Source of the DNA: Zunongwangia mangrovi
Lineage (GTDB): Bacteria; Bacteroidota; Bacteroidia; Flavobacteriales; Flavobacteriaceae
Reading direction: 5' to 3'
Assembly (NCBI RefSeq): GCF_900112105.1
Contig: NZ_FOKV01000004.1
Location: 124,001-188,000, forward strand
Length of the DNA: 64,000 bases
The notes beneath the pieces are model-generated. The model had not been told where the DNA came from. It saw only the letters and a list, made by a program, of their open reading frames with translations, and made no database searches. Below, in pieces: positions 1 through 64,000 of the stretch (positions are counted from its first letter, which is position 1; every line of letters starts with the position of its first letter). Position numbers and translations under genes: made by a program.

Positions 1-192
1 CATTTCTTCCTTTCTAAAAAGATTGAAGAAACTCAGGCTGAAATTCGACAATTAGAGAACAATTTACAGTTCTTCTCTAATGTAGATGATGATAATCCTT
101 TAGTTAAAGAAGTTCATAAAAATATAGACGATCATAAAGCACAGCTAAAAGTATGGCGTGAAAAACTAAAGAAAGTAAAGTCTCTTTACTAG
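1..192 (+). CDS. C-terminal end of a DUF349 domain protein (partial)
   Basis: Reading frame 1 is open from the window edge to TAG at 190-192. The 63 residues form a charged helical tail with FFSNVDDDNP and ending KKVKSLY, which I recognise as the C-terminus of the long DUF349-repeat proteins of Flavobacteriia. Their function is not well defined. The start and most of the protein lie outside the window. It converges on mazG with a shared terminator between them. Confidence 0.7.
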   Translation, partial: HFFLSKKIEETQAEIRQLENNLQFFSNVDDDNPLVKEVHKNIDDHKAQLKVWREKLKKVKSLY

Positions 193-215
193 TTTTAGTT
201 AAAACACAGCACAAA

Positions 216-244
216 AAAACCGTCGAATTGATCGACGGTTTTTT
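216..244. terminator. Bidirectional intrinsic terminator
   Basis: A 9-bp stem (AACCGTCGA / TCGACGGTT) is flanked by A-runs on the left and T-runs on the right, so it can end transcription of both the DUF349 gene (+) and mazG (-). Confidence 0.85.
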
Positions 245-265
245 GTTTTAAAGATTATTTCGTAG

Positions 266-1039
266 TTATAATTTCTTAGCTTCATTCCAATACACATCCA
301 TTTCAGCAAGCGTCATATCTTTTAAAGCTTTTTTACTTGCAGCAGCTTTTTCTTCTAAATATTTGAAACGAGCTATAAATTTTTTATTGGTTCGTTCTAA
401 GGCGTTTTCAGGATTTATTTTTAGGAAGCGAGCATAATTAATCATCGAGAACATAACATCGCCAAATTCGGCTTCCATTTTATCTTTATCGGCCTTATCG
501 ACTTCATCCTGCAACTCTCCCAACTCTTCCTGTAATTTTTCGAATACCTGTTGTGGCTCTTCCCAATCGAATCCTACACCAGCAACCTTATCCTGAATTC
601 GACTTGCTTTTACCAGAGCGGGCAGCGATCTTGGCACGCCTTCCAGAACGCTTTTCTTTCCTTCCTTCAGTTTTAAGTTTTCCCAGTTCTTTTTTACATC
701 TTCTTCATCTTCAACCTTAACATCACCATAGATATGAGGATGTCTGGAAATTAACTTTTCACAAATTCCGTTAGCTACATCTGCAATATCAAAATCATTT
801 GTTTCGCTACCTATTTTTGCATAGAAAACAAGGTGTAAAAGAAGATCTCCCAGCTCTTTTCTTACCTCTTCGATATCCTTATCTAAAATGGCATCACCAA
901 GTTCGTAAGTTTCTTCGATCGTAAGATGTCGCAAACTTTCCATGGTTTGTTTACGATCCCAGGGACATTGCTCCCTAAGTTCGTCCATTATGGTAAGTAA
1001 TCTATCAAAGGCTTTTAGCTGATCTTCTCTGGAATTCAT
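266..1039 (-). CDS. mazG: Nucleoside triphosphate pyrophosphohydrolase MazG
   Basis: This enzyme hydrolyses NTPs and dNTPs to monophosphate and pyrophosphate, removing aberrant nucleotides and lowering some signal nucleotides. The product is 257 aa, the usual two-domain MazG length. The N-terminal half has CPWDRKQT, then the metal-binding EExxE at residues 42-46 and ELGDLL at 62-67. A second, similar repeat (EELGEL, EFGDVMFS) lies in the C-terminal half. The frame is open 12 codons further upstream, but the ATG at 1039 (MNSREDQL) is where homologues begin. It is the only gene before the shared terminator at 216-244. Confidence 0.93.
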   Translation of the reverse strand: MNSREDQLKAFDRLLTIMDELREQCPWDRKQTMESLRHLTIEETYELGDAILDKDIEEVRKELGDLLLHLVFYAKIGSETNDFDIADVANGICEKLISRHPHIYGDVKVEDEEDVKKNWENLKLKEGKKSVLEGVPRSLPALVKASRIQDKVAGVGFDWEEPQQVFEKLQEELGELQDEVDKADKDKMEAEFGDVMFSMINYARFLKINPENALERTNKKFIARFKYLEEKAAASKKALKDMTLAEMDVYWNEAKKL

Positions 1040-1119
1040 TGTATTTTTTTTAAAAGACCAAAATACGATATTCACCTAAGGAAGACCAGAAACGGCAAAA
1101 AATTATACAACTTGATATG

Positions 1120-1380
1120 CTAGACTGCGTACAGATTAAGTTTTGGATAAGCTGAAACCGAATAGTTATTAGAACTACACATTTCTTCATATTCTTCTTC
1201 GGTAGGGATATCTAAATCCTCAAAATAACCAGAGAATAATTCCAACTCGGCGTAGGTGTTTAAAATGATCACAAGACTATCGAATTTAGGCAACGGGAAC
1301 GAAAATTCCAGTTTTGCCTCTACTTTATCATGTGCTTCAAGAAAAGCTTCGATACGCTTTATCTTATTTCTTGTTATCAT
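1120..1380 (-). CDS. Small hypothetical protein (86 aa)
   Basis: The product is an acidic soluble protein of 86 residues with no signal peptide or membrane segment. The ATG at 1380 (MITRNKIKRI) follows an AT-rich leader. An in-frame upstream ATG would add a hydrophobic stretch that looks like untranslated leader. The middle contains an EEEYEEM acidic run. I do not recognise the family. It sits upstream of mazG on the same strand with an 80-nt gap, and just outside the tRNA-derived repeat at 1473-1555. Confidence 0.6.
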   Translation of the reverse strand: MITRNKIKRIEAFLEAHDKVEAKLEFSFPLPKFDSLVIILNTYAELELFSGYFEDLDIPTEEEYEEMCSSNNYSVSAYPKLNLYAV

Positions 1381-1472
1381 TAAACATTTGTTAGAAAAGC
1401 TAAATGTAAAAAATAATAACATCGACTAAAAAGATCGATTTGCTAAAGTTTAGTGAAAACTTGCCCAAAAAC

Positions 1473-1555
1473 AAAAAACCCCGCTTAAAAGCGAGGTTTT
1501 ACAAATAAGGGTGGAAGACCGGGTTCGAACCGCAGACCACTGGAACCACAATCCA
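1473..1555 (-). pseudogene. Truncated tRNA-His copy (att-like direct repeat, distal end)
   Basis: This 83-bp stretch repeats 3014-3096 with three mismatches (1533, 1534 and 1539); the first 60 bp are identical. It carries the tRNA-His terminator hairpin and the tRNA 3' half back to the anticodon region, then stops matching at 1556. There is no 5' half, so it cannot be a working tRNA. This is the pattern left when an element integrates into the 3' part of a tRNA gene. Confidence 0.85.
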
Positions 1556-1648
1556 AATAACTTTTCTCTATTCATAATACTTTTGAGGCTTTATAAACAG
1601 TAAACGTGAACATATATAAAATGCAAATGAGAAAATAAAACTCAAATT

Positions 1649-2362
1649 TTATTTAATGTTATTATTAGCTTTTTGTATTATAGTTTCAATCTGGTGATAA
1701 TATTCTTTATATAGTTCTACAATTTCAGAAGGAATATAATTAGAGTATTTCATTCTCTCGTAATTGATTGAGATTTTTTCGATATCATATAAAATTCTTT
1801 TTAAATATGATTTTTTTACTTGAATATCTATATATCGAGAATTTGAGATATAATCAACGAGATAATTGTAATTATCTATATGCTCATTTAATTTAACTAA
1901 AAAGTTTCTTTGTCCCCTGATCTCATCTTCTATGTTAAGCTGATTTGTTAGCTCTTCCGGCCGATAAGTTTTATACCAATGATCTAATTTTTCAGCTCTT
2001 TTGCTTAAATCGGATAAATAATCTTCATCAACCTCCCTTTCATAATATGCCTTAAATTCTAGATATATCGAGGATAAATGATTTATTGCAAATTCTTGCC
2101 TACCCTGATCAATTTGTTCCTTATGATTTTTTTGCTGTTGACTATATGTGTAATAAACACCTAATAATGCAATTATGGAAATGATGGGACTAAGCAAATT
2201 GTTCAAATAGTTAGAAGCATCTAAATATCTACTATCTGGACTTACGCAAAAAACTGCAAATATTTGTCCGCTCAAAATTATAAGGATAAAAACAAATGCG
2301 GTTATTAGAATATGCTTAGCTTTCAATTTCATATTTGTGCTCTTAAATTTTGATTTAGTCAT
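1649..2362 (-). CDS. Membrane-anchored protein of unknown function (237 aa), island cargo
   Basis: Two hydrophobic helices (about residues 16-38 and 55-74) are followed by a QQQKNHKEQ charged linker and a mostly helical soluble domain to residue 237. An inner-membrane protein with a cytoplasmic C-terminus is likely. Two N-terminal helices followed by a Gln-rich coiled segment resemble proteins annotated as putative phage abortive infection proteins, but this is a topology resemblance only. The ATG at 2362 is used; the ATG at 2332 (MKLKAKHI) is an alternative. It lies between the tRNA-His repeats and is AT-rich. Confidence 0.65.
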   Translation of the reverse strand: MTKSKFKSTNMKLKAKHILITAFVFILIILSGQIFAVFCVSPDSRYLDASNYLNNLLSPIISIIALLGVYYTYSQQQKNHKEQIDQGRQEFAINHLSSIYLEFKAYYEREVDEDYLSDLSKRAEKLDHWYKTYRPEELTNQLNIEDEIRGQRNFLVKLNEHIDNYNYLVDYISNSRYIDIQVKKSYLKRILYDIEKISINYERMKYSNYIPSEIVELYKEYYHQIETIIQKANNNIK

Positions 2363-2457
2363 AGGTCAGAAAATGATAAAAGAATATTGCTCTCATTGGT
2401 TTTGATAAATCTACAGAATACTTCTTATCTTTTGAAAAACACCCGGCTTGAATATGA

Positions 2458-2640
2458 TTAAATAATTTCATGCTGTTCAATGAGATACTTTCTTTTAATG
2501 CCATAATCCTCCATTTTATTTTTAATCCAATTTATATCGATATTTTCTACATCTAAAAAAATTCTATCGAGATCACTCGCCAACCTAGAAACACTTCTCA
2601 GTCCCGATCTACCAGCTACTATTGATATAATAATAGTCAT
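2458..2640 (-). CDS. Short reading frame (60 aa), possibly a gene remnant
   Basis: It starts at the ATG at 2640 with MTIIISIVAG and ends at 2458. The reading frame directly upstream continues with protein-like sequence broken by stops (see 2641-3013), so this may be the tail of a decayed gene rather than a real short protein. No family recognised. Confidence 0.35.
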   Translation of the reverse strand: MTIIISIVAGRSGLRSVSRLASDLDRIFLDVENIDINWIKNKMEDYGIKRKYLIEQHEII

Positions 2641-3013
2641 TTATTATTCTGGTTGGATTATTTTTACTTTACCCTCATCCATTACTTTAAAATCAACTCA
2701 ATGCGCTTGTAGTTGGAAATAGATTTCTTCTGTAATGTTGTCAATTCTATGTCTTAAGTTTATTAAAAAAGCAAGGGCGGGGAGATTGTAAAATAAATCC
2801 TAATCGATCTCTTTAAAATGATGTAGTATTCTTCTTCTAGTCTTTCTTTAGTGAGTAAGAATTCATTTGAAAGGAAAACTCTGATGGTTTCTTTATTCCT
2901 TTTATAAAGTTGAACTTTGCCATTCGTAAACTTAACTTAGCAAAAGTACTTTCTATCTGCGAAAATAGGTGTTTCTGAAGTATGTATATTTCTATAAAGT
3001 CTGTATAGAAATG
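2641..3013 (-). other. Gap in the island with a stop-interrupted frame, otherwise empty
   Basis: On the minus strand, in the frame of the 60-aa reading frame, 2647-2697 translates to VDFKVMDEGKVKIIQPE between stops. The stretch 2701 to about 2755 reads RHRIDNITEEIYFQLQAH before a TGA at 2698-2700. This looks like a decayed coding region. From about 2760 to 3013 I see only AT-rich sequence with no feature. Confidence 0.35.
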
Positions 3014-3041
3014 AAAAAACCCCGCTTAAAAGCGAGGTTTT
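3014..3041 (-). terminator. Terminator downstream of tRNA-His
   Basis: On the minus strand a stem AACCTCGCTT / AAGCGGGGTT (one G-T pair) is followed by a T-run, 10 nt past the tRNA 3' end. The same hairpin is duplicated at 1473-1501. Confidence 0.8.
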
Positions 3042-3050
3042 ACAAATAAG

Positions 3051-3125
3051 GGTGGAAGACCGGGTTCGAACCGGCGACCTCTGGAACCACAATCCAGCGC
3101 TCTAACCAGCTGAGCTACATCCACC
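3051..3125 (-). tRNA. tRNA-His (GTG)
   Basis: Read on the minus strand it folds as a cloverleaf. The acceptor begins GGTGGATG and ends CTTCCACC, including the extra G at -1 paired with C73 that marks tRNA-His. The D arm, the anticodon stem CTGGA/TCCAG around loop TTGTGGT (anticodon GTG), and a T arm with GGTTCGAACC are all present. One acceptor pair (6-67) is T-T. CCA is not encoded. Its 3' half is duplicated at 1473-1555. Confidence 0.95.
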
Positions 3126-3186
3126 ATTTCAAATTGCGGTTGCAAATGTAAGCTATTTAAACAATTCCGCAAAGAAAAATTTTCAA

Positions 3187-3906
3187 TTAAATTAAATCAA
3201 ATATCGAATCGACTGCTACATAGCGTTCTACAGTATAACCTTCGGCATATTCAGTATTGATAATTCGGCCTAAATCACGTGCTCTATAGATCACACTATC
3301 AAAAAAGTTGTTGCTGGAAATAGGCGTATTTGGCTCATCACTATCAGGATCGAAAAACTGACTCTTATAAGCCTTTACAGATTCCATCTTTTTATCCATA
3401 TATCCGGTAACATCGACCACTACATCTGGTTCTATATTTTTCCACTGGATATAATGAAAAACCTGTTTTGGTCTCCAGGCTTCCTGGATTTCGCCATCCA
3501 TTTTAGTTTCTATTCGGCGTAAACCACTTAAAAAACAAGCATCACTCACTAATTTAGATCCACGACCATGATCGATATGACGATCGTCTATGGCATTACA
3601 AAAAACGATCTCTGGTTTATATTTTCTAAGGATCTTAATGATCTCTAGCTGATGCTCTTTATCGTTCGTAAAGAAACCATCTGCAAAACCTACATTTTCA
3701 CGTACATGCACACCTAAGATCTTTGCTGCATCTATAGATTCCTTATCTCTAATTTCAGCAGTGCCGCGAGTACCTAACTCTCCTCTTGTTAAGTCTAAGA
3801 TCCCAACTTTTTTTCCTCGATCTATTTCTTTGGCCAAAGTGGCAGAGCAACTAAGTTCTACATCATCTGGATGAGCACCTACGGCCAAAATATCTAGCTT
3901 TATCAT
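3187..3906 (-). CDS. bshB1: Bacillithiol biosynthesis deacetylase BshB1
   Basis: BshB1 removes the acetyl group from N-acetylglucosaminyl malate, the second step of bacillithiol synthesis in the cytoplasm. The 239-aa product has the zinc-binding AHPDD motif at residues 11-15 and a second metal motif around RHIDHGRGS, as in LmbE-type deacetylases. TRGELGTRGT is typical of the BshB1 branch. It is transcribed alone from a likely promoter box at 3930-3937. The cysteine-adding enzyme of the same pathway, bshC, lies 46 kb away at 49297-50913; bshA is not in this window. Confidence 0.95.
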   Translation of the reverse strand: MIKLDILAVGAHPDDVELSCSATLAKEIDRGKKVGILDLTRGELGTRGTAEIRDKESIDAAKILGVHVRENVGFADGFFTNDKEHQLEIIKILRKYKPEIVFCNAIDDRHIDHGRGSKLVSDACFLSGLRRIETKMDGEIQEAWRPKQVFHYIQWKNIEPDVVVDVTGYMDKKMESVKAYKSQFFDPDSDEPNTPISSNNFFDSVIYRARDLGRIINTEYAEGYTVERYVAVDSIFDLI

Positions 3907-3929
3907 TTTTCTATTTCATTTTTTTGCAA

Positions 3930-3937
3930 CAAAGGTA
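3930..3937 (-). promoter_or_regulatory. Bacteroidota -7 box upstream of bshB1
   Basis: The minus strand reads TACCTTTG, an exact match to the TAnnTTTG consensus, 24 nt before the bshB1 ATG. No TTG occurs at the usual distance upstream, so the -33 element is poor. Confidence 0.4.
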
Positions 3938-3957
3938 TAGCCTTTTTAATATTTATT

Positions 3958-5109
3958 CTAGCTTATCACTTCGAGGGCTTGTTGTATATCTTCAATAAGA
4001 TCCTCAGATTCTTCGATTCCTACAGAAAATCTTAATAATCCGTCTTTTATTCCCTGTTGTGCTCTTTCCTCTTGAGTTAAAAGTCCGTGTGAAGTTTTTG
4101 ACGGAGAAAGTATCGTACTTTCTACTCCCGCTAAACTCATCGAAGATTTTATCAATTTCAATTTTTTCTGAAATACTTCAGCATCTAAACCTTCAGCAAG
4201 TTCAAAAGAAAGCATCCCTCCAAATCCTTTCATCTGGGCTTTCGCCAATTCGTGATCTGGATGTGATTTTAAGCCTGGATAATAAACATTGGCAACTTTA
4301 TCATTCTCATGTAGAAATTCAGCAAGAATTTGTGCATTCTCGTTCTGCGCTCTTACTCTAAGTCCCATGGTTTTTAAACTTCGCTCTAAAAGCCAGATCG
4401 TATAATCACTTAAATTTCCACCAAGGTTCTTAGCCATTTGGAATACGGTATCGATTTTTTCTTCAGAAGAAATAACTACGCCTGCAAGAATATCACTATG
4501 ACCTCCCATATATTTTGTTGCCGAATGGATCACAATATCGATCCCTAGATCTATTGGATTTTGATTTACGGGTGAAGCAAAAGTATTATCGATCATACTT
4601 ACCAAACCTTTCTGTTTCGCTAAATCGGCCACAGCTTTTACATCAGTAATGGTAAGCAAAGGATTAGAAGGAGTTTCGATATAAATTACCTTCGTGTTTT
4701 CTTTAATTTCAGCTTCAAATGACGCAGGACTCGCATCTTTAGTAAAACTATATTCGATCTTAAACTTATCGAATTCTTCAGTGATCAAATTACTGGTTCC
4801 ACCGTACAATGTATTTTGAAGTACCACATGATCTCCTGTTTGAACATGAGAAAGCAAAGCCGTACTCACGGCCGCCATTCCGCTGCCAAAGATCAGTGCA
4901 GCCTCACCATGTTCTAAAGCAGCCATTTTTTTCGCTAAAGCAACCTGATTTGGCGTATTAAAATATCGTGGATAGCGTTTTACCTCAACATCTTCAAAAG
5001 CATAAGATGTTGACATATATAATGGGGAAACAGCTCCTTTAAATTGTGTATCTTCTAATTCTCCGGCATGAGTACAGATCGTATTAATGCCTTTATATTT
5101 TTTATCCAT
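3958..5109 (-). CDS. Cys/Met-metabolism PLP-dependent trans-sulfuration enzyme
   Basis: This cytoplasmic PLP enzyme belongs to the cystathionine gamma-synthase / gamma-lyase / methionine gamma-lyase family. The 383-aa length is typical. The PLP lysine is Lys-199 in SATKYMGGHSD, preceded by IETPSNPLL and DNTFASP, and ATILSPSKTSH-like substrate-end residues occur near 330. The YPRYFNTPNQ segment near residue 46 departs from the common YSRYGNPT. Exact substrate choice cannot be read from sequence; cystathionine gamma-synthase, cystathionine gamma-lyase and methionine gamma-lyase are all possible. It is on the same strand as bshB1 with a 51-nt gap, and its cysteine or methionine role would fit alongside thiol synthesis. 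Confidence 0.88.
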   Translation of the reverse strand: MDKKYKGINTICTHAGELEDTQFKGAVSPLYMSTSYAFEDVEVKRYPRYFNTPNQVALAKKMAALEHGEAALIFGSGMAAVSTALLSHVQTGDHVVLQNTLYGGTSNLITEEFDKFKIEYSFTKDASPASFEAEIKENTKVIYIETPSNPLLTITDVKAVADLAKQKGLVSMIDNTFASPVNQNPIDLGIDIVIHSATKYMGGHSDILAGVVISSEEKIDTVFQMAKNLGGNLSDYTIWLLERSLKTMGLRVRAQNENAQILAEFLHENDKVANVYYPGLKSHPDHELAKAQMKGFGGMLSFELAEGLDAEVFQKKLKLIKSSMSLAGVESTILSPSKTSHGLLTQEERAQQGIKDGLLRFSVGIEESEDLIEDIQQALEVIS

Positions 5110-5345
5110 GAACTTCTTTAATTTAAGGCAACTAATTTAAGAAGTTAAGCTTGTATTTACTATAGATTAACTGCCTTTCTCCCATAAAGTCTTAAGAGAA
5201 TCTTTATCCGAAATCGAATTCGCCTTACTTTCAGCTTAAATTTTATAAATTTCTTAGCATTTACAATCTTCGCTTTACCACCTGTTTAACAACAAAAAAA
5301 GGGCTTTCGCACTACCTTTAGATTACATAAAGAAAAAGAAAAATT

Positions 5346-7085
5346 ATGGGAAATACTGTTGCAGATCTTTTAGTGAAAATGCTTGTAGAAGCTGGTGTAA
5401 AACGTGTTTATGCGGTTACTGGCGATAGCCTAAATCCAGTTAACGATGCTGTTCGCCGTGATGGCAGGTTACAATGGATTCATGTACGTCACGAAGAGGC
5501 CGGAGCATATGCGGCTTCGATGGATGCCGAGTTAGACGGCATAGGATGTTGTATGGGAAGTAGTGGCCCGGGACATGTCCATTTGGTAAACGGACTCTAT
5601 GATGCCAATAGAGCAGGCAATCCTGTTATTGCAATTGCTTCGACAGTAGAAACCGATAAACTGGGTACTGAAAATTTTCAGGAAACTAATGTGACAAAGT
5701 TATTTGACGATTGTAGCAAATACTGCTTTATGGCAAACACTCCAGCACAGGCAGCACATGGATTTCAAAGTGCGATTCAGCATGCTATCCATCAAAAAGG
5801 TGTTGGCGTTGTGGGCTTACCTGGCGATGTTGCTTCAGCAGATGCTACTCACATTACCACTTCAGAACAAAACTATTTTACGAGCTCTAAACTACAACCA
5901 GGAGATTCAGAAATAAAAACTCTTGCAAAAGTAATTAACGAGAATAAAAAAGTAATGCTTTACTGCGGTCACGGTTGTAAGGATGCTCAGAACGAAGTAA
6001 TGCAACTGGCAAAAAAACTAAATGCTCCTATGGGCTTTAGCTTCCGCGGAAAAATATATTTCGATAAAGAAAATAATCCTTATGCTGTAGGATTAAATGG
6101 ATTGCTTGGAACAAAATCTGGTTTTAAAGCCATGCATGAAGCTGATGCCTTAGTGCTTCTAGGTACAGATTTCCCTTACACCAATTTTCTTCCTGAAAAA
6201 AATACCATTATCCAGATCGATGAAAAGCCAGAACGTATTGGTCGTCGTGCGAAAGTTAATTTTGGTTATCACGGTAAAATTAAAGATACCTTAGAAGCGC
6301 TTCTTCCACTAATAGAAACGAAGAGTGAAACCAAGTTTTTGGAAGACATGAGAGAAGTGCACAAAGAGGTTGAAGAAAAATATTGCAGCTATGTTTTAGC
6401 TAAAGGCGAGGAAAAGAAAGTCCATCCAGAATATGTTGCTGCGGTAATTGATGAGATCGCTACAGACGATGCTATTTTTACTGTAGATACAGGAATGAGC
6501 GCTGTTTGGGCAGCTCGTTATCTTAAAGGGAAGAAAAATAGATATTTAACCGGTTCGTTTAATCATGGATCGATGGCCAATGCAATGCCAATGGCTATTG
6601 GTGCAGGTTTAGGACATCCAGACCGCCAGGTGATCGCACTTTGTGGTGATGGTGGAATTTCGATGCTTTTGGGCGATTTAATGACCATTAGCCAATATAA
6701 CATCCCGGCGAAAATTGTTATTTTTAACAATGCTTCTTTGGGCATGGTGAAATTAGAAATGCAGGTTGAAGGTTATCCTGAATGGCAAACCGATATGGTA
6801 AATCCAGATTTTGCACTTATTGCTAAAGCCATGAATATCCACAGTTGGGTTGTTGAAGATCCAAAAGATGTGAAACAAGCTTTATCTGAAGCATTTGCAC
6901 ACGAAGGTCCGGCAGTAGTCAATATCTTTACCGATCCCGATGCTTTAGCGATGCCACCAGAAATCAATTTTGAACAGGTAAAAGGTTTCGCTAAGACCAT
7001 GAGTAAAATGATGATCAATGGAAAAACCGCCGATGTGATCGATACTGCAAAATCTGATATGAAATATCTAAAAGAGATCTTCTAA
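5346..7085 (+). CDS. poxB: Thiamine pyrophosphate enzyme, pyruvate oxidase / quinone-dependent pyruvate dehydrogenase type
   Basis: The family decarboxylates pyruvate to acetate with electrons passed to quinone via FAD (PoxB) or related reactions. The product is 579 aa with three domains: TPP-binding N-terminus with VTGDSLN and RHEEAGAYAA (Glu of the RHEE motif activates TPP), a central FAD/nucleotide domain, and a C-terminal TPP domain with GDGGISMLLGDL near residue 434. The order and motifs match E. coli PoxB closely. The C-terminal membrane-binding helix of E. coli PoxB is not obvious here; the tail is VIDTAKSDMKYLKEIF. A zinc alcohol dehydrogenase follows on the same strand after 109 nt. 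Confidence 0.85.
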   Translation: MGNTVADLLVKMLVEAGVKRVYAVTGDSLNPVNDAVRRDGRLQWIHVRHEEAGAYAASMDAELDGIGCCMGSSGPGHVHLVNGLYDANRAGNPVIAIASTVETDKLGTENFQETNVTKLFDDCSKYCFMANTPAQAAHGFQSAIQHAIHQKGVGVVGLPGDVASADATHITTSEQNYFTSSKLQPGDSEIKTLAKVINENKKVMLYCGHGCKDAQNEVMQLAKKLNAPMGFSFRGKIYFDKENNPYAVGLNGLLGTKSGFKAMHEADALVLLGTDFPYTNFLPEKNTIIQIDEKPERIGRRAKVNFGYHGKIKDTLEALLPLIETKSETKFLEDMREVHKEVEEKYCSYVLAKGEEKKVHPEYVAAVIDEIATDDAIFTVDTGMSAVWAARYLKGKKNRYLTGSFNHGSMANAMPMAIGAGLGHPDRQVIALCGDGGISMLLGDLMTISQYNIPAKIVIFNNASLGMVKLEMQVEGYPEWQTDMVNPDFALIAKAMNIHSWVVEDPKDVKQALSEAFAHEGPAVVNIFTDPDALAMPPEINFEQVKGFAKTMSKMMINGKTADVIDTAKSDMKYLKEIF

Positions 7086-7194
7086 ACCTAAAAAATTGAT
7101 CTAGGTTAAGATCCTTCGTTAAAAATGAGTTAAACCTAGCGTGCGCGATTTAATTGGATCACATTTCGGCTAATTTGGCAAAAAAGTGAACATT

Positions 7195-8247
7195 ATGAAA
7201 AGTACAGAAGTAAAAGCATTCGGTGCAAAAACGAATACAGCAGATCTAGAGCAATTGCAAATTGATCGTCGCGAAACACTAGCTGATGATGTAGAAATTG
7301 ATATTTTATACTGCGGAGTTTGCCATAGTGATATCCATACCGTAAGAAACGATTGGGGTGGTTCTCAATATCCTGTTGTGCCTGGTCACGAAATTATTGG
7401 ACGAGTAATTAGCATAGGGAAAAATGTTTCAAAATTTAAAGAAGGACAACTTGTTGGTGTTGGATGCATGGTAGATTCCTGCCAGCATTGCCAGTCTTGT
7501 AAAGATGGTTTAGAGCAATACTGTGAAAACGGAATGGTTGGAACTTACAATGGTAAGGACGAACATCTTGGTGGCCACACTTTTGGTGGATATTCTGAAA
7601 AAATTGTTGTTGACCAAAAATTTGTTTTAAACGTTCCTGAAAATTTAGATACTAAAGGTGTAGCTCCGCTTCTTTGTGCTGGGATTACAACCTGGTCTCC
7701 TCTTAGAAACTGGAATGTAAAAGAAGGTGACAAAGTAGGTGTTATTGGTCTTGGTGGCCTTGGGCATATGGGAATTAAATTTGCGCATGCTTTAGGTGCA
7801 AAAGTGGTTATGATCACTACTTCTCCTGGTAAAAGCGAGGATGCTAAAAGATTAGGCGCAGACGAGGTTTTGATCTCTAAAGATGAAGAGCAAATGGCTG
7901 AACATGCAGGAAGTTTTGATTTTTTACTAAATACAGTTCCTGTTAAGCACGACATTAATCCATATATCGGGTTATTAAAAAGAGATGCAACAATGGTGTT
8001 AGTTGGTGCTATAGAACCATTAGAATTCCATGGGGGCGGATTGATTATGGGAAGAAAAAGTGTTGCCGGTTCTTTAATTGGTGGAATTAAAGAAACGCAG
8101 GAAATGTTAGATTTCTGTGGTGAGCACGATATAGTTTCAGATATCGAAATGATCGATATGCAAAACATCAACGAAGCTTACGATCGTGTAACGAGTAACG
8201 ATGTAAAATACCGTTTTGTAATCGATATGCAATCGCTTAAAAACTAA
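7195..8247 (+). CDS. Zinc-dependent NAD(P) alcohol/aldehyde dehydrogenase (YahK/CAD type)
   Basis: This medium-chain dehydrogenase probably reduces aldehydes with NADPH. The 350-aa product has the catalytic-zinc cysteine in CGVCHSDIHT, GHEIIG, and the four-cysteine structural zinc loop CMVDSCQHCQSCKDGLEQYC. The Rossmann motif is GLGGLGHMG. These features place it in the cinnamyl-alcohol-dehydrogenase-like subgroup. ATG at 7195 is chosen; an in-frame GTG three codons earlier (7186) is also possible. It lies downstream of poxB and ahead of a terminator at 8299-8352. Confidence 0.92.
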   Translation: MKSTEVKAFGAKTNTADLEQLQIDRRETLADDVEIDILYCGVCHSDIHTVRNDWGGSQYPVVPGHEIIGRVISIGKNVSKFKEGQLVGVGCMVDSCQHCQSCKDGLEQYCENGMVGTYNGKDEHLGGHTFGGYSEKIVVDQKFVLNVPENLDTKGVAPLLCAGITTWSPLRNWNVKEGDKVGVIGLGGLGHMGIKFAHALGAKVVMITTSPGKSEDAKRLGADEVLISKDEEQMAEHAGSFDFLLNTVPVKHDINPYIGLLKRDATMVLVGAIEPLEFHGGGLIMGRKSVAGSLIGGIKETQEMLDFCGEHDIVSDIEMIDMQNINEAYDRVTSNDVKYRFVIDMQSLKN

Positions 8248-8298
8248 TTTGAGTTTAGGTATCGAATTAAGATTCGATAAAATATAACAAAGATTTAT

Positions 8299-8352
8299 AA
8301 AACTGCCTTTAAGTTGTGATCTTCGGATTTGTAACTTATTGGCAGTTTTTTT
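8299..8352 (+). terminator. Intrinsic terminator after the alcohol dehydrogenase
   Basis: AAAACTGCC pairs with GGCAGTTTT across a 33-nt loop that itself has a weak AAGTT/AACTT stem. A T-run follows. Confidence 0.7.
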
Positions 8353-8374
8353 ATTCATTAAATTCAAATAAATC

Positions 8375-8752
8375 ATGAGCATATTTTCATCATTATTAGG
8401 TAATGCGGGAGCCATAAGCAAAGAAAAATTAGAAGAGAAATATCACAAACTACTAATCCCTTCAGAAACTATTGAAGCTGGATTCAAACTTGTTCGGGAT
8501 ACTTTTATTTTCACCAATAAAAGACTAATCCTGGTAGACATTCAGGGTTTAACAGGTAAGAAAACTGAATATTTCTCGGTTACATACAAAAGCATTTCTC
8601 GCTTTAGTGTTGAAACTGCCGGTAGTTTTGACCTTGATGCCGAGCTTAAGATCTGGATCTCTGGAGAGCAACATCCATCAATTTGCAAAAAGTTTAATAC
8701 CAGTGTAGATATTTATGAAGTTCAGAAGATTTTAGCGGCTTTCGTGCTATAA
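8375..8752 (+). CDS. Bacterial PH domain protein (YvbH/bPH_1-like)
   Basis: A 125-aa soluble protein made essentially of one bacterial pleckstrin-homology-like domain. The core DTFIFTNKRLILVDIQGLTGKK and the EYFSVTYKSISRFSVETAG segment are the hallmarks of this family, ending with a helix. Family function is unknown; membrane or stress association has been proposed for some members. The stop codon sits inside a terminator-like hairpin at 8746-8777, so it is probably monocistronic. Confidence 0.85.
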   Translation: MSIFSSLLGNAGAISKEKLEEKYHKLLIPSETIEAGFKLVRDTFIFTNKRLILVDIQGLTGKKTEYFSVTYKSISRFSVETAGSFDLDAELKIWISGEQHPSICKKFNTSVDIYEVQKILAAFVL

Positions 8753-8777
8753 TTTTATTTCCGAAGAAAATTATAGC
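8746..8777 (+). terminator. Hairpin overlapping the stop codon of the PH-domain gene
   Basis: An 11-bp perfect stem, GCTATAATTTT / AAAATTATAGC, with a 10-nt loop is followed by a modest T-rich tract. It is probably an intrinsic terminator. Confidence 0.55.
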
Positions 8778-8840
8778 ATTTTAAATTTCAAGCAACCATC
8801 TAGTATTATTAGCATCTTGAAATTAGATACTAAACTAAAA

Positions 8841-9207
8841 ATGAAAAAACTACTTTTAATAGGCCTTTGTATCTTTCTTACCAGCTGTAGTGGTGATGAT
8901 CTGTATTCTGAAATTAATGGAAATTATACAGGATTTTTTTGAAAGCGGTGAGCGTCCCGGGGAAGTCAGTTTAAGTTTTATTGATGGAATTTATATCGGT
9001 GCAACTAAATTTGCAAAATTTCCGGCGATTAGTGAAGGAAACTACGTTGTAAATAATTATACAATCTCGTTCTCCAATATATGCATTTGGACCGCCGAAT
9101 TTGACTGGTCTTTGATCTTAACCGGAGACTGGAGGTTTACTTTGCAGGATAATGAAGGTATTTTAACTAATAAAATTGGAGATCGATACGTTTTAGATAA
9201 AAACTAA
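8841..9207 (+). pseudogene. Small lipoprotein gene split by a one-base frameshift in a T7 run
   Basis: The ATG at 8841 opens a lipoprotein signal (MKKLLLIGLCIFLTSC, lipobox LTSC) and reads GNYTGFF before hitting TGA just after seven T residues at 8934-8940. With six T residues the frame would continue as FFESGERPGEVSLSF and run to TAA at 9205-9207, giving a 121-aa lipoprotein. The downstream part is rich in beta-type sequence and ends GDRYVLDKN. It is either a genuine mutation, a slippage-controlled switch, or a sequencing error in the homopolymer. No family recognised. Its end overlaps the end of sigZ by 4 nt (convergent). Confidence 0.75.
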
Positions 9208-9740
9208 ATATAAAAATATTCACACAACGCGCATTTGGATTGCCCTGTTAGTCTGCCGTTAACATCTGTGTCGTATTTGCAACATTCCTTGAAGCGATTT
9301 TTCATAATAGTCTTAGAACGTCGAATTCGAGCTTTCGTATTTGCTAATGAAATACCTGCTAGTTCTGCCGCTTCCTTTTGTGGTTTACCATCAACATATA
9401 CCAATTTCATGACTTCTTGATATTCCTGTGGCAATTCATTTAAAAATTTATCGAAACAGCAAACTTCTATAAATGGATGAGAAACTTCTTCAGATTGCTG
9501 AAAATCAGTAGTGGAGACTGAAATTTTTGAATGATTAAATTGGTCGTTTATCTCATTTCGAATAATCTGAAAGGCCCAGGATTTCAATTTTCCCGGATCT
9601 TTCAGTTTATCCAAATTTTTATGGATCTTTAAAAAAGAAGCCTGTAAAATATCCATAGCAGCATCTTCATTCTTTACTCGCTTCAGAATAAAAAAATAAA
9701 ATTCCTTCTGATATTTATCCCAAACTTCCCTGGTATCCAT
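9204..9740 (-). CDS. sigZ: RNA polymerase sigma factor SigZ (ECF-type)
   Basis: A 178-aa sigma-70 family factor. Region 2 covers roughly residues 5-75 (AAMDILQASFLKIHKN, WAFQIIRNEINDQF). Region 4 lies near 105-150 with the helix-turn-helix PQKEAAELAGISLANTKARI. It ends with an unusual Cys-bearing tail, FKECCKYDTDVNGRLTGQ followed by SKCALCEY, which is the signature of the SigZ group and could bind metal or sense redox state. No separate anti-sigma gene is adjacent. Instead a 38-aa Cys-rich peptide lies 12 nt upstream on the same strand, which suggests one operon and possibly shared metal or thiol sensing. Confidence 0.9.
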   Translation of the reverse strand: MDTREVWDKYQKEFYFFILKRVKNEDAAMDILQASFLKIHKNLDKLKDPGKLKSWAFQIIRNEINDQFNHSKISVSTTDFQQSEEVSHPFIEVCCFDKFLNELPQEYQEVMKLVYVDGKPQKEAAELAGISLANTKARIRRSKTIMKNRFKECCKYDTDVNGRLTGQSKCALCEYFYI

Positions 9741-9752
9741 AACAATCTTTTT

Positions 9753-9869
9753 CTAAGCGCAACAAGAACATTTATCGCAATTGCAGGTATCGCATGGGCA
9801 ATTTGCTGCAGCGCAGTTCACGCAATTACACTTATCACATTCACATTGTGTACATTTACATTTACTCAT
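9753..9869 (-). CDS. Metallothionein-like Cys-rich peptide (38 aa, 14 Cys)
   Basis: The ATG at 9869 opens MSKCKCTQCECDKC and the frame ends at TAG 9753-9755. Of 38 residues 14 are cysteines, mostly in CxC and CxxC patterns (KCKC, CECDKCNC, CPCDTCNC) and ending CSCCA. There is no signal peptide, so it is cytoplasmic. This composition is that of a metallothionein or small zinc/copper-binding peptide; assignment to a known family is not possible by eye. It is first in an apparent two-gene operon with sigZ. A near-consensus TACATTTA box lies upstream, but without properly spaced TTG. Confidence 0.8.
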   Translation of the reverse strand: MSKCKCTQCECDKCNCVNCAAANCPCDTCNCDKCSCCA

Positions 9870-9929
9870 ATCTAAACTTTTAAATGTAGACTGTAATTGC
9901 TCTAAAAAGATACAATTTTTATTAAAAAA

Positions 9930-10748
9930 TTATCCGTTTCCTTTAAAACCAGGGTAACAGGTCATTCCGCCGTCTACATAAATGGTTGTTCCGTTTATAT
10001 ATTCAGCTTCGTCTGAAGCCAACCAGGCAGCTACACGGCCAATATCATCTGGCTCCCCAATCTTATCATAAGGGATAGTTTCTTTCATTTTCTCACGACC
10101 TTCTTTGGTTTCCCAAACATCTTTATTGATATCTGTTTTTATCGCGCCGGGAGCAATACTGTTTACTCGCACTTTCTTACTGGCATATTCCTGGCAAAGC
10201 GTTTTCATTAAAAGCTGAATTCCGCCTTTAGAAGCCGCATAATTTGCATGGCCAGCCCATGGAACTATATCGTGAACAGAGCTCATATTGATAATTTTCC
10301 CCAAGGATTTTGAAACATTCGGTCGCATACCGCGACGCATAAATTCTTTAATAGCTTCACGACAACATAAAAACTGCCCGGTAAGATTTAGGTTAATCAC
10401 CGCATTCCAATCATCCAAAGTCATTTCGTGAAAAGCAGCATCTTTTTGCATTCCGGCGTTCGGAATACAAACATCCAGCGTTCCAAACTTGTCGATTGTG
10501 GTTTTAAAAAGATTAAGTACATCATCTTCTTTACTCATATCACCCTGTATCACGATAGCTTCACCCGATCCCTTCTCTTCGCTAATTTTTTGCGCAACCT
10601 CCTCGGCCTCTTCTTTACTAGAGTGATAATTTATCACCACATTAGAGCCTTCTTTGGCCAGCGCAATGGCCATAGCTTTACCAATCCCAGAACTAGATCC
10701 GGTAATAATCGATGTTTGGCCACTTAATTTTTGATTTTCCTTCGACAT
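9930..10748 (-). CDS. gdh: Short-chain dehydrogenase, glucose 1-dehydrogenase type
   Basis: It probably oxidises beta-D-glucose to gluconolactone with NAD(P). The 272-aa product has the cofactor motif TGSSSGIG at 17-24, NAG, the catalytic Ser in NMSSVHD, and YAASK carrying Tyr and Lys. The C-terminus DGGMTCYPGFKGNG closely resembles Bacillus glucose dehydrogenase (GGMTLYPxF), which is what separates it from generic SDRs. It lies 43 nt downstream of the trehalase on the same strand, so trehalose hydrolysis could feed it with glucose. Confidence 0.87.
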   Translation of the reverse strand: MSKENQKLSGQTSIITGSSSGIGKAMAIALAKEGSNVVINYHSSKEEAEEVAQKISEEKGSGEAIVIQGDMSKEDDVLNLFKTTIDKFGTLDVCIPNAGMQKDAAFHEMTLDDWNAVINLNLTGQFLCCREAIKEFMRRGMRPNVSKSLGKIINMSSVHDIVPWAGHANYAASKGGIQLLMKTLCQEYASKKVRVNSIAPGAIKTDINKDVWETKEGREKMKETIPYDKIGEPDDIGRVAAWLASDEAEYINGTTIYVDGGMTCYPGFKGNG

Positions 10749-10791
10749 AACTTTTTATTTTAAAGTTAGCCAGATTGAAACTCAATTTATG

Positions 10792-12420
10792 TTATTTAGA
10801 CGTTAATTTCTTATAAACTCCGTTGCTCCAACCAAATCCGTCTTGCGTTGGATATTCGCCACCACCACTTTCTTTAGACAGATCTTCAACATTATACTTT
10901 TCGGTCATTTTGTAAGTATTCTTATAAACTTTTTCGTTCAGGCTTGTCCAACGCTCTTTAATGGTATTAGCTAATGCTGAAATTCCATAATTCTGAAGTC
11001 CTTTATAGGCCATCCATTGTAGCGGTGCCCAACCATTTGGTGCATCCCACTGCTGCCCGCTATGATTTGGGGTACTTACTACGCCACCTTCCATTAAAAG
11101 CTGAGATTCGATAATTTCAGCAACTTTTTTTACTTTTTCTTCGGAAGATATTTCAAAAAATAAGGGGTAAACTCCGGCTACAGAAACCACTGAAGTATGT
11201 TCTCCTGTAGTAAAATCGTAATCCATATAAAATCCTTTTGAAGCATCCCAAAAGTACTTTTCTATAGCATTTGCGCGATCTTCGGCACGTTCTTTAAATT
11301 CCCTGGCTTTATTTGGATTTTCGCTAATTAAATATGCTTTTGCGATCGTTTTTTCCAGGTGATATAACAAACTGTTTAAATCTACCGGTAAAATATCTGT
11401 AGTATGAATAGCAGATAAATTGAAGTTTCCGCTAGCATCTGGCTTTATCCAACGGCTTGAAAAATCCCAACCCGATTCGGCTGCAGCTCTTAGATTTCGG
11501 TAAACTTCTTCTTCGGTTAGATCTTCATTTGTAGCGACAGCTTCTTCCGCAGTTTTTATATCTTCTCGATAACTTTCTGGTCGCGGTGTATTATTATCAT
11601 CGTAATATCGATTAAGAATACTTCCGTCTGGCATTCGCACAACACGGTTTACAACCGAATCATTTTCAGAAAGATTTTGCGCTCCTTTCATCCAAAATTG
11701 ATATTCCTTTTCTAATTCTGGTAAATATTCAGCATAAATACTATCTCCTTTTTCTTCAGCTAAAACATCTAACATTAGCGCATAAAATGGTGGTTGTGAT
11801 CTGCTTAAATAGTAGGTGCGATTTCCGTTAGGTATAAATCCAAATTCGTTAATTAAAAAGGAAAAATTATCCACCATATTCTGAATGGTTTCCACTTCTC
11901 CATCAACCTGAAGTCCTAACATCGTAAAATAACTGTCCCAATAATAGATCTCTCTAAAACGGCCACCGGGAATAATATATGGATTGGGCAACGGAATTAA
12001 AGTTCCGCTTAACTCCTCGTCTGCCGGGCGTTTTAAAACCGACCATAATTTTTTGATGTGTGAATCTATATCTGAAGAATCTGTTTGATATTCTTTTGAT
12101 TCTTCTTCTCCGGGAATCTGAAAATTATCCTTCAAAAAGCCTAAAATCGCTGAGTCGCCTTCTGTTTTAAATTTCTGATATTCGGTTTTTATACTGTCAA
12201 TATTTTTCTCTGGAACAGCATCTACAAAGGTTTTACTATCACTAAAGAGATTTTCGTTCTGCTGAATATCATAAAATAGATCGCCGTATAATTCTTCAGG
12301 AGGTAGAATCACAACTTCCTTCTCTACTGCTGTAGTTTCTTGCCCAGCCTCTTCTTTACAACCTAAAAAGCAAAGAAAAATTAGAAATGTATAAACCGAT
12401 TTTAGTTGAAATCTTATCAT
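10792..12420 (-). CDS. Trehalase (GH37), lipoprotein
   Basis: It hydrolyses trehalose to two glucoses. The 542-aa product begins with a lipoprotein signal (FLIFLCFLGC, Cys near residue 21), so it is anchored in the envelope. Both trehalase signatures are present: PGGRFREIYYWDSYFTMLGL and QWDAPNGWAPLQW, in the expected order within an (alpha/alpha)6-type domain. The N-terminal ~110 residues are an acidic linker. It is followed by the glucose dehydrogenase gene after 43 nt and preceded by a tiny lipoprotein gene 59 nt upstream, all on one strand. Confidence 0.93.
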   Translation of the reverse strand: MIRFQLKSVYTFLIFLCFLGCKEEAGQETTAVEKEVVILPPEELYGDLFYDIQQNENLFSDSKTFVDAVPEKNIDSIKTEYQKFKTEGDSAILGFLKDNFQIPGEEESKEYQTDSSDIDSHIKKLWSVLKRPADEELSGTLIPLPNPYIIPGGRFREIYYWDSYFTMLGLQVDGEVETIQNMVDNFSFLINEFGFIPNGNRTYYLSRSQPPFYALMLDVLAEEKGDSIYAEYLPELEKEYQFWMKGAQNLSENDSVVNRVVRMPDGSILNRYYDDNNTPRPESYREDIKTAEEAVATNEDLTEEEVYRNLRAAAESGWDFSSRWIKPDASGNFNLSAIHTTDILPVDLNSLLYHLEKTIAKAYLISENPNKAREFKERAEDRANAIEKYFWDASKGFYMDYDFTTGEHTSVVSVAGVYPLFFEISSEEKVKKVAEIIESQLLMEGGVVSTPNHSGQQWDAPNGWAPLQWMAYKGLQNYGISALANTIKERWTSLNEKVYKNTYKMTEKYNVEDLSKESGGGEYPTQDGFGWSNGVYKKLTSK

Positions 12421-12479
12421 ATTTTTTAATTCAGTTAGAACGTATATAAATATAGATAAGATCCTTTACTTTAGGAAAG

Positions 12480-12677
12480 TTATGTTCGCTTAATTGAGCG
12501 TTGTCCTCTTTTAATACGATGCGAACCATTATAAAAGAAACGCACCGAATCTACATCACTCTTATTTAATTGCTTTTTTTGAGGACTAGAAAAATGAATA
12601 CTTTCTTCTCCTGAAATACCACTACAGGCCAGAAAAAGAATAATACTTAAAATACTAATAGATGTAAATAATTTCAT
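12480..12677 (-). CDS. Tiny lipoprotein (65 aa) with basic tail
   Basis: The ATG at 12677 gives MKLFTSISILSIILFLACSG, a lipoprotein signal with the Cys in LACS. The mature peptide is about 46 residues and ends in a strongly basic tail (SHRIKRGQRSIKRT). The start chosen follows an AT-rich leader; nine further codons upstream read in frame but would bury the signal. No family recognised. It is on the same strand as the trehalase and could be co-transcribed. Confidence 0.55.
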   Translation of the reverse strand: MKLFTSISILSIILFLACSGISGEESIHFSSPQKKQLNKSDVDSVRFFYNGSHRIKRGQRSIKRT

Positions 12678-13242
12678 TATGGTTAGGTTAGATGATCGAT
12701 ACAAGATTAGTTAAAAGCGAAATGTAAAGACATACCCACCCAAGGGGATATTTCCTTAAAAAGTATATTTAGCAAACTTTTTTAAAGCACTTTTTGAGAT
12801 CTACAGTTAGAAATCCAGAAGAGATTAATATTGTAAAAAATGGATCTGGTTTTTAGCAATTTCGGTGTAGATCTGCTGAATGCTCTTCAAAAAAATCTAC
12901 AAGTAAAGCTTTAATTTCTAATTCTGTATTCGTTATAATTAAGCTACAAATGCGTTTAATTCTTTGAAGAGCTAGCAGATATCTTAAGGCTAAGACAAAC
13001 AATTTTAGAAATTAGATAAGCTAAGCGCCATCTAAATCACATGTAATATACTGACAATCAATATAAATAAAAATACCCAGTAGCAGGTATATTCAATTCA
13101 TTTGTAGAATAGAGATTGGTTGAAATAAAGTCAGATCGAAAATCATCTCTTAAGATTCTGAAGTGGTGATAAAGACTAAGAAATTAAATATTTAAGTCGC
13201 GATTATTTCCTAAAATGATACTTTAGCTGAAAAATTTGAGAC
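12678..13242. other. 565-nt intergenic region without a recognisable gene
   Basis: AT-rich sequence between divergent genes. No frame of protein-like composition was found on either strand. At 13071-13088 an imperfect inverted repeat (ATACC, 8 nt, GGTAT) could be an operator, but nothing supports it beyond symmetry. Promoters for both flanking genes should lie here. Confidence 0.4.
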
Positions 13243-13701
13243 ATGGAAATTATAAGTTTTGAACCTAAATATAGTCGAGACTTTAAAGATCTGAATATCG
13301 AGTGGTTAGAAAAATTCTTTTGGGTAGAGCCACACGATGAAGAAGTTTTAGGAAAACCTGAAAAGTATATTATTGAGCCTGGTGGACAAATATTCTTTGT
13401 AAAGAATAACGACCAGATCATTAGCTGTGTAGCGCTGATGAAGATCGATGACGGAATTTTCGAATTAACAAAAATGGCGGTTTCCCCAGATCACCGCGGA
13501 AAGCAAATTGGCCAGAAATTAATGAAGTTTACTATCAATTTTGCAAGAGATCAGGATTGGCAGGAACTTATCATCTACAGCAGTAGAAAGCTAGAAAACG
13601 CATTGCATATCTACCGAAAGTTTGGTTTTATAGAAATACCGATAGAAGAAAACAATCCTTACGCCCGTGGCGATATTAAAATGAAACTCAGCTTATCTTA
13701 A
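13243..13701 (+). CDS. GNAT family N-acetyltransferase
   Basis: A 152-aa cytoplasmic acetyltransferase of the Gcn5-related superfamily. The acetyl-CoA binding motif A is seen as LTKMAVSPDHRGKQIGQKLM (R/Q-x-x-G-x-G/A type) near residues 76-95, followed by motif B LENALHIYRKFGFIE. Substrate cannot be inferred. It is separated by 69 nt from the downstream metallo-hydrolase gene on the same strand. Confidence 0.9.
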   Translation: MEIISFEPKYSRDFKDLNIEWLEKFFWVEPHDEEVLGKPEKYIIEPGGQIFFVKNNDQIISCVALMKIDDGIFELTKMAVSPDHRGKQIGQKLMKFTINFARDQDWQELIIYSSRKLENALHIYRKFGFIEIPIEENNPYARGDIKMKLSLS

Positions 13702-13770
13702 ATCTTTGTAAAACAAGCTCTTATTTTATATGTCTTCTGTAATTTTATACAGCAATCAAAATCAAGCACA

Positions 13771-14577
13771 ATGAAAAAATTAATTCTAAGTCTTTTTACA
13801 ATATCAGCTTTAATGGCTTGCAAGAACAATAAGTCTGAAGCTGAACCTGGCGAAATGATTCCTGCGGAAGATACAACTGGATCAAACGAAGAAATGCGTA
13901 TGGCTGAAGATGCCAGCATTAATATCGAACCTATCTCTCACGCTACCGCTGTTATTAATTGGGGAGACGCTGTTTTTTATACAGATCCTGTAGGTGGAGC
14001 CGAACTTTTTGCTGAAATGGATAAACCAGACTTTGTATTAGTTACAGATATTCATGGCGATCATATGAACGCACAAACACTAGAAGGTCTTAAATTAGGA
14101 AATACCAAAATTATTGTTCCAAAAGCTGTAGAGGAAAAATTACCCGGAACCCTAAAAAGTAAATTGTTGGTTATGGCTAATGGCGATCAAATGGAAATTG
14201 AAGGTTTTACAATTGAAGCTATCCCAATGTATAATTTACCAGAAGCTGAAGATGCCATGCATGTAAAGGGTCGCGGTAATGGCTATGTGTTAGAAAAAGG
14301 TGGAAAGCGTTTGTATATTTCTGGAGATACAGAAGATATTCCTGAAATGCGTAATCTTGAAAATATCGATGCTGCACTCGTTTGTATGAATCTTCCTTAT
14401 ACCATGCCGGTAGATCAGGCTGCAGAAGGAGTTTTAGCATTTGCCCCTAAAAAAGTATATCCTTATCATTATCGTGGACAAGACGGACTAGCAGATGTTG
14501 AAAAATTTAAATCGCTTGTAGAAGAAAAAAGCGATAGCATAGAAGTGGTTCTATTAGATTGGTATCCAGAAATGTAA
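13771..14577 (+). CDS. Metallo-beta-lactamase-fold lipoprotein (UPF0173/UlaG-like)
   Basis: The 268-aa product has a lipoprotein signal (LILSLFTISALMAC, Cys-17) and an acidic spacer rich in Glu before the hydrolase domain. The metal motif reads TDIHGDHMN where the usual HxHxDH would start with His, so the first ligand is Asp. Further conserved pieces are YISGDTED and YPYHYRGQD. This variant is common in envelope members of the family in Bacteroidota, and its substrate is unknown. It ends before a bidirectional terminator at 14618-14648. Confidence 0.85.
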   Translation: MKKLILSLFTISALMACKNNKSEAEPGEMIPAEDTTGSNEEMRMAEDASINIEPISHATAVINWGDAVFYTDPVGGAELFAEMDKPDFVLVTDIHGDHMNAQTLEGLKLGNTKIIVPKAVEEKLPGTLKSKLLVMANGDQMEIEGFTIEAIPMYNLPEAEDAMHVKGRGNGYVLEKGGKRLYISGDTEDIPEMRNLENIDAALVCMNLPYTMPVDQAAEGVLAFAPKKVYPYHYRGQDGLADVEKFKSLVEEKSDSIEVVLLDWYPEM

Positions 14578-14617
14578 TTTTTGAGTATAAATTTTATTTC
14601 AATTTAATACAAAAAAT

Positions 14618-14648
14618 AAGGCTGTGAGTTGATGTGCTCACAGCCTTT
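14618..14648. terminator. Bidirectional intrinsic terminator
   Basis: An 11-bp stem (AAGGCTGTGAG / CTCACAGCCTT) with an 8-nt loop is flanked by A and T tracts, between convergent genes. Confidence 0.85.
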
Positions 14649-14690
14649 GTAGTTTTCTACGTTTATTGATTGATATTTAGGACAGGGCGG

Positions 14691-15041
14691 TTATTTGGTT
14701 GCCTTAAGGGTAACTGGTAATTTAAATTCTTCTACTTCTGGATTAACCGGGCAGTTAATTTTCTTGTAGTTCAACTTTTCTTTAATAAAGCGCTCTACTA
14801 CTTTATTCTCTGCTTCTACAGATAAAACAACGATTTCGTTATCCTTGTTAATAGCTAAAAGTACATTGGCACGAGCATCTTTCTTAAGATTTAATTTGTG
14901 ATGTTTTAGTAAAGAAGAAATTTCTATACTCATCATTCTTGGATCTGGCTGAGTAGCCGCTTCTGGATTGTTTGCATTTACAGCTACCGTGCTGCAAATT
15001 GCGATTGCTAAGGCTAGCAATAAAGATTGGAATCTTTTCAT
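14691..15041 (-). CDS. Small secreted protein of unknown function (116 aa)
   Basis: A clear signal peptide (MKRFQSLLLALAIAICSTVAVNA, cleavage after NA) precedes a ~93-residue mature domain that starts Asn-Pro-rich. It continues with a pattern (DARANVLLAINKDNEIVVLSVEAEN, FIKEKLNYKKI) reminiscent of TonB C-terminal-like or energy-transducing small domains of flavobacteria. That link is weak. It is monocistronic, with terminators on both sides. Confidence 0.75.
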   Translation of the reverse strand: MKRFQSLLLALAIAICSTVAVNANNPEAATQPDPRMMSIEISSLLKHHKLNLKKDARANVLLAINKDNEIVVLSVEAENKVVERFIKEKLNYKKINCPVNPEVEEFKLPVTLKATK

Positions 15042-15165
15042 GATTAAAAATGTTTAAAAAGTTAATACATCTAAAAGACGGTGTTAAAACATCTTTTGTT
15101 ACACAATTCGCTGATTTTTAAGATGTTTTTAACGTTTTATCATTTAAAGATCCTGTTAATAGACA

Positions 15166-15197
15166 TAAAAAAAGCCCGCCAAAGGCGAGCTTTTTCT
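15166..15197 (-). terminator. Intrinsic terminator after sucC
   Basis: On the minus strand AAAAAGCTCGCC pairs with GGCGGGCTTTTT (G-T wobble) across a 3-nt loop, ending in a T-run just past the sucC stop. Confidence 0.8.
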
Positions 15198-15218
15198 GGT
15201 TTTTTATATAAAAACAGA

Positions 15219-16412
15219 TTAAGAAAGTACAGACTGTACTTTATCTGCTGCTTCTTTAAATTGCACAGCACTAGAAACTGCTAATCCACTTTCGTCGATC
15301 AATTTCTTAGCAACATCTGCATTAGTACCTTGTAATCTAACAATAATTGGTACATTAATCGCATCACCCATATTTTTATAAGCATCTACAATACCTTGCG
15401 CCACACGGTCACAACGAACAATACCTCCAAAAATATTTACTAGAATTGCTTCTACCTTATCATCTTTTAAGATCAATCTAAAAGCTTCTTCTACACGTTT
15501 AGCATCTGCAGTACCTCCTACATCAAGAAAGTTTGCTGGTTCACCACCTGCTTGCTTGATAAGATCCATAGTTGCCATTGCAAGACCTGCACCGTTCACC
15601 ATACATCCTACGTTACCGTCTAGATCTACATAGTTAAGGCCAACTTCTTTAGCTTCTACTTCTGTTGGATTTTCTTCACGCTTGTCACGCATTTCTGCGT
15701 AATCTTTGTGACGGAAAAGTGCGTTATCATCTAAAGTAACTTTAGCATCTACAGCTAATATCTTATCGTCACTTGTTTTAAGCACTGGGTTAATTTCGAA
15801 TAAAGAAGAATCAGACTTATCGAAAGCAGTATAAAGAGACATTACAAACTTTGTCATTTCTTTAAAAGCAGTCCCGCTAAGACCAAGATTAAATGCTATT
15901 CTTCTAGCCTGAAAAGGCAAAATTCCTGTTGCAGGATCAATCTCTTCAGTAAAAATTAAATGCGGAGTCTCTTCAGCAACAGTTTCGATATCCACCCCAC
16001 CTTCTGTAGAATACATGATCATATTACGTCCAGTAGCACGATTTAGTAAAACAGACATATAATATTCTTCTGGCTCACTATCTCCCGGGTAATAAACATC
16101 CTCTGCTACATATACCTGATGAACTTTTTTACCTTCAGCAGAAGTTTGAGGAGTTACTAGATTCATCCCAATGATCTCTCCTGCGATCTGCTCTACTTCT
16201 TTTAGGTTTTTTGCAAGCTTAACACCGCCACCTTTACCACGACCACCAGCGTGAACCTGTGCTTTGATCACATGCCATCCAGTCCCGGTTTGTTCTGTTA
16301 ATTCTTTTGCGGCTTTTACAGCTTCTTCTGCAGTTTGGGCTACGATCCCTCTTTGAGTACGTACTCCAAAGCTACCTAGAATTTCTTTTCCTTGATATTC
16401 GTGTATATTCAT
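15219..16412 (-). CDS. sucC: Succinyl-CoA ligase (ADP-forming) beta subunit
   Basis: SucC pairs with SucD to convert succinyl-CoA to succinate with ATP formation in the TCA cycle. The 397-aa product has an ATP-grasp domain from the N-terminal MNIHEYQGKEIL, through KAQVHAGGRGKGGGV, and the succinyl-CoA synthetase beta signature with GNVGCMVNGAGLAMATMD and FGGIVRCD. sucD is not next to it, which is usual for Flavobacteriia. A good promoter (TTG, 21 nt, TACTTTTG) lies 35 nt before the start. Confidence 0.97.
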   Translation of the reverse strand: MNIHEYQGKEILGSFGVRTQRGIVAQTAEEAVKAAKELTEQTGTGWHVIKAQVHAGGRGKGGGVKLAKNLKEVEQIAGEIIGMNLVTPQTSAEGKKVHQVYVAEDVYYPGDSEPEEYYMSVLLNRATGRNMIMYSTEGGVDIETVAEETPHLIFTEEIDPATGILPFQARRIAFNLGLSGTAFKEMTKFVMSLYTAFDKSDSSLFEINPVLKTSDDKILAVDAKVTLDDNALFRHKDYAEMRDKREENPTEVEAKEVGLNYVDLDGNVGCMVNGAGLAMATMDLIKQAGGEPANFLDVGGTADAKRVEEAFRLILKDDKVEAILVNIFGGIVRCDRVAQGIVDAYKNMGDAINVPIIVRLQGTNADVAKKLIDESGLAVSSAVQFKEAADKVQSVLS

Positions 16413-16727
16413 AATCAGGTATTTCTTCAGTTTTAATTATGGTAAACAAAAGTAACAAATGTAAAAGTATTAGACCAACAAATTTTCCTTAAGATTGAAA
16501 TAAAGCCGGCTAAATTCAAGGATTTAGTGCTAGATCCCATAATATTTTCTATTAGACTATAAGGTTATCGTAAATAATGCCAAGTATTTTCTTATTTCTG
16601 CGGATTCTCAACTATTTTTGCGCTTTTATTTCAAACTCAATTAATCGCTTCAATTTAAAGCATTAATAGGGAGTTGAATTTTAAATAGTTAACAGCTTCC
16701 CTAACCTGGGAATAATTAGGATAGCAT
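16413..16727. other. 315-nt divergent intergenic region
   Basis: It holds the sucC promoter at 16447-16478. On the plus strand a TATTTTTG box at 16613-16620 could serve the MFS transporter gene, but no TTG is spaced correctly and the leader would be about 100 nt. Nothing else seen. Confidence 0.4.
16447..16478 (-). promoter_or_regulatory. Promoter of sucC
   Basis: On the minus strand TTG (16476-16478), a 21-nt spacer and TACTTTTG (16447-16454) match the Bacteroidota sigma consensus TTG-N17-23-TAnnTTTG. A second exact box TACATTTG lies 5 nt upstream (16459-16466) with a shorter spacer. Confidence 0.55.
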
Positions 16728-17903
16728 ATGAATAAAGGATTAATCGCATTAGCTATAGGTGGATTTGGTATAGGAATGACCGAGTTTGTAATTATGGGAA
16801 TTCTACCAGATGTTGCCACAGCTTTAGATATTAGCATTCCGCAGGCAGGACATTTTATTTCGGCTTACGCTCTAGGTGTTGTTGTTGGTGCTCCACTTTT
16901 AACCGGTATCGGCGGCAAATGGCCGGCACACAAAACTTTGCTTTTTTTAATGCTATGGTTTACGGTCTTTAATTCTTTATCTGCCTTTGCAGATAGTTAT
17001 ACGCTTTTACTTATTTCTAGATTTTTATCAGGATTACCCCATGGTGCATTCTTTGGGATTGGTGCCGTTGTGGCCAGCAAACTGGCGAAACCGGGCAAAG
17101 AGGCCAGAGCCATTGCTACCATGTTTACAGGACTTACTTTGGCAAATGTGATTGGTGTCCCTCTTGGAACTTATTTTGGACATAATTTTAGCTGGAATGT
17201 TGCCTTTATGCTGGTAGGTATCGTGGGCATTTGTGCTATACTTGGGATTAAGTTTTGGATGCCAGAGCTTCCAAAAAGTTCGCCAGATGGAATCGCGAAA
17301 GATTTTAAAGTTTTAAAGAAATTAGAGCTTTGGATGGTTATTTTACTTACAACCATTGGTACCGGAGGTTTCTTTGCATGGTATAGTTATATCGCTCCTT
17401 TAATTACTGAAGTTGCCGGACATCCTGAAACTATCGTTAGTTACGCAATGATCCTCGCAGGTTTAGGAATGGTAACAGGTAATTTTATAGGAGCCAAATT
17501 AGCTGAAAGCTTCTCTCCTATTTACGCAGTATTAATCGCTCTTATTTTGATGGTAATAGCTTTAGTGTCTAATACCTATCTCGCCTATGATAAAATTGGT
17601 GTTTTGGTAATGACATTTTTAATTGGAACGATTGCTTTTTGCCTTTCTACACCAGTACAAATGGCGGTGATCAATTCGGCTAAAGGATCAGAGATGCTGG
17701 GATCTTCCCTAAATCAAAGTGCTTTTAATATGGGAAATGCTTCTGGTGCTTACTTGGCAGGCTTACCTATCGCTGCAGGTTACGCATATACATCTGCAGA
17801 TCTTGTAGGTGCAGGGATGGCCAGTGCAGGTATCGTGATCACTTTTGTAGTCATTTACATACGAAAGAAGAATAAAAAAGCCACCCAAACCGCACAGTCT
17901 TAA
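16728..17903 (+). CDS. MFS transporter, AraJ/YdhP-like exporter
   Basis: A 391-aa inner-membrane protein with about 12 transmembrane helices. It belongs to the DHA1 drug/sugar exporter group: the N-terminus LAIGGFGIGMTEFVIMGILP, SAYALGVVVGAP, and RFLSGLPHGAFFGIGAVVA match AraJ and YdhP. Proposed substrates include sugars, purines or drugs; nothing here narrows it. The C-terminus is a lysine-rich cytoplasmic tail. It stands alone, closed by a hairpin at 17912-17944. Confidence 0.9.
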   Translation: MNKGLIALAIGGFGIGMTEFVIMGILPDVATALDISIPQAGHFISAYALGVVVGAPLLTGIGGKWPAHKTLLFLMLWFTVFNSLSAFADSYTLLLISRFLSGLPHGAFFGIGAVVASKLAKPGKEARAIATMFTGLTLANVIGVPLGTYFGHNFSWNVAFMLVGIVGICAILGIKFWMPELPKSSPDGIAKDFKVLKKLELWMVILLTTIGTGGFFAWYSYIAPLITEVAGHPETIVSYAMILAGLGMVTGNFIGAKLAESFSPIYAVLIALILMVIALVSNTYLAYDKIGVLVMTFLIGTIAFCLSTPVQMAVINSAKGSEMLGSSLNQSAFNMGNASGAYLAGLPIAAGYAYTSADLVGAGMASAGIVITFVVIYIRKKNKKATQTAQS

Positions 17904-17911
17904 ATCTACAG

Positions 17912-17944
17912 AAATAACAAATTGTTTGAATTCGTTATTTTTTT
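17912..17944 (+). terminator. Probable terminator after the AraJ-like gene
   Basis: AAATAAC pairs with GTTATTT across a loop of about 15 nt, and a T-run follows. Confidence 0.55.
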
Positions 17945-17953
17945 AGCATTCTT

Positions 17954-17985
17954 TTGCTAAGGAAACAAATAGCCCTGTATTTTTG
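17954..17985 (+). promoter_or_regulatory. Promoter of lysA
   Basis: TTG (17954-17956), a 21-nt spacer and TATTTTTG (17978-17985) match the Bacteroidota promoter consensus. The lysA ATG lies 26 nt downstream. Confidence 0.65.
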
Positions 17986-18011
17986 GCTTCAGAAAAAATT
18001 AGAGAATAGAA

Positions 18012-19235
18012 ATGACAAATCAAGATCTTCTTGCTATTGCCGCCGATTATGGTAGCCCTGTTTATGTGTATGATGCTGAAAAAATCGAGGCGCAGTATAA
18101 ACGTCTTACCAATGCTTTTAGCAGCGTTAAAAACCTAAGAATTCATTATGCGGTAAAGGCGCTTTCTAATATTTCTGTTCTTAAACTTTTAAATACTTTG
18201 GGCAGCGGTCTTGATACGGTAAGTATTCAGGAAGTACAACTAGGTATAAAAGCGGGTGTAGATCCTTCTAAAATTATTTTTACACCAAATGGGGTTTCTT
18301 TAGAAGAAATTGAAGAGGTGGCAAAACTTGGCGTTCAGATCAATATTGATAATCTATCAATCTTAGAACAATTTGGAAGTCGCCATCCTAAAACTCCCGT
18401 TTGTATAAGGATCAATCCTCATGTGATGGCTGGAGGAAATTCTAAAATTTCTGTTGGACATATCGATTCTAAATTTGGAATCTCTATTCATCAAATGCCT
18501 TTATTAAAGAGGATTGTTGAAAATACCGGGATGACCATTAACGGAATTCACATGCATACCGGTAGTGATATTCTGGATATCCAAGTGTTTATTCAGGCTT
18601 CTGAAATTTTATTTGATGCCGCTAAAAACTTTAAGAATCTTGAATTTATTGACTTTGGAAGCGGATTTAAAGTGCCATACAAACCTGGTGATATTGAAAC
18701 CGATATTGAAGAATTAGGCGCCCAGCTTTCTAAAAAATTTAAAGCTTTTTGTGCCGAATATGGTAAAGAACTCACACTTGCTTTCGAGCCAGGAAAATAT
18801 TTGGTTAGCGAATCTGGAAAGTTTTTAGCGAAAGTGAATGTGATCAAACAAACAACATCGACGGTTTTTGCAGGTATCGATACTGGTTTTAATCATTTGA
18901 TAAGACCAATGTTTTATGGTTCGCATCACGAAATTCATAATATTTCTAATCCTAACGGAAAACAACGATTCTATTCGGTTGTAGGATATATTTGTGAAAC
19001 CGATACTTTTGCATCAAATCGCAGAATTACTGAAATTACTGAAGGAGACGTTCTTGCATTTAGCAATGCCGGAGCCTATTGTTACTCCATGTCCAGCAAT
19101 TTTAATTCTAGATTCCGCCCTGCTGAAATTTTATGGTACAATGGCGAAGCTCATCTTATTAGAGAAAGAGAAACATTTGATGACCTTTTAAGACACCAGG
19201 TAGAACTAGACTTCGCCGCTAAAAAAGAAAAATAA
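18012..19235 (+). CDS. lysA: Diaminopimelate decarboxylase
   Basis: LysA decarboxylates meso-diaminopimelate to lysine, the last step of lysine synthesis, with PLP. The 407-aa length fits. Lys-49 in HYAVKALSN is the PLP lysine. Other family motifs are GSGLDTVSIQE, KIIFTPNGV, HMHTGSDI, FIDFGSGF, EPGKYLVSESG, and near the C-terminus GYICETDTFASNR and NAGAYCYSMSSNFN. Transcribed alone from its own promoter and followed by a strong terminator. Confidence 0.95.
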   Translation: MTNQDLLAIAADYGSPVYVYDAEKIEAQYKRLTNAFSSVKNLRIHYAVKALSNISVLKLLNTLGSGLDTVSIQEVQLGIKAGVDPSKIIFTPNGVSLEEIEEVAKLGVQINIDNLSILEQFGSRHPKTPVCIRINPHVMAGGNSKISVGHIDSKFGISIHQMPLLKRIVENTGMTINGIHMHTGSDILDIQVFIQASEILFDAAKNFKNLEFIDFGSGFKVPYKPGDIETDIEELGAQLSKKFKAFCAEYGKELTLAFEPGKYLVSESGKFLAKVNVIKQTTSTVFAGIDTGFNHLIRPMFYGSHHEIHNISNPNGKQRFYSVVGYICETDTFASNRRITEITEGDVLAFSNAGAYCYSMSSNFNSRFRPAEILWYNGEAHLIRERETFDDLLRHQVELDFAAKKEK

Positions 19236-19260
19236 GCTTCAACTTAAATTCTTATTATAA

Positions 19261-19322
19261 AAAAAGAGGAGCAAATTCATCTAATCCAAAAGCTAAAATT
19301 AGATGAATTTTGTTCCTTTTTT
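19261..19322 (+). terminator. Intrinsic terminator after lysA
   Basis: A long stem (about 20 bp with mismatches: AAAAAGAGGAGCAAATTCAT against ATGAATTTTGTTCCTTTTTT) and a T-run. The rest of the interval to 19544 is AT-rich without a recognisable feature. Confidence 0.75.
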
Positions 19323-19544
19323 CGTTTAACTTCTTTCTTTTCAAATGTTAAAATTAAGATTATTTTAAGATACCTGAATTAATCTAGACTTTTCCAAAAG
19401 CCCTACTATTGCTTCATCTAGAAACTTTTAATGGTTTTTTCAGAAATGAATATTTAATATTTAGATGGAATTTAATTAACACAAACTTAATTTTGTCTTA
19501 TATTTTTATTATATTCGTAAGACCAAACACTTTAACATTGTATT

Positions 19545-19781
19545 ATGAATTTTATAGATCAAGAATTACAATTCTTTATTCTACAATCTTTAGGATTGCT
19601 GGCTATAATTTTTCCGGCATTTTGTATTCTGAGTATTGTAAGGAATTCTAATTCATTTAAGAAGAAGATGCGATTGATGTGGACTTTGGTTGTGATTCTA
19701 ATCCCTATTATAGGATCATTCCTTTACCTATCGATCGGAAGAGAACAAGTTTTAAACACAGAGATTCAGTCAAATATTTAA
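19545..19781 (+). CDS. PLDc_N domain membrane protein (78 aa)
   Basis: Two transmembrane helices make up a phospholipase-D-nuclease N-terminal domain as found in cardiolipin synthases. The second helix carries the family hallmark WTLVVILIPIIGSFLYLSIGR (W...P..G...Y...GR). The catalytic PLD domain is absent, and the gene ends shortly after the GR motif. Such stand-alone versions are common in Bacteroidota; function unknown, envelope location. A terminator follows at 19810. Confidence 0.88.
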   Translation: MNFIDQELQFFILQSLGLLAIIFPAFCILSIVRNSNSFKKKMRLMWTLVVILIPIIGSFLYLSIGREQVLNTEIQSNI

Positions 19782-19809
19782 TATTGACTATAACGTTTTC
19801 GACCAAAAT

Positions 19810-19840
19810 AAAAACTCCTGCTTATAGCAGGAGTTTTTAT
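19810..19840. terminator. Bidirectional intrinsic terminator
   Basis: AAAACTCCTGC / GCAGGAGTTTT stem with a 5-nt loop between the convergent PLDc_N and guaC genes. Confidence 0.85.
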
Positions 19841-19859
19841 TTTTATACAGATTTCTTGT

Positions 19860-20900
19860 TTATTTGCTGTAGACCTTATTTTCCTGTTCGGCCACCCGAA
19901 TGAATGTGGTTCTTTTAGTTAATTCTTTTAATCTAGCTGCACCAACATAGGTACAGGTACTTCTAATTCCGCCTAAAATATCCTGTAATGTATTTTCAAC
20001 GGGACCGCGATAAGGCACCTCAACGGTTTTACCTTCACTCGCTCGATATTCGGCTACACCCCCAGCGTGTTTATCCATCGCGGTAGAAGAACTCATTCCG
20101 TAGAAACGTTTAAATTTTTCTCCGTTTAATTCGATAATATCCCCTCCACTTTCGTCATGCCCTGCTAGCATTCCGCCAAGCATCACAAAATCGGCACCAG
20201 CACCAAAAGCTTTCGCTACATCACCGGGAATAGCACAACCACCATCGCTAATTATTTGTCCGCCCAAACCATGTGCAGCATCTGCACATTCAATGATCGC
20301 CGATAATTGCGGATAGCCAACACCTGTTTTAACACGAGTAGTACAAACAGATCCTGGTCCAATCCCTACTTTTATAATATCTGCGCCAGCAATAAGTAAT
20401 TCCTCTACCATTTCTCCAGTAACCACGTTGCCCGCAATGATCACTTTATCTGGATAACTTTCACGTGTATTTTTCACGAACTCTACAAAATGTTCAGAAT
20501 ATCCATTGGCAACATCTATACATATAAATTTTAAATCTTCAGATAGCGATAAGATCTCCTTCAGCTTTGTAGAATCTTCTTTTCCTGTTCCAGTACTTAC
20601 CGCTATGTAATTCTTAAGATCTGCAGAAGTTTCTTTTAAAAATGAAGACCATTCTTCGATCGAATAATGTTTATGGATCGCAGTAAACAATTTTCTTTCT
20701 GCCAGCTTTTTAGCGATTTCAAAAGTACCAACAGTATCCATATTGGCGGCCATAATAGGAACGCCCGTCCATTTTATATTGCTATGTAAAAATGTATATT
20801 CTCTTTCTAAACTTACCTGAGACCTACTTTTTAAAGTAGATCGCTTGGGTCGTATCATTACATCCTTAAATCCAAGTTTTAAATCATGCTCAATTCTCAT
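19860..20900 (-). CDS. guaC: GMP reductase
   Basis: GuaC converts GMP to IMP and ammonia with NADPH, moving guanine nucleotides back to the purine branch point. The 346-aa product begins [20 protein letters not shown], as in E. coli GuaC. The catalytic cysteine is Cys-186 in [11 protein letters not shown], and GGMLAGHDE and the [13 protein letters not shown] loop follow. The absence of CBS domains and the FYGMSS sequence separate it from IMP dehydrogenase. A TATTTTTG box lies at 20924-20931. Partner guaA is at 45-46 kb. Confidence 0.95.
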
Positions 20901-20923
20901 TCATCTTTTAATTTGGTTACTCT

Positions 20924-20931
20924 CAAAAATA
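20924..20931 (-). promoter_or_regulatory. Possible -7 box of guaC
   Basis: The minus strand reads TATTTTTG, an exact TAnnTTTG match, 23 nt before the guaC start. No TTG at the normal spacing. Confidence 0.35.
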
Positions 20932-20985
20932 GACCTTAGTTTTCTAAAAATTCAGCTTTAATTTGTAAAATTCTATACTTAAGCT

Positions 20986-21393
20986 TTAAAAATCTTCCAA
21001 CTTGCTGTTATTCACTTCTATCCAATATCCGTCTGGATCCTGAAAATAAATTTGTTTTACACCATCGGGACGTGTATTGGTAGTATCTGGTGTACCTTTA
21101 CTATTTTCGAACGGAACATTTTTATTCCGAAGCAATGCGATAAAATCATCTAAATTTGGAGTATTGAACGCCAGGTGAACTCCTTTATTTTTCTGTGGTT
21201 TCTCGGTACTTTCAATTAAATGAATTTGCACATCGTTACTGGCCTTTACCCATTTAAACTTTTCACCTAAACCAGCATTGTAGATTTCCTTAAACCCCAT
21301 AATTTCTCGATAGAACTGTAGCGAATCCTCTAAATCCTGAACGAGTAATGCATCATGATCTTTTTCTAAACCGAAATTATCTTTATTGTCCAT
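20986..21393 (-). CDS. VOC (glyoxalase/bleomycin-resistance) family protein
   Basis: A 135-aa cytoplasmic protein of the vicinal oxygen chelate superfamily with two beta-alpha-beta-beta-beta units. HDALLVQDLEDSLQFYREIMGFKE starts the first, GVHLAFNTPNLDDF the second, and QIYFQDPDGYWIEVNN ends it. Likely metal ligands are His near residue 14, Glu near 60, His in GVHLAF and Glu in YWIEV, as in lactoylglutathione-lyase-type proteins, but the substrate is unknown; bacillithiol adducts are conceivable in this organism. It is divergent from nudK. Confidence 0.88.
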   Translation of the reverse strand: MDNKDNFGLEKDHDALLVQDLEDSLQFYREIMGFKEIYNAGLGEKFKWVKASNDVQIHLIESTEKPQKNKGVHLAFNTPNLDDFIALLRNKNVPFENSKGTPDTTNTRPDGVKQIYFQDPDGYWIEVNNSKLEDF

Positions 21394-21444
21394 CTTATAA
21401 TATTTTAAAGTTTTTATTCTATATAAAATGCAAGATAAACAGAT

Positions 21445-21474
21445 TTGCTATTATCCCGCTTGTTACTACTTTTA
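21445..21474 (+). promoter_or_regulatory. Probable promoter of nudK
   Basis: TTG (21445-21447), a 19-nt spacer and TACTTTTA (21467-21474), one base from the consensus. Its position inside a longer open frame argues that translation of nudK starts downstream of it. Confidence 0.45.
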
Positions 21475-21542
21475 TAATAATCCCCTTAAAACTGTTTTCT
21501 GCGGAATGCAAAAATGATAACTTTACCAGAAAAGTTGAGATC

Positions 21543-22121
21543 TTGAAGAAAATTGAAATTTTAGAAAAGAAAGTACTATCCAAAGAATGGGCAACACTAA
21601 ATGAATACGTTTATAGTTTTGAACGTAAAGATGGCACCAAACAGATACATAACCGAGAAGTTTACGACAAGGGAGATGGTTCTGCAATCATTCTTTATAA
21701 CAAACAAACCAATAAGATCATTTTAACTAGGCAATTCAGAATTCCTACCTATGTAAACGGAAATAATGATGGTTATATGATCGAAGCCTGTGCAGGGCTT
21801 TTAGATGGCCTTACTCCCGAAGAATGTGTCGTAAAAGAAACACAAGAAGAGACCGGGTATAAGATAGAAACGCCAAAAAGGCTATTCCATTCTTATATGG
21901 TAGCCGGTGCCGTAACAGAAATAATTTACTTCTTCGTTGCTCCTTACGATGAATCTATGAAAGTTGCAAAAGGTGGTGGTTTAGAAGACGAAGGTGAAGA
22001 AATCGAGGTTTTAGAGTATGATTTTGACGAAGCTTACAATATGATATTTACAGGCGAAATCATAGACGCCAAAACGATCATGCTCTTGCAACATATGAAA
22101 ATCGAAAAAATAATGGATTAA
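21543..22121 (+). CDS. nudK: GDP-mannose pyrophosphatase NudK-type Nudix hydrolase
   Basis: The family hydrolyses GDP-mannose or ADP-sugars to sugar phosphate and nucleotide. Alignment by eye to E. coli NudK is strong: ERKDG, REVYDKGDGSAIILYN, RQFRIPTYVNGN, CAGLLDG, then the Nudix helix ending KETQEETGY (Arg of the usual REUxEE box is Lys), and LEDEGEEIEVLE. No in-frame ATG exists near the expected start. TTG at 21543 (LKKIEILEKK) is chosen because homologues begin there and the likely promoter lies at 21445-21474. This gives 192 aa, the usual length. The frame stays open upstream into the divergent VOC gene, but that part reads as non-coding. Confidence 0.85.
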   Translation: MKKIEILEKKVLSKEWATLNEYVYSFERKDGTKQIHNREVYDKGDGSAIILYNKQTNKIILTRQFRIPTYVNGNNDGYMIEACAGLLDGLTPEECVVKETQEETGYKIETPKRLFHSYMVAGAVTEIIYFFVAPYDESMKVAKGGGLEDEGEEIEVLEYDFDEAYNMIFTGEIIDAKTIMLLQHMKIEKIMD

Positions 22122-22299
22122 TTTTCGATTAGTTAAAAAATTGACTTCAAATTTTAGCTTTATAGTCGATATTAACATTTTTAGCATTATTTTTTCCAAA
22201 ATTAGATATATATTGCGGTCATACCGAAAAATAACCCTAACCTAACTAATTATTGTTTCGAGCTTTAAGCTCCTAACCTAACCATCAAACCGGCCTTTT

Positions 22300-22464
22300 A
22301 TGCCACGCATGAAAAAACAACGAATATTAGGAACTGTATCACTAATATTCGCACTGATTATTTTTGAATTAGATAGAAGCGGAGATCTTGTTTTGGTATC
22401 TGGAGCTCTTCTCGGCTTAGGTGTTAGCTTATTTTTTATTCCGCTTACTAAAAAAGCGCTCTAA
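22300..22464 (+). CDS. Small membrane protein (54 aa)
   Basis: The frame from ATG 22300 (MPRMKKQRILGTVSLIFALI) to TAA at 22462-22464 encodes two hydrophobic helices, separated by a short ELDRSGDL turn and ending PLTKKAL. An internal ATG at 22309 is an alternative start. The charge pattern (basic N-terminus, two helices, basic C-terminus) is that of a real membrane hairpin. No family recognised. The remainder of the interval 22122-22627 shows nothing else. Confidence 0.55.
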   Translation: MPRMKKQRILGTVSLIFALIIFELDRSGDLVLVSGALLGLGVSLFFIPLTKKAL

Positions 22465-22627
22465 CTTTCCTTTTATAATTTAGTTTTACTAAATTTCCTC
22501 CTCAGTTTACAGAGCCGATTTTTGCGAGATCTTTGAGTATCTTTGTAGTTCTTTCGTAGAATAACATAAAAGATGATATTTCGCAATGCCTCTTTATTTC
22601 TGCCCAACCGGTTAACCAATTCTAAAT

Positions 22628-23203
22628 ATGACCAATAGAACTTATTGTGACGAAGAGGAGTTTGTAAATATAGATTTCCAAAAAACAAGTTTTAAAAAAG
22701 GGGATTATGAGTATTGCATTTTTAAAAACTGCAATTTCAATACTGTAAATCTATCGGCCGTAAGCTTTTCTGAATGTGAATTTGTGGATTGCGACTTCAG
22801 CAATGCAAACATTAAAAATGTACAATTCAATCAGATAAATTTCGAAAATTGTAAGCTTATAGGTTTAGGTTTTGATGGCTGTAACGATTTTTTACTTTCT
22901 TTTCAATTTCATCACTGCTCTTTAGATTTTTCTTCTTTTTACAATCTTAAGTTGAAGAATACTTTTTTTGAAAGTTGCTCACTAAAAGAAGTTGATTTTA
23001 CAGAAGCCGATTTTTCAGAGTCAACATTTAGCAACTGTAACTTACAGGGAGCTATTTTCGAAAATACCAATCTCCAGAAATGTGATTTTAGATCGGCCAC
23101 AAACTATAATATCCATCCCGCAGAAAATCAAATTTCTAAAGCCATTTTTGCTTCAGATAATTTAAGCGGACTACTACAAAGCTTCAATATAAAGATTGAA
23201 TAA
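22628..23203 (+). CDS. Pentapeptide repeat protein
   Basis: A 191-aa soluble protein built of repeated five-residue units (for example CIFKN CNFNT VNLSA VSFSE CEFVD CDFSN) running from about residue 30 to 165. This folds as a right-handed quadrilateral beta-helix. Many Cys and Phe occupy the inward positions. Family members include QnrB-like gyrase protectors, but no feature ties this one to gyrase. The next gene begins 1 nt after its stop, so it leads an operon with the aminotransferase and the sulfotransferase-like gene. Confidence 0.9.
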   Translation: MTNRTYCDEEEFVNIDFQKTSFKKGDYEYCIFKNCNFNTVNLSAVSFSECEFVDCDFSNANIKNVQFNQINFENCKLIGLGFDGCNDFLLSFQFHHCSLDFSSFYNLKLKNTFFESCSLKEVDFTEADFSESTFSNCNLQGAIFENTNLQKCDFRSATNYNIHPAENQISKAIFASDNLSGLLQSFNIKIE

Positions 23204-23204
23204 T

Positions 23205-24116
23205 ATGATCCACGGAACACACAATGCTATAGAAGATCCTAGAAATGCCAATATAAAGATCATGATAAACGATGAACTTTATGATCGACAGGATGCCAAA
23301 ATATCTGTTTTTGACAGCGGTTATTTAGTTGGTGATGGTATTTGGGAGGCTTTTAGATTGCATAATGGTCATCTGGCATTTTCAGACATGCATCTAAATC
23401 GATTGTGGAGTGCTGCTGCCAGCGTTGGTATGAGCTTTCCTTTTAGCAAAAAAGAATTACTCGATAAAGTATGGAAAGTTATCCAGGCAAACAACATGCA
23501 GGATAATGTTCATGTTAGAGTTATGATTACTCGCGGTATTAAAAAAACGCCATCACAAGATCCAAGATTAACCATTAGTGGTCCTAATGTCGTCATTATT
23601 GCTGAACATAAAAAAGCAAGTGAAAACAGTAAAGAAAAAGGAATTACATTATTTACCAGCACTATAAGACGAGGAAGCCCAGATTATTTAGATCCACGTT
23701 TAAACTGCCATTCTAAACTTCATGAAGTTCAGGCATTGGTGCAGGCGATCGAAGGCGGCGCAGACGAGGCTCTTATGCTAGATATTAATGGTTTTGTGAG
23801 TACCTGTAACGCAACCAACTTTTTTATAGTACGTGATAATGAAGTTTGGACTTCTACCGGAGAATACTGCATGAACGGCATCACACGCCAAAATATTATT
23901 AGAGTTTGCGAAAAGCATAATGTGGCTTGTAGGCAGAAAAACTTTTCTTTATTTGATGTATACAGCGCAGACGAAGCTTTTGTTACCGGAACTTTTGGCG
24001 GACTCACACCAGTTACTAAAATCGATGGCCGTATTATTGGTAAAGGTATATACGGTGAGTTTACCAAAAAACTAAGCAATTTTTACGAGCTATTGATCGA
24101 AGAAGAATGCGCTTAG
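23205..24116 (+). CDS. Class IV PLP-dependent aminotransferase
   Basis: The 303-aa product is a fold-type IV aminotransferase related to branched-chain and D-amino-acid aminotransferases. Visible motifs: VFDSGYLVGDGIWEAFR near the N-terminus, the PLP lysine Lys-171 in NCHSKLHEVQA, GADEALMLDINGFVSTCNATNFFIV and the phosphate-binding TGTFGGLTPV near the C-terminus. ATG at 23205 is 1 nt after the preceding stop; an in-frame TTG at 23196 overlaps that gene and is less likely. It is followed after 28 nt by a sulfotransferase-like gene, a pairing seen as a fusion in some plant proteins. Confidence 0.9.
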   Translation: MIHGTHNAIEDPRNANIKIMINDELYDRQDAKISVFDSGYLVGDGIWEAFRLHNGHLAFSDMHLNRLWSAAASVGMSFPFSKKELLDKVWKVIQANNMQDNVHVRVMITRGIKKTPSQDPRLTISGPNVVIIAEHKKASENSKEKGITLFTSTIRRGSPDYLDPRLNCHSKLHEVQALVQAIEGGADEALMLDINGFVSTCNATNFFIVRDNEVWTSTGEYCMNGITRQNIIRVCEKHNVACRQKNFSLFDVYSADEAFVTGTFGGLTPVTKIDGRIIGKGIYGEFTKKLSNFYELLIEEECA

Positions 24117-24144
24117 AAACACCTAATATTAGCAACTAACCAAG

Positions 24145-24873
24145 ATGATTAAACCAGATATTAAAAGAATATGCCTTTGGTCCTGCCCTCGTAATATTTC
24201 TACGGCGACCATGTATTCTTTTGCTCAGCGTAGGGATACCAAAGTATATGACGAACCTCTTTATGGATATTATCTAAAAGAAACCAATGCCGCAGCTTAT
24301 CATCCGGGAGCACAGGAAATTATTGATAGCATGGAATGTGACGGAAATAAAGTTGTAGAGATGATGCTCTCTAACACAGAAAAACCTGTGCTATTTTTTA
24401 AGAATATGACGCATCATCTATTGAATCTTGACACTTCTTTTCTTAAAGAGGTAACAAACGTATTACTTACTAGAGATCCCAGGGATATGATTCCATCTTT
24501 CCACCAAGTGATCAAAAATCCAACGATGCAGGATGTTGGCTATTTAGCACATACTGAAATTTTAAAAGAACTGGATAAATTAAATGCTGAAACTATCGTC
24601 CTGGATTCTACTGAAACCTTAAAGGATCCTGAAGCTAAACTCAAAAAGCTATGTGATTTTATAGGAATTCCATTTGAAGAAAATATGTTACACTGGGAAT
24701 CGGGGCCATTACCAGAAGATGGAGTTTGGGCACCACATTGGTATAATAATGTACATAATTCTACCGGTTTCAATAAATATGAACCAAAAGAAAAAGAAGT
24801 TCCAAAGCAATTAAAACCCCTTTTAGAAAAATGTATTCCGCATTACGAAGTTTTAAAACAACGCTCAATTTAG
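24145..24873 (+). CDS. Sulfotransferase-like P-loop protein
   Basis: A 242-aa cytoplasmic protein. Its N-terminal CLWSCPRNISTATMYSFAQR is the 5'-phosphosulfate-binding-type loop of the sulfotransferase fold, followed by VYDEPLYGYYL. The second site is LLTRDPRDMIPSF, resembling the 3'-phosphate-binding motif. The protein is shorter than most sulfotransferases, and activity and acceptor are unknown. It forms a tight operon with a class IV aminotransferase, so the acceptor or product may be an amino or keto acid, but that is inference. Confidence 0.82.
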   Translation: MIKPDIKRICLWSCPRNISTATMYSFAQRRDTKVYDEPLYGYYLKETNAAAYHPGAQEIIDSMECDGNKVVEMMLSNTEKPVLFFKNMTHHLLNLDTSFLKEVTNVLLTRDPRDMIPSFHQVIKNPTMQDVGYLAHTEILKELDKLNAETIVLDSTETLKDPEAKLKKLCDFIGIPFEENMLHWESGPLPEDGVWAPHWYNNVHNSTGFNKYEPKEKEVPKQLKPLLEKCIPHYEVLKQRSI

Positions 24874-24890
24874 ATAATTTCAGAAATAAT

Positions 24891-24898
24891 TATATTTG
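24891..24898 (+). promoter_or_regulatory. -7 box upstream of the 189-aa membrane protein gene
   Basis: TATATTTG is an exact TAnnTTTG match 25 nt before the ATG at 24924. The position of a -33 TTG is occupied by TTT. Confidence 0.4.
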
Positions 24899-24923
24899 AA
24901 ATTCGCTCGCTAACTTAATAAAC

Positions 24924-25493
24924 ATGCAAGAACGTTTAGACATCATCAATATTTTCAGATTTAATAAAAAGGAAATAGACGATTATGATAAGAAAATTAA
25001 AAGACTAAAAAGATGGTCTTATTTTATCCTTTTTTACTGTGTACTTGCATGGTCGCTTATTCTTATTACAATTGTTTTGGATATTACTACCAATACTACG
25101 CTTTTGGTATGGACAGAAGCTGGTGTTTTGGTAATGATGGCGATCGTTGCTTTAACTTTTTGCTCGAAGATACTGAGCCAAATTCAATTGATTAAACACG
25201 AAAAATTTCTTCTGAAAAAACCCAAGATCAACTCAACAAATAATGAGGATTTCAAAAAACTAGTAAAAAAGGCAAATCTTAGATTTTATCCTGAAGTTCC
25301 CTTAGCAGTACTGGGAATTATCGTTTTTATTGCGGCGGTACTTATCACCGGTTTTAAGGATATGGCATATAGCGCTATGATTTGGGAATATGCTAAGATC
25401 GTAATTGTACTCTTCTTTTTGATCGAAGTTGTTTCTATCTTTAAACTACAAAAAGATTTAAAAGAAAACATTAGTAAAGCCGAATCTTCATAA
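24924..25493 (+). CDS. Four-helix membrane protein of unknown function (189 aa)
   Basis: Hydrophobic segments lie at about residues 32-54, 60-82, 126-146 and 153-172, separated by a basic cytoplasmic loop (LIKHEKFLLKKPKINST). The N-terminus is a charged helix (KKEIDDYDKKIKRLKR). No signal peptide. I do not recognise the family. The next gene starts 2 nt after its stop, so the two are co-transcribed. Confidence 0.75.
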   Translation: MQERLDIINIFRFNKKEIDDYDKKIKRLKRWSYFILFYCVLAWSLILITIVLDITTNTTLLVWTEAGVLVMMAIVALTFCSKILSQIQLIKHEKFLLKKPKINSTNNEDFKKLVKKANLRFYPEVPLAVLGIIVFIAAVLITGFKDMAYSAMIWEYAKIVIVLFFLIEVVSIFKLQKDLKENISKAESS

Positions 25494-25495
25494 GG

Positions 25496-25954
25496 ATGAA
25501 AAATGATTCTCTAACACCAGATGATTATATATCGAATCTGCCAGAAGATAGGCAGCTAAAACTGCAGAAGTTAAGAGAAGTTATAAAACAAAATCTTCCT
25601 AAAGGCTTTGAAGAAACCATGAATTACGGCATGATAGGCTATGTTGTGCCACACTCAATATACCCAGATGGATATCATTGCGATCCTTCGATGCCACTTC
25701 CTTTTATAAATATTGCCTCTCAAAAAAATCATATCACCGTATATCACCTTGGGATGTACGCCCAGCCTAAACTTTTAGAATGGTTTTTGGATGAGTTTAA
25801 AAAATTTAGTCCAAAAAAGCCGAATATGGGTAAAAGCTGTATTCGATTTAGTAAGACACAGGAAATTCCGTATCAATTAATTGGAGACTTGGCATCAAAA
25901 TTGAAACCTTTAGAATGGATTGCGATATACGAGTCGCAAACAAGGAAAAAGTAG
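25496..25954 (+). CDS. DUF1801 family protein
   Basis: A 152-aa cytoplasmic protein of the YdhG/DUF1801 family (small alpha/beta domain related to the iron chaperone frataxin-like fold). The segment GFEETMNYGMIGYVVP and ITVYHLGMYAQPKLL are typical, with a C-terminal NMGKSCIRFSKTQEIP. Biochemical role is unknown. It overlaps the promoter-proximal membrane protein operon by tight spacing. Confidence 0.85.
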   Translation: MKNDSLTPDDYISNLPEDRQLKLQKLREVIKQNLPKGFEETMNYGMIGYVVPHSIYPDGYHCDPSMPLPFINIASQKNHITVYHLGMYAQPKLLEWFLDEFKKFSPKKPNMGKSCIRFSKTQEIPYQLIGDLASKLKPLEWIAIYESQTRKK

Positions 25955-26042
25955 GCTTATTGTCTATAGGTCGGGATTTAACATCGTAAAGTTGAAGGCT
26001 GTTAAAACCCTCTAAAATTCTAGATTCTTAACAAAATTTGTT

Positions 26043-26072
26043 TTGAAGGCCAACGATTAAATTATAGGTTTA
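26043..26072 (+). promoter_or_regulatory. Probable promoter of the DUF4168 gene
   Basis: TTG (26043-26045), a 19-nt spacer and TAGGTTTA (26065-26072; last base differs from TAnnTTTG). The ATG is 33 nt downstream. Confidence 0.45.
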
Positions 26073-26105
26073 CGGGATATTAATTAAAGAAAAACGACAA
26101 AATTT

Positions 26106-26591
26106 ATGTTTAAGTCTAAAAAAATTGCAGGTTTACTATTTGTTTTTGCCCTAGTAACAGGTTCGGCTGCGATAGCTCAAAACTCTACAATGCAGCAACA
26201 GCAAACAGTAGATGTAGATGTAAGTGATGCAGAACTTTCTAAATTTGCCAAAGCATATCAAGGATTAAGAATGATGAACCAACAGGTAAATCAAAAAATG
26301 ATGAAAACTGTACAGGACGGTGGTTTAGAAGTGCAACGTTTTAACGAAATTCACCAGGCTAGTCAGGATCCTAATAAAGAAGTAGAAGCTAGTGAAGAAG
26401 AATTAGAAAAGCACAAAACAATTCTTACTGAAATTGAAAGTATGCAGGGTGATTTTCAGAAAAAAATGGAAACCACAATTAAAGATCAGGGATTAACTGT
26501 AGAAAGATACCAAAAACTGGCAATGGCATTACAGTCTGATCAAGAATTACAAACACGTTTACAAAAAATGATGCAACAGGGACAAGGATAA
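26106..26591 (+). CDS. DUF4168 secreted protein
   Basis: Signal peptide (GLLFVFALVTGSAAIAQ, cleavage near residue 25), then a 136-residue helical, Gln- and Met-rich mature protein with two similar helical stretches (ELSKFAKAYQGLRMM and EKHKTILTEIESMQ, each followed by QGL/GGL-x-V-x-R-(F/Y)). The DUF4168 family is periplasmic or exported and of unknown function. It has its own promoter and a terminator at 26616-26645. Confidence 0.85.
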   Translation: MFKSKKIAGLLFVFALVTGSAAIAQNSTMQQQQTVDVDVSDAELSKFAKAYQGLRMMNQQVNQKMMKTVQDGGLEVQRFNEIHQASQDPNKEVEASEEELEKHKTILTEIESMQGDFQKKMETTIKDQGLTVERYQKLAMALQSDQELQTRLQKMMQQGQG

Positions 26592-26615
26592 AACCCAATG
26601 CAACTTTTAAGATAT

Positions 26616-26645
26616 AAAGCAGCAATTAAAATTGCTGCTTTTTTT
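26616..26645 (+). terminator. Intrinsic terminator
   Basis: AAAGCAGCAATT / AATTGCTGCTTT perfect stem followed by T residues, 24 nt after the DUF4168 gene stop. Confidence 0.85.
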
Positions 26646-26744
26646 ATGAATGAATTTGAAAGAACTCTTCAATTTTAAATGCAATTTAACAGCTACTCTT
26701 TTTAACAAATCTCAGCTTTACGTAAATTGAATTAAAATAAAATT

Positions 26745-27422
26745 GTGAAGTCACAAATAATCAAGATCACATATATTCTCTTTGCATTATGCTGTATCTT
26801 CCCCAGGATTTGTGAAGCCCAAGACATGAAGCAGAAAGACAGTTTAAAATTTACTAATAAGGAAGTACCAGATATTATTTGGCGTGAAGCTTACGTAGCA
26901 CTCTCCCATTATCCCGAATTAAAGGACACACCTATAACTTTTAGGTTTAAAAATAATATTAAAAAGTCCTTTATGCAGGCGCAACCCAGCTTTTCTGGAA
27001 TTTTCAAAAATCGTAAGAAAAGAGGGTATTTTGTGTTTATAAATAAAGAAATAAAAATTGAAGACGAAGTTTTTACCGTTACTGATGCTCCAAAAGACGT
27101 TATAATTGGTTGGATTGGCCACGAGCTTGGTCATATTATGGATTACAGAAATCGTAGCGGAATAAATATGCTTTGGTTTGGTGTAAAATATCTTACTTCG
27201 CACAATTATATTCGCGAAGCTGAAAGAGCCGCAGATACTTACGCGGTAAATCACGGACTTGGTAAATACATCATTGCGACCAAAGATTTCATTCTAAATC
27301 AATCTGATCTTTCTGAAAAATATAAGAATAGAATAAAGAAGCTCTACTTATCTCAAGAAGAGATCGTAGAGCTTGTCGAAGATCTTGACGAACTTGAAGA
27401 AGAAGCCAAGAAAAAAGACTAA
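26745..27422 (+). CDS. Putative zinc metalloprotease with HELGH motif, exported
   Basis: The 225-aa product has a signal peptide (IIKITYILFALCCIFPRICEAQ) and a zinc-protease motif HELGH at residues 126-130, preceded by VIIGWIG. EAERAADTYAVNHG about 30 residues later probably supplies the third ligand Glu, as in gluzincins such as M48-like enzymes. The C-terminal 40 residues are a strongly charged helix (LVEDLDELEEEAKKKD). Start is GTG at 26745; no ATG is nearby. Substrate unknown. It converges with the GH3 gene, ending 2 nt from it. Confidence 0.8.
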   Translation: MKSQIIKITYILFALCCIFPRICEAQDMKQKDSLKFTNKEVPDIIWREAYVALSHYPELKDTPITFRFKNNIKKSFMQAQPSFSGIFKNRKKRGYFVFINKEIKIEDEVFTVTDAPKDVIIGWIGHELGHIMDYRNRSGINMLWFGVKYLTSHNYIREAERAADTYAVNHGLGKYIIATKDFILNQSDLSEKYKNRIKKLYLSQEEIVELVEDLDELEEEAKKKD

Positions 27423-27424
27423 AA

Positions 27425-28966
27425 CTAATATTTGTTAGATTTCAGCTCTTTTTCAACAAATGCTTCAAATTCAGCAAACTTTTCTTCGTCCATTACCTTT
27501 TCCATTTTTACCTGTCCGCCTTTCTTTTTATTTGCGCCACTCCATTCAGGAAAAATTACTGGAGGCACTACAGTTACCTTAACTCCTTTTAAAGCCTTAC
27601 TTCTGGCAACCCCGTAATTTTTATTTGCATCTTTAAGACTCTGGTCTAAAGCCTCGGCAAGTTCTTCTTCTGATGCCGACGTTTCTGTACCCAAATACCA
27701 TGAATGATAAAATTCTCCATCTTCAAAACGTTTAGCTGCGATGGTAAACTCTGGAATCTTGATATCAAATTTCTCTTCTAGCTCCTGAACAGCATCATTC
27801 ATTTTATTTACTGAAAGTTGAGATCCCACTACATTCAGAAAAAATTTGGTTCTTCCGGTAATTCGTATCTCGTATTTTTCTTTATTGGTAAATTTAATGG
27901 TATCACCTATAATATATCGCCATGTACCAGAAACTGTACTAATTAAGAGCACATAATCCTTTTCTTCTTCCACCTCGGTTAAAGGAACCACTGGCGCATC
28001 ATCGGTTAAAGATCCATCCTGATTTATATAATCTGGCTCAAACGGAACAAATTCAAAATAAATACCGTTATCTAGTATTAATTTCATGCTATGCGTATCT
28101 GGACGCTCTTGTAACGCCAAAAAGCCTTCTGAAGCTAAATAAGTATCGATTACCTGTACAGGTTTTCCTAATAACGCATTAAAACTTTTTTCGTAAGGTT
28201 CAAAAGCGACTCCACCGCTGGCATAAACCTGAAGGTTTGGCCAAACATCATGAATATTATCAACTTTATGATATTCGATTACTTTCTTCATCATTAATTC
28301 CATCCACGATGGGATACCACTTAAAGCACCTATATCCCAGTTTTTCGCATTTTTCACGATTCTTTCTACACGCTTATCCCAATCTTCTATCTTCGCGATC
28401 TCTTCGCCGGGTTTGTAATAACTTCTAAACCAAAATGGAATATTACTAGCGCTAATTCCGCTAATTTCACCTTCTTCATGATCACCTTCATGCTGTAGAT
28501 CTGTAGAACTACCAAGCATCATGATCTCTTTTTCGAAAAACTCTGGTTCTAATTCGAAATTCGATAAAGCACCAACTTGTTTTATACCGGCATTTCTAAT
28601 GCTTTCTACCATTTCGTCTGTCACAGGAATTCGTTTACTGGACTTCCCGGTAGTTCCAGAGCTTAATGCGAAGTAATGAGGTTTACCCGGCCAGGTAATA
28701 TCTTCTGCTCCCTCATGTATTTGTGACCACCAGCGCTCGTTTAGCTTATTGTAATCAAAATAAGGAATACTTTCAGCAAATGCTTCTGCCATATTATCTG
28801 ATGATAATATTTCAGAGAATTTATAGAATTTTCCAAAGGCGGTATCCTTTGCTTTTTCTAATAAATTTTTAAGTACATCTTGTTGTGCTTTTACAGCATC
28901 TGGTTCAGAAACAATAGTATCTCTTAAATCTATAAGACCTTTAATAATCGATCCTCTAATAGCCAT
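27425..28966 (-). CDS. GH3 auxin-responsive-promoter family protein
   Basis: A 513-aa member of the GH3 branch of the ANL adenylating superfamily. Plant members link acyl acids (auxin, jasmonate) to amino acids after ATP activation. The phosphate-binding loop is HYFALSSGTTGKSSKRIPVT near residues 97-116, followed by YASGGVAFEPYEK, DTYLASEGFLALQE and the RYIIGDTIKFTNKEKYEIRITGR hinge. Bacterial GH3 proteins are common in Bacteroidota; their substrates are unknown. It stands alone with its promoter in the 249-nt divergent region before 29216, where I could not place an exact promoter box. Confidence 0.9.
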   Translation of the reverse strand: MAIRGSIIKGLIDLRDTIVSEPDAVKAQQDVLKNLLEKAKDTAFGKFYKFSEILSSDNMAEAFAESIPYFDYNKLNERWWSQIHEGAEDITWPGKPHYFALSSGTTGKSSKRIPVTDEMVESIRNAGIKQVGALSNFELEPEFFEKEIMMLGSSTDLQHEGDHEEGEISGISASNIPFWFRSYYKPGEEIAKIEDWDKRVERIVKNAKNWDIGALSGIPSWMELMMKKVIEYHKVDNIHDVWPNLQVYASGGVAFEPYEKSFNALLGKPVQVIDTYLASEGFLALQERPDTHSMKLILDNGIYFEFVPFEPDYINQDGSLTDDAPVVPLTEVEEEKDYVLLISTVSGTWRYIIGDTIKFTNKEKYEIRITGRTKFFLNVVGSQLSVNKMNDAVQELEEKFDIKIPEFTIAAKRFEDGEFYHSWYLGTETSASEEELAEALDQSLKDANKNYGVARSKALKGVKVTVVPPVIFPEWSGANKKKGGQVKMEKVMDEEKFAEFEAFVEKELKSNKY

Positions 28967-29215
28967 TTTTTGGTCGTTTTTATTTGAGATGGAAGATACT
29001 CAAATCTCGAATTTCCACGTTCCAAAATGATTTCATTTATATAATTTTTAACGCTAAATGACATTATAATCAGTCATCTAACCAATTTCTCATTATGAAT
29101 CATAAATAATTGCAAATGTTTTCTAACCTATAGCAATTTTAATTTATTTTTTTGTTTATTTTGCCTGTTGATTATTACGGCCCTAAAAAAATATTAATTA
29201 AGTACCCTACATTTT

Positions 29216-29803
29216 ATGAGTACAACTACTACACAGAAACCTTCAAGGTATCCTATGGTTTCTTACGAAGAAGCTTCAGAAGAAGTTAAATCGATTTATG
29301 ACGATACCAAAAAAACCCTACAACTACCGTTTGTTTTAAACTGGTTTAAATGCCAGGGTGGCAACGCGACACTCTTAGAAGGAAACTGGAACAAATTGAA
29401 AAACACCTTAATGAAAGGTGATGTTCCTAACGTTTTAAAGCAGCTTATTATTTATAACGTATCAAAATCCAGAGGCTGCAACTATTGCTCGCATGCACAC
29501 GGGATTTTTGCTGATAGTATGAGTTCTATGATCTCTGAAGAAGAAGGTTTTAAAGCTACAGAAAATATTGATTCTCCATCAATGCCGGCAAGTTATAGAA
29601 AAGCGGTCACTATCGTGACAAAAGCAGCTTTGCAGCACAGTGAAATTTCTGACGAAGATTTTGCTGAACTTGAAGCCGTTGGATTTTCCAGCGCTGAAAT
29701 TCAGGAATTAATGGCACAGGCAGATTTGGTAAATATGCTAAACACCATTGCAGATGTTTCTGGAATTAAAATTGATAACGAACTTTTAGAAACTCCGGAA
29801 TAA
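29216..29803 (+). CDS. Carboxymuconolactone decarboxylase / AhpD-like protein
   Basis: A 195-aa cytoplasmic all-alpha protein. The redox CxxC with downstream His typical of AhpD is present: GCNYCSHAHGIFAD near residues 85-98, following LKQLIIYNVSKSR. AhpD-type proteins are peroxidase partners or thiol disulfide relays; CMD relatives without this motif are decarboxylases. The motif favours a redox role. Nineteen nucleotides later begins a GAF/histidine-box gene and then a receiver gene, so the three are probably one operon. Confidence 0.85.
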   Translation: MSTTTTQKPSRYPMVSYEEASEEVKSIYDDTKKTLQLPFVLNWFKCQGGNATLLEGNWNKLKNTLMKGDVPNVLKQLIIYNVSKSRGCNYCSHAHGIFADSMSSMISEEEGFKATENIDSPSMPASYRKAVTIVTKAALQHSEISDEDFAELEAVGFSSAEIQELMAQADLVNMLNTIADVSGIKIDNELLETPE

Positions 29804-29822
29804 ACATCGGTGATTTGCTTTA

Positions 29823-30689
29823 ATGTCATCTATTCAAAATAACGTATCACAATTATATAGAATAACCTACGAGGCTTATTCTAAGTTTGCTAACGGAATT
29901 AATGGATGTACAAGTTTTCCTGAGATAGGAAAAGTAGTTGAAAAGCATTTAAAGTATATCTTAAACTTTCATGTCATTAAACTGCTTATTGAGAAAGATA
30001 ATATTCTTTTTGAGTATTCTTTATGCGGAAGTGACATTTGGTTTAAACAAAAGAAACTGGAAGATTTAAGCCAGGAAGAATTAAATCTTGCTAAAACAGG
30101 TATTCCCATAAGAACAAGTAATATCCCCAAGGATATTGCAGATGGTAGATTAGATATTTCTAAACTTAAAAATCCACAATTATGGGCATGGCTTTTTAAT
30201 AAAGATGATCACAAAATGATCGTTTCTTTAGTCGCCGATGAAAACCGTGTTTTTACCAGTAGAGATATTGAAATATTAAAACTGGCTGCAGACTGTTTTG
30301 ATGCTAAGTTTAAAGAGTTAAATCTTAAAAGAGAATTAGCAAAGAAAAACAGAATCCTGGAAGGTGCACTTACCACGATTCAGGATCAAAATGCAGAAAT
30401 TAGTAAGATCAATAAAAATCAAAAAAAGATAATTCGAAAAAGAACTGAAGAGATCTTAAAAAAGAATGAAAAACTTTTAAAGATCTCTGTACTTAATGCT
30501 CATAACGTAAAAGAGCCATTATCCAGAATCCAGGGAATTATTGAGTTATTTGATATAATGGACGATCAAAGTTGCAGAGAAGAATTGTTACCAAGGTTAA
30601 AATCTTCTGTGGACGAAATGGATGTGATCGTAAGAGAAGTAATAGAAATGGCTTCTAAAGAATTAATAGAATTAAAAGCAAAAGAATGA
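29823..30689 (+). CDS. GAF domain protein with histidine-kinase-like H-box but no ATPase domain
   Basis: The 288-aa product has a GAF-like sensor domain (about residues 12-165, ending FTSRDIEILKLAADCFDAKF), a long coiled coil (165-220), and a dimerisation-type segment with His-227 in LNAHNVKEPLSRIQGIIEL, matching a histidine-kinase H-box. The protein ends at 288, and no N, G1 or G2 boxes of an ATPase domain exist here or in the next gene. It may act as a phosphotransfer or phosphatase module rather than a kinase. Its end overlaps the receiver gene by ATGA, implying translational coupling. Confidence 0.8.
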   Translation: MSSIQNNVSQLYRITYEAYSKFANGINGCTSFPEIGKVVEKHLKYILNFHVIKLLIEKDNILFEYSLCGSDIWFKQKKLEDLSQEELNLAKTGIPIRTSNIPKDIADGRLDISKLKNPQLWAWLFNKDDHKMIVSLVADENRVFTSRDIEILKLAADCFDAKFKELNLKRELAKKNRILEGALTTIQDQNAEISKINKNQKKIIRKRTEEILKKNEKLLKISVLNAHNVKEPLSRIQGIIELFDIMDDQSCREELLPRLKSSVDEMDVIVREVIEMASKELIELKAKE

Positions 30690-31054
30690 CCCCAATTATC
30701 TTAGTTGATGATCAACCCATCGCTAATTTTATTACCAAGAAATTATTGGAAATAGAAGGTTATAAAGAAAATGTAAAAGATTATACAGACGCTTTAAGTG
30801 CCTTTGAAAATATAAAAGCTGAAGCTTCTGCAATTATCTTTTTAGATCTTAACATGCCGGTAATGTCTGGATGGGATTTTTTAGAGGAAATGAAAAAATT
30901 TGGTCTTTCCCATAAAACTATTATTCTTTCGTCGAGCACCAGCGAATTGGATATTGAAAAAGCAAAACAGTATCCATGCGTGATCGATTATGTGGTAAAA
31001 CCACTTAATAAGATGAAATTCAACAAAATATCAAGTTATTTAAAAGCTGGATAA
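30686..31054 (+). CDS. Single-domain response regulator (receiver only)
   Basis: A 122-aa CheY-like receiver. Acidic pocket Asp-8/Asp-9 (ILVDDQPIANFI), phosphoacceptor Asp-54 in FLDLNMPVMSGWDF, switch Ser in IILSSS, and Lys in YVVKPL are all present. There is no output domain. It overlaps the upstream GAF/H-box gene by 4 nt. The hairpin at 31080-31101 terminates the unit. Confidence 0.93.
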   Translation: MTPIILVDDQPIANFITKKLLEIEGYKENVKDYTDALSAFENIKAEASAIIFLDLNMPVMSGWDFLEEMKKFGLSHKTIILSSSTSELDIEKAKQYPCVIDYVVKPLNKMKFNKISSYLKAG

Positions 31055-31072
31055 AATTGAACCTTTTATATA

Positions 31073-31166
31073 GTAAACTACCTCAGGGCAAGCCCTTGAG
31101 GCATTTTTTTGAAAACCGTCTTTGTATCGAGGCAAGCCTCGGAGCATTTAATCTCGATTATCGAGT
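31073..31166. repeat. REP-like dispersed palindromic element (copy 1)
   Basis: Begins GTAAACTACCTCAGGGCAAG and forms a hairpin CCTCAGGGC / GCCCTTGAGG (31081-31101) followed by GCATTTTTTT. A second palindromic unit around CGAGGCAAGCCTCGG and then ATCTCGATTATCGAG ends it. The first ~32 bp recur at 59183 with 5 differences. The first hairpin plus T-run probably serves as terminator for the receiver gene. Confidence 0.65.
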
Positions 31167-31207
31167 AAAGCCACAAAGCTAATCTTAACTTTGTGGCTTT
31201 ATTTTTT
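31167..31207 (+). terminator. Intrinsic terminator hairpin
   Basis: AAAGCCACAAAG / CTTTGTGGCTTT perfect 12-bp stem and T-run directly upstream of the DUF3820 start codon at 31212. Confidence 0.8.
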
Positions 31208-31211
31208 CAAT

Positions 31212-31445
31212 ATGAATAGCAATCAGGAAGAGTTATTAAAATTGGCTTATACCAAAATGCCATTTGGTAAGTATAAAGACTGGTATTTATCAGATATTCC
31301 AGAACCCTACTATGTGTGGTTCAATAAAAAAGGTTTTCCTGCGGGCAAATTTGGAGATCAGCTACGACAGGTGCACGAACTAAAAGTAAACGGAATGGAG
31401 TTTTTGCTGAAAGAAATTAGAAAAAGATATCCTAGAAATCGCTAA
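31212..31445 (+). CDS. DUF3820 family protein (77 aa)
   Basis: The whole protein is one DUF3820 domain: MPFGKYKDWYLSDIPEPYYVWFNKKGFPAGKFG is the family signature. In Pseudomonas a member was described as a quorum-sensing-regulated virulence factor, but a general role is unknown; some members occur next to or fused with nucleases. ATG 31212 is chosen because the upstream in-frame ATG at 31191 lies inside the terminator stem. Monocistronic. Confidence 0.88.
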   Translation: MNSNQEELLKLAYTKMPFGKYKDWYLSDIPEPYYVWFNKKGFPAGKFGDQLRQVHELKVNGMEFLLKEIRKRYPRNR

Positions 31446-31575
31446 TTTCAATCCTATATAAAGTAAAATTTCTTCTAAAACATTAGATTTAAATAGACTT
31501 AAAGAAAGCTTAAATATTAGCCTTTAAATTTAGCTGCTTTTTCTATTCTTCTTCGTAATTTAGCGCCCTGAATAA

Positions 31576-33222
<1,647 letters not shown>

Positions 33223-33325
33223 TGCCAGTTTGGCACTAAATCTAATATTGGTCATTTTTTTGACTAATTAAAAAGACATCAAATAAAACCCTTTTTAGGG
33301 ATTTAAGACTTTAGGACAATATAGA

Positions 33326-35191
33326 ATGGAAGAAAAGAAGATTGATATCCAATCCATCATTGGATTTATTTTAATTGGGGGAATTTTAATCTGGATGTTG
33401 TACACCAATAGTTTGGGACAACCAGAGGAAGAAACTAACACTCCTGCAACTACTGAGCAGATTACCTCTCCCGCAAATTCAAATCAGCAATTAGCAAATC
33501 AAAATAACTCAACTGCGCCAGCAACAGATTCAGCATCTATTGCACAGGCACAAAGCAGACTTGGAGCTTTTGGTTACTCGGCTACATTAGCTTCTGCAGA
33601 AGATAATACAACCGTTATAGAAAATGATGTATTGCGCTTAGAAGTTGCTAATAAAGGTGGTTATATCGAAGAAGCTGTTTTAAAGAATTATAAAACATAC
33701 GATTCGATTCCTGTTTATCTGGTTAAGGATGGAAATGCAAAATTCAATCTAAACTTTACCACTACAGATGGTAGAACTTTAGATACTGAAAATCTATATT
33801 TTGAGCCAAGTATTTCCCAAAGTGGAGACGATCAGGTATTATCAATGAAATTAAAGGTTTCTGAAACCGAATTTCTGGAATACCGTTATGCAATTAAGCC
33901 TGGCGATTATATGATGGATTTTAATATAAGATCACAAGGTCTTGCCAGTACTTTTAATTCTTCACAGCCTATTAATCTAAACTGGAAATTAAAAGGCTTC
34001 CGCCATTCCAAAAGTATTTCTTATGAAAATAAGTATACTGTTTTGGCTTACGAATACGAAGGAGATAAATACGATGATCTTGGACATGGTGACGATGAAG
34101 AAACCGATGAAGATATCTCTTATATCGCTTTTAAACAGCACTTTTTCAGTTCTATTTTATTAACGGACACTCCGTTTAAAAATGCTCGATTCGAATCAAA
34201 TAATCTAGTTGAAGACGAAGAAGTTGATACTACATTTACTAAAGCTTTTGCTACCAATTTACCTTTAGAGCTTCAAGGCGGTGAGTTAAATTATAATATG
34301 AATTGGTACTACGGGCCAACAGATTATAAGCTTCTTAAAGAATATGATAGAAACCTTGATGAAATCGTACCACTAGGATGGGGAATCTTTGGATGGATCA
34401 ATAAATATGTTTTCATTCCTTTCTTTGCATTTTTAAGTGGTTTCTTACCAAGCTACGGTCTAGCGATCATTGTAATGACCATAGTAGTAAGAATTGTACT
34501 TTCTCCTGTTACTTATAAATCGTATCTATCTCAGGCAAAAATGAAGGTTTTACGTCCTGAAATTAACGAGATCAACGAGAAGTATAAGGATAATGCGATG
34601 AAAAAGCAGCAGGAAACTATGAAGCTGTACAGTAAAGCAGGTGCCAGCCCAATGAGTGGATGTTTGCCAGCTTTAATGCAGATTCCTATTTTCTATGCGT
34701 TATTCCAATTCTTCCCAAGTGCATTTCAGTTAAGACAAAAGAACTTTCTTTGGGCAGACGATTTATCAAGTTATGATGTTATTGCAGAGTTACCATTCCA
34801 CATTCCGTTTTATGGTGATCACGTAAGTTTGTTCCCAATTTTGGCCTCTGTAGCAATATTCATCTACATGCAAATGACCACGGGACAAAGCATGCAGGCG
34901 AACCAACAACCAGGGATGCCAAACATGAAGTTTTTAATGTACCTCTCTCCTATCATGATGTTATTCTTCTTTAACAACTACGCGAGTGGGTTATCATTAT
35001 ACTACTTTACATCTAACTTAATTACTATCGGGATTATGTTAGTGATCAAAAACGTGATCGTAGATGAAGATAAGATCCATGCGAAAATCCAGGCAAACAA
35101 GGCAAAACCTAAAAAGCAGAATAGGTTTACCAGAAAAATGCAGGAAATGATGGAGCAGGCTGAAGAACAGCAAAAACGAAATAAAAAATAA
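33326..35191 (+). CDS. yidC: Membrane protein insertase YidC (Oxa1 family)
   Basis: It inserts and folds inner-membrane proteins, alone or with Sec. The 621-aa product has an N-terminal membrane helix (IIGFILIGGILIWMLY), a large periplasmic P1 domain (about residues 60-345), then the conserved insertase core with YGLAIIVMTIVVRIVLSPVTYKSYLSQAKM, MKKQQETMKLYSKAGASPMSGCLP and three more helices. The cytoplasmic C-terminus is strongly basic (KKQNRFTRK), as in ribosome-binding tails. It lies downstream of pyrG and ends before a shared terminator. Confidence 0.96.
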   Translation: MEEKKIDIQSIIGFILIGGILIWMLYTNSLGQPEEETNTPATTEQITSPANSNQQLANQNNSTAPATDSASIAQAQSRLGAFGYSATLASAEDNTTVIENDVLRLEVANKGGYIEEAVLKNYKTYDSIPVYLVKDGNAKFNLNFTTTDGRTLDTENLYFEPSISQSGDDQVLSMKLKVSETEFLEYRYAIKPGDYMMDFNIRSQGLASTFNSSQPINLNWKLKGFRHSKSISYENKYTVLAYEYEGDKYDDLGHGDDEETDEDISYIAFKQHFFSSILLTDTPFKNARFESNNLVEDEEVDTTFTKAFATNLPLELQGGELNYNMNWYYGPTDYKLLKEYDRNLDEIVPLGWGIFGWINKYVFIPFFAFLSGFLPSYGLAIIVMTIVVRIVLSPVTYKSYLSQAKMKVLRPEINEINEKYKDNAMKKQQETMKLYSKAGASPMSGCLPALMQIPIFYALFQFFPSAFQLRQKNFLWADDLSSYDVIAELPFHIPFYGDHVSLFPILASVAIFIYMQMTTGQSMQANQQPGMPNMKFLMYLSPIMMLFFFNNYASGLSLYYFTSNLITIGIMLVIKNVIVDEDKIHAKIQANKAKPKKQNRFTRKMQEMMEQAEEQQKRNKK

Positions 35192-35208
35192 TTATATTGA
35201 AATTATAT

Positions 35209-35240
35209 AAAAAAAGCCATTCGATCTGAATGGCTTTTTT
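35209..35240. terminator. Bidirectional intrinsic terminator
   Basis: AAAAAAGCCATTC / GAATGGCTTTTTT stem between convergent yidC and the fasciclin gene. Confidence 0.87.
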
Positions 35241-35263
35241 TATACCTTATATTTCTGAAAAAT

Positions 35264-36241
35264 TTATTCTTTAATTATCCGATCTACTTCCTGGATAACT
35301 CCATTTACTGCCTGAATGTTTGGTGTAACGATCGTAATTATTTCCTCATTCTGTAATTGAATTTTTGGGCCGTCATTTTCAAAAAACTTCAGGATTGCTC
35401 CGCTATTTGTAGTCACTTGCAGCGTATCTTCAATGGCATCTGTTCTTAAATTTTCCTGTGGAATAACATGATGATCGATAATTGCCTGTAACTCCGTTTG
35501 AGGAATATCAGCAATTTCAGCATAATTATTTTCAGCTAAATATGTAGCCACAGCATCTTCTGAAGCTTGAAGAATAGTATAAACGACATCTTCAGATTCT
35601 AAAATATCCAAATAATCTTCAGCACTATATTCAGCCAAAATACTAGCAAAACTTTGGTTAGAGTTTTGTTGACTCACCAATAAAAAATCGCTTATACTTG
35701 GTAGTGACAAAAATGTAGAAATTGGATTTAAATAACCATTATCCAATAAAATATCACCCTGAGCTAGCACAACTTCAGCTTCATTATTAATAAAAAAACT
35801 ATCATCTGCAGTGGCGGTATACATACTAAGTAATCGATTCGATGCATTCCCAACGCCTAAACTACGAATATAGCCATCTGGAAATTCGCTCAATGTACTT
35901 GCACCGGGCTGAATGTGATACCTTAGATAATTTTCTAATTCATCTAAAGGAACATCATTGATGTTAGTATAATTTTTTTCTGAAAGAAAACTATTAAAAG
36001 CAGCATTATTGGGTGCAAAAATGGTATGCTGCTGTGTGGTAATATTTAAAACCGAATCTAAGCTGGTCCTATTTAAAGCCGTGGCTAAAACCGAATAATT
36101 TGAGTTATTAAAAATAAAATTATTTATGGTGTTATCGGGAATAATCACGTCTCCAGGATCATCTGAAGTTCCACAAGAGAAAAGCAAGCTGCAAAAAATA
36201 AAAATTAGTACGATCTTTGCTAATTTCAGAATAAATTTCAT
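35264..36241 (-). CDS. Fasciclin (FAS1) domain lipoprotein
   Basis: The 325-aa product has a lipoprotein signal (LIFIFCSLLFSC, Cys near residue 22) and two FAS1 domains. The first, about 40-170, carries HTIFAPNNAAFNSFL and YHIQPG; the second, about 180-325, carries VYTILQASEDAVATYL, IIDHHVIPQ and NGVIQEVDRIIKE. Such proteins are surface adhesins or matrix components. The second domain has a degraded first motif. ATG at 36241 preferred over TTG at 36244. Divergent from the MORN-repeat gene. Confidence 0.9.
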   Translation of the reverse strand: MKFILKLAKIVLIFIFCSLLFSCGTSDDPGDVIIPDNTINNFIFNNSNYSVLATALNRTSLDSVLNITTQQHTIFAPNNAAFNSFLSEKNYTNINDVPLDELENYLRYHIQPGASTLSEFPDGYIRSLGVGNASNRLLSMYTATADDSFFINNEAEVVLAQGDILLDNGYLNPISTFLSLPSISDFLLVSQQNSNQSFASILAEYSAEDYLDILESEDVVYTILQASEDAVATYLAENNYAEIADIPQTELQAIIDHHVIPQENLRTDAIEDTLQVTTNSGAILKFFENDGPKIQLQNEEIITIVTPNIQAVNGVIQEVDRIIKE

Positions 36242-36309
36242 CAATTTTAGTTTTATATAAAGACTAAAATAAGCAGAGATTTATTAATATTTGTGTAATA
36301 TCTGTTAAT

Positions 36310-36990
36310 ATGAAAATAGACAAAATCATGAGCCTTTCTAATTTTTCAATAAAAAGCCTTGCAGTTAAAATTGCATGTTTTAGCTTAACATTTTTAGCTT
36401 TTCAAAGTATAAATGCACAGGAAGGTCCAAATTTAACCGATGCACAGGGTAAAAGACACGGCGAATGGAAAGTGAACTTTCCGGGTAGTACTCAAACAAA
36501 ATTCGAAGGGACTTTTAATCATGGTAAAGAAACCGGGAAATTTAAATTCTTTAAAAAAGGTTACGAAAAACATCCAAGCGCCATCATGAATTTTGATACC
36601 GGCAGTGATTCTATAGCTGTAAAATATTATACTCAAAAAGGTGATGTTATTAGCGAAGGAATGATGCTGAATAAAAAGAGAGCTGGCAAATGGACGACCT
36701 ACCACAACCAAAGTGACCAAATAATGATGACCGAATATTACAAAAATGATGTTTTAAACGGCCTGCAAACCACCTACTTCAAAAACGGAAAACTTGGCGA
36801 AAAAACAAATTATGTAAATGGCATAAAAGATGGCAGCAGCCAGATCTATGCTGATAACGGACAACTACTACAGGATCTTAATTATGAAAACGGAGAATTA
36901 GACGGCCATCAAACCTATTATAAACCCGATGGCAGTTTAGTTGCTGAAGGAGATTATAAAAACGGAAGACGAATTGAAGACCAAAACTAA
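36310..36990 (+). CDS. YwqK-type MORN repeat protein, exported
   Basis: A 226-aa protein with a signal peptide (FSLTFLAFQSINAQ) and repeated MORN-like units: GKRHGEWKV, GKETGKFKFFKKG, GMMLNKKRAGKWTTY, NGLQTTYFKNGKL, NGIKDGSSQIYADNGQL and ENGELDGHQTYYKPDGSL. These units match the family annotated as YwqK antitoxin, a name that does not imply toxin neutralisation here. Likely a periplasmic or surface beta-rich protein. ATG at 36328 (MSLSNFS) is an alternative start. Confidence 0.85.
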   Translation: MKIDKIMSLSNFSIKSLAVKIACFSLTFLAFQSINAQEGPNLTDAQGKRHGEWKVNFPGSTQTKFEGTFNHGKETGKFKFFKKGYEKHPSAIMNFDTGSDSIAVKYYTQKGDVISEGMMLNKKRAGKWTTYHNQSDQIMMTEYYKNDVLNGLQTTYFKNGKLGEKTNYVNGIKDGSSQIYADNGQLLQDLNYENGELDGHQTYYKPDGSLVAEGDYKNGRRIEDQN

Positions 36991-37035
36991 TTCTAAAAAT
37001 TAGTACCAAATTCATCGATTATCGATACAATTTTC

Positions 37036-37060
37036 AAGGTGGCTTTCGCCACCTTTTTTT
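37036..37060 (+). terminator. Intrinsic terminator
   Basis: AAGGTGGC / GCCACCTT stem with a short TTTC loop and a T7 run, 46 nt after the YwqK-type gene. Confidence 0.88.
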
Positions 37061-37139
37061 ATTTCGTAATTTTACACACTTTATTTCGACTTTATAAAAG
37101 ATCAGGTTAAAATAGCATGATCGATCAAGTTTAAATTCT

Positions 37140-38327
37140 ATGAAAAAAGTTGTAGTAGGACTCTCGGGAGGTGTAGATAGTAGTGTTTCAGCCTATCTTT
37201 TAAAAGAACAGGGCTACGAGGTTATTGGGTTGTTTATGAAGAACTGGCATGACGATTCGGTGACCATTTCAGATGAATGCCCATGGCTAGAAGATAGCAA
37301 TGATGCGATGATCGTTGCAGAAAAATTAGGAATTCCTTTTCAAACGGTAGATCTAAGCGAACAATACAAGGAGCGTATCGTAGATTATATGTTTAACGAA
37401 TACGAACGTGGTAGAACGCCAAATCCAGACGTTTTATGTAATCGTGAGATCAAATTCGACGTTTTTATGAAGATCGCCCTTTCTTTAGGCGCAGATTATG
37501 TGGCGACCGGCCATTACTGCCGAAAGGGAGAGATCGAAAAAGATGGGAAAAAGATCTATCAACTTCTATCGGGAAAAGACAATAATAAAGATCAATCTTA
37601 CTTTTTATGTCAGCTTACCCAGGAACAGCTTTCAAAAACGCTCTTCCCTATTGGCGAGCTTCAAAAATCTGAAGTACGTAGAATTGCTGCGGAACAGGAA
37701 TTGGTAACAGCAGATAAGAAAGATTCACAGGGACTTTGCTTTATTGGAAAAGTACGATTACCCGATTTTCTTCAGCAAAAATTAAAACCGAAAGAAGGTA
37801 ATATTGTTGAAATAAAATCTGATATCGAAACCTACAATATCGATACTCCTGAATTTGATTCTAAAATTGAAGAATTAAAATTTCTTGCGCAAAAGCACCA
37901 ATATCAGCCAAATGACGGAAAAGTTGTTGGGAGACATCAAGGTGCCCATTATTTCACTAAAGGACAGCGTAAAGGTTTGGCCGTTGGCGGAACTCCAGAG
38001 CCTCTTTTTGTGATCGACACCGATGTTGAAGAAAACGTAATTTATACAGGACAGGGAAAAAATCACCCTGGAATTTATCGAAAAGCGCTTTTTATCAATG
38101 CAGATGAAGTGCATTGGGTGAGAAAGGATCTTAGTTTGCAAGCAGATGAAACCTTAAAGCTAAAAGCAAGAATTAGATATCGCCAGCCTTTACAGGATGC
38201 AATTTTACACCAAACTGAACAAGGAATGTACATTGTTTTTGAAACTCCGCAAGCCTCTATTACAGAAGGTCAGTTTGTTGCCTGGTATGATGGCGAAGAG
38301 TTATTAGGATCTGGTGTAATTTCTTAA
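37140..38327 (+). CDS. mnmA: tRNA-specific 2-thiouridylase MnmA
   Basis: MnmA thiolates U34 of Lys, Glu and Gln tRNAs, using ATP and a sulfur relay. The 395-aa product begins with the PP-loop [20 protein letters not shown], then [34 protein letters not shown] and the second catalytic Cys in [19 protein letters not shown] ~50-residue stretch before [13 protein letters not shown] is typical of Bacteroidota versions. The nitronate monooxygenase-like gene follows after 21 nt and is probably co-transcribed. Confidence 0.96.
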
Positions 38328-38348
38328 ATTGCAGGAAACAAATCTGCA

Positions 38349-39296
38349 ATGTCTACCAATAATAGGATTACCAAACTTTTCAATATAAAATATCCACTTA
38401 TCCAGGCCGGAATGGTCTGGGCAAGTGGCTGGAAACTGGCAAGTGCTGTTAGTAATGCTGGCGGACTCGGGATTATTGGTGCAGGATCTATGTATCCTGA
38501 AGTACTTAAAGAACACCTCTTAAAATTTAAAAAAGCAACCAATAAACCTTTTGCAGTAAATGTGCCTATGCTCTATCCTAACGTGGAAGAGATCATGCAA
38601 ATAATTATTGAAGAGAAAGTACCTATCGTTTTTACTTCTGCCGGAAATCCAAAAACCTGGACAAAATTTCTACAAGATCATGGCATTACTGTAGTACACG
38701 TTGTGAGTAGTGTAAAGTTTGCCTTAAAGTCTCAGCAAGCCGGTGTTGATGCTGTAGTTGCTGAAGGTTTTGAAGCCGGTGGCCATAATGGCCGGGATGA
38801 AACCACAAGCTTTACCCTTATCCCAATGGTAAAAGAAAAGTTGGATATTCCTCTTATTGCAGCAGGCGGAATTGCTACCGGGCGCGGGATGCTGGCGGCT
38901 ATGGTTTTAGGCGCCGATGCCGTACAAATTGGTAGTAGGTTTGTGGCTTCAAATGAAGCTTCTTCGCATATCAGTTTTAAAGAAATGGTGGTGAACGCAC
39001 AGGAAGGTGACACCAAATTGACTTTAAAAGAACTGGCTCCTGTTCGCTTGCTTAAAAATAAATTTTTCGACGATATTCAAGAATTGTATGCCAAAAATTC
39101 TTCAAAAGAAGAATTGCAACAACTTCTAGGGCGCGCCCGCGCTAAAAAAGGAATGTTCGAAGGCGATCTGGTTGAAGGTGAACTCGAGATTGGTCAAATT
39201 TCAGGATTAATTAAAAATATCAAACCTGCTGCAGATATTGTAACCGAGATTATCGAAGAATTTGAAAAAGTTAAATCACAGATAAATCAGTTTTAA
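38349..39296 (+). CDS. NAD(P)H-dependent flavin oxidoreductase / nitronate monooxygenase-like
   Basis: A 315-aa FMN TIM-barrel protein of the 2-nitropropane dioxygenase / FabK family. Motifs: YPLIQAGMVWASGWKLASAVSNAGGLG, GFEAGGHNG with the conserved catalytic-type His, and the FMN-phosphate site IAAGGIATGRGMLAAMVLGADAVQIGSRF. Nitronate oxidation or an enoyl reductase-like role cannot be separated by eye. Lies 21 nt downstream of mnmA; its stop overlaps the stop of the convergent 906-aa gene by 4 nt. Confidence 0.88.
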   Translation: MSTNNRITKLFNIKYPLIQAGMVWASGWKLASAVSNAGGLGIIGAGSMYPEVLKEHLLKFKKATNKPFAVNVPMLYPNVEEIMQIIIEEKVPIVFTSAGNPKTWTKFLQDHGITVVHVVSSVKFALKSQQAGVDAVVAEGFEAGGHNGRDETTSFTLIPMVKEKLDIPLIAAGGIATGRGMLAAMVLGADAVQIGSRFVASNEASSHISFKEMVVNAQEGDTKLTLKELAPVRLLKNKFFDDIQELYAKNSSKEELQQLLGRARAKKGMFEGDLVEGELEIGQISGLIKNIKPAADIVTEIIEEFEKVKSQINQF

Positions 39297-42013
39297 TTAG
39301 CCGCATCGACATTTCTTTGCTTTACAGGATAAGAGATCTCGTGATACCCAATTTTACCATTTGGCGTGATTACTTCTACAACAACCAAAACTACTTCTAC
39401 GTTATCTGGATTATAAAAAGAAATCTGGGATGTTTCTCCATTTTCGAGTTTCACTTGTGGCTCCCAAAACACCACGCTTCTTAAGTCTGGCTCCTCACTT
39501 TCCAAACGTTCTTTGTTTGCATAATTTGGCTGATAAAATTCTTTTTCGGGTGAATAACCTTTTATGGTAGTTCGTAAAATGCCTTTAGGCTTTTGAGCTC
39601 CAAAGATTCCCTTTTTACCATGTGTATAGATTGAAATAACATCTCCTGTTGGTGGAATTTCCATCGGACTCACAAAAGGATAGGCTTGTTGGTAGAGTCG
39701 GTTAAAATGTTTTGCAAAACGTATAATTTCAACACTTTTTACTTCACTTGGTGGAATATTAGGAATTAGTGGATAATTAAGGTTGTTCACCACCTTCCCA
39801 TCCATCATTAAAATGGTAGTTCCGCCGCCACCCAGAACTTTAGCTTGCAAATCGCCACCCGGTTCCTGGATATCACGCTGAATTCTAATATCATCTGGAA
39901 AATTGAACATTAATACGCTGTAAAGCCCAAAAGACCAATCTTTCTCTTTCTCCTGAATTTTCTTACCATCGATCACAACATCTGGTTTACCGGCAAGATC
40001 TGCTGTTTTTTGTCGCTCCTCGGTCATTTTATATGCTTCCAGTACAACTTCGTCTAATTGGGTAACTCCTTCGGCTAATTCATAAGAAAACTGCTTTTGC
40101 TGCTGGCGCTGTTCGTAATTCACAATTTCAGTATAAACACTATCTGGCTTTTCGATTGTTAATCGCTTTTCAAATACTACAGGTAACTTCAAAGGATCTC
40201 GAATCTGGATATCAAAATTTCTTTTATTTCCACCTTTCTTACTTTGTATCACGATCTCTCGAGTTTCTTCTTCCAGAAAATCAATATTAAAAATAAACCT
40301 TCCTAGGCTATCTGTTTGAAAAGTTTGCACTACCGGTTCGTCACCTAGTGCCATAAAAGACAATTCTACGTTTTCTTTAGGTTTATTAAAAATAGTGCTG
40401 TTTACCTTTCCATCTATTGCTAAAACCGGTTCTTCAGGATAATTAAAATGAATTCTTGTGGTATCATATTTATAATTACGCCAACCCTGGGTAAGCAAAA
40501 GCGCATCAAGATCGCGTAAACGATAATTATCATCTCGATTAAAATATAAACCGGGATTTTCTATTTTACCGCGAAGCTCAGAGCTTAGATAAAAAAAAGG
40601 CAAAATAGAATTACGCTTTTTCTGATTTGAACCTAAAGGATCTTGTGCAAGTGCCAAAATCGATAACTCTGCATCCACAGGTTTTCCTGTACTATCCCTA
40701 ACCTGAATATTCAGCATAGTTTTTTCTCTGGAAGTATATTCATCTTTATTTGTTGTGACTTCGATCGAAAGTGGTTCTTTTCCAAGATCATTATAATATA
40801 AACGCTCGGCCACTGGTTGTTCATCTTTATCAATTAGGGTAAAGCAAACAATTCCGTTAGGAAATCCCTTTGAAGGTAAAGCCGTATAAAATTTCCCATC
40901 TTTTACTGGGCCTACAATATCAAAAAGTTGAACACCTCTAAAACTGGCACGGATAATCAAAGAATCTACATTTTGTGTAGTAGAGGCTATTAGACTAATT
41001 CTATCTCCTGTTCTTCTTGCTGAAATGATACTGCCTTTTTTTGATACTTCTGGTAATTGATACACTGAAGTATTTCCATCGATATTGGTAATTTTAGCTA
41101 TATATTTTTCTGAAGATTTAGGGTTTAAAACGGCAACTCCCATTCCGAGTTTATTTGTTTTGAACCTAGTGACGGTATCTTCCTTTTCATTCAGAATAAC
41201 ACCTTCAGTATAAATTCCTTCTCCTTTAAAATCTAGTGCTTTTATTCCTAAAAAATTGGTGCTTCCAGATAAAAGAATTCCGCTTTCTGGCAATATTTGG
41301 AGGTCGATCTTGCTTTCATCCAAACTTATGGTTTTGCCAGAGGTAAATCCATTTTCAGTAAGCATCCTAATGCCCACAAAGTCTGGCTTATCTTCTAACT
41401 TATAGCTGAGCTTGTATTTTCCATCGTTCTCTTTTATCTCTATAGAATCTTGCTTAGCAGCGTTAAAATCTAAACCAACTAATATTTTGCGCTTTTGAAG
41501 GCTATCTAATTCTTTAGGGTAAAAAAAGGCTTCAAGAAAAAATTTTCCTTCTCTGTCTACAATATTGATATTCTGAATAACATTTTCTTCTTTAGGCAAA
41601 TTAGGAAAGATTCTAAAATATTTCGAAAAAATAAAGTCATCGTCGAAGTTACGGTTCCATCTGGTATAAGCCCTTATTTTGTATAATCCGGCGGGCATTT
41701 TTTTGGGAATCTCGAAATGATTATGGCCACTACCGTCCACAATTTTTACAAGTTTCTGATTTATTATTTGTTTTTCTGGTCCTATAAGATCTACATGCAA
41801 AACTCCAGATCGTTTAGATGGTTTATGATCTACGGCATTAATTACTAAAGCTTTAAACCATATTGTACTTCCTGCTGCATAATTTTCCCGATCAAATTGC
41901 AGATAAATCTTTTCAGCATAAGCAGCTTTAGAAAGCACTCGCTCATCCTGAGCAAATCCTATTTTTAAAAAGGCTAAAAAGATGATTAAGAATAAGTAGT
42001 TTTTTGATTGCAT
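39293..42013 (-). CDS. Large exported MG2-like protein with TonB-plug-like C-terminal region
   Basis: The 906-aa product has a signal peptide (FLIIFLAFLKIGFAQ). Residues 30-125 form a macroglobulin MG2-type domain (EKIYLQFDRENYAAGSTIWF, YKIRAYTRW), more beta-sandwich domains follow to ~620, and about 650-830 contains a plug-like domain (PDVVIDGKKIQEKE, GTTILMMDGKVVNNL, PPSEVKSVEIIR, GDVISIYTHGKKG). There is no 22-strand barrel, so it is not a receptor itself. Role is unknown; periplasmic or outer-membrane interaction with TonB-type receptors is an inference. Monocistronic. Confidence 0.82.
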   Translation of the reverse strand: MQSKNYLFLIIFLAFLKIGFAQDERVLSKAAYAEKIYLQFDRENYAAGSTIWFKALVINAVDHKPSKRSGVLHVDLIGPEKQIINQKLVKIVDGSGHNHFEIPKKMPAGLYKIRAYTRWNRNFDDDFIFSKYFRIFPNLPKEENVIQNINIVDREGKFFLEAFFYPKELDSLQKRKILVGLDFNAAKQDSIEIKENDGKYKLSYKLEDKPDFVGIRMLTENGFTSGKTISLDESKIDLQILPESGILLSGSTNFLGIKALDFKGEGIYTEGVILNEKEDTVTRFKTNKLGMGVAVLNPKSSEKYIAKITNIDGNTSVYQLPEVSKKGSIISARRTGDRISLIASTTQNVDSLIIRASFRGVQLFDIVGPVKDGKFYTALPSKGFPNGIVCFTLIDKDEQPVAERLYYNDLGKEPLSIEVTTNKDEYTSREKTMLNIQVRDSTGKPVDAELSILALAQDPLGSNQKKRNSILPFFYLSSELRGKIENPGLYFNRDDNYRLRDLDALLLTQGWRNYKYDTTRIHFNYPEEPVLAIDGKVNSTIFNKPKENVELSFMALGDEPVVQTFQTDSLGRFIFNIDFLEEETREIVIQSKKGGNKRNFDIQIRDPLKLPVVFEKRLTIEKPDSVYTEIVNYEQRQQQKQFSYELAEGVTQLDEVVLEAYKMTEERQKTADLAGKPDVVIDGKKIQEKEKDWSFGLYSVLMFNFPDDIRIQRDIQEPGGDLQAKVLGGGGTTILMMDGKVVNNLNYPLIPNIPPSEVKSVEIIRFAKHFNRLYQQAYPFVSPMEIPPTGDVISIYTHGKKGIFGAQKPKGILRTTIKGYSPEKEFYQPNYANKERLESEEPDLRSVVFWEPQVKLENGETSQISFYNPDNVEVVLVVVEVITPNGKIGYHEISYPVKQRNVDAAN

Positions 42014-42164
42014 AGCAAATGAAGCTTGGGTTTGATGACTAACCTGAAATAAAAACTTTGATAAACGGATTAGCTTATCTCATTCAATTTAAAATTTCTT
42101 GAAATAAATTATATTCCCACCTAAAATCATAGTCAATTCACTTACAATTTATTACAATTAAAAA

Positions 42165-42220
42165 CAGTCTCAAAACACCTAGCCGAAAATCGATAAAATC
42201 GACCGGTATTTTTGAGACTG
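42165..42220 (-). terminator. Terminator downstream of the 87-aa membrane protein gene
   Basis: CAGTCTCAAA / TTTGAGACTG 10-bp stem enclosing a smaller hairpin (TCGATTTTATCGA-type), followed on the minus strand by TTTTTAAT. Confidence 0.6.
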
Positions 42221-42256
42221 AAATTTGAAGTTATTCTAAAGCTAGAAGATAACTTT

Positions 42257-42520
42257 CTAATAGTTTTGAGAAGCTATTCCGGTTAAAAAGGCCATTCCGC
42301 CGAGGAATACGAAGAATACTATAAAAAGTACGATCATTACTACATAAAGTAGCAACATACCTTTTGCCCAATTCCTACGCGTATAATTAAGGTCGCTTCC
42401 AAAAGCCCATACTAAAAGCATTATTATTCCTATAAATGGTAATCCTGCTACAAAGATGTATAGAGCCCATTTTTGGGGAGTTATTAAATTTGGTTGTTCC
42501 GGTTGATTGTAAACTTCCAT
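42257..42520 (-). CDS. Small two-helix membrane protein (87 aa)
   Basis: Two transmembrane helices (about residues 17-36 and 53-78) are separated by a short loop carrying NYTRRNWAKGM. The N-terminus is polar (MEVYNQPEQPNLITPQKWAL). Similar short proteins are frequent in Bacteroidota and unnamed. No partner evident; flanked by terminators on both sides, so it is monocistronic. Confidence 0.75.
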   Translation of the reverse strand: MEVYNQPEQPNLITPQKWALYIFVAGLPFIGIIMLLVWAFGSDLNYTRRNWAKGMLLLYVVMIVLFIVFFVFLGGMAFLTGIASQNY

Positions 42521-42598
42521 GGTCTTTAGATTAGGTAAATTAATATATCCTGCAAGCTAATCAAAAAACTAAAATTTATAGTCGAAGTAGTTAGATAA

Positions 42599-42632
42599 AA
42601 AAAACGCCTCATTCAATTAGAACGAGGCGTTG
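42599..42632 (-). terminator. Intrinsic terminator after osmC
   Basis: On the minus strand AACGCCTC / GAGGCGTT with a 13-nt loop followed by T8. Confidence 0.85.
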
Positions 42633-42657
42633 ATATAATTTTATATAAAATTAAATA

Positions 42658-43056
42658 TTACACTACAAATCGAATATCTTTTTCAATATCTGGATGCAAA
42701 CTATATAAAACAGGACAGGTTTTAGCTGCGTTTTCTAGTATTTTCATCTCTTTATCCTCATACTTTTTTGGCAAACTTAGCACCACTTCGATCTTTGAAA
42801 TTCTTCGAGGTTCAGCAGCCATAGTCTTAGTGACTTCAGCAGTGGTCCCTTCTATAGAAATTCCCATAGCTTCCGCTTTTATTCCCATAATGGTAAGCAT
42901 ACAGGTGGCTAAAGCAGTTGCAACTGTATCTGTAGGAGAAAAAGATTCTCCCTTCCCATGATTATCTACCGGGGCATCTGTTAAAATTTTAGTTCCGCTT
43001 TGCAGGTGTTCTGCTTCAGTCCTTAAACTCCCTAAATATGTTACTTTGGCTGTCAT
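42658..43056 (-). CDS. OsmC family peroxiredoxin-like protein
   Basis: A 132-aa cytoplasmic OsmC/Ohr-type protein. Both conserved cysteines are present, in ALATCMLTIMGIKAEAMGI and NAAKTCPVLYSLHPDIE, as required for thiol-dependent peroxidase activity, with Glu/Arg-type residues typical of the fold. Its first 41 nt overlap the end of the LysM gene in another frame, so its translation is probably coupled to it. It is the last gene of a guaA-LysM-osmC run on the minus strand. Confidence 0.9.
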   Translation of the reverse strand: MTAKVTYLGSLRTEAEHLQSGTKILTDAPVDNHGKGESFSPTDTVATALATCMLTIMGIKAEAMGISIEGTTAEVTKTMAAEPRRISKIEVVLSLPKKYEDKEMKILENAAKTCPVLYSLHPDIEKDIRFVV

Positions 43057-45040
43057 CGGCTATTTGTAAAGTTAAATCTGGATTTATTTGAAGAATATAA
43101 ACCGCTTTGTTTCTAAAACCGCCACCAGGCTGTGGTTCGTATAAAAATTTGTTCTCGTTATATTCAGTAAAGCCATTAAAATCATTGAAGGAAGCATAAA
43201 TATCTTCTGAAGCTCCCAGGCGAAGTAAAACATCCATCGTTAGATCATAACCTCTTACCGCATATTGATTAGGTGTTACCCCGAATTCTTCTTCGTACTT
43301 TCTTATAAAATCTTCAGAAACTTCAATATTATATTCTTTATCTACAGATGGATAGTGAAAATATAGTTTTCCAAGATCTTCATTCGAAATACTTTCATTA
43401 TCGTAGCTATCGTTTTTATTGGTAGTGAATAATGTGATATCCAACTCTTCTCTTAGCAATCTGTTTGATGCTGAAACGGTGCTGCTAATTACCCCTACGC
43501 TGCTAGATTCTAAGATCACCCAGTTTTGTGCTGCTGGTAAAAGTGCATTTTTTAAACTTTCTTCTGAAACATAACCATCTACGGCATTTACCGTTCTTGC
43601 CGCTGGAAAAATCTGATTCAGTTTATTTTTAATCTCAAAAGATTTAGCATCTGCAACAATGATGATATTTTTACCTTCGCCAAATTTCTGAAGATACTCT
43701 AACATTGTATTGCTCATCTCCTGCTGAGTAGGACGGGCGATAAATAAGTTATTACCACCGCGCATTTCTTTATCTGAAAGCGGAGTAAATACCGGGATAT
43801 TTCTGTTTCTTAAACGCTGTGCTACAGCTTCTGTAGTAGATTGAAGCAAGGGACCAATAACCGCATCTACATTGCTGAAGTTATTCGTATTGATAATATT
43901 TGCTACTTCTGAAGCATTTCTTTTGGTGTCGTAAATTTTAGCCTGTGTAGAAATCCCAAGTTCCTTAGCATCTTCTATCGCTAATTTAGCACCACTATAA
44001 AAATCAAGACTTATTCTTAAAACACGATCATCTAAAACTGCATTGTCGTAATCTGGTGTCCCAATAGAGTCTACAGCCACATTATCTAAACTGTATGGTA
44101 ACATAAAAACCAAATTCTTCGGACTAAAATTAGACAATGAATCTTTTAAATTCAGTTTCTTTCCCTGTAATTCTTCAGCTTCGCTACTTAGTGTTGGTTC
44201 TAACCAATCTTCTGGATCCTGCTCTTCTGGGTTTGGGACTTTTAGAACCATTCCCCATTCTAATCCTTCTTTTTCTACAATTGGATTAAGCGCTAAAATA
44301 GAGTCCTGAGTTACGTGAAAACGTTGCGCTAAACCAAATAAAGTTTCTTGTGGTTTTACTTCGTAGAACTTGAAGTTCTTATCTAAAAGCACCACAGGGT
44401 CTGGAGAAACATTGGTTCCCACCCTAAGCATAATACCAGGCTGTAAAACATCTACTGTGGGATTTAAAGCTTCTAATTCTTTTACCGTTAAACCATATTT
44501 TCTGGCGATGCCAAATTTGGTTTCTTTTGGTAAGACAACATGCTCTCTAACTTCGTTTTTGTCAAATTCCTGACGAATTTCTTCTTTAGAAGTATTATTA
44601 GGTTTTGCGACTACACGATCTAATTTCCTAAAAACAGGAATACGAATAGTCTCTCCTTTTTGAAGTTCTTTAGAATATAAATGCTTGTTATAACGTTTAA
44701 TATCGTCAACTTCAACATTGTATTGCTGTGATAGCCGAAATAGATTTTCTTTCTTTTTTACGGTGTGCTCTTTAAATTCAATCGGATCTAAACTTGGTGA
44801 ACCAATTTTAGCTGGCATTCCTTTGTCTTTTTTAGCTAAAGGAATTACCAGCTTAGAAGATTCGTCGATACCATTTTTTGCATCGGGATTATATTTGTAA
44901 ATATCATCTTCAGAAATATTATAATCCTTAGAAATACTGTAAACAGTCTCTCCTTTCTTAACTGTATGATATTTAAATTCCTGCGAAGAAGCAGAAACAC
45001 TCATCATACAAAAGAAGCAAATTAAAAAAAGGTATCTCAT
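43016..45040 (-). CDS. LysM repeat protein fused to a periplasmic-binding-like domain
   Basis: The 674-aa product has a signal peptide (YLFLICFFCMMSVSASSQ) and four LysM modules that bind peptidoglycan: KYHTVKKGETVYSISKDYNI, EHTVKKKENLFRLSQQYNV, EHVVLPKETKFGIARKYGL and FYEVKPQETLFGLAQRF. From about residue 300 it is a type I periplasmic-binding-protein-like domain (SLDFYSGAKLAIEDAKELGI, DAVIGPLLQSTTEAVAQ, VFTPLSDKEMRGG), as in LpoA- or amino-acid-binding proteins. That order suggests a wall-associated cell-envelope regulator, by analogy. It lies 38 nt downstream of guaA and overlaps osmC. Confidence 0.9.
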   Translation of the reverse strand: MRYLFLICFFCMMSVSASSQEFKYHTVKKGETVYSISKDYNISEDDIYKYNPDAKNGIDESSKLVIPLAKKDKGMPAKIGSPSLDPIEFKEHTVKKKENLFRLSQQYNVEVDDIKRYNKHLYSKELQKGETIRIPVFRKLDRVVAKPNNTSKEEIRQEFDKNEVREHVVLPKETKFGIARKYGLTVKELEALNPTVDVLQPGIMLRVGTNVSPDPVVLLDKNFKFYEVKPQETLFGLAQRFHVTQDSILALNPIVEKEGLEWGMVLKVPNPEEQDPEDWLEPTLSSEAEELQGKKLNLKDSLSNFSPKNLVFMLPYSLDNVAVDSIGTPDYDNAVLDDRVLRISLDFYSGAKLAIEDAKELGISTQAKIYDTKRNASEVANIINTNNFSNVDAVIGPLLQSTTEAVAQRLRNRNIPVFTPLSDKEMRGGNNLFIARPTQQEMSNTMLEYLQKFGEGKNIIIVADAKSFEIKNKLNQIFPAARTVNAVDGYVSEESLKNALLPAAQNWVILESSSVGVISSTVSASNRLLREELDITLFTTNKNDSYDNESISNEDLGKLYFHYPSVDKEYNIEVSEDFIRKYEEEFGVTPNQYAVRGYDLTMDVLLRLGASEDIYASFNDFNGFTEYNENKFLYEPQPGGGFRNKAVYILQINPDLTLQIADDSQSNIFREFKD

Positions 45041-45078
45041 TTTATTGAATTTTAGACTTTATAGGTGCTATACAAATT

Positions 45079-46608
45079 CTATTCCCATTCGATCGTCGCC
45101 GGTGGTTTAGAACTTATATCATACACTACCCTATTAACGCCTTTTACTCTATTTATTATTGTATTCGAAGTTTTTTGTAAAAATTTGTAAGGTAAATTTA
45201 CCCAATCTGCCGTCATCCCATCTGTAGACTCAACAGCTCTTAAGGCAACAACCTGCTCGTAAGTACGCTCATCTCCCATAACTCCTACAGATTGTACTGG
45301 CAGTAAAATAGCACCAGCCTGCCAAACGTGATCATAAAGTCCCCAGTCTCTTAATCCCTGGATAAAAACATGATCTACTTCCTGTAATATTCTAACTTTT
45401 TCTGCCGTGATATCTCCAAGTATTCTAATCGCTAAACCTGGCCCCGGGAATGGGTGACGTCCCAATAAGGTTTTATCAATCCCTAACTCGGCACCAACGC
45501 GTCTTACCTCATCTTTGAATAACATTCGTAAAGGCTCAACAACTTTAAGTTTCATAAAGTCTGGTAAACCACCTACATTATGATGTGATTTTATAGTTAC
45601 TGAAGGACCATTAACTGAGATCGATTCGATAACATCTGGATAAATAGTTCCCTGTGCTAAATAAGTTACGTCTTTTATTTCGTGCGCCTCATCATCAAAA
45701 ACTTCAATAAAAGTGTTTCCTATCGCTTTTCTTTTTAATTCTGGATCGCTAACACCTGCTAAAGCATCAAGAAAACGTGCAGAAGAATCTACTCCTTTTA
45801 CGTTTAATCCCATGTCTTTATATTGATGAAGAACGTCTTCGAATTCATTTTTACGAAGCAAACCGTTATTTACAAAAATACAATACAGGTTCTTACCAAT
45901 CGCCTTATGTAAAAGCATCGCTGCTACTGTAGAATCTACACCACCACTAAGTCCTAAAACAACTTTGTCCTCACCAATCTTCTCTTTTAACTCGGCTACA
46001 GTTAGATCTACAAATGCACCTGGCGTCCAGCTTTGTTCTACACCAGCAATATGCACTAAAAAGTTTTCTAATAATTGTTTACCATCTGTAGAGTGATAAA
46101 CTTCTGGGTGAAACTGAATCGCAAAAGTCTCTTCTCCCTCTATACGATAAGCTGCGTTTAGTACATCTGTTGTACTGGCTAGCCTAACCGCGTTTTCTGG
46201 CAATTCTTTTATCGTATCACTATGGCTCATCCAAACCTGAGAATTCTCTTTGATATTATCAAAAAGTGGCTCGGCATCTTTTATTACAGATAAATTGGCT
46301 CTACCATATTCTCTGGTTTCAGAAGGTTCTACCTTACCGCCGTGAAAATGTGCCAGGTACTGCGCACCATAGCAAACCGCCAGCATTGGTAATTTACCTC
46401 TAATTTGAGACAGATCAGGGTGAGGAGCATCTTCTGCTCTTACTGAAAACGGACTTCCTGAAAGGACAACCGCTTTAAAGCCTGAAAGGTCTTGTGGAAC
46501 TTTGTGAAAAGGGTGAATTTCGCAGTAAATGTTCAATTCTCTTACGCGTCTTGCAATCAATTGCGTATACTGCGAACCGAAGTCTAAGATGAGTACGTTA
46601 TTTTGCAT
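45079..46608 (-). CDS. guaA: GMP synthase (glutamine-hydrolysing)
   Basis: GuaA converts XMP to GMP. The 509-aa product has a class I glutaminase ([21 protein letters not shown]; nucleophile Cys in [15 protein letters not shown]), the PP-loop synthetase with [17 protein letters not shown] and a dimerisation domain ending KPPATIEWE. The ATG at 46608 is the conserved start; an in-frame TTG two codons earlier is less likely. A TAATTTTG box lies only 4 nt before the ATG. It heads a run with the LysM and OsmC genes. Confidence 0.97.
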
Positions 46609-46859
46609 GCGCAAAATTAAGAATTTGAGCTAAAAATAAAATACAAACCACAATTATTTTCCAGTTATTAGTCTACCTGCAAAATATCAGCTTTTCGCCA
46701 GACTATTATCATATCTTTTCTTAAACTATAATTAAAGTTTATTTTTTGATCTTTATACTATTCTCCCCATTAAGTCTAAACTTCAAGTTGCTTTTTTCCA
46801 ATTTTATTATTTTATTTGTTTTAACCTAACTTTAACTATTTATCAAAATCCCCAATCGC
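46609..46859. other. Divergent region before guaA
   Basis: AT-rich. Contains a TAATTTTG sequence on the minus strand at 46612-46619, too close to the guaA ATG to give a normal leader. No gene or hairpin recognised. Confidence 0.3.
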
Positions 46860-46991
46860 ATGAATAATCAGCAGGAAGAGGAATATATGAATTCATTACA
46901 TCCTTCCCGATCTGTTTTAGAGCTTATCTATTATATAATGACCGTGATTTGTGTCATTGGAATCGTATCTATAATATTTCAGCTTTTATAA
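46860..46991 (+). CDS. Small single-helix membrane protein (43 aa)
   Basis: ATG 46860 to TAA 46989-46991 encodes a polar N-terminus (MNNQQEEEYMNSLHPSRSVL) and one transmembrane helix (about residues 22-42, ICVIGIVSIIF). Compact size and clean amphipathic layout suggest a real small membrane protein, but there is no conservation evidence. It is 49 nt upstream of the SIMPL gene on the same strand. Confidence 0.45.
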   Translation: MNNQQEEEYMNSLHPSRSVLELIYYIMTVICVIGIVSIIFQLL

Positions 46992-47040
46992 AAAACTTAG
47001 ATCCAAAATCGCTATTTTTATAGTATAACCTCTTTATACT

Positions 47041-47766
47041 ATGAAATATTTAAGCGCAATCATTTTTTCTATTGCTATCGTTATCGCAGCCTGGTTTTTA
47101 GGCAACTCTTACGTTGATAGAGCTAATCCAGATGGAACGATTTCTGTTACCGGTGCGGGTAGCGAAAATTTCACTTCAGATCTTATTGTTTGGGAAGGGC
47201 GGTTTAGCCAGATGAGCGAAAATCTCGAAACAGCCTACAACCATCTTAACCAGGATAAAAATACCGTAAAAGATTATTTAATCGAAAAAGGTATTAAAGA
47301 AGAGAATATCGTTTTTAATTCGGTACAAACTAACGAGCAGCGCGAACAAAAATATCAAAACGGAAATTACGTAGGTAGTATCTTTAAAGGTTACCAGCTT
47401 TCACAAAGTGTAAAGATCGAATCGAATGATGTTGAACTGATCGAAAATGTTTCCAGAGAAATAACCGAATTACTGAATAAAGGCGTTCAATTTAATTCTA
47501 CTCCGCCTCGATATTATTACACCAAACTTGCCGATCTTAAAATTGAAATGATCTCTAAAGCTACTGAAGATGCAAGAGTGCGTGCTGAAAAAATTGCAGA
47601 AAATTCCGGAGGAATTTTAGGTGACCTGAAAAGCGCTAACATGGGAGTTTTCCAGATCACAGGGCAAAATAGTGGCGAAGATTATAGCTGGAGCGGCGCC
47701 TACAATACTGCCGATAAACGTAAAACTGCGAGCATCACTATGCGTTTAGAGTATGAGATTGAATAA
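47041..47766 (+). CDS. SIMPL domain (DUF541) protein
   Basis: A 241-aa protein with an N-terminal membrane anchor (YLSAIIFSIAIVIAAWFLG), then the SIMPL domain: TISVTGAGSENFTSDLIVWEG, a conserved Val-rich strand, LIEKGIKEENIVFNSV, SKATEDARVRAEKIAENSGGILGDL near residue 175 and a final beta strand. SIMPL proteins are periplasmic, oligomeric and linked to oxidative-stress resistance; the function is uncertain. A GTAGTGA tandem array begins 5 nt after its stop codon. Confidence 0.9.
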   Translation: MKYLSAIIFSIAIVIAAWFLGNSYVDRANPDGTISVTGAGSENFTSDLIVWEGRFSQMSENLETAYNHLNQDKNTVKDYLIEKGIKEENIVFNSVQTNEQREQKYQNGNYVGSIFKGYQLSQSVKIESNDVELIENVSREITELLNKGVQFNSTPPRYYYTKLADLKIEMISKATEDARVRAEKIAENSGGILGDLKSANMGVFQITGQNSGEDYSWSGAYNTADKRKTASITMRLEYEIE

Positions 47767-47770
47767 AATA

Positions 47771-47822
47771 GTAGTGAGTAGTGAGTAGTGAGTAGTGAGT
47801 AGTGAGTAGTGAGTAGTGAGTA
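47771..47822. repeat. Heptanucleotide tandem repeat (GTAGTGA, 7.4 copies)
   Basis: Seven perfect copies of GTAGTGA plus a partial GTA, 52 nt, directly after the SIMPL gene. No interruptions, so it should be polymorphic. Confidence 0.9.
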
Positions 47823-47852
47823 AAATTCTTATTTTAAGAATAATTATAAAAT

Positions 47853-47893
47853 AAAAAAGCTTCAGGTTTTATAGGAACAACCTGAAGCTTTTT
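47853..47893. terminator. Bidirectional intrinsic terminator
   Basis: AAAAAAGCTTCAGGTT / AACCTGAAGCTTTTTT 16-bp stem with a 9-nt loop between convergent genes. Confidence 0.9.
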
Positions 47894-47930
47894 TATTTCT
47901 ATTTAATTCTGAATTTCAGAAAAAATAAAG

Positions 47931-49310
47931 CTATTTCATCGATTCTAAGATCTCATCGATATCATCTTCCGTAGTATCTGGATTGATAAAACAAAAACGA
48001 GCTACGGTTTCCTTTTTCCATTTGGTTGGTGTCACCAATGCAAAACCAGAATTATGATTTTTATACGTCCAATCTTTATATTGATCTGGTGTCCAATCTT
48101 TTCTTCGGAATAAAACTACAGATAAACTAGAAGGTCGTACCACTTCAACATGATCACTGTCTTTTACTTTTTGCTCAGCGATTTTTGCCAATTCGATTCC
48201 GCGTTCAATCGCTTGCTTATATTTGTTGGTTCCGTGCATTGCCAAAGAAAACCATAAAGGCATTCCTCTTACACGGCGCGTCAACTGAATTTGATAATCT
48301 GCCGGGTTAAAGCCCTGCGCACCTTCATCTTTAAAAATTTCTAGATAAGCTCCTTTTTGAGAATGTGCATTTTTAGCATGCTCTAAATTCTTATAAATTA
48401 CCGCTCCACAATCGTATGGAGAAAATAACCATTTATGAGGGTCGATCGTGATACTATCTGCTTTTTCGATTCCGTTAAATAAATGTCGAACCGAATTTGC
48501 GGCTAAAGCGCCACCACCATAAGCACAATCTACATGAAACCAGACATTTTCCTTTTCGCAAACATCTGCGATAGAATCTAATTCGTCTATAATTCCCGCA
48601 TTCGTTGTTCCGCCTGTAGCTACAACCGCAAATAAGCGCTTTCTATCTTTTTCTTCCAGCTCGTCGATTGCTCTGCGGAGTTCTGCTCCGGTAATTCTTT
48701 CATCATCATTATCGATCATTACCACATCGGCATCGATCACTTTTGCCATCGCCTGTACCGAGCTGTGCGCACCATCTGATGTTAACAACAATCCGCGCAC
48801 ACTTACATTATCTGAAGATCTTCTTCGCCATTCTTCTCTTGCCGCCACCATCGCCGATAGGTTTGCCGCCGTACCACCACTGGTAAAAACACCAAAAGCG
48901 GTATCTGGTAAACCGGTAAGCGAAACCAGCCATTTCATCGCCTGGTTTTCACAAAAAATTCCACCGGCACCTTCCATCCAGTAAGCTCCATGAATACTGG
49001 AAGCCGAGGTTACCAAATCGAACATGATTGCAGCCCGAGTTGGCGCTGCCGGTACAAATGCTAAATGCCTTGGATGATCGATAGGCACACAGGCCTTTAC
49101 CAAAACATCTTTAAAAAGTTTAAAGGCATTCTCGCCACCAATCCCATTTGGAGTGATGGTTTCACCTACTATTCGTAATAATTCGTCTTCTTTTTTAGGA
49201 GAGCCAAGCTCTGGCGTTACATTCGAGATACGATCTATGGTATATTTCATAACGTCTAGCGTCATTTCTACCAGATCCATATCTATCGTATGCATTTTAT
49301 TTTGTTCCAA
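47931..49310 (-). CDS. Group II PLP-dependent amino acid decarboxylase-type enzyme
   Basis: The 459-aa product belongs to the glutamate/DOPA/diaminobutyrate decarboxylase fold. Motifs: FTSGGTAANLSAMVAAREEW, GGTTNAGIIDELDSIADVC, HVDCAYGGGALAA, and the PLP-lysine motif ITIDPHKWLFSPYDCG. Substrate (aromatic amino acid, diaminobutyrate or glutamate) cannot be settled from sequence. Its start overlaps the end of bshC by 14 nt in another frame (or starts at the ATG at 49295), so the two are in one operon. Convergent with SIMPL through the terminator at 47853. Confidence 0.88.
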   Translation of the reverse strand: MEQNKMHTIDMDLVEMTLDVMKYTIDRISNVTPELGSPKKEDELLRIVGETITPNGIGGENAFKLFKDVLVKACVPIDHPRHLAFVPAAPTRAAIMFDLVTSASSIHGAYWMEGAGGIFCENQAMKWLVSLTGLPDTAFGVFTSGGTAANLSAMVAAREEWRRRSSDNVSVRGLLLTSDGAHSSVQAMAKVIDADVVMIDNDDERITGAELRRAIDELEEKDRKRLFAVVATGGTTNAGIIDELDSIADVCEKENVWFHVDCAYGGGALAANSVRHLFNGIEKADSITIDPHKWLFSPYDCGAVIYKNLEHAKNAHSQKGAYLEIFKDEGAQGFNPADYQIQLTRRVRGMPLWFSLAMHGTNKYKQAIERGIELAKIAEQKVKDSDHVEVVRPSSLSVVLFRRKDWTPDQYKDWTYKNHNSGFALVTPTKWKKETVARFCFINPDTTEDDIDEILESMK

Positions 49311-50913
49311 AAGTGAGGATTTTAAAATGTTGTTCTAAGGGGTTTAAATGCTCAAAAAGTGTATCTAAAAGTTCCTGCCCGTAAATCGCATAAACTTCAG
49401 AGAAATTGGTTTGTCGCTCTTGCAAACTTCGGTTTGGAAAAAGCTGATTTTGTAAATCTGCAATTCGGCTTACTTCATCTTTCAACTTTCGTTTCTGCGC
49501 TTTTAGCAATCGTTTCTCTAAATGATCTAGACCTTTTAATTGTTTTACTTCCTGTGCTTTTACCGCGCCTAAGAAAGATTTATCGGTTTTTTCGGCCAGT
49601 TCGTACATCTCTTCGAACTGCTTTTGCAAATGTTCTTTTTGTTTACTGAAATCTATATCGATATTCGATATTTTTCGCACTTTTCTGTTGATCAGTTCGT
49701 GCTGTTTCAAAAACAATTCTTTATTCGAAATATCTAATTTCTCTCGCTTTTCTTTTTGCTTTTCTGATTGAAGTAATGCTGAATTTCGCAATAAAAGCAT
49801 CGGAAAAGGCACATTTTCAGCTTCAAAATAATCTTTTAGCTCTAACCAGTACGCTAATTCTCCTCCACCGCCGATATAACATAGATTTGGAAGAATTATT
49901 TCCTGATAAAGCGGACGCATCATCACATTCGGACTAAAATATTGCGGATTTTCATGCAATTCTGCCAAAATCTCGTCTTTAGTCCATTCTATTTGCTTCT
50001 CGTGCACATAAAACTTCCCGTCTCGCTTAATTATACGCTCACGATAGCCGTTATTCAGATAAAATAAATTGATCTCTCGTGGATTTACCTGAACATTATA
50101 ACCAAGATTCGATAATTTTTCGGTCTTTTCTTTTGTTTTTTCGAAGGAACGCTGTTCTAGCAATTCATTTTCAGCATAAGGAATAAACAGCTTTTTTAAC
50201 TCGGCTTGTTGCGCTCCCATAATCACCAAACCATATTGCTTAAAAAGCTCGTTGGCCAGGTAACGTGTCGCTTCAGTTAAATTTGTATGTTCTAAATAGG
50301 CTTTTTTAAACAAAGATTTCAGATGATCTGCAGCTTCTCCGCCCCCAATTTCTGCTGAAAAAAGTTCGAAAACTTCATCTAAACCTTCCGTAGAAAGATA
50401 ACCTACAGCATCAATTTCAGCACCTTTTTCAGTAGAATTCCACTGAAATTTCTTTCCATTTAAATTGAAATAATTGATTTCAGCAAAATCGTGATCTTCT
50501 GTAGCCATCCAGTAAATGGGCACAAAATCATATTCTGGATGCTCTTTTTTAAGAATCTTTGTAAGATTAATTACTGAAATGATCTTGTATAAAAAATAAA
50601 GCGGCCCTGTAAAAAGATTAAGCTGATGCCCGGTAGTGATCGTAAAAGTAGTGTCTTTAGAAAGTGCCTCGATATTGGCTAAAGTAGCTTCAGAAACGTC
50701 AAAACCTTCGTATTGTTTTTGAAGACTTTCTACTAAAACCTGCCTATTTTCTTCAGAAAAACTTTGCTGCTTTTCTTTAATTTGAGCTTCAAAATTTCCA
50801 ATTTCAGGAAAGCGATTATAAAATGGGGACAGGTCTTCCTTTTTATCCAAATAATCCAAAATGAGCTTGGAAAAATAATTGGTTTCGGAATACGAAATAC
50901 AATCGGTTGGCAT
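49297..50913 (-). CDS. bshC: Bacillithiol biosynthesis cysteine-adding enzyme BshC
   Basis: BshC joins cysteine to glucosaminyl malate, the last step of bacillithiol synthesis. The 538-aa product begins MPTDCISYSETNYFSKLILDY and contains FTITTGHQLNLFTGPLYFLYKIIS near residue 105, WMATEDHDFAEINY near 150 and PNLCYIGGGGELAYWLELK, which mark the family; a long coiled coil lies at about 400-500. The ATG at 50913 is chosen because the promoter sits on the further upstream codons of the same frame. It is followed by a PLP decarboxylase gene with overlap. Confidence 0.95.
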   Translation of the reverse strand: MPTDCISYSETNYFSKLILDYLDKKEDLSPFYNRFPEIGNFEAQIKEKQQSFSEENRQVLVESLQKQYEGFDVSEATLANIEALSKDTTFTITTGHQLNLFTGPLYFLYKIISVINLTKILKKEHPEYDFVPIYWMATEDHDFAEINYFNLNGKKFQWNSTEKGAEIDAVGYLSTEGLDEVFELFSAEIGGGEAADHLKSLFKKAYLEHTNLTEATRYLANELFKQYGLVIMGAQQAELKKLFIPYAENELLEQRSFEKTKEKTEKLSNLGYNVQVNPREINLFYLNNGYRERIIKRDGKFYVHEKQIEWTKDEILAELHENPQYFSPNVMMRPLYQEIILPNLCYIGGGGELAYWLELKDYFEAENVPFPMLLLRNSALLQSEKQKEKREKLDISNKELFLKQHELINRKVRKISNIDIDFSKQKEHLQKQFEEMYELAEKTDKSFLGAVKAQEVKQLKGLDHLEKRLLKAQKRKLKDEVSRIADLQNQLFPNRSLQERQTNFSEVYAIYGQELLDTLFEHLNPLEQHFKILTFGTK

Positions 50914-50931
50914 ACACTTTTTTTGAGATTG

Positions 50932-50961
50932 CAAAGATACCGAAGATATAACTTTTATCAA
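50932..50961 (-). promoter_or_regulatory. Promoter of bshC (consensus)
   Basis: On the minus strand TTG (50959-50961), exactly 19 nt, then TATCTTTG (50932-50939). Both elements and the spacing match the Bacteroidota sigma consensus. The ATG at 50913 follows 19 nt downstream. Confidence 0.75.
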
Positions 50962-51028
50962 CTAAATTTTAGTTAATTCGCCCGTCTACCCTATCTTTAC
51001 TACCATAAATTTAACCCCTCACTTGTTT

Positions 51029-53500
51029 ATGAAGAATAAAATACTATTAATCACCTTCACTTTTTTAAGCTTTTTAAACCTAAAAGCACAGGTAAAATCA
51101 CCATCAGAATTTTTAGGATACGAACTTGGCAGCCAGTTTTCACGCCATGCAGATGTTGTAAATTATTTTAAACATATCGCAGAAAATTCTCCATTGGTTA
51201 CCTATCACACCTATGGTAAAACCAACGAAAGACGACCACTTACCTATGCGGTGATCTCTACAGAAGAAAATCTAGGAAATATTGAAGAAATTAGAAAAAA
51301 TCATTTACGCCAAACCGGCATTTTAGACGGTAACCCCACTACCGATAAAGCTATCGTTTGGTTAAGTTACAACGTGCACGGTAATGAAGCTTCGAGTACA
51401 GAAGCTTCGATGAAAACTCTTTATAACTTAATTACTGAAAAGCAAGATTGGTTAAAAAACACCATCGTTATTATCGATCCTTGTGTGAATCCAGATGGTC
51501 GTGATCGCTACGCTAACTGGTACAACCAGGTGAGACAAACGCCATTTAGTACGTCACAAGATGCTGCAGAACATTACGAGCCATGGCCAGGCGGTAGACC
51601 AAACCATTATTTGTACGATCTAAACCGTGATTGGGTTTGGGCAACACAGGTTGAAACCAGAAGTAGATTAAAAATCTACAACCAGTGGATGCCCCATATT
51701 CATGTAGACTTCCACGAACAGGGAATTAATAATCCGTATTACTTTGCTCCTGCAGCCGAGCCTTTTCACGATATCATCACTCCGTTTCAGAGAGATTTCC
51801 AAACGAGAATCGGTAAAAACAACGCTAAATATTTTGATGAAGAAGGTTGGTTGTTCTTTACCAAAGAGCGTTTCGATTTATTATACCCAAGTTATGGCGA
51901 TACCTATCCAACGTACATGGGAGCTATTGGGATGACTTACGAGCAAGCGGGTCATGGCCGTGGCGGACTAGGAATTGAAACCGACCAAGAGAGTACCCTG
52001 ACTTTAAAAGACCGAATTGCGCACCATTTTACTACTGGAATTTCTACAGTAGAAATGGCTTCAAAAAATGCGGAAGAACTTGCTGAAGAATTCAGTAATT
52101 ACTTTAATAATACCGACAGAAAATACGAAACTTTTGCTCTTAACGGAGATAAAGACAAAATTGCCGATCTAAAAGAATTATTAGACCGTCACGAAATCGA
52201 ATATTCTACCGCTAATAAAGGCGAAAAGATTTCGGGATACAGTTTTACAGATAATAAGGACGGAAGTTTAACGACAACAGATCAAACTTTACTGGTTACC
52301 ACTCAGCAGCCAAAAGGTCACATGGTTGAAGTTCTTTTTGAACCTAAAACCAAACTGAATGATTCAATTACTTACGATATCACAGCATGGAGTTTACCTT
52401 ATGCTTATGGTTTAGATGCCGTTGCAAGCTCGAGAAGCTATTCAGGAAAAAATACTACTGAAACATCGAATATTAGCAATACTGTGAATGCTGAAGGTGC
52501 CGGTTATATTGCAAAATGGAACAGCTTAAAAGATGCCGAATTCCTTGCTGCTCTTTTAAAACAAGATGTAAAAGTTAGATTTAGCGAACTTCCTTTTTCT
52601 TCGGAAGGAAAAGAATTCAACGCCGGTAGTTTAATTATTACTAAAAGTGATAATCAAAAATTAACCGATTTCAACGAAATTGTGGTTGAAACTGCTAATG
52701 ATTTTGAAAGAGAATTGACGGTGGCAAACACAAGTTTCGCCAGTAGCGGACCAGATTTTGGTTCTCCTGATGTAAAATTAATCGGAAATCCAAAGATCGC
52801 GATGTTACGTGGTGAAGGAACTTCTTCTCTTAACTATGGTGAGATTTGGTATTTCTTCGAACAGGAATTAAACTATCCCGTAACCGCAATTGGTACAGAT
52901 TATTTCAATAGGATCGACCTTAGTTCTTATGATGTTTTAATTGTTCCTGAAGGTTATTATGGTAGCGCTTTGGGAAATGGCGGAGTAAATAAAATTAAAG
53001 ATTTTGTTCGCGGTGGCGGTAAAATGATCACTATTGGTAGATCTGTAGGGTATTTTGCTGGTCAGGACGGTTTCAGCATTAAAGAAAATCGTGTTGAAGA
53101 AAATAAAGAAGACGCAAATTCACCAAATCTTACTCCGTATAACATGAGAACCAGAGAGCGCATTAAAGGAAACAGCCCTGGTAGTATTGTTAAAGCTACA
53201 GTAGATAATACACATCCTCTTGCTTTTGGATACGATGATACTTATTTCAGCTTAAAATTAAGCAGTAGCAATTTTGGCTTGCTTAATAATGGGTACAATG
53301 TTGCTTACATGCAGGAGCCAAAAGTTGTTTCAGGATTTGTTGGTAGCGAAGCTTATAAAACTCTGGAAAATTCAGTAGTTTTTGCTCAGGAAAATATGGG
53401 CAGAGGTAGCGTAATTTATATGGTAGATAATCCATTGTTCAGATCATTCTGGCAAAACGGGAAATTATTTTTCGCCAACGCATTATTTATGGTGAAGTAA
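51029..53500 (+). CDS. M14 family zinc carboxypeptidase, exported
   Basis: The 823-aa product has a signal peptide (LLITFTFLSFLNLKAQ) and a catalytic M14 domain of about residues 25-370. Zinc ligands are His-117 and Glu-120 (NVHGNEASSTEA) and His-229 (HVDFHEQG), substrate features include NPDGRDRYANW and NRDWVWATQVETR, and GMTYEQAGHG probably holds the catalytic Glu. A C-terminal region of about 450 residues (GPDFGSPDVKLIGNPKIAML, VPEGYYGSALGNGGVNKI) resembles a glutamine-amidotransferase-like fold. It probably cuts peptides outside the cell. Divergent from bshC; a TGCTGAA array follows. Confidence 0.92.
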   Translation: MKNKILLITFTFLSFLNLKAQVKSPSEFLGYELGSQFSRHADVVNYFKHIAENSPLVTYHTYGKTNERRPLTYAVISTEENLGNIEEIRKNHLRQTGILDGNPTTDKAIVWLSYNVHGNEASSTEASMKTLYNLITEKQDWLKNTIVIIDPCVNPDGRDRYANWYNQVRQTPFSTSQDAAEHYEPWPGGRPNHYLYDLNRDWVWATQVETRSRLKIYNQWMPHIHVDFHEQGINNPYYFAPAAEPFHDIITPFQRDFQTRIGKNNAKYFDEEGWLFFTKERFDLLYPSYGDTYPTYMGAIGMTYEQAGHGRGGLGIETDQESTLTLKDRIAHHFTTGISTVEMASKNAEELAEEFSNYFNNTDRKYETFALNGDKDKIADLKELLDRHEIEYSTANKGEKISGYSFTDNKDGSLTTTDQTLLVTTQQPKGHMVEVLFEPKTKLNDSITYDITAWSLPYAYGLDAVASSRSYSGKNTTETSNISNTVNAEGAGYIAKWNSLKDAEFLAALLKQDVKVRFSELPFSSEGKEFNAGSLIITKSDNQKLTDFNEIVVETANDFERELTVANTSFASSGPDFGSPDVKLIGNPKIAMLRGEGTSSLNYGEIWYFFEQELNYPVTAIGTDYFNRIDLSSYDVLIVPEGYYGSALGNGGVNKIKDFVRGGGKMITIGRSVGYFAGQDGFSIKENRVEENKEDANSPNLTPYNMRTRERIKGNSPGSIVKATVDNTHPLAFGYDDTYFSLKLSSSNFGLLNNGYNVAYMQEPKVVSGFVGSEAYKTLENSVVFAQENMGRGSVIYMVDNPLFRSFWQNGKLFFANALFMVK

Positions 53501-53564
53501 TTTTCTAGAAGCTAGAGATTAGATTTTAGATATTAGAACTTAGAGTCTAGACAAGCCTGCTAAA

Positions 53565-53634
53565 TGCTGAATGCTGAATGCTGAATGCTGAATGCTGAAT
53601 GCTGAATGCTGAATGCTGAATGCTGAATGCTGAA
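53565..53634. repeat. Heptanucleotide tandem repeat (TGCTGAA, 10 copies)
   Basis: Ten perfect copies of TGCTGAA in 70 nt, ending 16 nt upstream of the next start codon at 53651. The 50 nt before it are another stretch of imperfect TTAGA/CTAGA-like repeats (53505-53550). Confidence 0.92.
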
Positions 53635-53650
53635 AATTAAATTGTCAAAA

Positions 53651-54193
53651 ATGAATTTCAAAAAAATAGTTGCCTTTTTGTGCTTTTTGGTTGCTTGTAC
53701 GCTAAATGCGCAGGAAGATAGAAAATTTTACACTTCTACAAATATTCTGGAAATTTATAAAAACACGGAAGAAACTTTGATTCATCAACAAAATCAGCTT
53801 AATAAAGGCTGGGGGTTTGAACTGAATTCTCTTCACGGGATTTTTATTTTGAAAAAATTGATTTTGTCTGCAGGAATTGGAATAAACTTTAATATTAATG
53901 AAGAATACAAGTCAATTCCGGCTATAATAGAAGCTAGATTCAACCTTTATGATTACGGAATTAACAGTCCTTTTGTTCTATTGAATACAGGGAAAAATAT
54001 AGAAATCGGTAGCTTTTTACCGGGTCAGACTGCCAAATTAGGTGTAGGCTATAATTTCGAGAGTGATTATAATTTCCAGTATACGATCGAAATTTTCAAA
54101 AAATCTAAGACCTTTTATACCAGTGAAGTGCAGGATGTTAGCTATAATTATCCCGCCGACGGATATGGACTTTCTGTAGGAATAACGTTTTAA
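53651..54193 (+). CDS. Exported beta-barrel-like protein (180 aa)
   Basis: Signal peptide MNFKKIVAFLCFLVACTLNAQ is nearly identical to that of the next gene, in DNA as well (9 differences in 71 nt). The mature 160 residues alternate hydrophobic and polar positions in several strands (ILSAGIGINFNI, AIIEARFNLYDYG, LGVGYNFESDYNF, YTIEIFKK) and end in Phe (GLSVGITF), as outer-membrane barrels do. An in-frame ATG at 53627 lies inside the tandem repeat and is rejected as start. No family recognised. Confidence 0.75.
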   Translation: MNFKKIVAFLCFLVACTLNAQEDRKFYTSTNILEIYKNTEETLIHQQNQLNKGWGFELNSLHGIFILKKLILSAGIGINFNINEEYKSIPAIIEARFNLYDYGINSPFVLLNTGKNIEIGSFLPGQTAKLGVGYNFESDYNFQYTIEIFKKSKTFYTSEVQDVSYNYPADGYGLSVGITF

Positions 54194-54236
54194 TTAACTT
54201 ATTCAAAAGAAATATGTACCACTGAAAACTCAAACA

Positions 54237-57050
54237 ATGACATTCAAAAAAATATTTGCTTTTTTGTGCTTTTTGGTAGTTTTTACGCTAAATGCACAAG
54301 AAGATAGTTCATTAAAAGTGAACTTCGAAAGTTTTACATTATCCAATGGTTTAACGGTAATTCTACACACAGATCATTCAGATCCTGTGGTGGCCGTAGC
54401 TTTAACTGCGCACGTAGGATCGGCCAGGGAGATCGAAAATCGTACTGGTTTTGCTCATCTATTTGAGCATTTATTATTCCTGGAATCTGAAAACCTGGGA
54501 AAAGGCGGACTCGATAAAATGAGTGCAAGAATTGGTGGTTCTGGTGCCAATGGTTCTACCAGTCACGATCGTACAAATTTCTTCCAAACCGTTCCTAAAG
54601 ATGCTCTGGAAAAAATGATCTGGGCTGAAGCTGATAAATTAGGATTCTTTATCAATACGGTAACCGAACCTGTTTTGGCCAAAGAAAAGCAGGTGGTGAA
54701 AAATGAAAAACGCCAGAGTTACGATAATCGACCTTACGGGCATACCATGTATGTAATCGATAAAAATCTATATCCAAAAGATCATCCTTACAACTGGCAG
54801 GTAATTGGTAGTTTAGAAGATTTGCAAAATGCGACGCTTCAGGATGTAAAAGATTTCTATAACAAATGGTATGTTCCTAACAACGTGATCTTAACGATTG
54901 CCGGAGATTTTGATAAAGAACAGGCAAAACAATGGGTTCATAAATATTTTGATGAAATCCCTTCCGAAGAAAAAATAGAAAGACAGGAAAAGCAACTGGT
55001 AAGCCTGGAAGAAACCAAAAAACTGTATTACGAGGATAATTTTGCTCGTTTACCAGAATTAACTTTGGCCTGGCCTAGTGTATATTCTTTTCACGAAGAT
55101 TTGTATGCCCTTTCTATTCTTGCTGAATATCTAAGCAGCGGAAAAACCGCTCCGCTTTATAAAAATTTGGTCGAAGAAAAAGAGTTAACAGGATCGGTCA
55201 GAATGTATAATTACACCTCTGAACTTGCTGGAAAACTCCTACTTCAGGTTAGAGCATACGATGGAAAAGATTTGGATAGTGTTGCCGCAGCTATCGATGA
55301 AACTTTTGCTGAATTCGCTAAAAATGGAATTTCAGAAAAAGATCTTAAGCGTATAAAAGCCGGGCAGGAAACCAGCTTTTATAATAGTATTAGCAGCGTT
55401 CTTGGAAAAGGCTTTCAATTAGCCCAATATCAGATTTTCGCTAACGATCCTAACTTTATCAATAAAGAAATGGATAAGCTTTTGGCAGTGACCAAAGAAG
55501 ATGTAATGCGAGTTTTTAATAAATACATCAAAGATCAAAATTACGTAGCGACGAGTTTTGTTCCTAAAGGTGAAATTGAATTATCTTTAGAAAATTCTGA
55601 ACCTGCTGAAGTTGAAGAAGAAAAAATCGTTGAAGGTGCTGAAGAAGATTTTGATGCCTCGCAACAAGCCGATTACGAAAAAACGCCTTCCAGCTTTGAT
55701 AGAAGTGTAGAACCACCTTATGCTGCTACGCCAGAACTTACAACTCCTGAAGTTTGGAAAGATTTTATGCCTTCTGGAATGCAGGTATACGGAATTACGA
55801 ACAGTGAAGTTCCTTTGGTAAAATTCGAATTTCAGATGGATGGTGGATTACTTTTGGAAGACCCAAACAAAACGGGAGTTTCTAATTTACTGGCAGAAAT
55901 TTTAGGAGAAGGAACCGCAAATAAAACTCCAGAGGAATTAGAAGAAACTATCGCTCTACTGGGGGCAAATATTAGAATCAATTCTAGTAAAACTCAAATT
56001 AGTGTTTCTGGAAGTACTTTAGCTAAGAATTTTGAAAAGACCATCGCTCTGGTTGAGGAAATACTTTTACAACCTAGATGGGACGAAGATGAATTTAAAC
56101 TAGCAAAACAAAAAGTACTTAGCCAGCTGGAAGAAGAAAAAGCAAATCCTAATGTGATCGCAAATCTTGAGTTTCAAAAGCTAATTTACGGGGAAAGAAG
56201 CTTACTTTCTAAAAACACTTTAGGCACAAAGTCTAGCGTTGAAGCAATTAGTCTTCAGGATCTAAAAAACTATTACGAAGAGAATTTAACACCACAACGC
56301 ACAAAGTTCCTGGTGGTTGGTGCTCTAAATAAAGAAAATGCTACAGATGCTTTAAAATCACTTTCAGCAAACTGGCCAGCAAAGAATGTCCAACTTCCTA
56401 AAATTTCAGAACCTCAACTTCCGCAGAAATCTAAGGTTTATTTTTATGATGTTCCGGGAGCTAAACAATCTGTTTTTAGATTTGGAGCTCCAGCAATGGC
56501 AGCAACTAACAAAGATTTCTATCCTGCTGAAGTAATGAATTACCGCTTGGGTGGTGGTAGTTTTGCTTCACAGCTTACGCAACAACTACGTGAAGGGAAA
56601 GGTTATACTTACGGAATTAGATCTGGATTTTTTGGAGATCAGTATGTTGGGCCGTTCATGATTTCAACTGGAGTAAGAACCAATATCACAGACGATGCTG
56701 CCAAGTTAGTACAGGAGATATTGCAGGATTATTCAGAGAATTTTAATCAGCACGACCTTGATGTAACCAAAAGTTACATGATTAAAAGTAATATGCGAAA
56801 GTTTGAAACATTAGACGCAAAACTTAATATGCTAAGCGAAATAAGCAATTACGATCGTGATTACGATTATATAAAACAACAGGAAAAATTGGTGAACGAT
56901 TTAGACATTCTTGACATTCAGGATCTGGCCAAAAAATACATTAATCCAAACCGGATGTATTATCTAATTGTTGGTGATGCTGAAACACAGCTTGAGAAAC
57001 TAAAAGAACTTGGTTACGGGGAACCTGTTCTTCTAAACCCGGAAGAATAA
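54237..57050 (+). CDS. M16 family (insulinase-like) zinc peptidase, two domains
   Basis: A 937-aa exported protease. Signal peptide of 20 residues (FKKIFAFLCFLVVFTLNAQ). The first M16 half has the inverted zinc motif HLFEH at residues 74-78 (GFAHLFEHLLF) and a distal Glu in KNEKRQSYD; the second half (about 500-930) lacks the metal site and has GGGSFASQLTQQLREGKGYTYGIRSG, the typical inactive partner. These form a closed chamber that degrades peptides. 43 nt separates it from the preceding barrel-like gene. The gene ends before a terminator at 57073. Confidence 0.95.
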   Translation: MTFKKIFAFLCFLVVFTLNAQEDSSLKVNFESFTLSNGLTVILHTDHSDPVVAVALTAHVGSAREIENRTGFAHLFEHLLFLESENLGKGGLDKMSARIGGSGANGSTSHDRTNFFQTVPKDALEKMIWAEADKLGFFINTVTEPVLAKEKQVVKNEKRQSYDNRPYGHTMYVIDKNLYPKDHPYNWQVIGSLEDLQNATLQDVKDFYNKWYVPNNVILTIAGDFDKEQAKQWVHKYFDEIPSEEKIERQEKQLVSLEETKKLYYEDNFARLPELTLAWPSVYSFHEDLYALSILAEYLSSGKTAPLYKNLVEEKELTGSVRMYNYTSELAGKLLLQVRAYDGKDLDSVAAAIDETFAEFAKNGISEKDLKRIKAGQETSFYNSISSVLGKGFQLAQYQIFANDPNFINKEMDKLLAVTKEDVMRVFNKYIKDQNYVATSFVPKGEIELSLENSEPAEVEEEKIVEGAEEDFDASQQADYEKTPSSFDRSVEPPYAATPELTTPEVWKDFMPSGMQVYGITNSEVPLVKFEFQMDGGLLLEDPNKTGVSNLLAEILGEGTANKTPEELEETIALLGANIRINSSKTQISVSGSTLAKNFEKTIALVEEILLQPRWDEDEFKLAKQKVLSQLEEEKANPNVIANLEFQKLIYGERSLLSKNTLGTKSSVEAISLQDLKNYYEENLTPQRTKFLVVGALNKENATDALKSLSANWPAKNVQLPKISEPQLPQKSKVYFYDVPGAKQSVFRFGAPAMAATNKDFYPAEVMNYRLGGGSFASQLTQQLREGKGYTYGIRSGFFGDQYVGPFMISTGVRTNITDDAAKLVQEILQDYSENFNQHDLDVTKSYMIKSNMRKFETLDAKLNMLSEISNYDRDYDYIKQQEKLVNDLDILDIQDLAKKYINPNRMYYLIVGDAETQLEKLKELGYGEPVLLNPEE

Positions 57051-57072
57051 TTACCAAGATTATAAAAAAATG

Positions 57073-57109
57073 AAGCCCGATTTTCAGATAAAAAATCGGG
57101 CTTTTTTTA
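57073..57109. terminator. Bidirectional intrinsic terminator
   Basis: AAGCCCGATTTT / AAAATCGGGCTT stem followed by a T-run, between convergent M16 and GH2 genes. Confidence 0.87.
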
Positions 57110-57126
57110 TGCTATTTTAAGCTTAA

Positions 57127-58977
57127 TTATTTGTCTTCAAATTCCTTCTCTTTCTTATCGTAGTATTCTTTCAGCGTATAAAAAGCTTTCTTTTTATTGC
57201 CTTTATCATCAATTAAACCTTTACGGTTCCAACCTTCCTGATATTTAGGATTATTACGTTTTGGAGATCTAAAATCTACCAGAATCCAAGGTGCGATTCC
57301 CATATAATTATCTGGCATATTTTCCATCATTTTTAGTGTTTCTTCAAAATACCATTCCTGGAATTCTTCACTCCAGCGAGTTTCTTTATCGGCATGAAAT
57401 CCACCTTTAGATCCCGCACCGGTTTCACTAAAAAATAGCGGTTTATTGTACGCCGTTTCCCATTTCGATTTCACTTTAGCATGAGGCAAATCACCATACC
57501 AGCCCAAATATTCGTTTACAGAAACAATATCTGTATACTCTCCCAGTGGATCGTCGATATAGTTTGTTCCGCGGTTATAACCAACTTCTAAAGCAGCAGA
57601 AATCATTCTTGTATCATCTTTCTCTTTAGCGTGCATCACCAGATTTTTCATAAACTCGGTTCTGGCTTCGCTAACCGGAGTTTCATTTCCTACAGACCAA
57701 ATCACCACTGAAGCTTTATTTTGATCTCTAATAATCATTTCATCTAACTGCTTCTTCGCTTTTTCTAGAACGGCATCGCTTTTAAAGTTGATCGTCCAGT
57801 ACACCGGAATTTCACTCCACACTAAAATTCCTAAAGAATCTGCTGCACGTGTCATATATTCGTTATGCGGATAATGCGCCAAGCGAACCATATTTGCATT
57901 TAGCTCTTTCGCCCAACCTAAAAGTTTATGAGCATCGGCAGTGTTTGTAGCTCTGCGGACTTCAGGAGCAATTTCTTCGTGAATACAAATTCCGCGCATA
58001 AAGATCTTTTCACCATTCAGCAATACATCTTTTCCTGAAACTTCTACTTTTCTAAAGCCTATTTTATCAGTTAAGGTGTTTTCATTCAGAGTAAACTTCA
58101 CCTCATAAAGCTTCGGATTTTTAGGCGACCATAATTCAAGTTTCTTTGCATCGAAATTAAAAGAAGCTTCAGAACCGTTAATATCAACTTTCTCTTTAAG
58201 ACCAATTTCAGGAATTTCGATAGTGATTTTTTCTTCGGAAGCTGAATTCAGTTTAAAGTGACCTGAAATTTTATATTTCTTACGCTTCTTTGCTTTTTCT
58301 ATATCCTGAGACTGCTCTAAATGCAAAGCATACTGCTGAATAAAATTTTGTGGTGTAATCACCAATTTCACATCACGAGTAATTCCGCCGTAATTCCACC
58401 AATCGGTATTTAAGGTTGGAACTTCATCTGCATGACGCTTATTATCTACTTTTACCACAAGAAAATTTCCTTTATCCTGAAGCATCTCTTGCGGAATTTC
58501 AAAATTAAAAGGCGTAAATCCACCTTTATGCATTCCTAGTTTTTTCCCATTTAGATAAACATGCGCCTCATAATTTACCGCACCGAAGTATAAAAAAAGA
58601 CGTTCATTTTCCTCTAATTTCGGCTTATCAAAATCCCTTTGATACCAAACTGTCCCTTCGTAATATTTAAAAATATCGTCCTGAGAATTCCAATCTCCAG
58701 GAACCTGAATTGTATAATCTTCACTATAACCATGTTCCTTTCTATCGGTTTTACCATGTGGCTCTGGATTGTTCCAATAAGCTTCAGGATCTTTTTCTCC
58801 CTTCTCGGTATATCGATAATTATAAAAACCAGTTTCATAAGGATCGATAATATAGTGCCAAGTGCCGTTAAGCGAAACCTGTTTACGATTATGTGTGTTT
58901 ACGATTAAATTTTCCTGGGCGAATGCCGAGGCAGAAAGCAATACTAAAAGAATAGCAATAATTTTTTTGAATATCAT
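57127..58977 (-). CDS. Glycoside hydrolase family 2 protein (beta-glucuronidase/galactosidase type)
   Basis: A 616-aa exported enzyme (signal peptide IIAILLVLLSASAFAQ). The GH2 order is clear: sugar-binding N domain (VPGDWNSQDDIFKYYEGTVWY, YEAHVYLNGKKLGMHKGGFT), an immunoglobulin-like domain, and a TIM barrel with acid/base Glu in VVIWSVGNETPV and nucleophile Glu in LFFSETGAGS. The N-terminal YYEGTVWYQR and WYGDLP segments fit beta-glucuronidase-type enzymes; the substrate is not proven. It probably acts on polysaccharide fragments in the periplasm. Upstream is an AT-rich gap. Confidence 0.92.
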   Translation of the reverse strand: MIFKKIIAILLVLLSASAFAQENLIVNTHNRKQVSLNGTWHYIIDPYETGFYNYRYTEKGEKDPEAYWNNPEPHGKTDRKEHGYSEDYTIQVPGDWNSQDDIFKYYEGTVWYQRDFDKPKLEENERLFLYFGAVNYEAHVYLNGKKLGMHKGGFTPFNFEIPQEMLQDKGNFLVVKVDNKRHADEVPTLNTDWWNYGGITRDVKLVITPQNFIQQYALHLEQSQDIEKAKKRKKYKISGHFKLNSASEEKITIEIPEIGLKEKVDINGSEASFNFDAKKLELWSPKNPKLYEVKFTLNENTLTDKIGFRKVEVSGKDVLLNGEKIFMRGICIHEEIAPEVRRATNTADAHKLLGWAKELNANMVRLAHYPHNEYMTRAADSLGILVWSEIPVYWTINFKSDAVLEKAKKQLDEMIIRDQNKASVVIWSVGNETPVSEARTEFMKNLVMHAKEKDDTRMISAALEVGYNRGTNYIDDPLGEYTDIVSVNEYLGWYGDLPHAKVKSKWETAYNKPLFFSETGAGSKGGFHADKETRWSEEFQEWYFEETLKMMENMPDNYMGIAPWILVDFRSPKRNNPKYQEGWNRKGLIDDKGNKKKAFYTLKEYYDKKEKEFEDK

Positions 58978-59182
58978 TTAAGACAGAATTTGATTAAAAT
59001 GTTTCAGGCCGAAGAAACTCAACCTGAATTATAAATGTAAAATTTACATTTACTAATATAAAAAAATTATGCCATTTTGAATCGATATCTAATAAAGCTA
59101 TTTAAAAACTATTAATGAAAATATCGAATATCGATAAAGCTAATATTTGAAGATTCTGACTCTATTTTTTTAATCTGAAACA
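58978..59182. other. AT-rich gap before the REP-like element
   Basis: A TACATTTA sequence (one base from a -7 box) on the minus strand around 59041 may belong to the GH2 promoter. No other signal seen. Confidence 0.3.
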
Positions 59183-59280
59183 AGTAAACTACCTCGGGGC
59201 AAGCCAACGAGGCATTAGTTGGAAACAAATTTTTAATTTCGAAACAAGCCTCAGGGTATTATACCCTTTGGCAGCGGCAA
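59183..59280. repeat. REP-like dispersed palindromic element (copy 2)
   Basis: Begins AGTAAACTACCTCGGGGCAA and continues to CGAGGCATT, matching the 31073 copy over about 32 bp with few differences. Further on GAAACAAGCCTCAGGG is followed by the palindrome AGGGTATTATACCCT, resembling the second unit of copy 1. No coding potential. Confidence 0.6.
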
Positions 59281-59282
59281 TA

Positions 59283-59321
59283 AAAAAGCCTCCTACTAAT
59301 TTCTCAGTAGGAGGCTTTTTT
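59283..59321 (-). terminator. Intrinsic terminator
   Basis: AAAAAAGCCTCCTACT / AGTAGGAGGCTTTTTT 16-bp stem, 8-nt loop, just past the stop of the 59340-60002 gene. Confidence 0.9.
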
Positions 59322-59339
59322 ATTTAGGTTAAGATCTTC

Positions 59340-60002
59340 TTACGAACAAACTTTCGCTAAAGCATCGGCGATCTTGTCTTCACCTTTGCTCATTTCGATT
59401 ACCTTTCCGTAGGTTTTTGGATCTTTTAGTACGGCTAGAACGGTTTCTGCAACTGCCTGACGTGGAATTTCAGATCCTACTTCGGCCGGGTTTTCGGTCA
59501 TTAAAACCTTTCCGGCTTCATCGTCATCGGTTAAAAGAACGGGACGTAAAATCGTATAATCTAACGAACTTCTTTTCAGCTCGAGATCGGCATAGTGTTT
59601 TGCGGTGTAATAGGGTTTCATTCCGTCTACTTTTCCCCAGTACGAACGATCGTCACTATGCGAAGCGCCTACCATTACAAAACGTTTTACGCCGTGTTTT
59701 TCAGCCTGATTAATCGACTTGATCGCGCCATCTAAATCAATTTCCATTGTTTTATCGTGACCGGTTTTTCCGCCAGATCCTGCCGTAAATACCACAGCAT
59801 CGTAATTTTTAATCACCTCGCCTATAGCTTCAGGCGTATTTTCTAAACTTTCTACCACCGTACCAACGCCCATTTCTTCAAAAAGTGGCTTTTGCTCCTC
59901 TTTTCTAATGAACGCCGTAGGTTCAACATCTTCTGCAGCACTCATCGCTTTGGAAATTCGTTGTCCAACTTTTCCGTGTGCTCCAATAATTAAAACTTTC
60001 AT
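59340..60002 (-). CDS. NAD(P)-binding atypical SDR (YwnB/NmrA-like)
   Basis: A 220-aa cytoplasmic protein with the Rossmann start MKVLIIGAHGKVGQRI, the DYDAVVFTAGSGGKTGHD segment, HGVKRFVMVGAS, YYTAKHYADLELKRS in place of the usual YxxxK (Tyr and Lys present), and YTILRPVLLTDD. This is the atypical SDR group of NAD(P)-dependent regulators or reductases; substrate unknown. It is the last gene of an apparent same-strand run, about 67 nt downstream of the Bcr/CflA gene. Confidence 0.87.
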   Translation of the reverse strand: MKVLIIGAHGKVGQRISKAMSAAEDVEPTAFIRKEEQKPLFEEMGVGTVVESLENTPEAIGEVIKNYDAVVFTAGSGGKTGHDKTMEIDLDGAIKSINQAEKHGVKRFVMVGASHSDDRSYWGKVDGMKPYYTAKHYADLELKRSSLDYTILRPVLLTDDDEAGKVLMTENPAEVGSEIPRQAVAETVLAVLKDPKTYGKVIEMSKGEDKIADALAKVCS

Positions 60003-60069
60003 ATCAATTTTTCTTTTTCGTTTATTTTCAAGTTAATTTTTCTTTCAGAGAATCTGTTTTAAAATTCTA

Positions 60070-61287
60070 TTAAACTTTGCTGCCTTTTAGGTTACTTCTT
60101 GCAAAAATCACTGCTGCGGAAGCGGTTGCGAAAAAAGCCATGATGTAAGCCATCGTAACCGGCGAACCATTATCTTCTCCAAACAAAGCCAGCAAAACTG
60201 AAGATAACACGCCACTCCCATATTGAAAGGCTCCTAAAAGCGCAGCGGCGGCTCCCAACATTTCCGGAGCTTTATCAAGTGCGGCGGCATTGGTACAAGC
60301 AGCGATTATGCCGTTCATCGAAAAGAAAAAGAATACCGTGCCTATCACAGCGTAAATTCCGCCAATCTCAAATTTCACCAATAACGCTAAAGCGATTCCC
60401 GCCAGCATTGCTACCGAAGTTGCGATCTTCAACAAATTATCCAGCGAATATTTTCGCACCCAAATTCTGTTAGCGATACTAAAGCCCATAAGACCTAAAA
60501 TGTTGATCGCAAATAACCAACCATAATATTCCGGCTCGACATTAAAATACGTGATATACACCGCCGGCGAACCCGTAACGAAAGCGTAAACACCCATATA
60601 GAAAAAGGTCACGCAAAGCGTATACACCATAAAATCTGAATTCTTAAAAAGTCGGCCGTATTTTTTAAAGGTTTCCAGCAACGAAGTTTTGGCTTGTTTT
60701 TCTGGCGGAAGGGTTTCCGGCAAACGCTGAATCGCAATAAACATCACCGCGCCAAATGCTGCCAATACCCAAAAAACCACCGGCCAGGTACTGAATTTTA
60801 TAATTTGACCTCCCAATAACGGACCAGCAATCGGCGCGATCGCCATCACCACCATTAAAGTTGAAAGCATCTCGGCTGCCTGCGTTCGATCGTAACGATC
60901 ACGAATCATCGCTCGCGACAACATTGGCCCTACGCAAGCACCAAAAGCCTGCACCACCCGAGCCGTAACGATCTGAAAAATAGTTTCTGAAAACGCACAA
61001 CCTATCGAACCGATAATAAATAAAATGAGTCCGATTCTCAACGGCTTTTTTCTCCCGATTCGGTCGCTTATAGGTCCCCAAATGATCTGTGCCAATGCAA
61101 AACCGATCAAGAATCCGGAAATGGTTAATTCTACGTCGCCTTGCAAATCTTTATGCATTTGCGGCATTGCCGGTAAATAGATATCGGTAGAAAGTGATGT
61201 GAACGCCATTAATGCGCCTAAAACGCTTATAAAATAAAGTTTTCCTACTTCGTTGGTATCGTTTGCTATTGTTGAAGTGTTTTTCAT
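60070..61287 (-). CDS. Bcr/CflA family multidrug efflux MFS transporter
   Basis: A 405-aa protein with about 12 membrane helices. The first helix (ISVLGALMAFTSLSTDIYLPAMP) and QIIWGPISDRIGRKKPLRIGL match Bcr/CflA proton-driven drug exporters (bicyclomycin, chloramphenicol, sulfonamide); actual substrates are unknown. The motif RVVQAFGACVGPMLSRAMIRD is also characteristic. Precedes the SDR 22 nt away; the codon usage here is noticeably richer in G and C than that of the genes before 59 kb. Confidence 0.93.
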   Translation of the reverse strand: MKNTSTIANDTNEVGKLYFISVLGALMAFTSLSTDIYLPAMPQMHKDLQGDVELTISGFLIGFALAQIIWGPISDRIGRKKPLRIGLILFIIGSIGCAFSETIFQIVTARVVQAFGACVGPMLSRAMIRDRYDRTQAAEMLSTLMVVMAIAPIAGPLLGGQIIKFSTWPVVFWVLAAFGAVMFIAIQRLPETLPPEKQAKTSLLETFKKYGRLFKNSDFMVYTLCVTFFYMGVYAFVTGSPAVYITYFNVEPEYYGWLFAINILGLMGFSIANRIWVRKYSLDNLLKIATSVAMLAGIALALLVKFEIGGIYAVIGTVFFFFSMNGIIAACTNAAALDKAPEMLGAAAALLGAFQYGSGVLSSVLLALFGEDNGSPVTMAYIMAFFATASAAVIFARSNLKGSKV

Positions 61288-61309
61288 TTAGGGGTTTAAA
61301 ATGCTGTTT

Positions 61310-62035
61310 TTATATTGTTTTGCTCAATTCGACTCCGCTTTGGTTTTTGCAAATAGCAATTAATTGTTGCTGAAAGTCGGTATTCGTGATTTCTGAATGT
61401 GGTTTTTGTTGTTGCTGATGGAAAAAATACTTCCCGGAAACTTTTGCAGCATCTTCTTCGCTCGTTGCTAACCAAAGTTGTGTTTCGTATCCTTTTTGCA
61501 AATCATCGGGAGCAGATTGTCCTCCCATTTTTGTAGGAACCCAACCGGGATCTACCGCATTTACATAAGTTTCAGGATAAATTTTGGCAACATAATCCAT
61601 TAAAAGTGTGAGCAAAAACTTAGAATCTGAATAGCTGATATTCGCTATTTCAGCTTCATTTTTCAGCATTCTTCCGCTTTTATGCATACTTGAACTCAAA
61701 TAAATCAACCGATTTGGAGTTTCAATTCCCGCAGTTAAAACATAAGGTGCCAAGACATTTATGTTGAAAAGTTCTCCGGAAGAAATTCCTGCATTATGAA
61801 TGATCGCATCAAACCTTCCGAAGCTATTTACTTCTTTTGCCAACTGCTTCACCTCATCGATATTTGCTAAATCGGCGATCAAAACTGCTGAAGCATTGGG
61901 TAATTCTGCCTTTAGATCTTTCGCTCGCTGTTCATTTCTAGCGTGAACAAAAACCTCGTGATCTTGTGCTGCCAAAGCTTTTGCAGCGAGTAAACCTAAA
62001 CCGTCGCTGGATCCTGTAATAAATATTTTTGCCAT
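61310..62035 (-). CDS. Short-chain dehydrogenase (SDR)
   Basis: A 241-aa protein with the N-terminal cofactor motif ITGSSDGLGLLAAKAL, HNAGISSGELF (NAG), Ser in YLSSSMH, and SYSDSKFLLTLL. The catalytic Tyr of YxxxK is present as Tyr in SYSDSK with Lys four residues later, so the site is intact. The terminal helix is a basic stretch. Substrate unknown. It starts 22 nt upstream of the Bcr/CflA gene, consistent with an operon. Confidence 0.87.
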   Translation of the reverse strand: MAKIFITGSSDGLGLLAAKALAAQDHEVFVHARNEQRAKDLKAELPNASAVLIADLANIDEVKQLAKEVNSFGRFDAIIHNAGISSGELFNINVLAPYVLTAGIETPNRLIYLSSSMHKSGRMLKNEAEIANISYSDSKFLLTLLMDYVAKIYPETYVNAVDPGWVPTKMGGQSAPDDLQKGYETQLWLATSEEDAAKVSGKYFFHQQQQKPHSEITNTDFQQQLIAICKNQSGVELSKTI

Positions 62036-62379
62036 AATTTTAATTTATACAAACTTCAATCATTAGTACTTTTAACTAACCCCTTACTTTTTTTCATTGC
62101 CAAAAAAAGTAACAAAAAAGTCTAGGTTTATTTTTAATTCCTTGAATTGTAGAGAAAAAATTTCTGCCAGCGCTAGGAAAACCGCTGTGCTAATTCCTAG
62201 CTCCACATCCTACACTGAAATTTTTCCTAACAATTACTACTGAATTAAAAAGTAGACCAATTTCAAATGACAAATAAAAAGTACAAGAAGACAGCACAGG
62301 CGCAAAACCTAAAACTCGATCAAGAAAAACAAAAGAAGGAAATAAAACTGTTATTCCCTCCTTTTGAAGTTCAACCAAC
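62036..62379. other. Intergenic region with a strong inverted repeat
   Basis: 62084-62112 is a perfect 11-bp stem (TTACTTTTTTT / AAAAAAAGTAA) around loop CATTGCC. It lacks a trailing T-run on either strand, so it is not a clear terminator. A second, weaker inverted repeat CTAGGAA / TTCCTAG spans 62173-62200. Short frames here have no family signal. I suspect a dispersed flavobacterial repeat but cannot confirm it. Confidence 0.45.
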
Positions 62380-62886
62380 CTATTTTTCTTCTTTAAATGC
62401 TACTTCGTCTTGCCAAATCGCGCCGCCTTCTGCGATATTTGGTAGGATAACCAGGTGACTCATTACATTATTTTTTACCGCGCCGTGCCAATGTGAAACT
62501 CCGGGTGGGCATTTGATCACGTCGCCTTTTTTAATTTTTTCAAGCTCTTGTCCTTTGATTTGATGATAACCTTCTCCTTTGGTCACGACCAAAATTTCAC
62601 CCGCAGGATGAATATGCCAATAGGTTCTTGCGCCGGGTTCAAAAGCTTCGGTAACCAACATTATATCGTAGATCGAATCTTGCATTACGTGTGGTTTTAC
62701 CCAAACATTACCTGTATTATTTTCTGCGGAAGCTAAAGCGCCTTGCTGAATTTCTTCAACATTCACGGTCGACTGTTTTTTATTTTCTTCAGTTTGAGTT
62801 GTTGAGGTTTCCTGCTTACAGCTCATAAGAAACAGCATTAGCAATAAGCTGATATTGGTGATTTTGAAGGCATCTTTTTGAAACAT
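62380..62886 (-). CDS. Cupin domain lipoprotein
   Basis: The 168-aa product has a lipoprotein signal (ISLLLMLFLMSC, Cys-22), an acidic linker, and a cupin domain of about residues 75-160. Metal ligands fit the cupin pattern: ARTYWHIHPAGEILVVTKGEG (His, His, Glu) and VSHWHGAVKNN (His). PPGVSHWHG resembles quercetin-type or carboxymuconolactone-linked cupins. Substrate unknown. It lies 21 nt downstream of the acetyltransferase gene on the minus strand. Confidence 0.88.
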   Translation of the reverse strand: MFQKDAFKITNISLLLMLFLMSCKQETSTTQTEENKKQSTVNVEEIQQGALASAENNTGNVWVKPHVMQDSIYDIMLVTEAFEPGARTYWHIHPAGEILVVTKGEGYHQIKGQELEKIKKGDVIKCPPGVSHWHGAVKNNVMSHLVILPNIAEGGAIWQDEVAFKEEK

Positions 62887-62907
62887 AAAAAGCTGATTTT
62901 GGTTGAA

Positions 62908-63504
62908 TTAATCTTCTAATTTTTTCAATTCCTTTGCTGGAATTCCCCCGACTAATATTCGTGGTGGAACATCTTTGGTCACCACCGCTCCTGCAGCTAC
63001 AACCGAATGTTCACCGATAGTGACGCCTGGTAAAATATTTACGTTAGAACCGATCCACGCATTTCTCTTGATCGTCACTTTCCCAGGAACCAATGTTTTG
63101 CGCTCCTTCGGTGAAATAGGATGATTTTCTGAAGTGATACTCACTCGCGGACCGATCATTACTTCATCTTCAATTTCGATTCCGCCTAAGTCGAGCATCG
63201 AGCAATCGTGATTGATAAACACGCCTTTTCCTAATGAAATATTTTTGCCGTAATTGGTATAAAATGGCGGATAAACCGTGGTTGTTTCATCTAAATCCTT
63301 CCCGATCAATTCGCTAAATAGTGCTCTGCCTTTTTCAAGATTGTATTCTAGGTTGAAGTCTTTTAAAACTTTAAAAGCTTCGCTCGCAACTTCAGCCAAT
63401 CTCGGCATATCGGGATCGCTCATCGAAACACTTTGTTGATCTCTCAGGGTTTTGATGATTGCATCGCGATCTTCAGCAGACTTATGTTCTATGTTATTTT
63501 TCAT
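62908..63504 (-). CDS. Sugar O-acetyltransferase (LacA/Maa, hexapeptide family)
   Basis: A 198-aa left-handed beta-helix acetyltransferase. Features: PFYTNYGKNISLGKGVFINHDCSMLDLGG, then hexapeptide turns with the catalytic His in SENHPI, ending PGKVTIKRNAWIGSNVNILPGVTIGEHSVVAAGAVV and a PARELKK-type tail. It is close to maltose/galactoside O-acetyltransferases, which acetylate sugars for detoxification. It is followed by the cupin gene and preceded by a terminator at 63550. Confidence 0.92.
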   Translation of the reverse strand: MKNNIEHKSAEDRDAIIKTLRDQQSVSMSDPDMPRLAEVASEAFKVLKDFNLEYNLEKGRALFSELIGKDLDETTTVYPPFYTNYGKNISLGKGVFINHDCSMLDLGGIEIEDEVMIGPRVSITSENHPISPKERKTLVPGKVTIKRNAWIGSNVNILPGVTIGEHSVVAAGAVVTKDVPPRILVGGIPAKELKKLED

Positions 63505-63549
63505 TTTTCAGAAATTATCTATTTCAGCAGCTGAATAATTTTCAGCATA

Positions 63550-63596
63550 AAAAAACCTCTCCGTAATTCTATAAAATGAGCTCCGGAGAGGTTTTG
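63550..63596 (-). terminator. Intrinsic terminator
   Basis: AAAACCTCTCCG / CGGAGAGGTTTT 12-bp stem with a ~20-nt loop, downstream of the aldo/keto reductase gene on the minus strand. Confidence 0.8.
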
Positions 63597-63621
63597 TTTT
63601 AAAGTTTATTAAACTTCAATC

Positions 63622-64000
63622 TTATTGAAATACAGGCATTTGATTTGCATCACCGTAATCTTTGATCTCCTCAACATTTTTCAAGGTTGTCATATCTTCT
63701 TCAGAAATCTCAAAATCTACATCTGCGTTGTTGAGCATATGCTTTGATTTTGTGGTTTTTGGCAATGGCAACACGCCTAATTGCAGGCTGTAACGAATCG
63801 CTAACTGCGCAACGCTTACATTATACTTGTCTGCCATTTCTTTTACAGTCTCGTGATCCATCAATACACCGTGACCAAGCGGAGAATATCCTTCCGTTAA
63901 GATGTCGTTTTTCTGAGCAAACTCGATTAATTCGCTTGGCGTTTTACCAATATGAACCAAAATCTGGTTTACCGCTGGTTTTACGTGACCGTTGTTTAAA
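63622..64000 (-). CDS. Aldo/keto reductase, C-terminal part (truncated by window edge)
   Basis: The frame is open to the window edge, so the N-terminal half with the catalytic Tyr and Lys is missing. What is visible includes VKPAVNQI (the usual NQIEYHP region reads NQILVHI), ILTEGYSPLGHGVLM, VAQLAIRYSLQLGVLPLPKTTKSKHMLNN (the C-terminal NADPH-binding R/K-S/N segment) and ISEEDMTTLKNVEEI. The family reduces aldehydes and ketones with NADPH. It continues the same-strand accessory run of the window end. Confidence 0.87.
   Translation of the reverse strand, partial: LNNGHVKPAVNQILVHIGKTPSELIEFAQKNDILTEGYSPLGHGVLMDHETVKEMADKYNVSVAQLAIRYSLQLGVLPLPKTTKSKHMLNNADVDFEISEEDMTTLKNVEEIKDYGDANQMPVFQ

Follow-up and report, generated by a model that had tools for sequence, protein, structure and literature searches.

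Bacterial metallothioneins such as SmtA and MymT are short, cytosolic, Cys-rich proteins whose thiolate ligands are arranged as CxC and CxxC. Expression of SmtA is repressed by SmtB. Mycobacteria reportedly carry polycysteine attenuator uORFs (Canestrari et al. are said to have described them in 2020), in which a short Cys-rich ORF stands upstream of the gene it regulates. MymT, like the peptide considered here, was discovered in a small ORF that annotation had missed (PMC7558416). Among regulators, the sigma factors CorE and CorE2 (ECF44 in the old classification, ECF238 in the new) sense copper or Cd/Zn through a CxC motif in the linker and a Cys-rich C-terminal domain, with no anti-sigma factor (PMC8999054). 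Our search of the literature turned up no signal or function for the sigma factor SigZ, nor any description of a peptide paired with it.

The window analyzed here, a stretch of 64,000 nucleotides from Zunongwangia mangrovi, contains an unannotated gene that encodes a peptide with the traits of bacterial metallothioneins given above, a short Cys-rich ORF that, like the mycobacterial uORFs, precedes the gene under regulation, in this case one encoding a SigZ-like ECF sigma factor (Table 1). Unlike SmtA and MymT, the peptide matches no Pfam or NCBIfam model and seems to be under the control of an ECF sigma factor of its own operon. The SigZ of the window may be CorE-like: Cys are present both in its linker and in its C-terminal extension, and it lacks an anti-sigma factor, as CorE and CorE2 do (PMC8999054). 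However, the linker motif is CC (in what we call Type I SigZ) or C (Type II) rather than CxC, the tail has the form CC...GxLxGE..CxxC, and the apparent regulon consists of one promoter. The likeness would be one of function, not an assignment by sequence to ECF44/ECF238. Compared with SigZ as modeled (TIGR02959/PRK09637), the clade of the window stands out by its peptide partner and by the tail GxLxGE..CxxC.

Table 1. Features of the peptide-sigZ locus, in coordinates of the window
Feature	Position	Strand	Remarks
Type I metallothionein-like peptide gene, 38 aa, 14 Cys	9753..9869	(-)	Homologues with invariant Cys in 25/397 family genomes; coding constraint
12-nt peptide-sigZ gap	9741..9752	(-)	Hairpin of most relatives absent here
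SigZ-like ECF sigma factor, 178 aa	9204..9740	(-)	Directly 3' of peptide in 23/25 Type I family loci, 74/75 distinct tail-bearing SigZ
Cys94-Cys95 of SigZ, sigma2-sigma4 linker	9456..9461	(-)	Invariant in Type I alignment A3
Cys153-Cys154 of SigZ, start of C-terminal Cys tail	9279..9284	(-)	Invariant
C170-x-x-C173 of SigZ tail	9222..9233	(-)	Cys170 invariant, Cys173 nearly so
-35-like element TGTATCTTTTT, peptide-sigZ promoter	9904..9914	(-)	Single genome copy at <=2 mismatches
-10-like element AGTCTAC, 15 nt after TGTATCT	9886..9892	(-)	Conserved promoter motif

The peptide gene and its relatives

The peptide, MSKCKCTQCECDKCNCVNCAAANCPCDTCNCDKCSCCA, is read from an ATG-to-stop frame, and Cys accounts for 14 of its 38 residues. 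The original prediction, made from the window alone, was of a frame with this length and Cys content lying 12 nt ahead of sigZ. Both the frame and the distance (from the peptide stop to the SigZ ATG at 9740) hold good, but so short a spacing arose within the branch to which the window belongs.

Distinct homologues number 78 and fall into two types: Type I, with about 37 amino acids and 14 Cys, and Type II, with 33-34 amino acids and 11 Cys, whose members stand ahead of a sister group of SigZ. A sample of 119 genomes yielded nine strong homologues, the window's own counted, and among 397 genomes of the same family, Type I is found in 25, representing 18 genera. Its carriers include Aequorivita, Arenibacter, Salegentibacter, Psychroflexus, a Saprospiraceae MAG, and a Capnocytophaga MAG, and it extends to another family of the class and to another class of the phylum; carriers of Type II include Winogradskyella, Polaribacter, and Mesoflavibacter. 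Weak matches to the peptide in other families (E > 0.02) have no sigma factor nearby. Another genome of the window's genus (G002) has two peptide-SigZ pairs (L006 and L015) that belong to different Type I lineages, which suggests horizontal acquisition.

Type I members, nearly all of them 36-41 amino acids long with 14 Cys, follow the pattern MxxCxCTxCxCxxCxCxxCx4CxCxxCxCxxCxCC, that is, two halves of seven Cys each joined by a linker of four residues. The positions of the Cys are fixed among homologues while their codons alternate. In 34 Type I genes, Cys codons are kept in 476 of 476 instances, a figure inflated by the choice of these genes on the basis of Cys pattern or count; the choice does not inflate the synonymous turnover, with TGT and TGC alternating (286/190). 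Mean pS in these genes is 0.84, as against a mean pN of 0.19. A chance ORF is rejected on these grounds, and the two checks proposed at the outset, of Cys spacing and of synonymous versus nonsynonymous change, both speak for strong coding constraint. The peptide gene is real and conserved.

As a small Cys-rich protein with CxC/CxxC clusters and Cys conserved in position, the peptide has the makeup of a metallothionein. Searches of Pfam and NCBIfam with the peptide and its relatives gave no match, to a metallothionein model or to any other, and a PDB search with the peptide profile matched no chain, so that no described family model covers it. By these comparisons the peptides are a previously undescribed metallothionein-like family, passed over by family-model searches.

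SigZ and its pairing with the peptide

The protein encoded next to the peptide contains Pfam sigma regions r2 and r4 and those domains only, as befits an ECF sigma factor. The NCBIfam models that match it best are SigZ models, both with scores below cut-off (127.5 bits versus 168.65 for TIGR02959; 139 versus 212 for PRK09637), which leaves it outside SigZ as so defined; a related SigZ (L235), at 168.7, reaches the TIGR02959 cut-off. An AF2 model (pTM 0.43) shows the fold usual for ECF sigma factors and predicts a small beta hairpin in the tail. The Cys-rich tail that had been pointed out at first is accompanied by a second Cys pair, in the linker between sigma2 and sigma4. It had also been remarked that no anti-sigma gene adjoins sigZ, and indeed none does in the window, where the next gene downstream is convergent. 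That gene (8841-9207, plus strand), small and lipoprotein-like, appears to be split by a frameshift, its signal peptide and lipobox being read in a different frame from the remainder.

Of 109 distinct SigZ-like proteins, 75 have the tail CC...GxLxGE..CxxC. The search proposed at the outset, for short frames upstream of related sigZ genes, shows a peptide encoded within 1 kb in 74 of these 75 cases, versus 3 of the 34 proteins without the strict motif, all three with near-miss tails. Similarly, in the 397-genome sample, the peptide is found just upstream of 23 of the 24 SigZ with E < 1e-60. The peptide-bearing SigZ occupy one side of a branch of the tree and divide there into Types I and II (the Type I row L036 is labeled T2 by mistake, owing to an internal Met). 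Peptide aside, sigZ is the sole neighbor common to all 25 loci compared, and a larger conserved operon is rejected, as no other neighbor within 10 kb recurs in all 25. The pair is, on this evidence, conserved across dozens of Bacteroidota.

The pairing has exceptions on both sides. A later search found one additional SigZ of the Type I clade with no peptide, in G001, a genome of the window's genus, and three genomes (G410, G274, and G518) retain the peptide but lack any homologue of SigZ. Upstream of the peptides in these SigZ-less genomes, no match to the promoter appeared. Since these genomes keep the peptide, it has a use of its own. In G518 (L245:6436-6553), compared with its relative G573 (L244:5984-6107), where sigZ separates the peptide from the next gene, the SigZ gene is missing, the peptide is kept, and the promoter motif is absent; G518 is thus a natural sigma deletion.

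Promoter and intergenic hairpin

The peptides are preceded by an ECF-type element, TGTATCYTTTT in Type I and TGCATCYTTTT in Type II, whose seventh base is followed 15 nt later by (A/C/G)GTCT, and the -10 mostly ends 26-30 nt ahead of the peptide ATG. The promoter is present at this fixed spacing ahead of 75 of the 78 distinct peptides, where shuffles lead one to expect 0.14. The three exceptions are L022, whose element has one mismatch to the pattern, and two peptides in SigZ-less genomes. In the window's genome, the peptide gene is the one site that matches the Type I pattern, even if two mismatches are allowed. The same is nearly always so in the 25 genomes examined, where the pattern lies at the pair only; among the few extra matches, one (in G277) lies ahead of a TonB receptor, and no clear target emerged for the rest. 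The exact Type II pattern has a single match, at the pair, in 10 of 20 genomes; the remaining 10 have no match, and in several of them the element visibly departs from the pattern. Whenever a genome has just one match to either pattern, that match nearly always falls at the peptide.

This promoter, conserved at fixed spacing and present once per genome, strongly supports the idea that SigZ targets the peptide. Autoregulation of SigZ and a very small predicted regulon are likewise well supported by the sequences, and in the window's genome, to go by motif matches, the peptide appears to be made from the only promoter that SigZ recognizes. SigZ would exemplify an ECF sigma factor whose regulon apparently comprises one promoter, and it thereby gains a concrete candidate function: making a thiolate peptide, its only evident job.

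In most relatives, the gap between peptide and sigZ is 33-50 nt long and contains a hairpin. Hairpins in gaps of at least 25 nt are more stable than those of shuffles (z about -2.3 to -8), except at L029 and L036, and many are followed by a run of T, in the manner of a terminator. Such a hairpin, placed between peptide and sigZ, suggests that more peptide is made than sigma factor. The branch of the window, with its gap of 12 nt, has lost the hairpin.

Function of the pair

Peptide and SigZ may constitute an autoregulated two-gene module of metal(loid) defense, the peptide sequestering and SigZ sensing, a reading to which we give a probability of about two in three. The small cytosolic thiolate peptide would sequester a soft metal or metalloid (of the As(III), Cd, Zn, or Cu class). 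SigZ, with no anti-sigma partner, would sense the ion through the Cys of its linker and C-terminal tail and then activate the single TGTATC/GTCT promoter ahead of the peptide, giving more peptide and more SigZ, and the peptide, in capturing metal, would complete the feedback. The terminator-like hairpin that follows the peptide gene in most relatives would keep sigma low and peptide high. The conserved peptide, the pairing, the promoter, the single-site motif, the hairpin in relatives, and the swap of effectors described below can be read from the sequences; from them we infer metal binding, direct sensing by SigZ, the feedback, and the candidate class of ion. By analogy with CorE and CorE2, SigZ is probably a metal sensor.

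In G001, which has a SigZ of the Type I clade and no peptide, the operon consists of a cation-efflux (CDF) gene and then, at once, sigZ. The efflux gene (PF01545, 41.2 bits versus a cut-off of 26.6), whose product ends in CCCD, is preceded by a copy of the promoter with one mismatch, and a divergent TonB receptor gene is preceded by an exact copy. On another contig, a further exact copy lies before a probably truncated second copy of the efflux gene. These copies of the promoter lie at L282:8229-11838 and L290:7816, and the divergent TonB receptor looks split in two frames. G277, which has a sister SigZ and also no peptide, carries the exact promoter on a TonB receptor gene. The frame is thus missing from some relatives that have SigZ, an outcome that by itself would weigh against the original prediction, but in these genomes a CDF transporter and/or a TonB receptor is found under this promoter instead.

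SigZ proteins outside the peptide clade adjoin arsM (arsenite methyltransferase) or ArsI/CadI genes at 9 of 24 loci (L235, L236, L237, L238, L239, L248, L255, L263, and L264). The arsM product scores above the cut-off of NF008823 in all four cases tested, and ArsI/CadI corresponds to NF041414. This suggests an arsenic-linked group of SigZ in Flavobacteriaceae. Neither arsM nor arsI is found in flanks of up to 10 kb at the 24 peptide-bearing loci, so what links the outgroup to arsenic may not hold for them, and the notion that these genes adjoin pairs of the window's type is rejected. Taken together, the appearance of an efflux gene or TonB receptor in place of the peptide, the arsM/ArsI neighbors, and the peptides in SigZ-less genomes favor the role of a metal(loid)-sequestering effector. 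The early proposal of a metal buffer finds indirect support in the Cys architecture, the CDF swap within the genus, and the arsM/arsI genes beside related SigZ. The metal state of the peptide may, as was also proposed, be coupled to the activity of SigZ.

Perhaps, instead, the peptide mainly regulates SigZ, as a soluble anti-sigma factor or a metal or redox switch, whether by binding SigZ or by exchanging metal with the Cys tail of SigZ, the true output of SigZ lying elsewhere. The near-obligate pairing of the peptide with a Cys-tailed SigZ, the Cys in both partners, and the missing anti-sigma gene would all fit. We nonetheless think this unlikely. Three SigZ-less genomes retain the peptide, which argues that it is not merely a regulator of SigZ; moreover, the SigZ motif is essentially confined to SigZ's own operon, the hairpins imply an excess of peptide, and an efflux pump takes the place of the peptide in G001. 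A thiol or redox role, with the peptide a sink for oxidants or electrophiles or a reserve of Cys or zinc, and with SigZ sensing thiol oxidation rather than metal, seems a shade less probable again. Oxidants also react with Cys-rich peptides and vicinal Cys pairs, and such pairs are conserved in SigZ, but the cation-efflux swap and the arsM/arsI genes beside related SigZ point to metal(loid)s. The idea of a leader peptide, in which stalling of ribosomes at Cys codons relieves a terminator and so controls sigZ, agrees with the order of short Cys-rich ORF, terminator-like hairpin, and regulated gene, but it is rejected as highly improbable: at loci of the window's branch and of f37, where the hairpin is absent or the gap measures 4-12 nt, all or nearly all of the Cys are nonetheless retained; the exact CxC/CxxC spacing bespeaks constraint at the protein level; and conserved sequence and Cys spacing, the existence of orphan peptides, and the lack of antiterminator pairing above synonymous-codon shuffles set the peptide apart from the mycobacterial uORFs.

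One might go further and regard the SigZ-family sigma factors of Bacteroidota as direct metal(loid) sensors. In one large clade, the regulon would be reduced to one promoter, producing SigZ and a new metallothionein family, while sister lineages would have swapped in other effectors: cation efflux, TonB receptor, or arsenite methylation. We see the chances of this broader reading as evenly balanced. The natural swaps of effectors could be used to find the ion that SigZ senses.

Neighbors of other kinds were seen as well. In G573, which belongs to another class, ArsR-type regulator and arsenate-reductase-like genes (L244:1-1420, recognized by eye) lie about 4 kb from the pair. A separate group of SigZ-like proteins (L085, L086, L089, L091, L093, L094, L097, L099, L240, and L262) has the tail DCPN...D..GK, and a PhzF-like gene follows several of its members.
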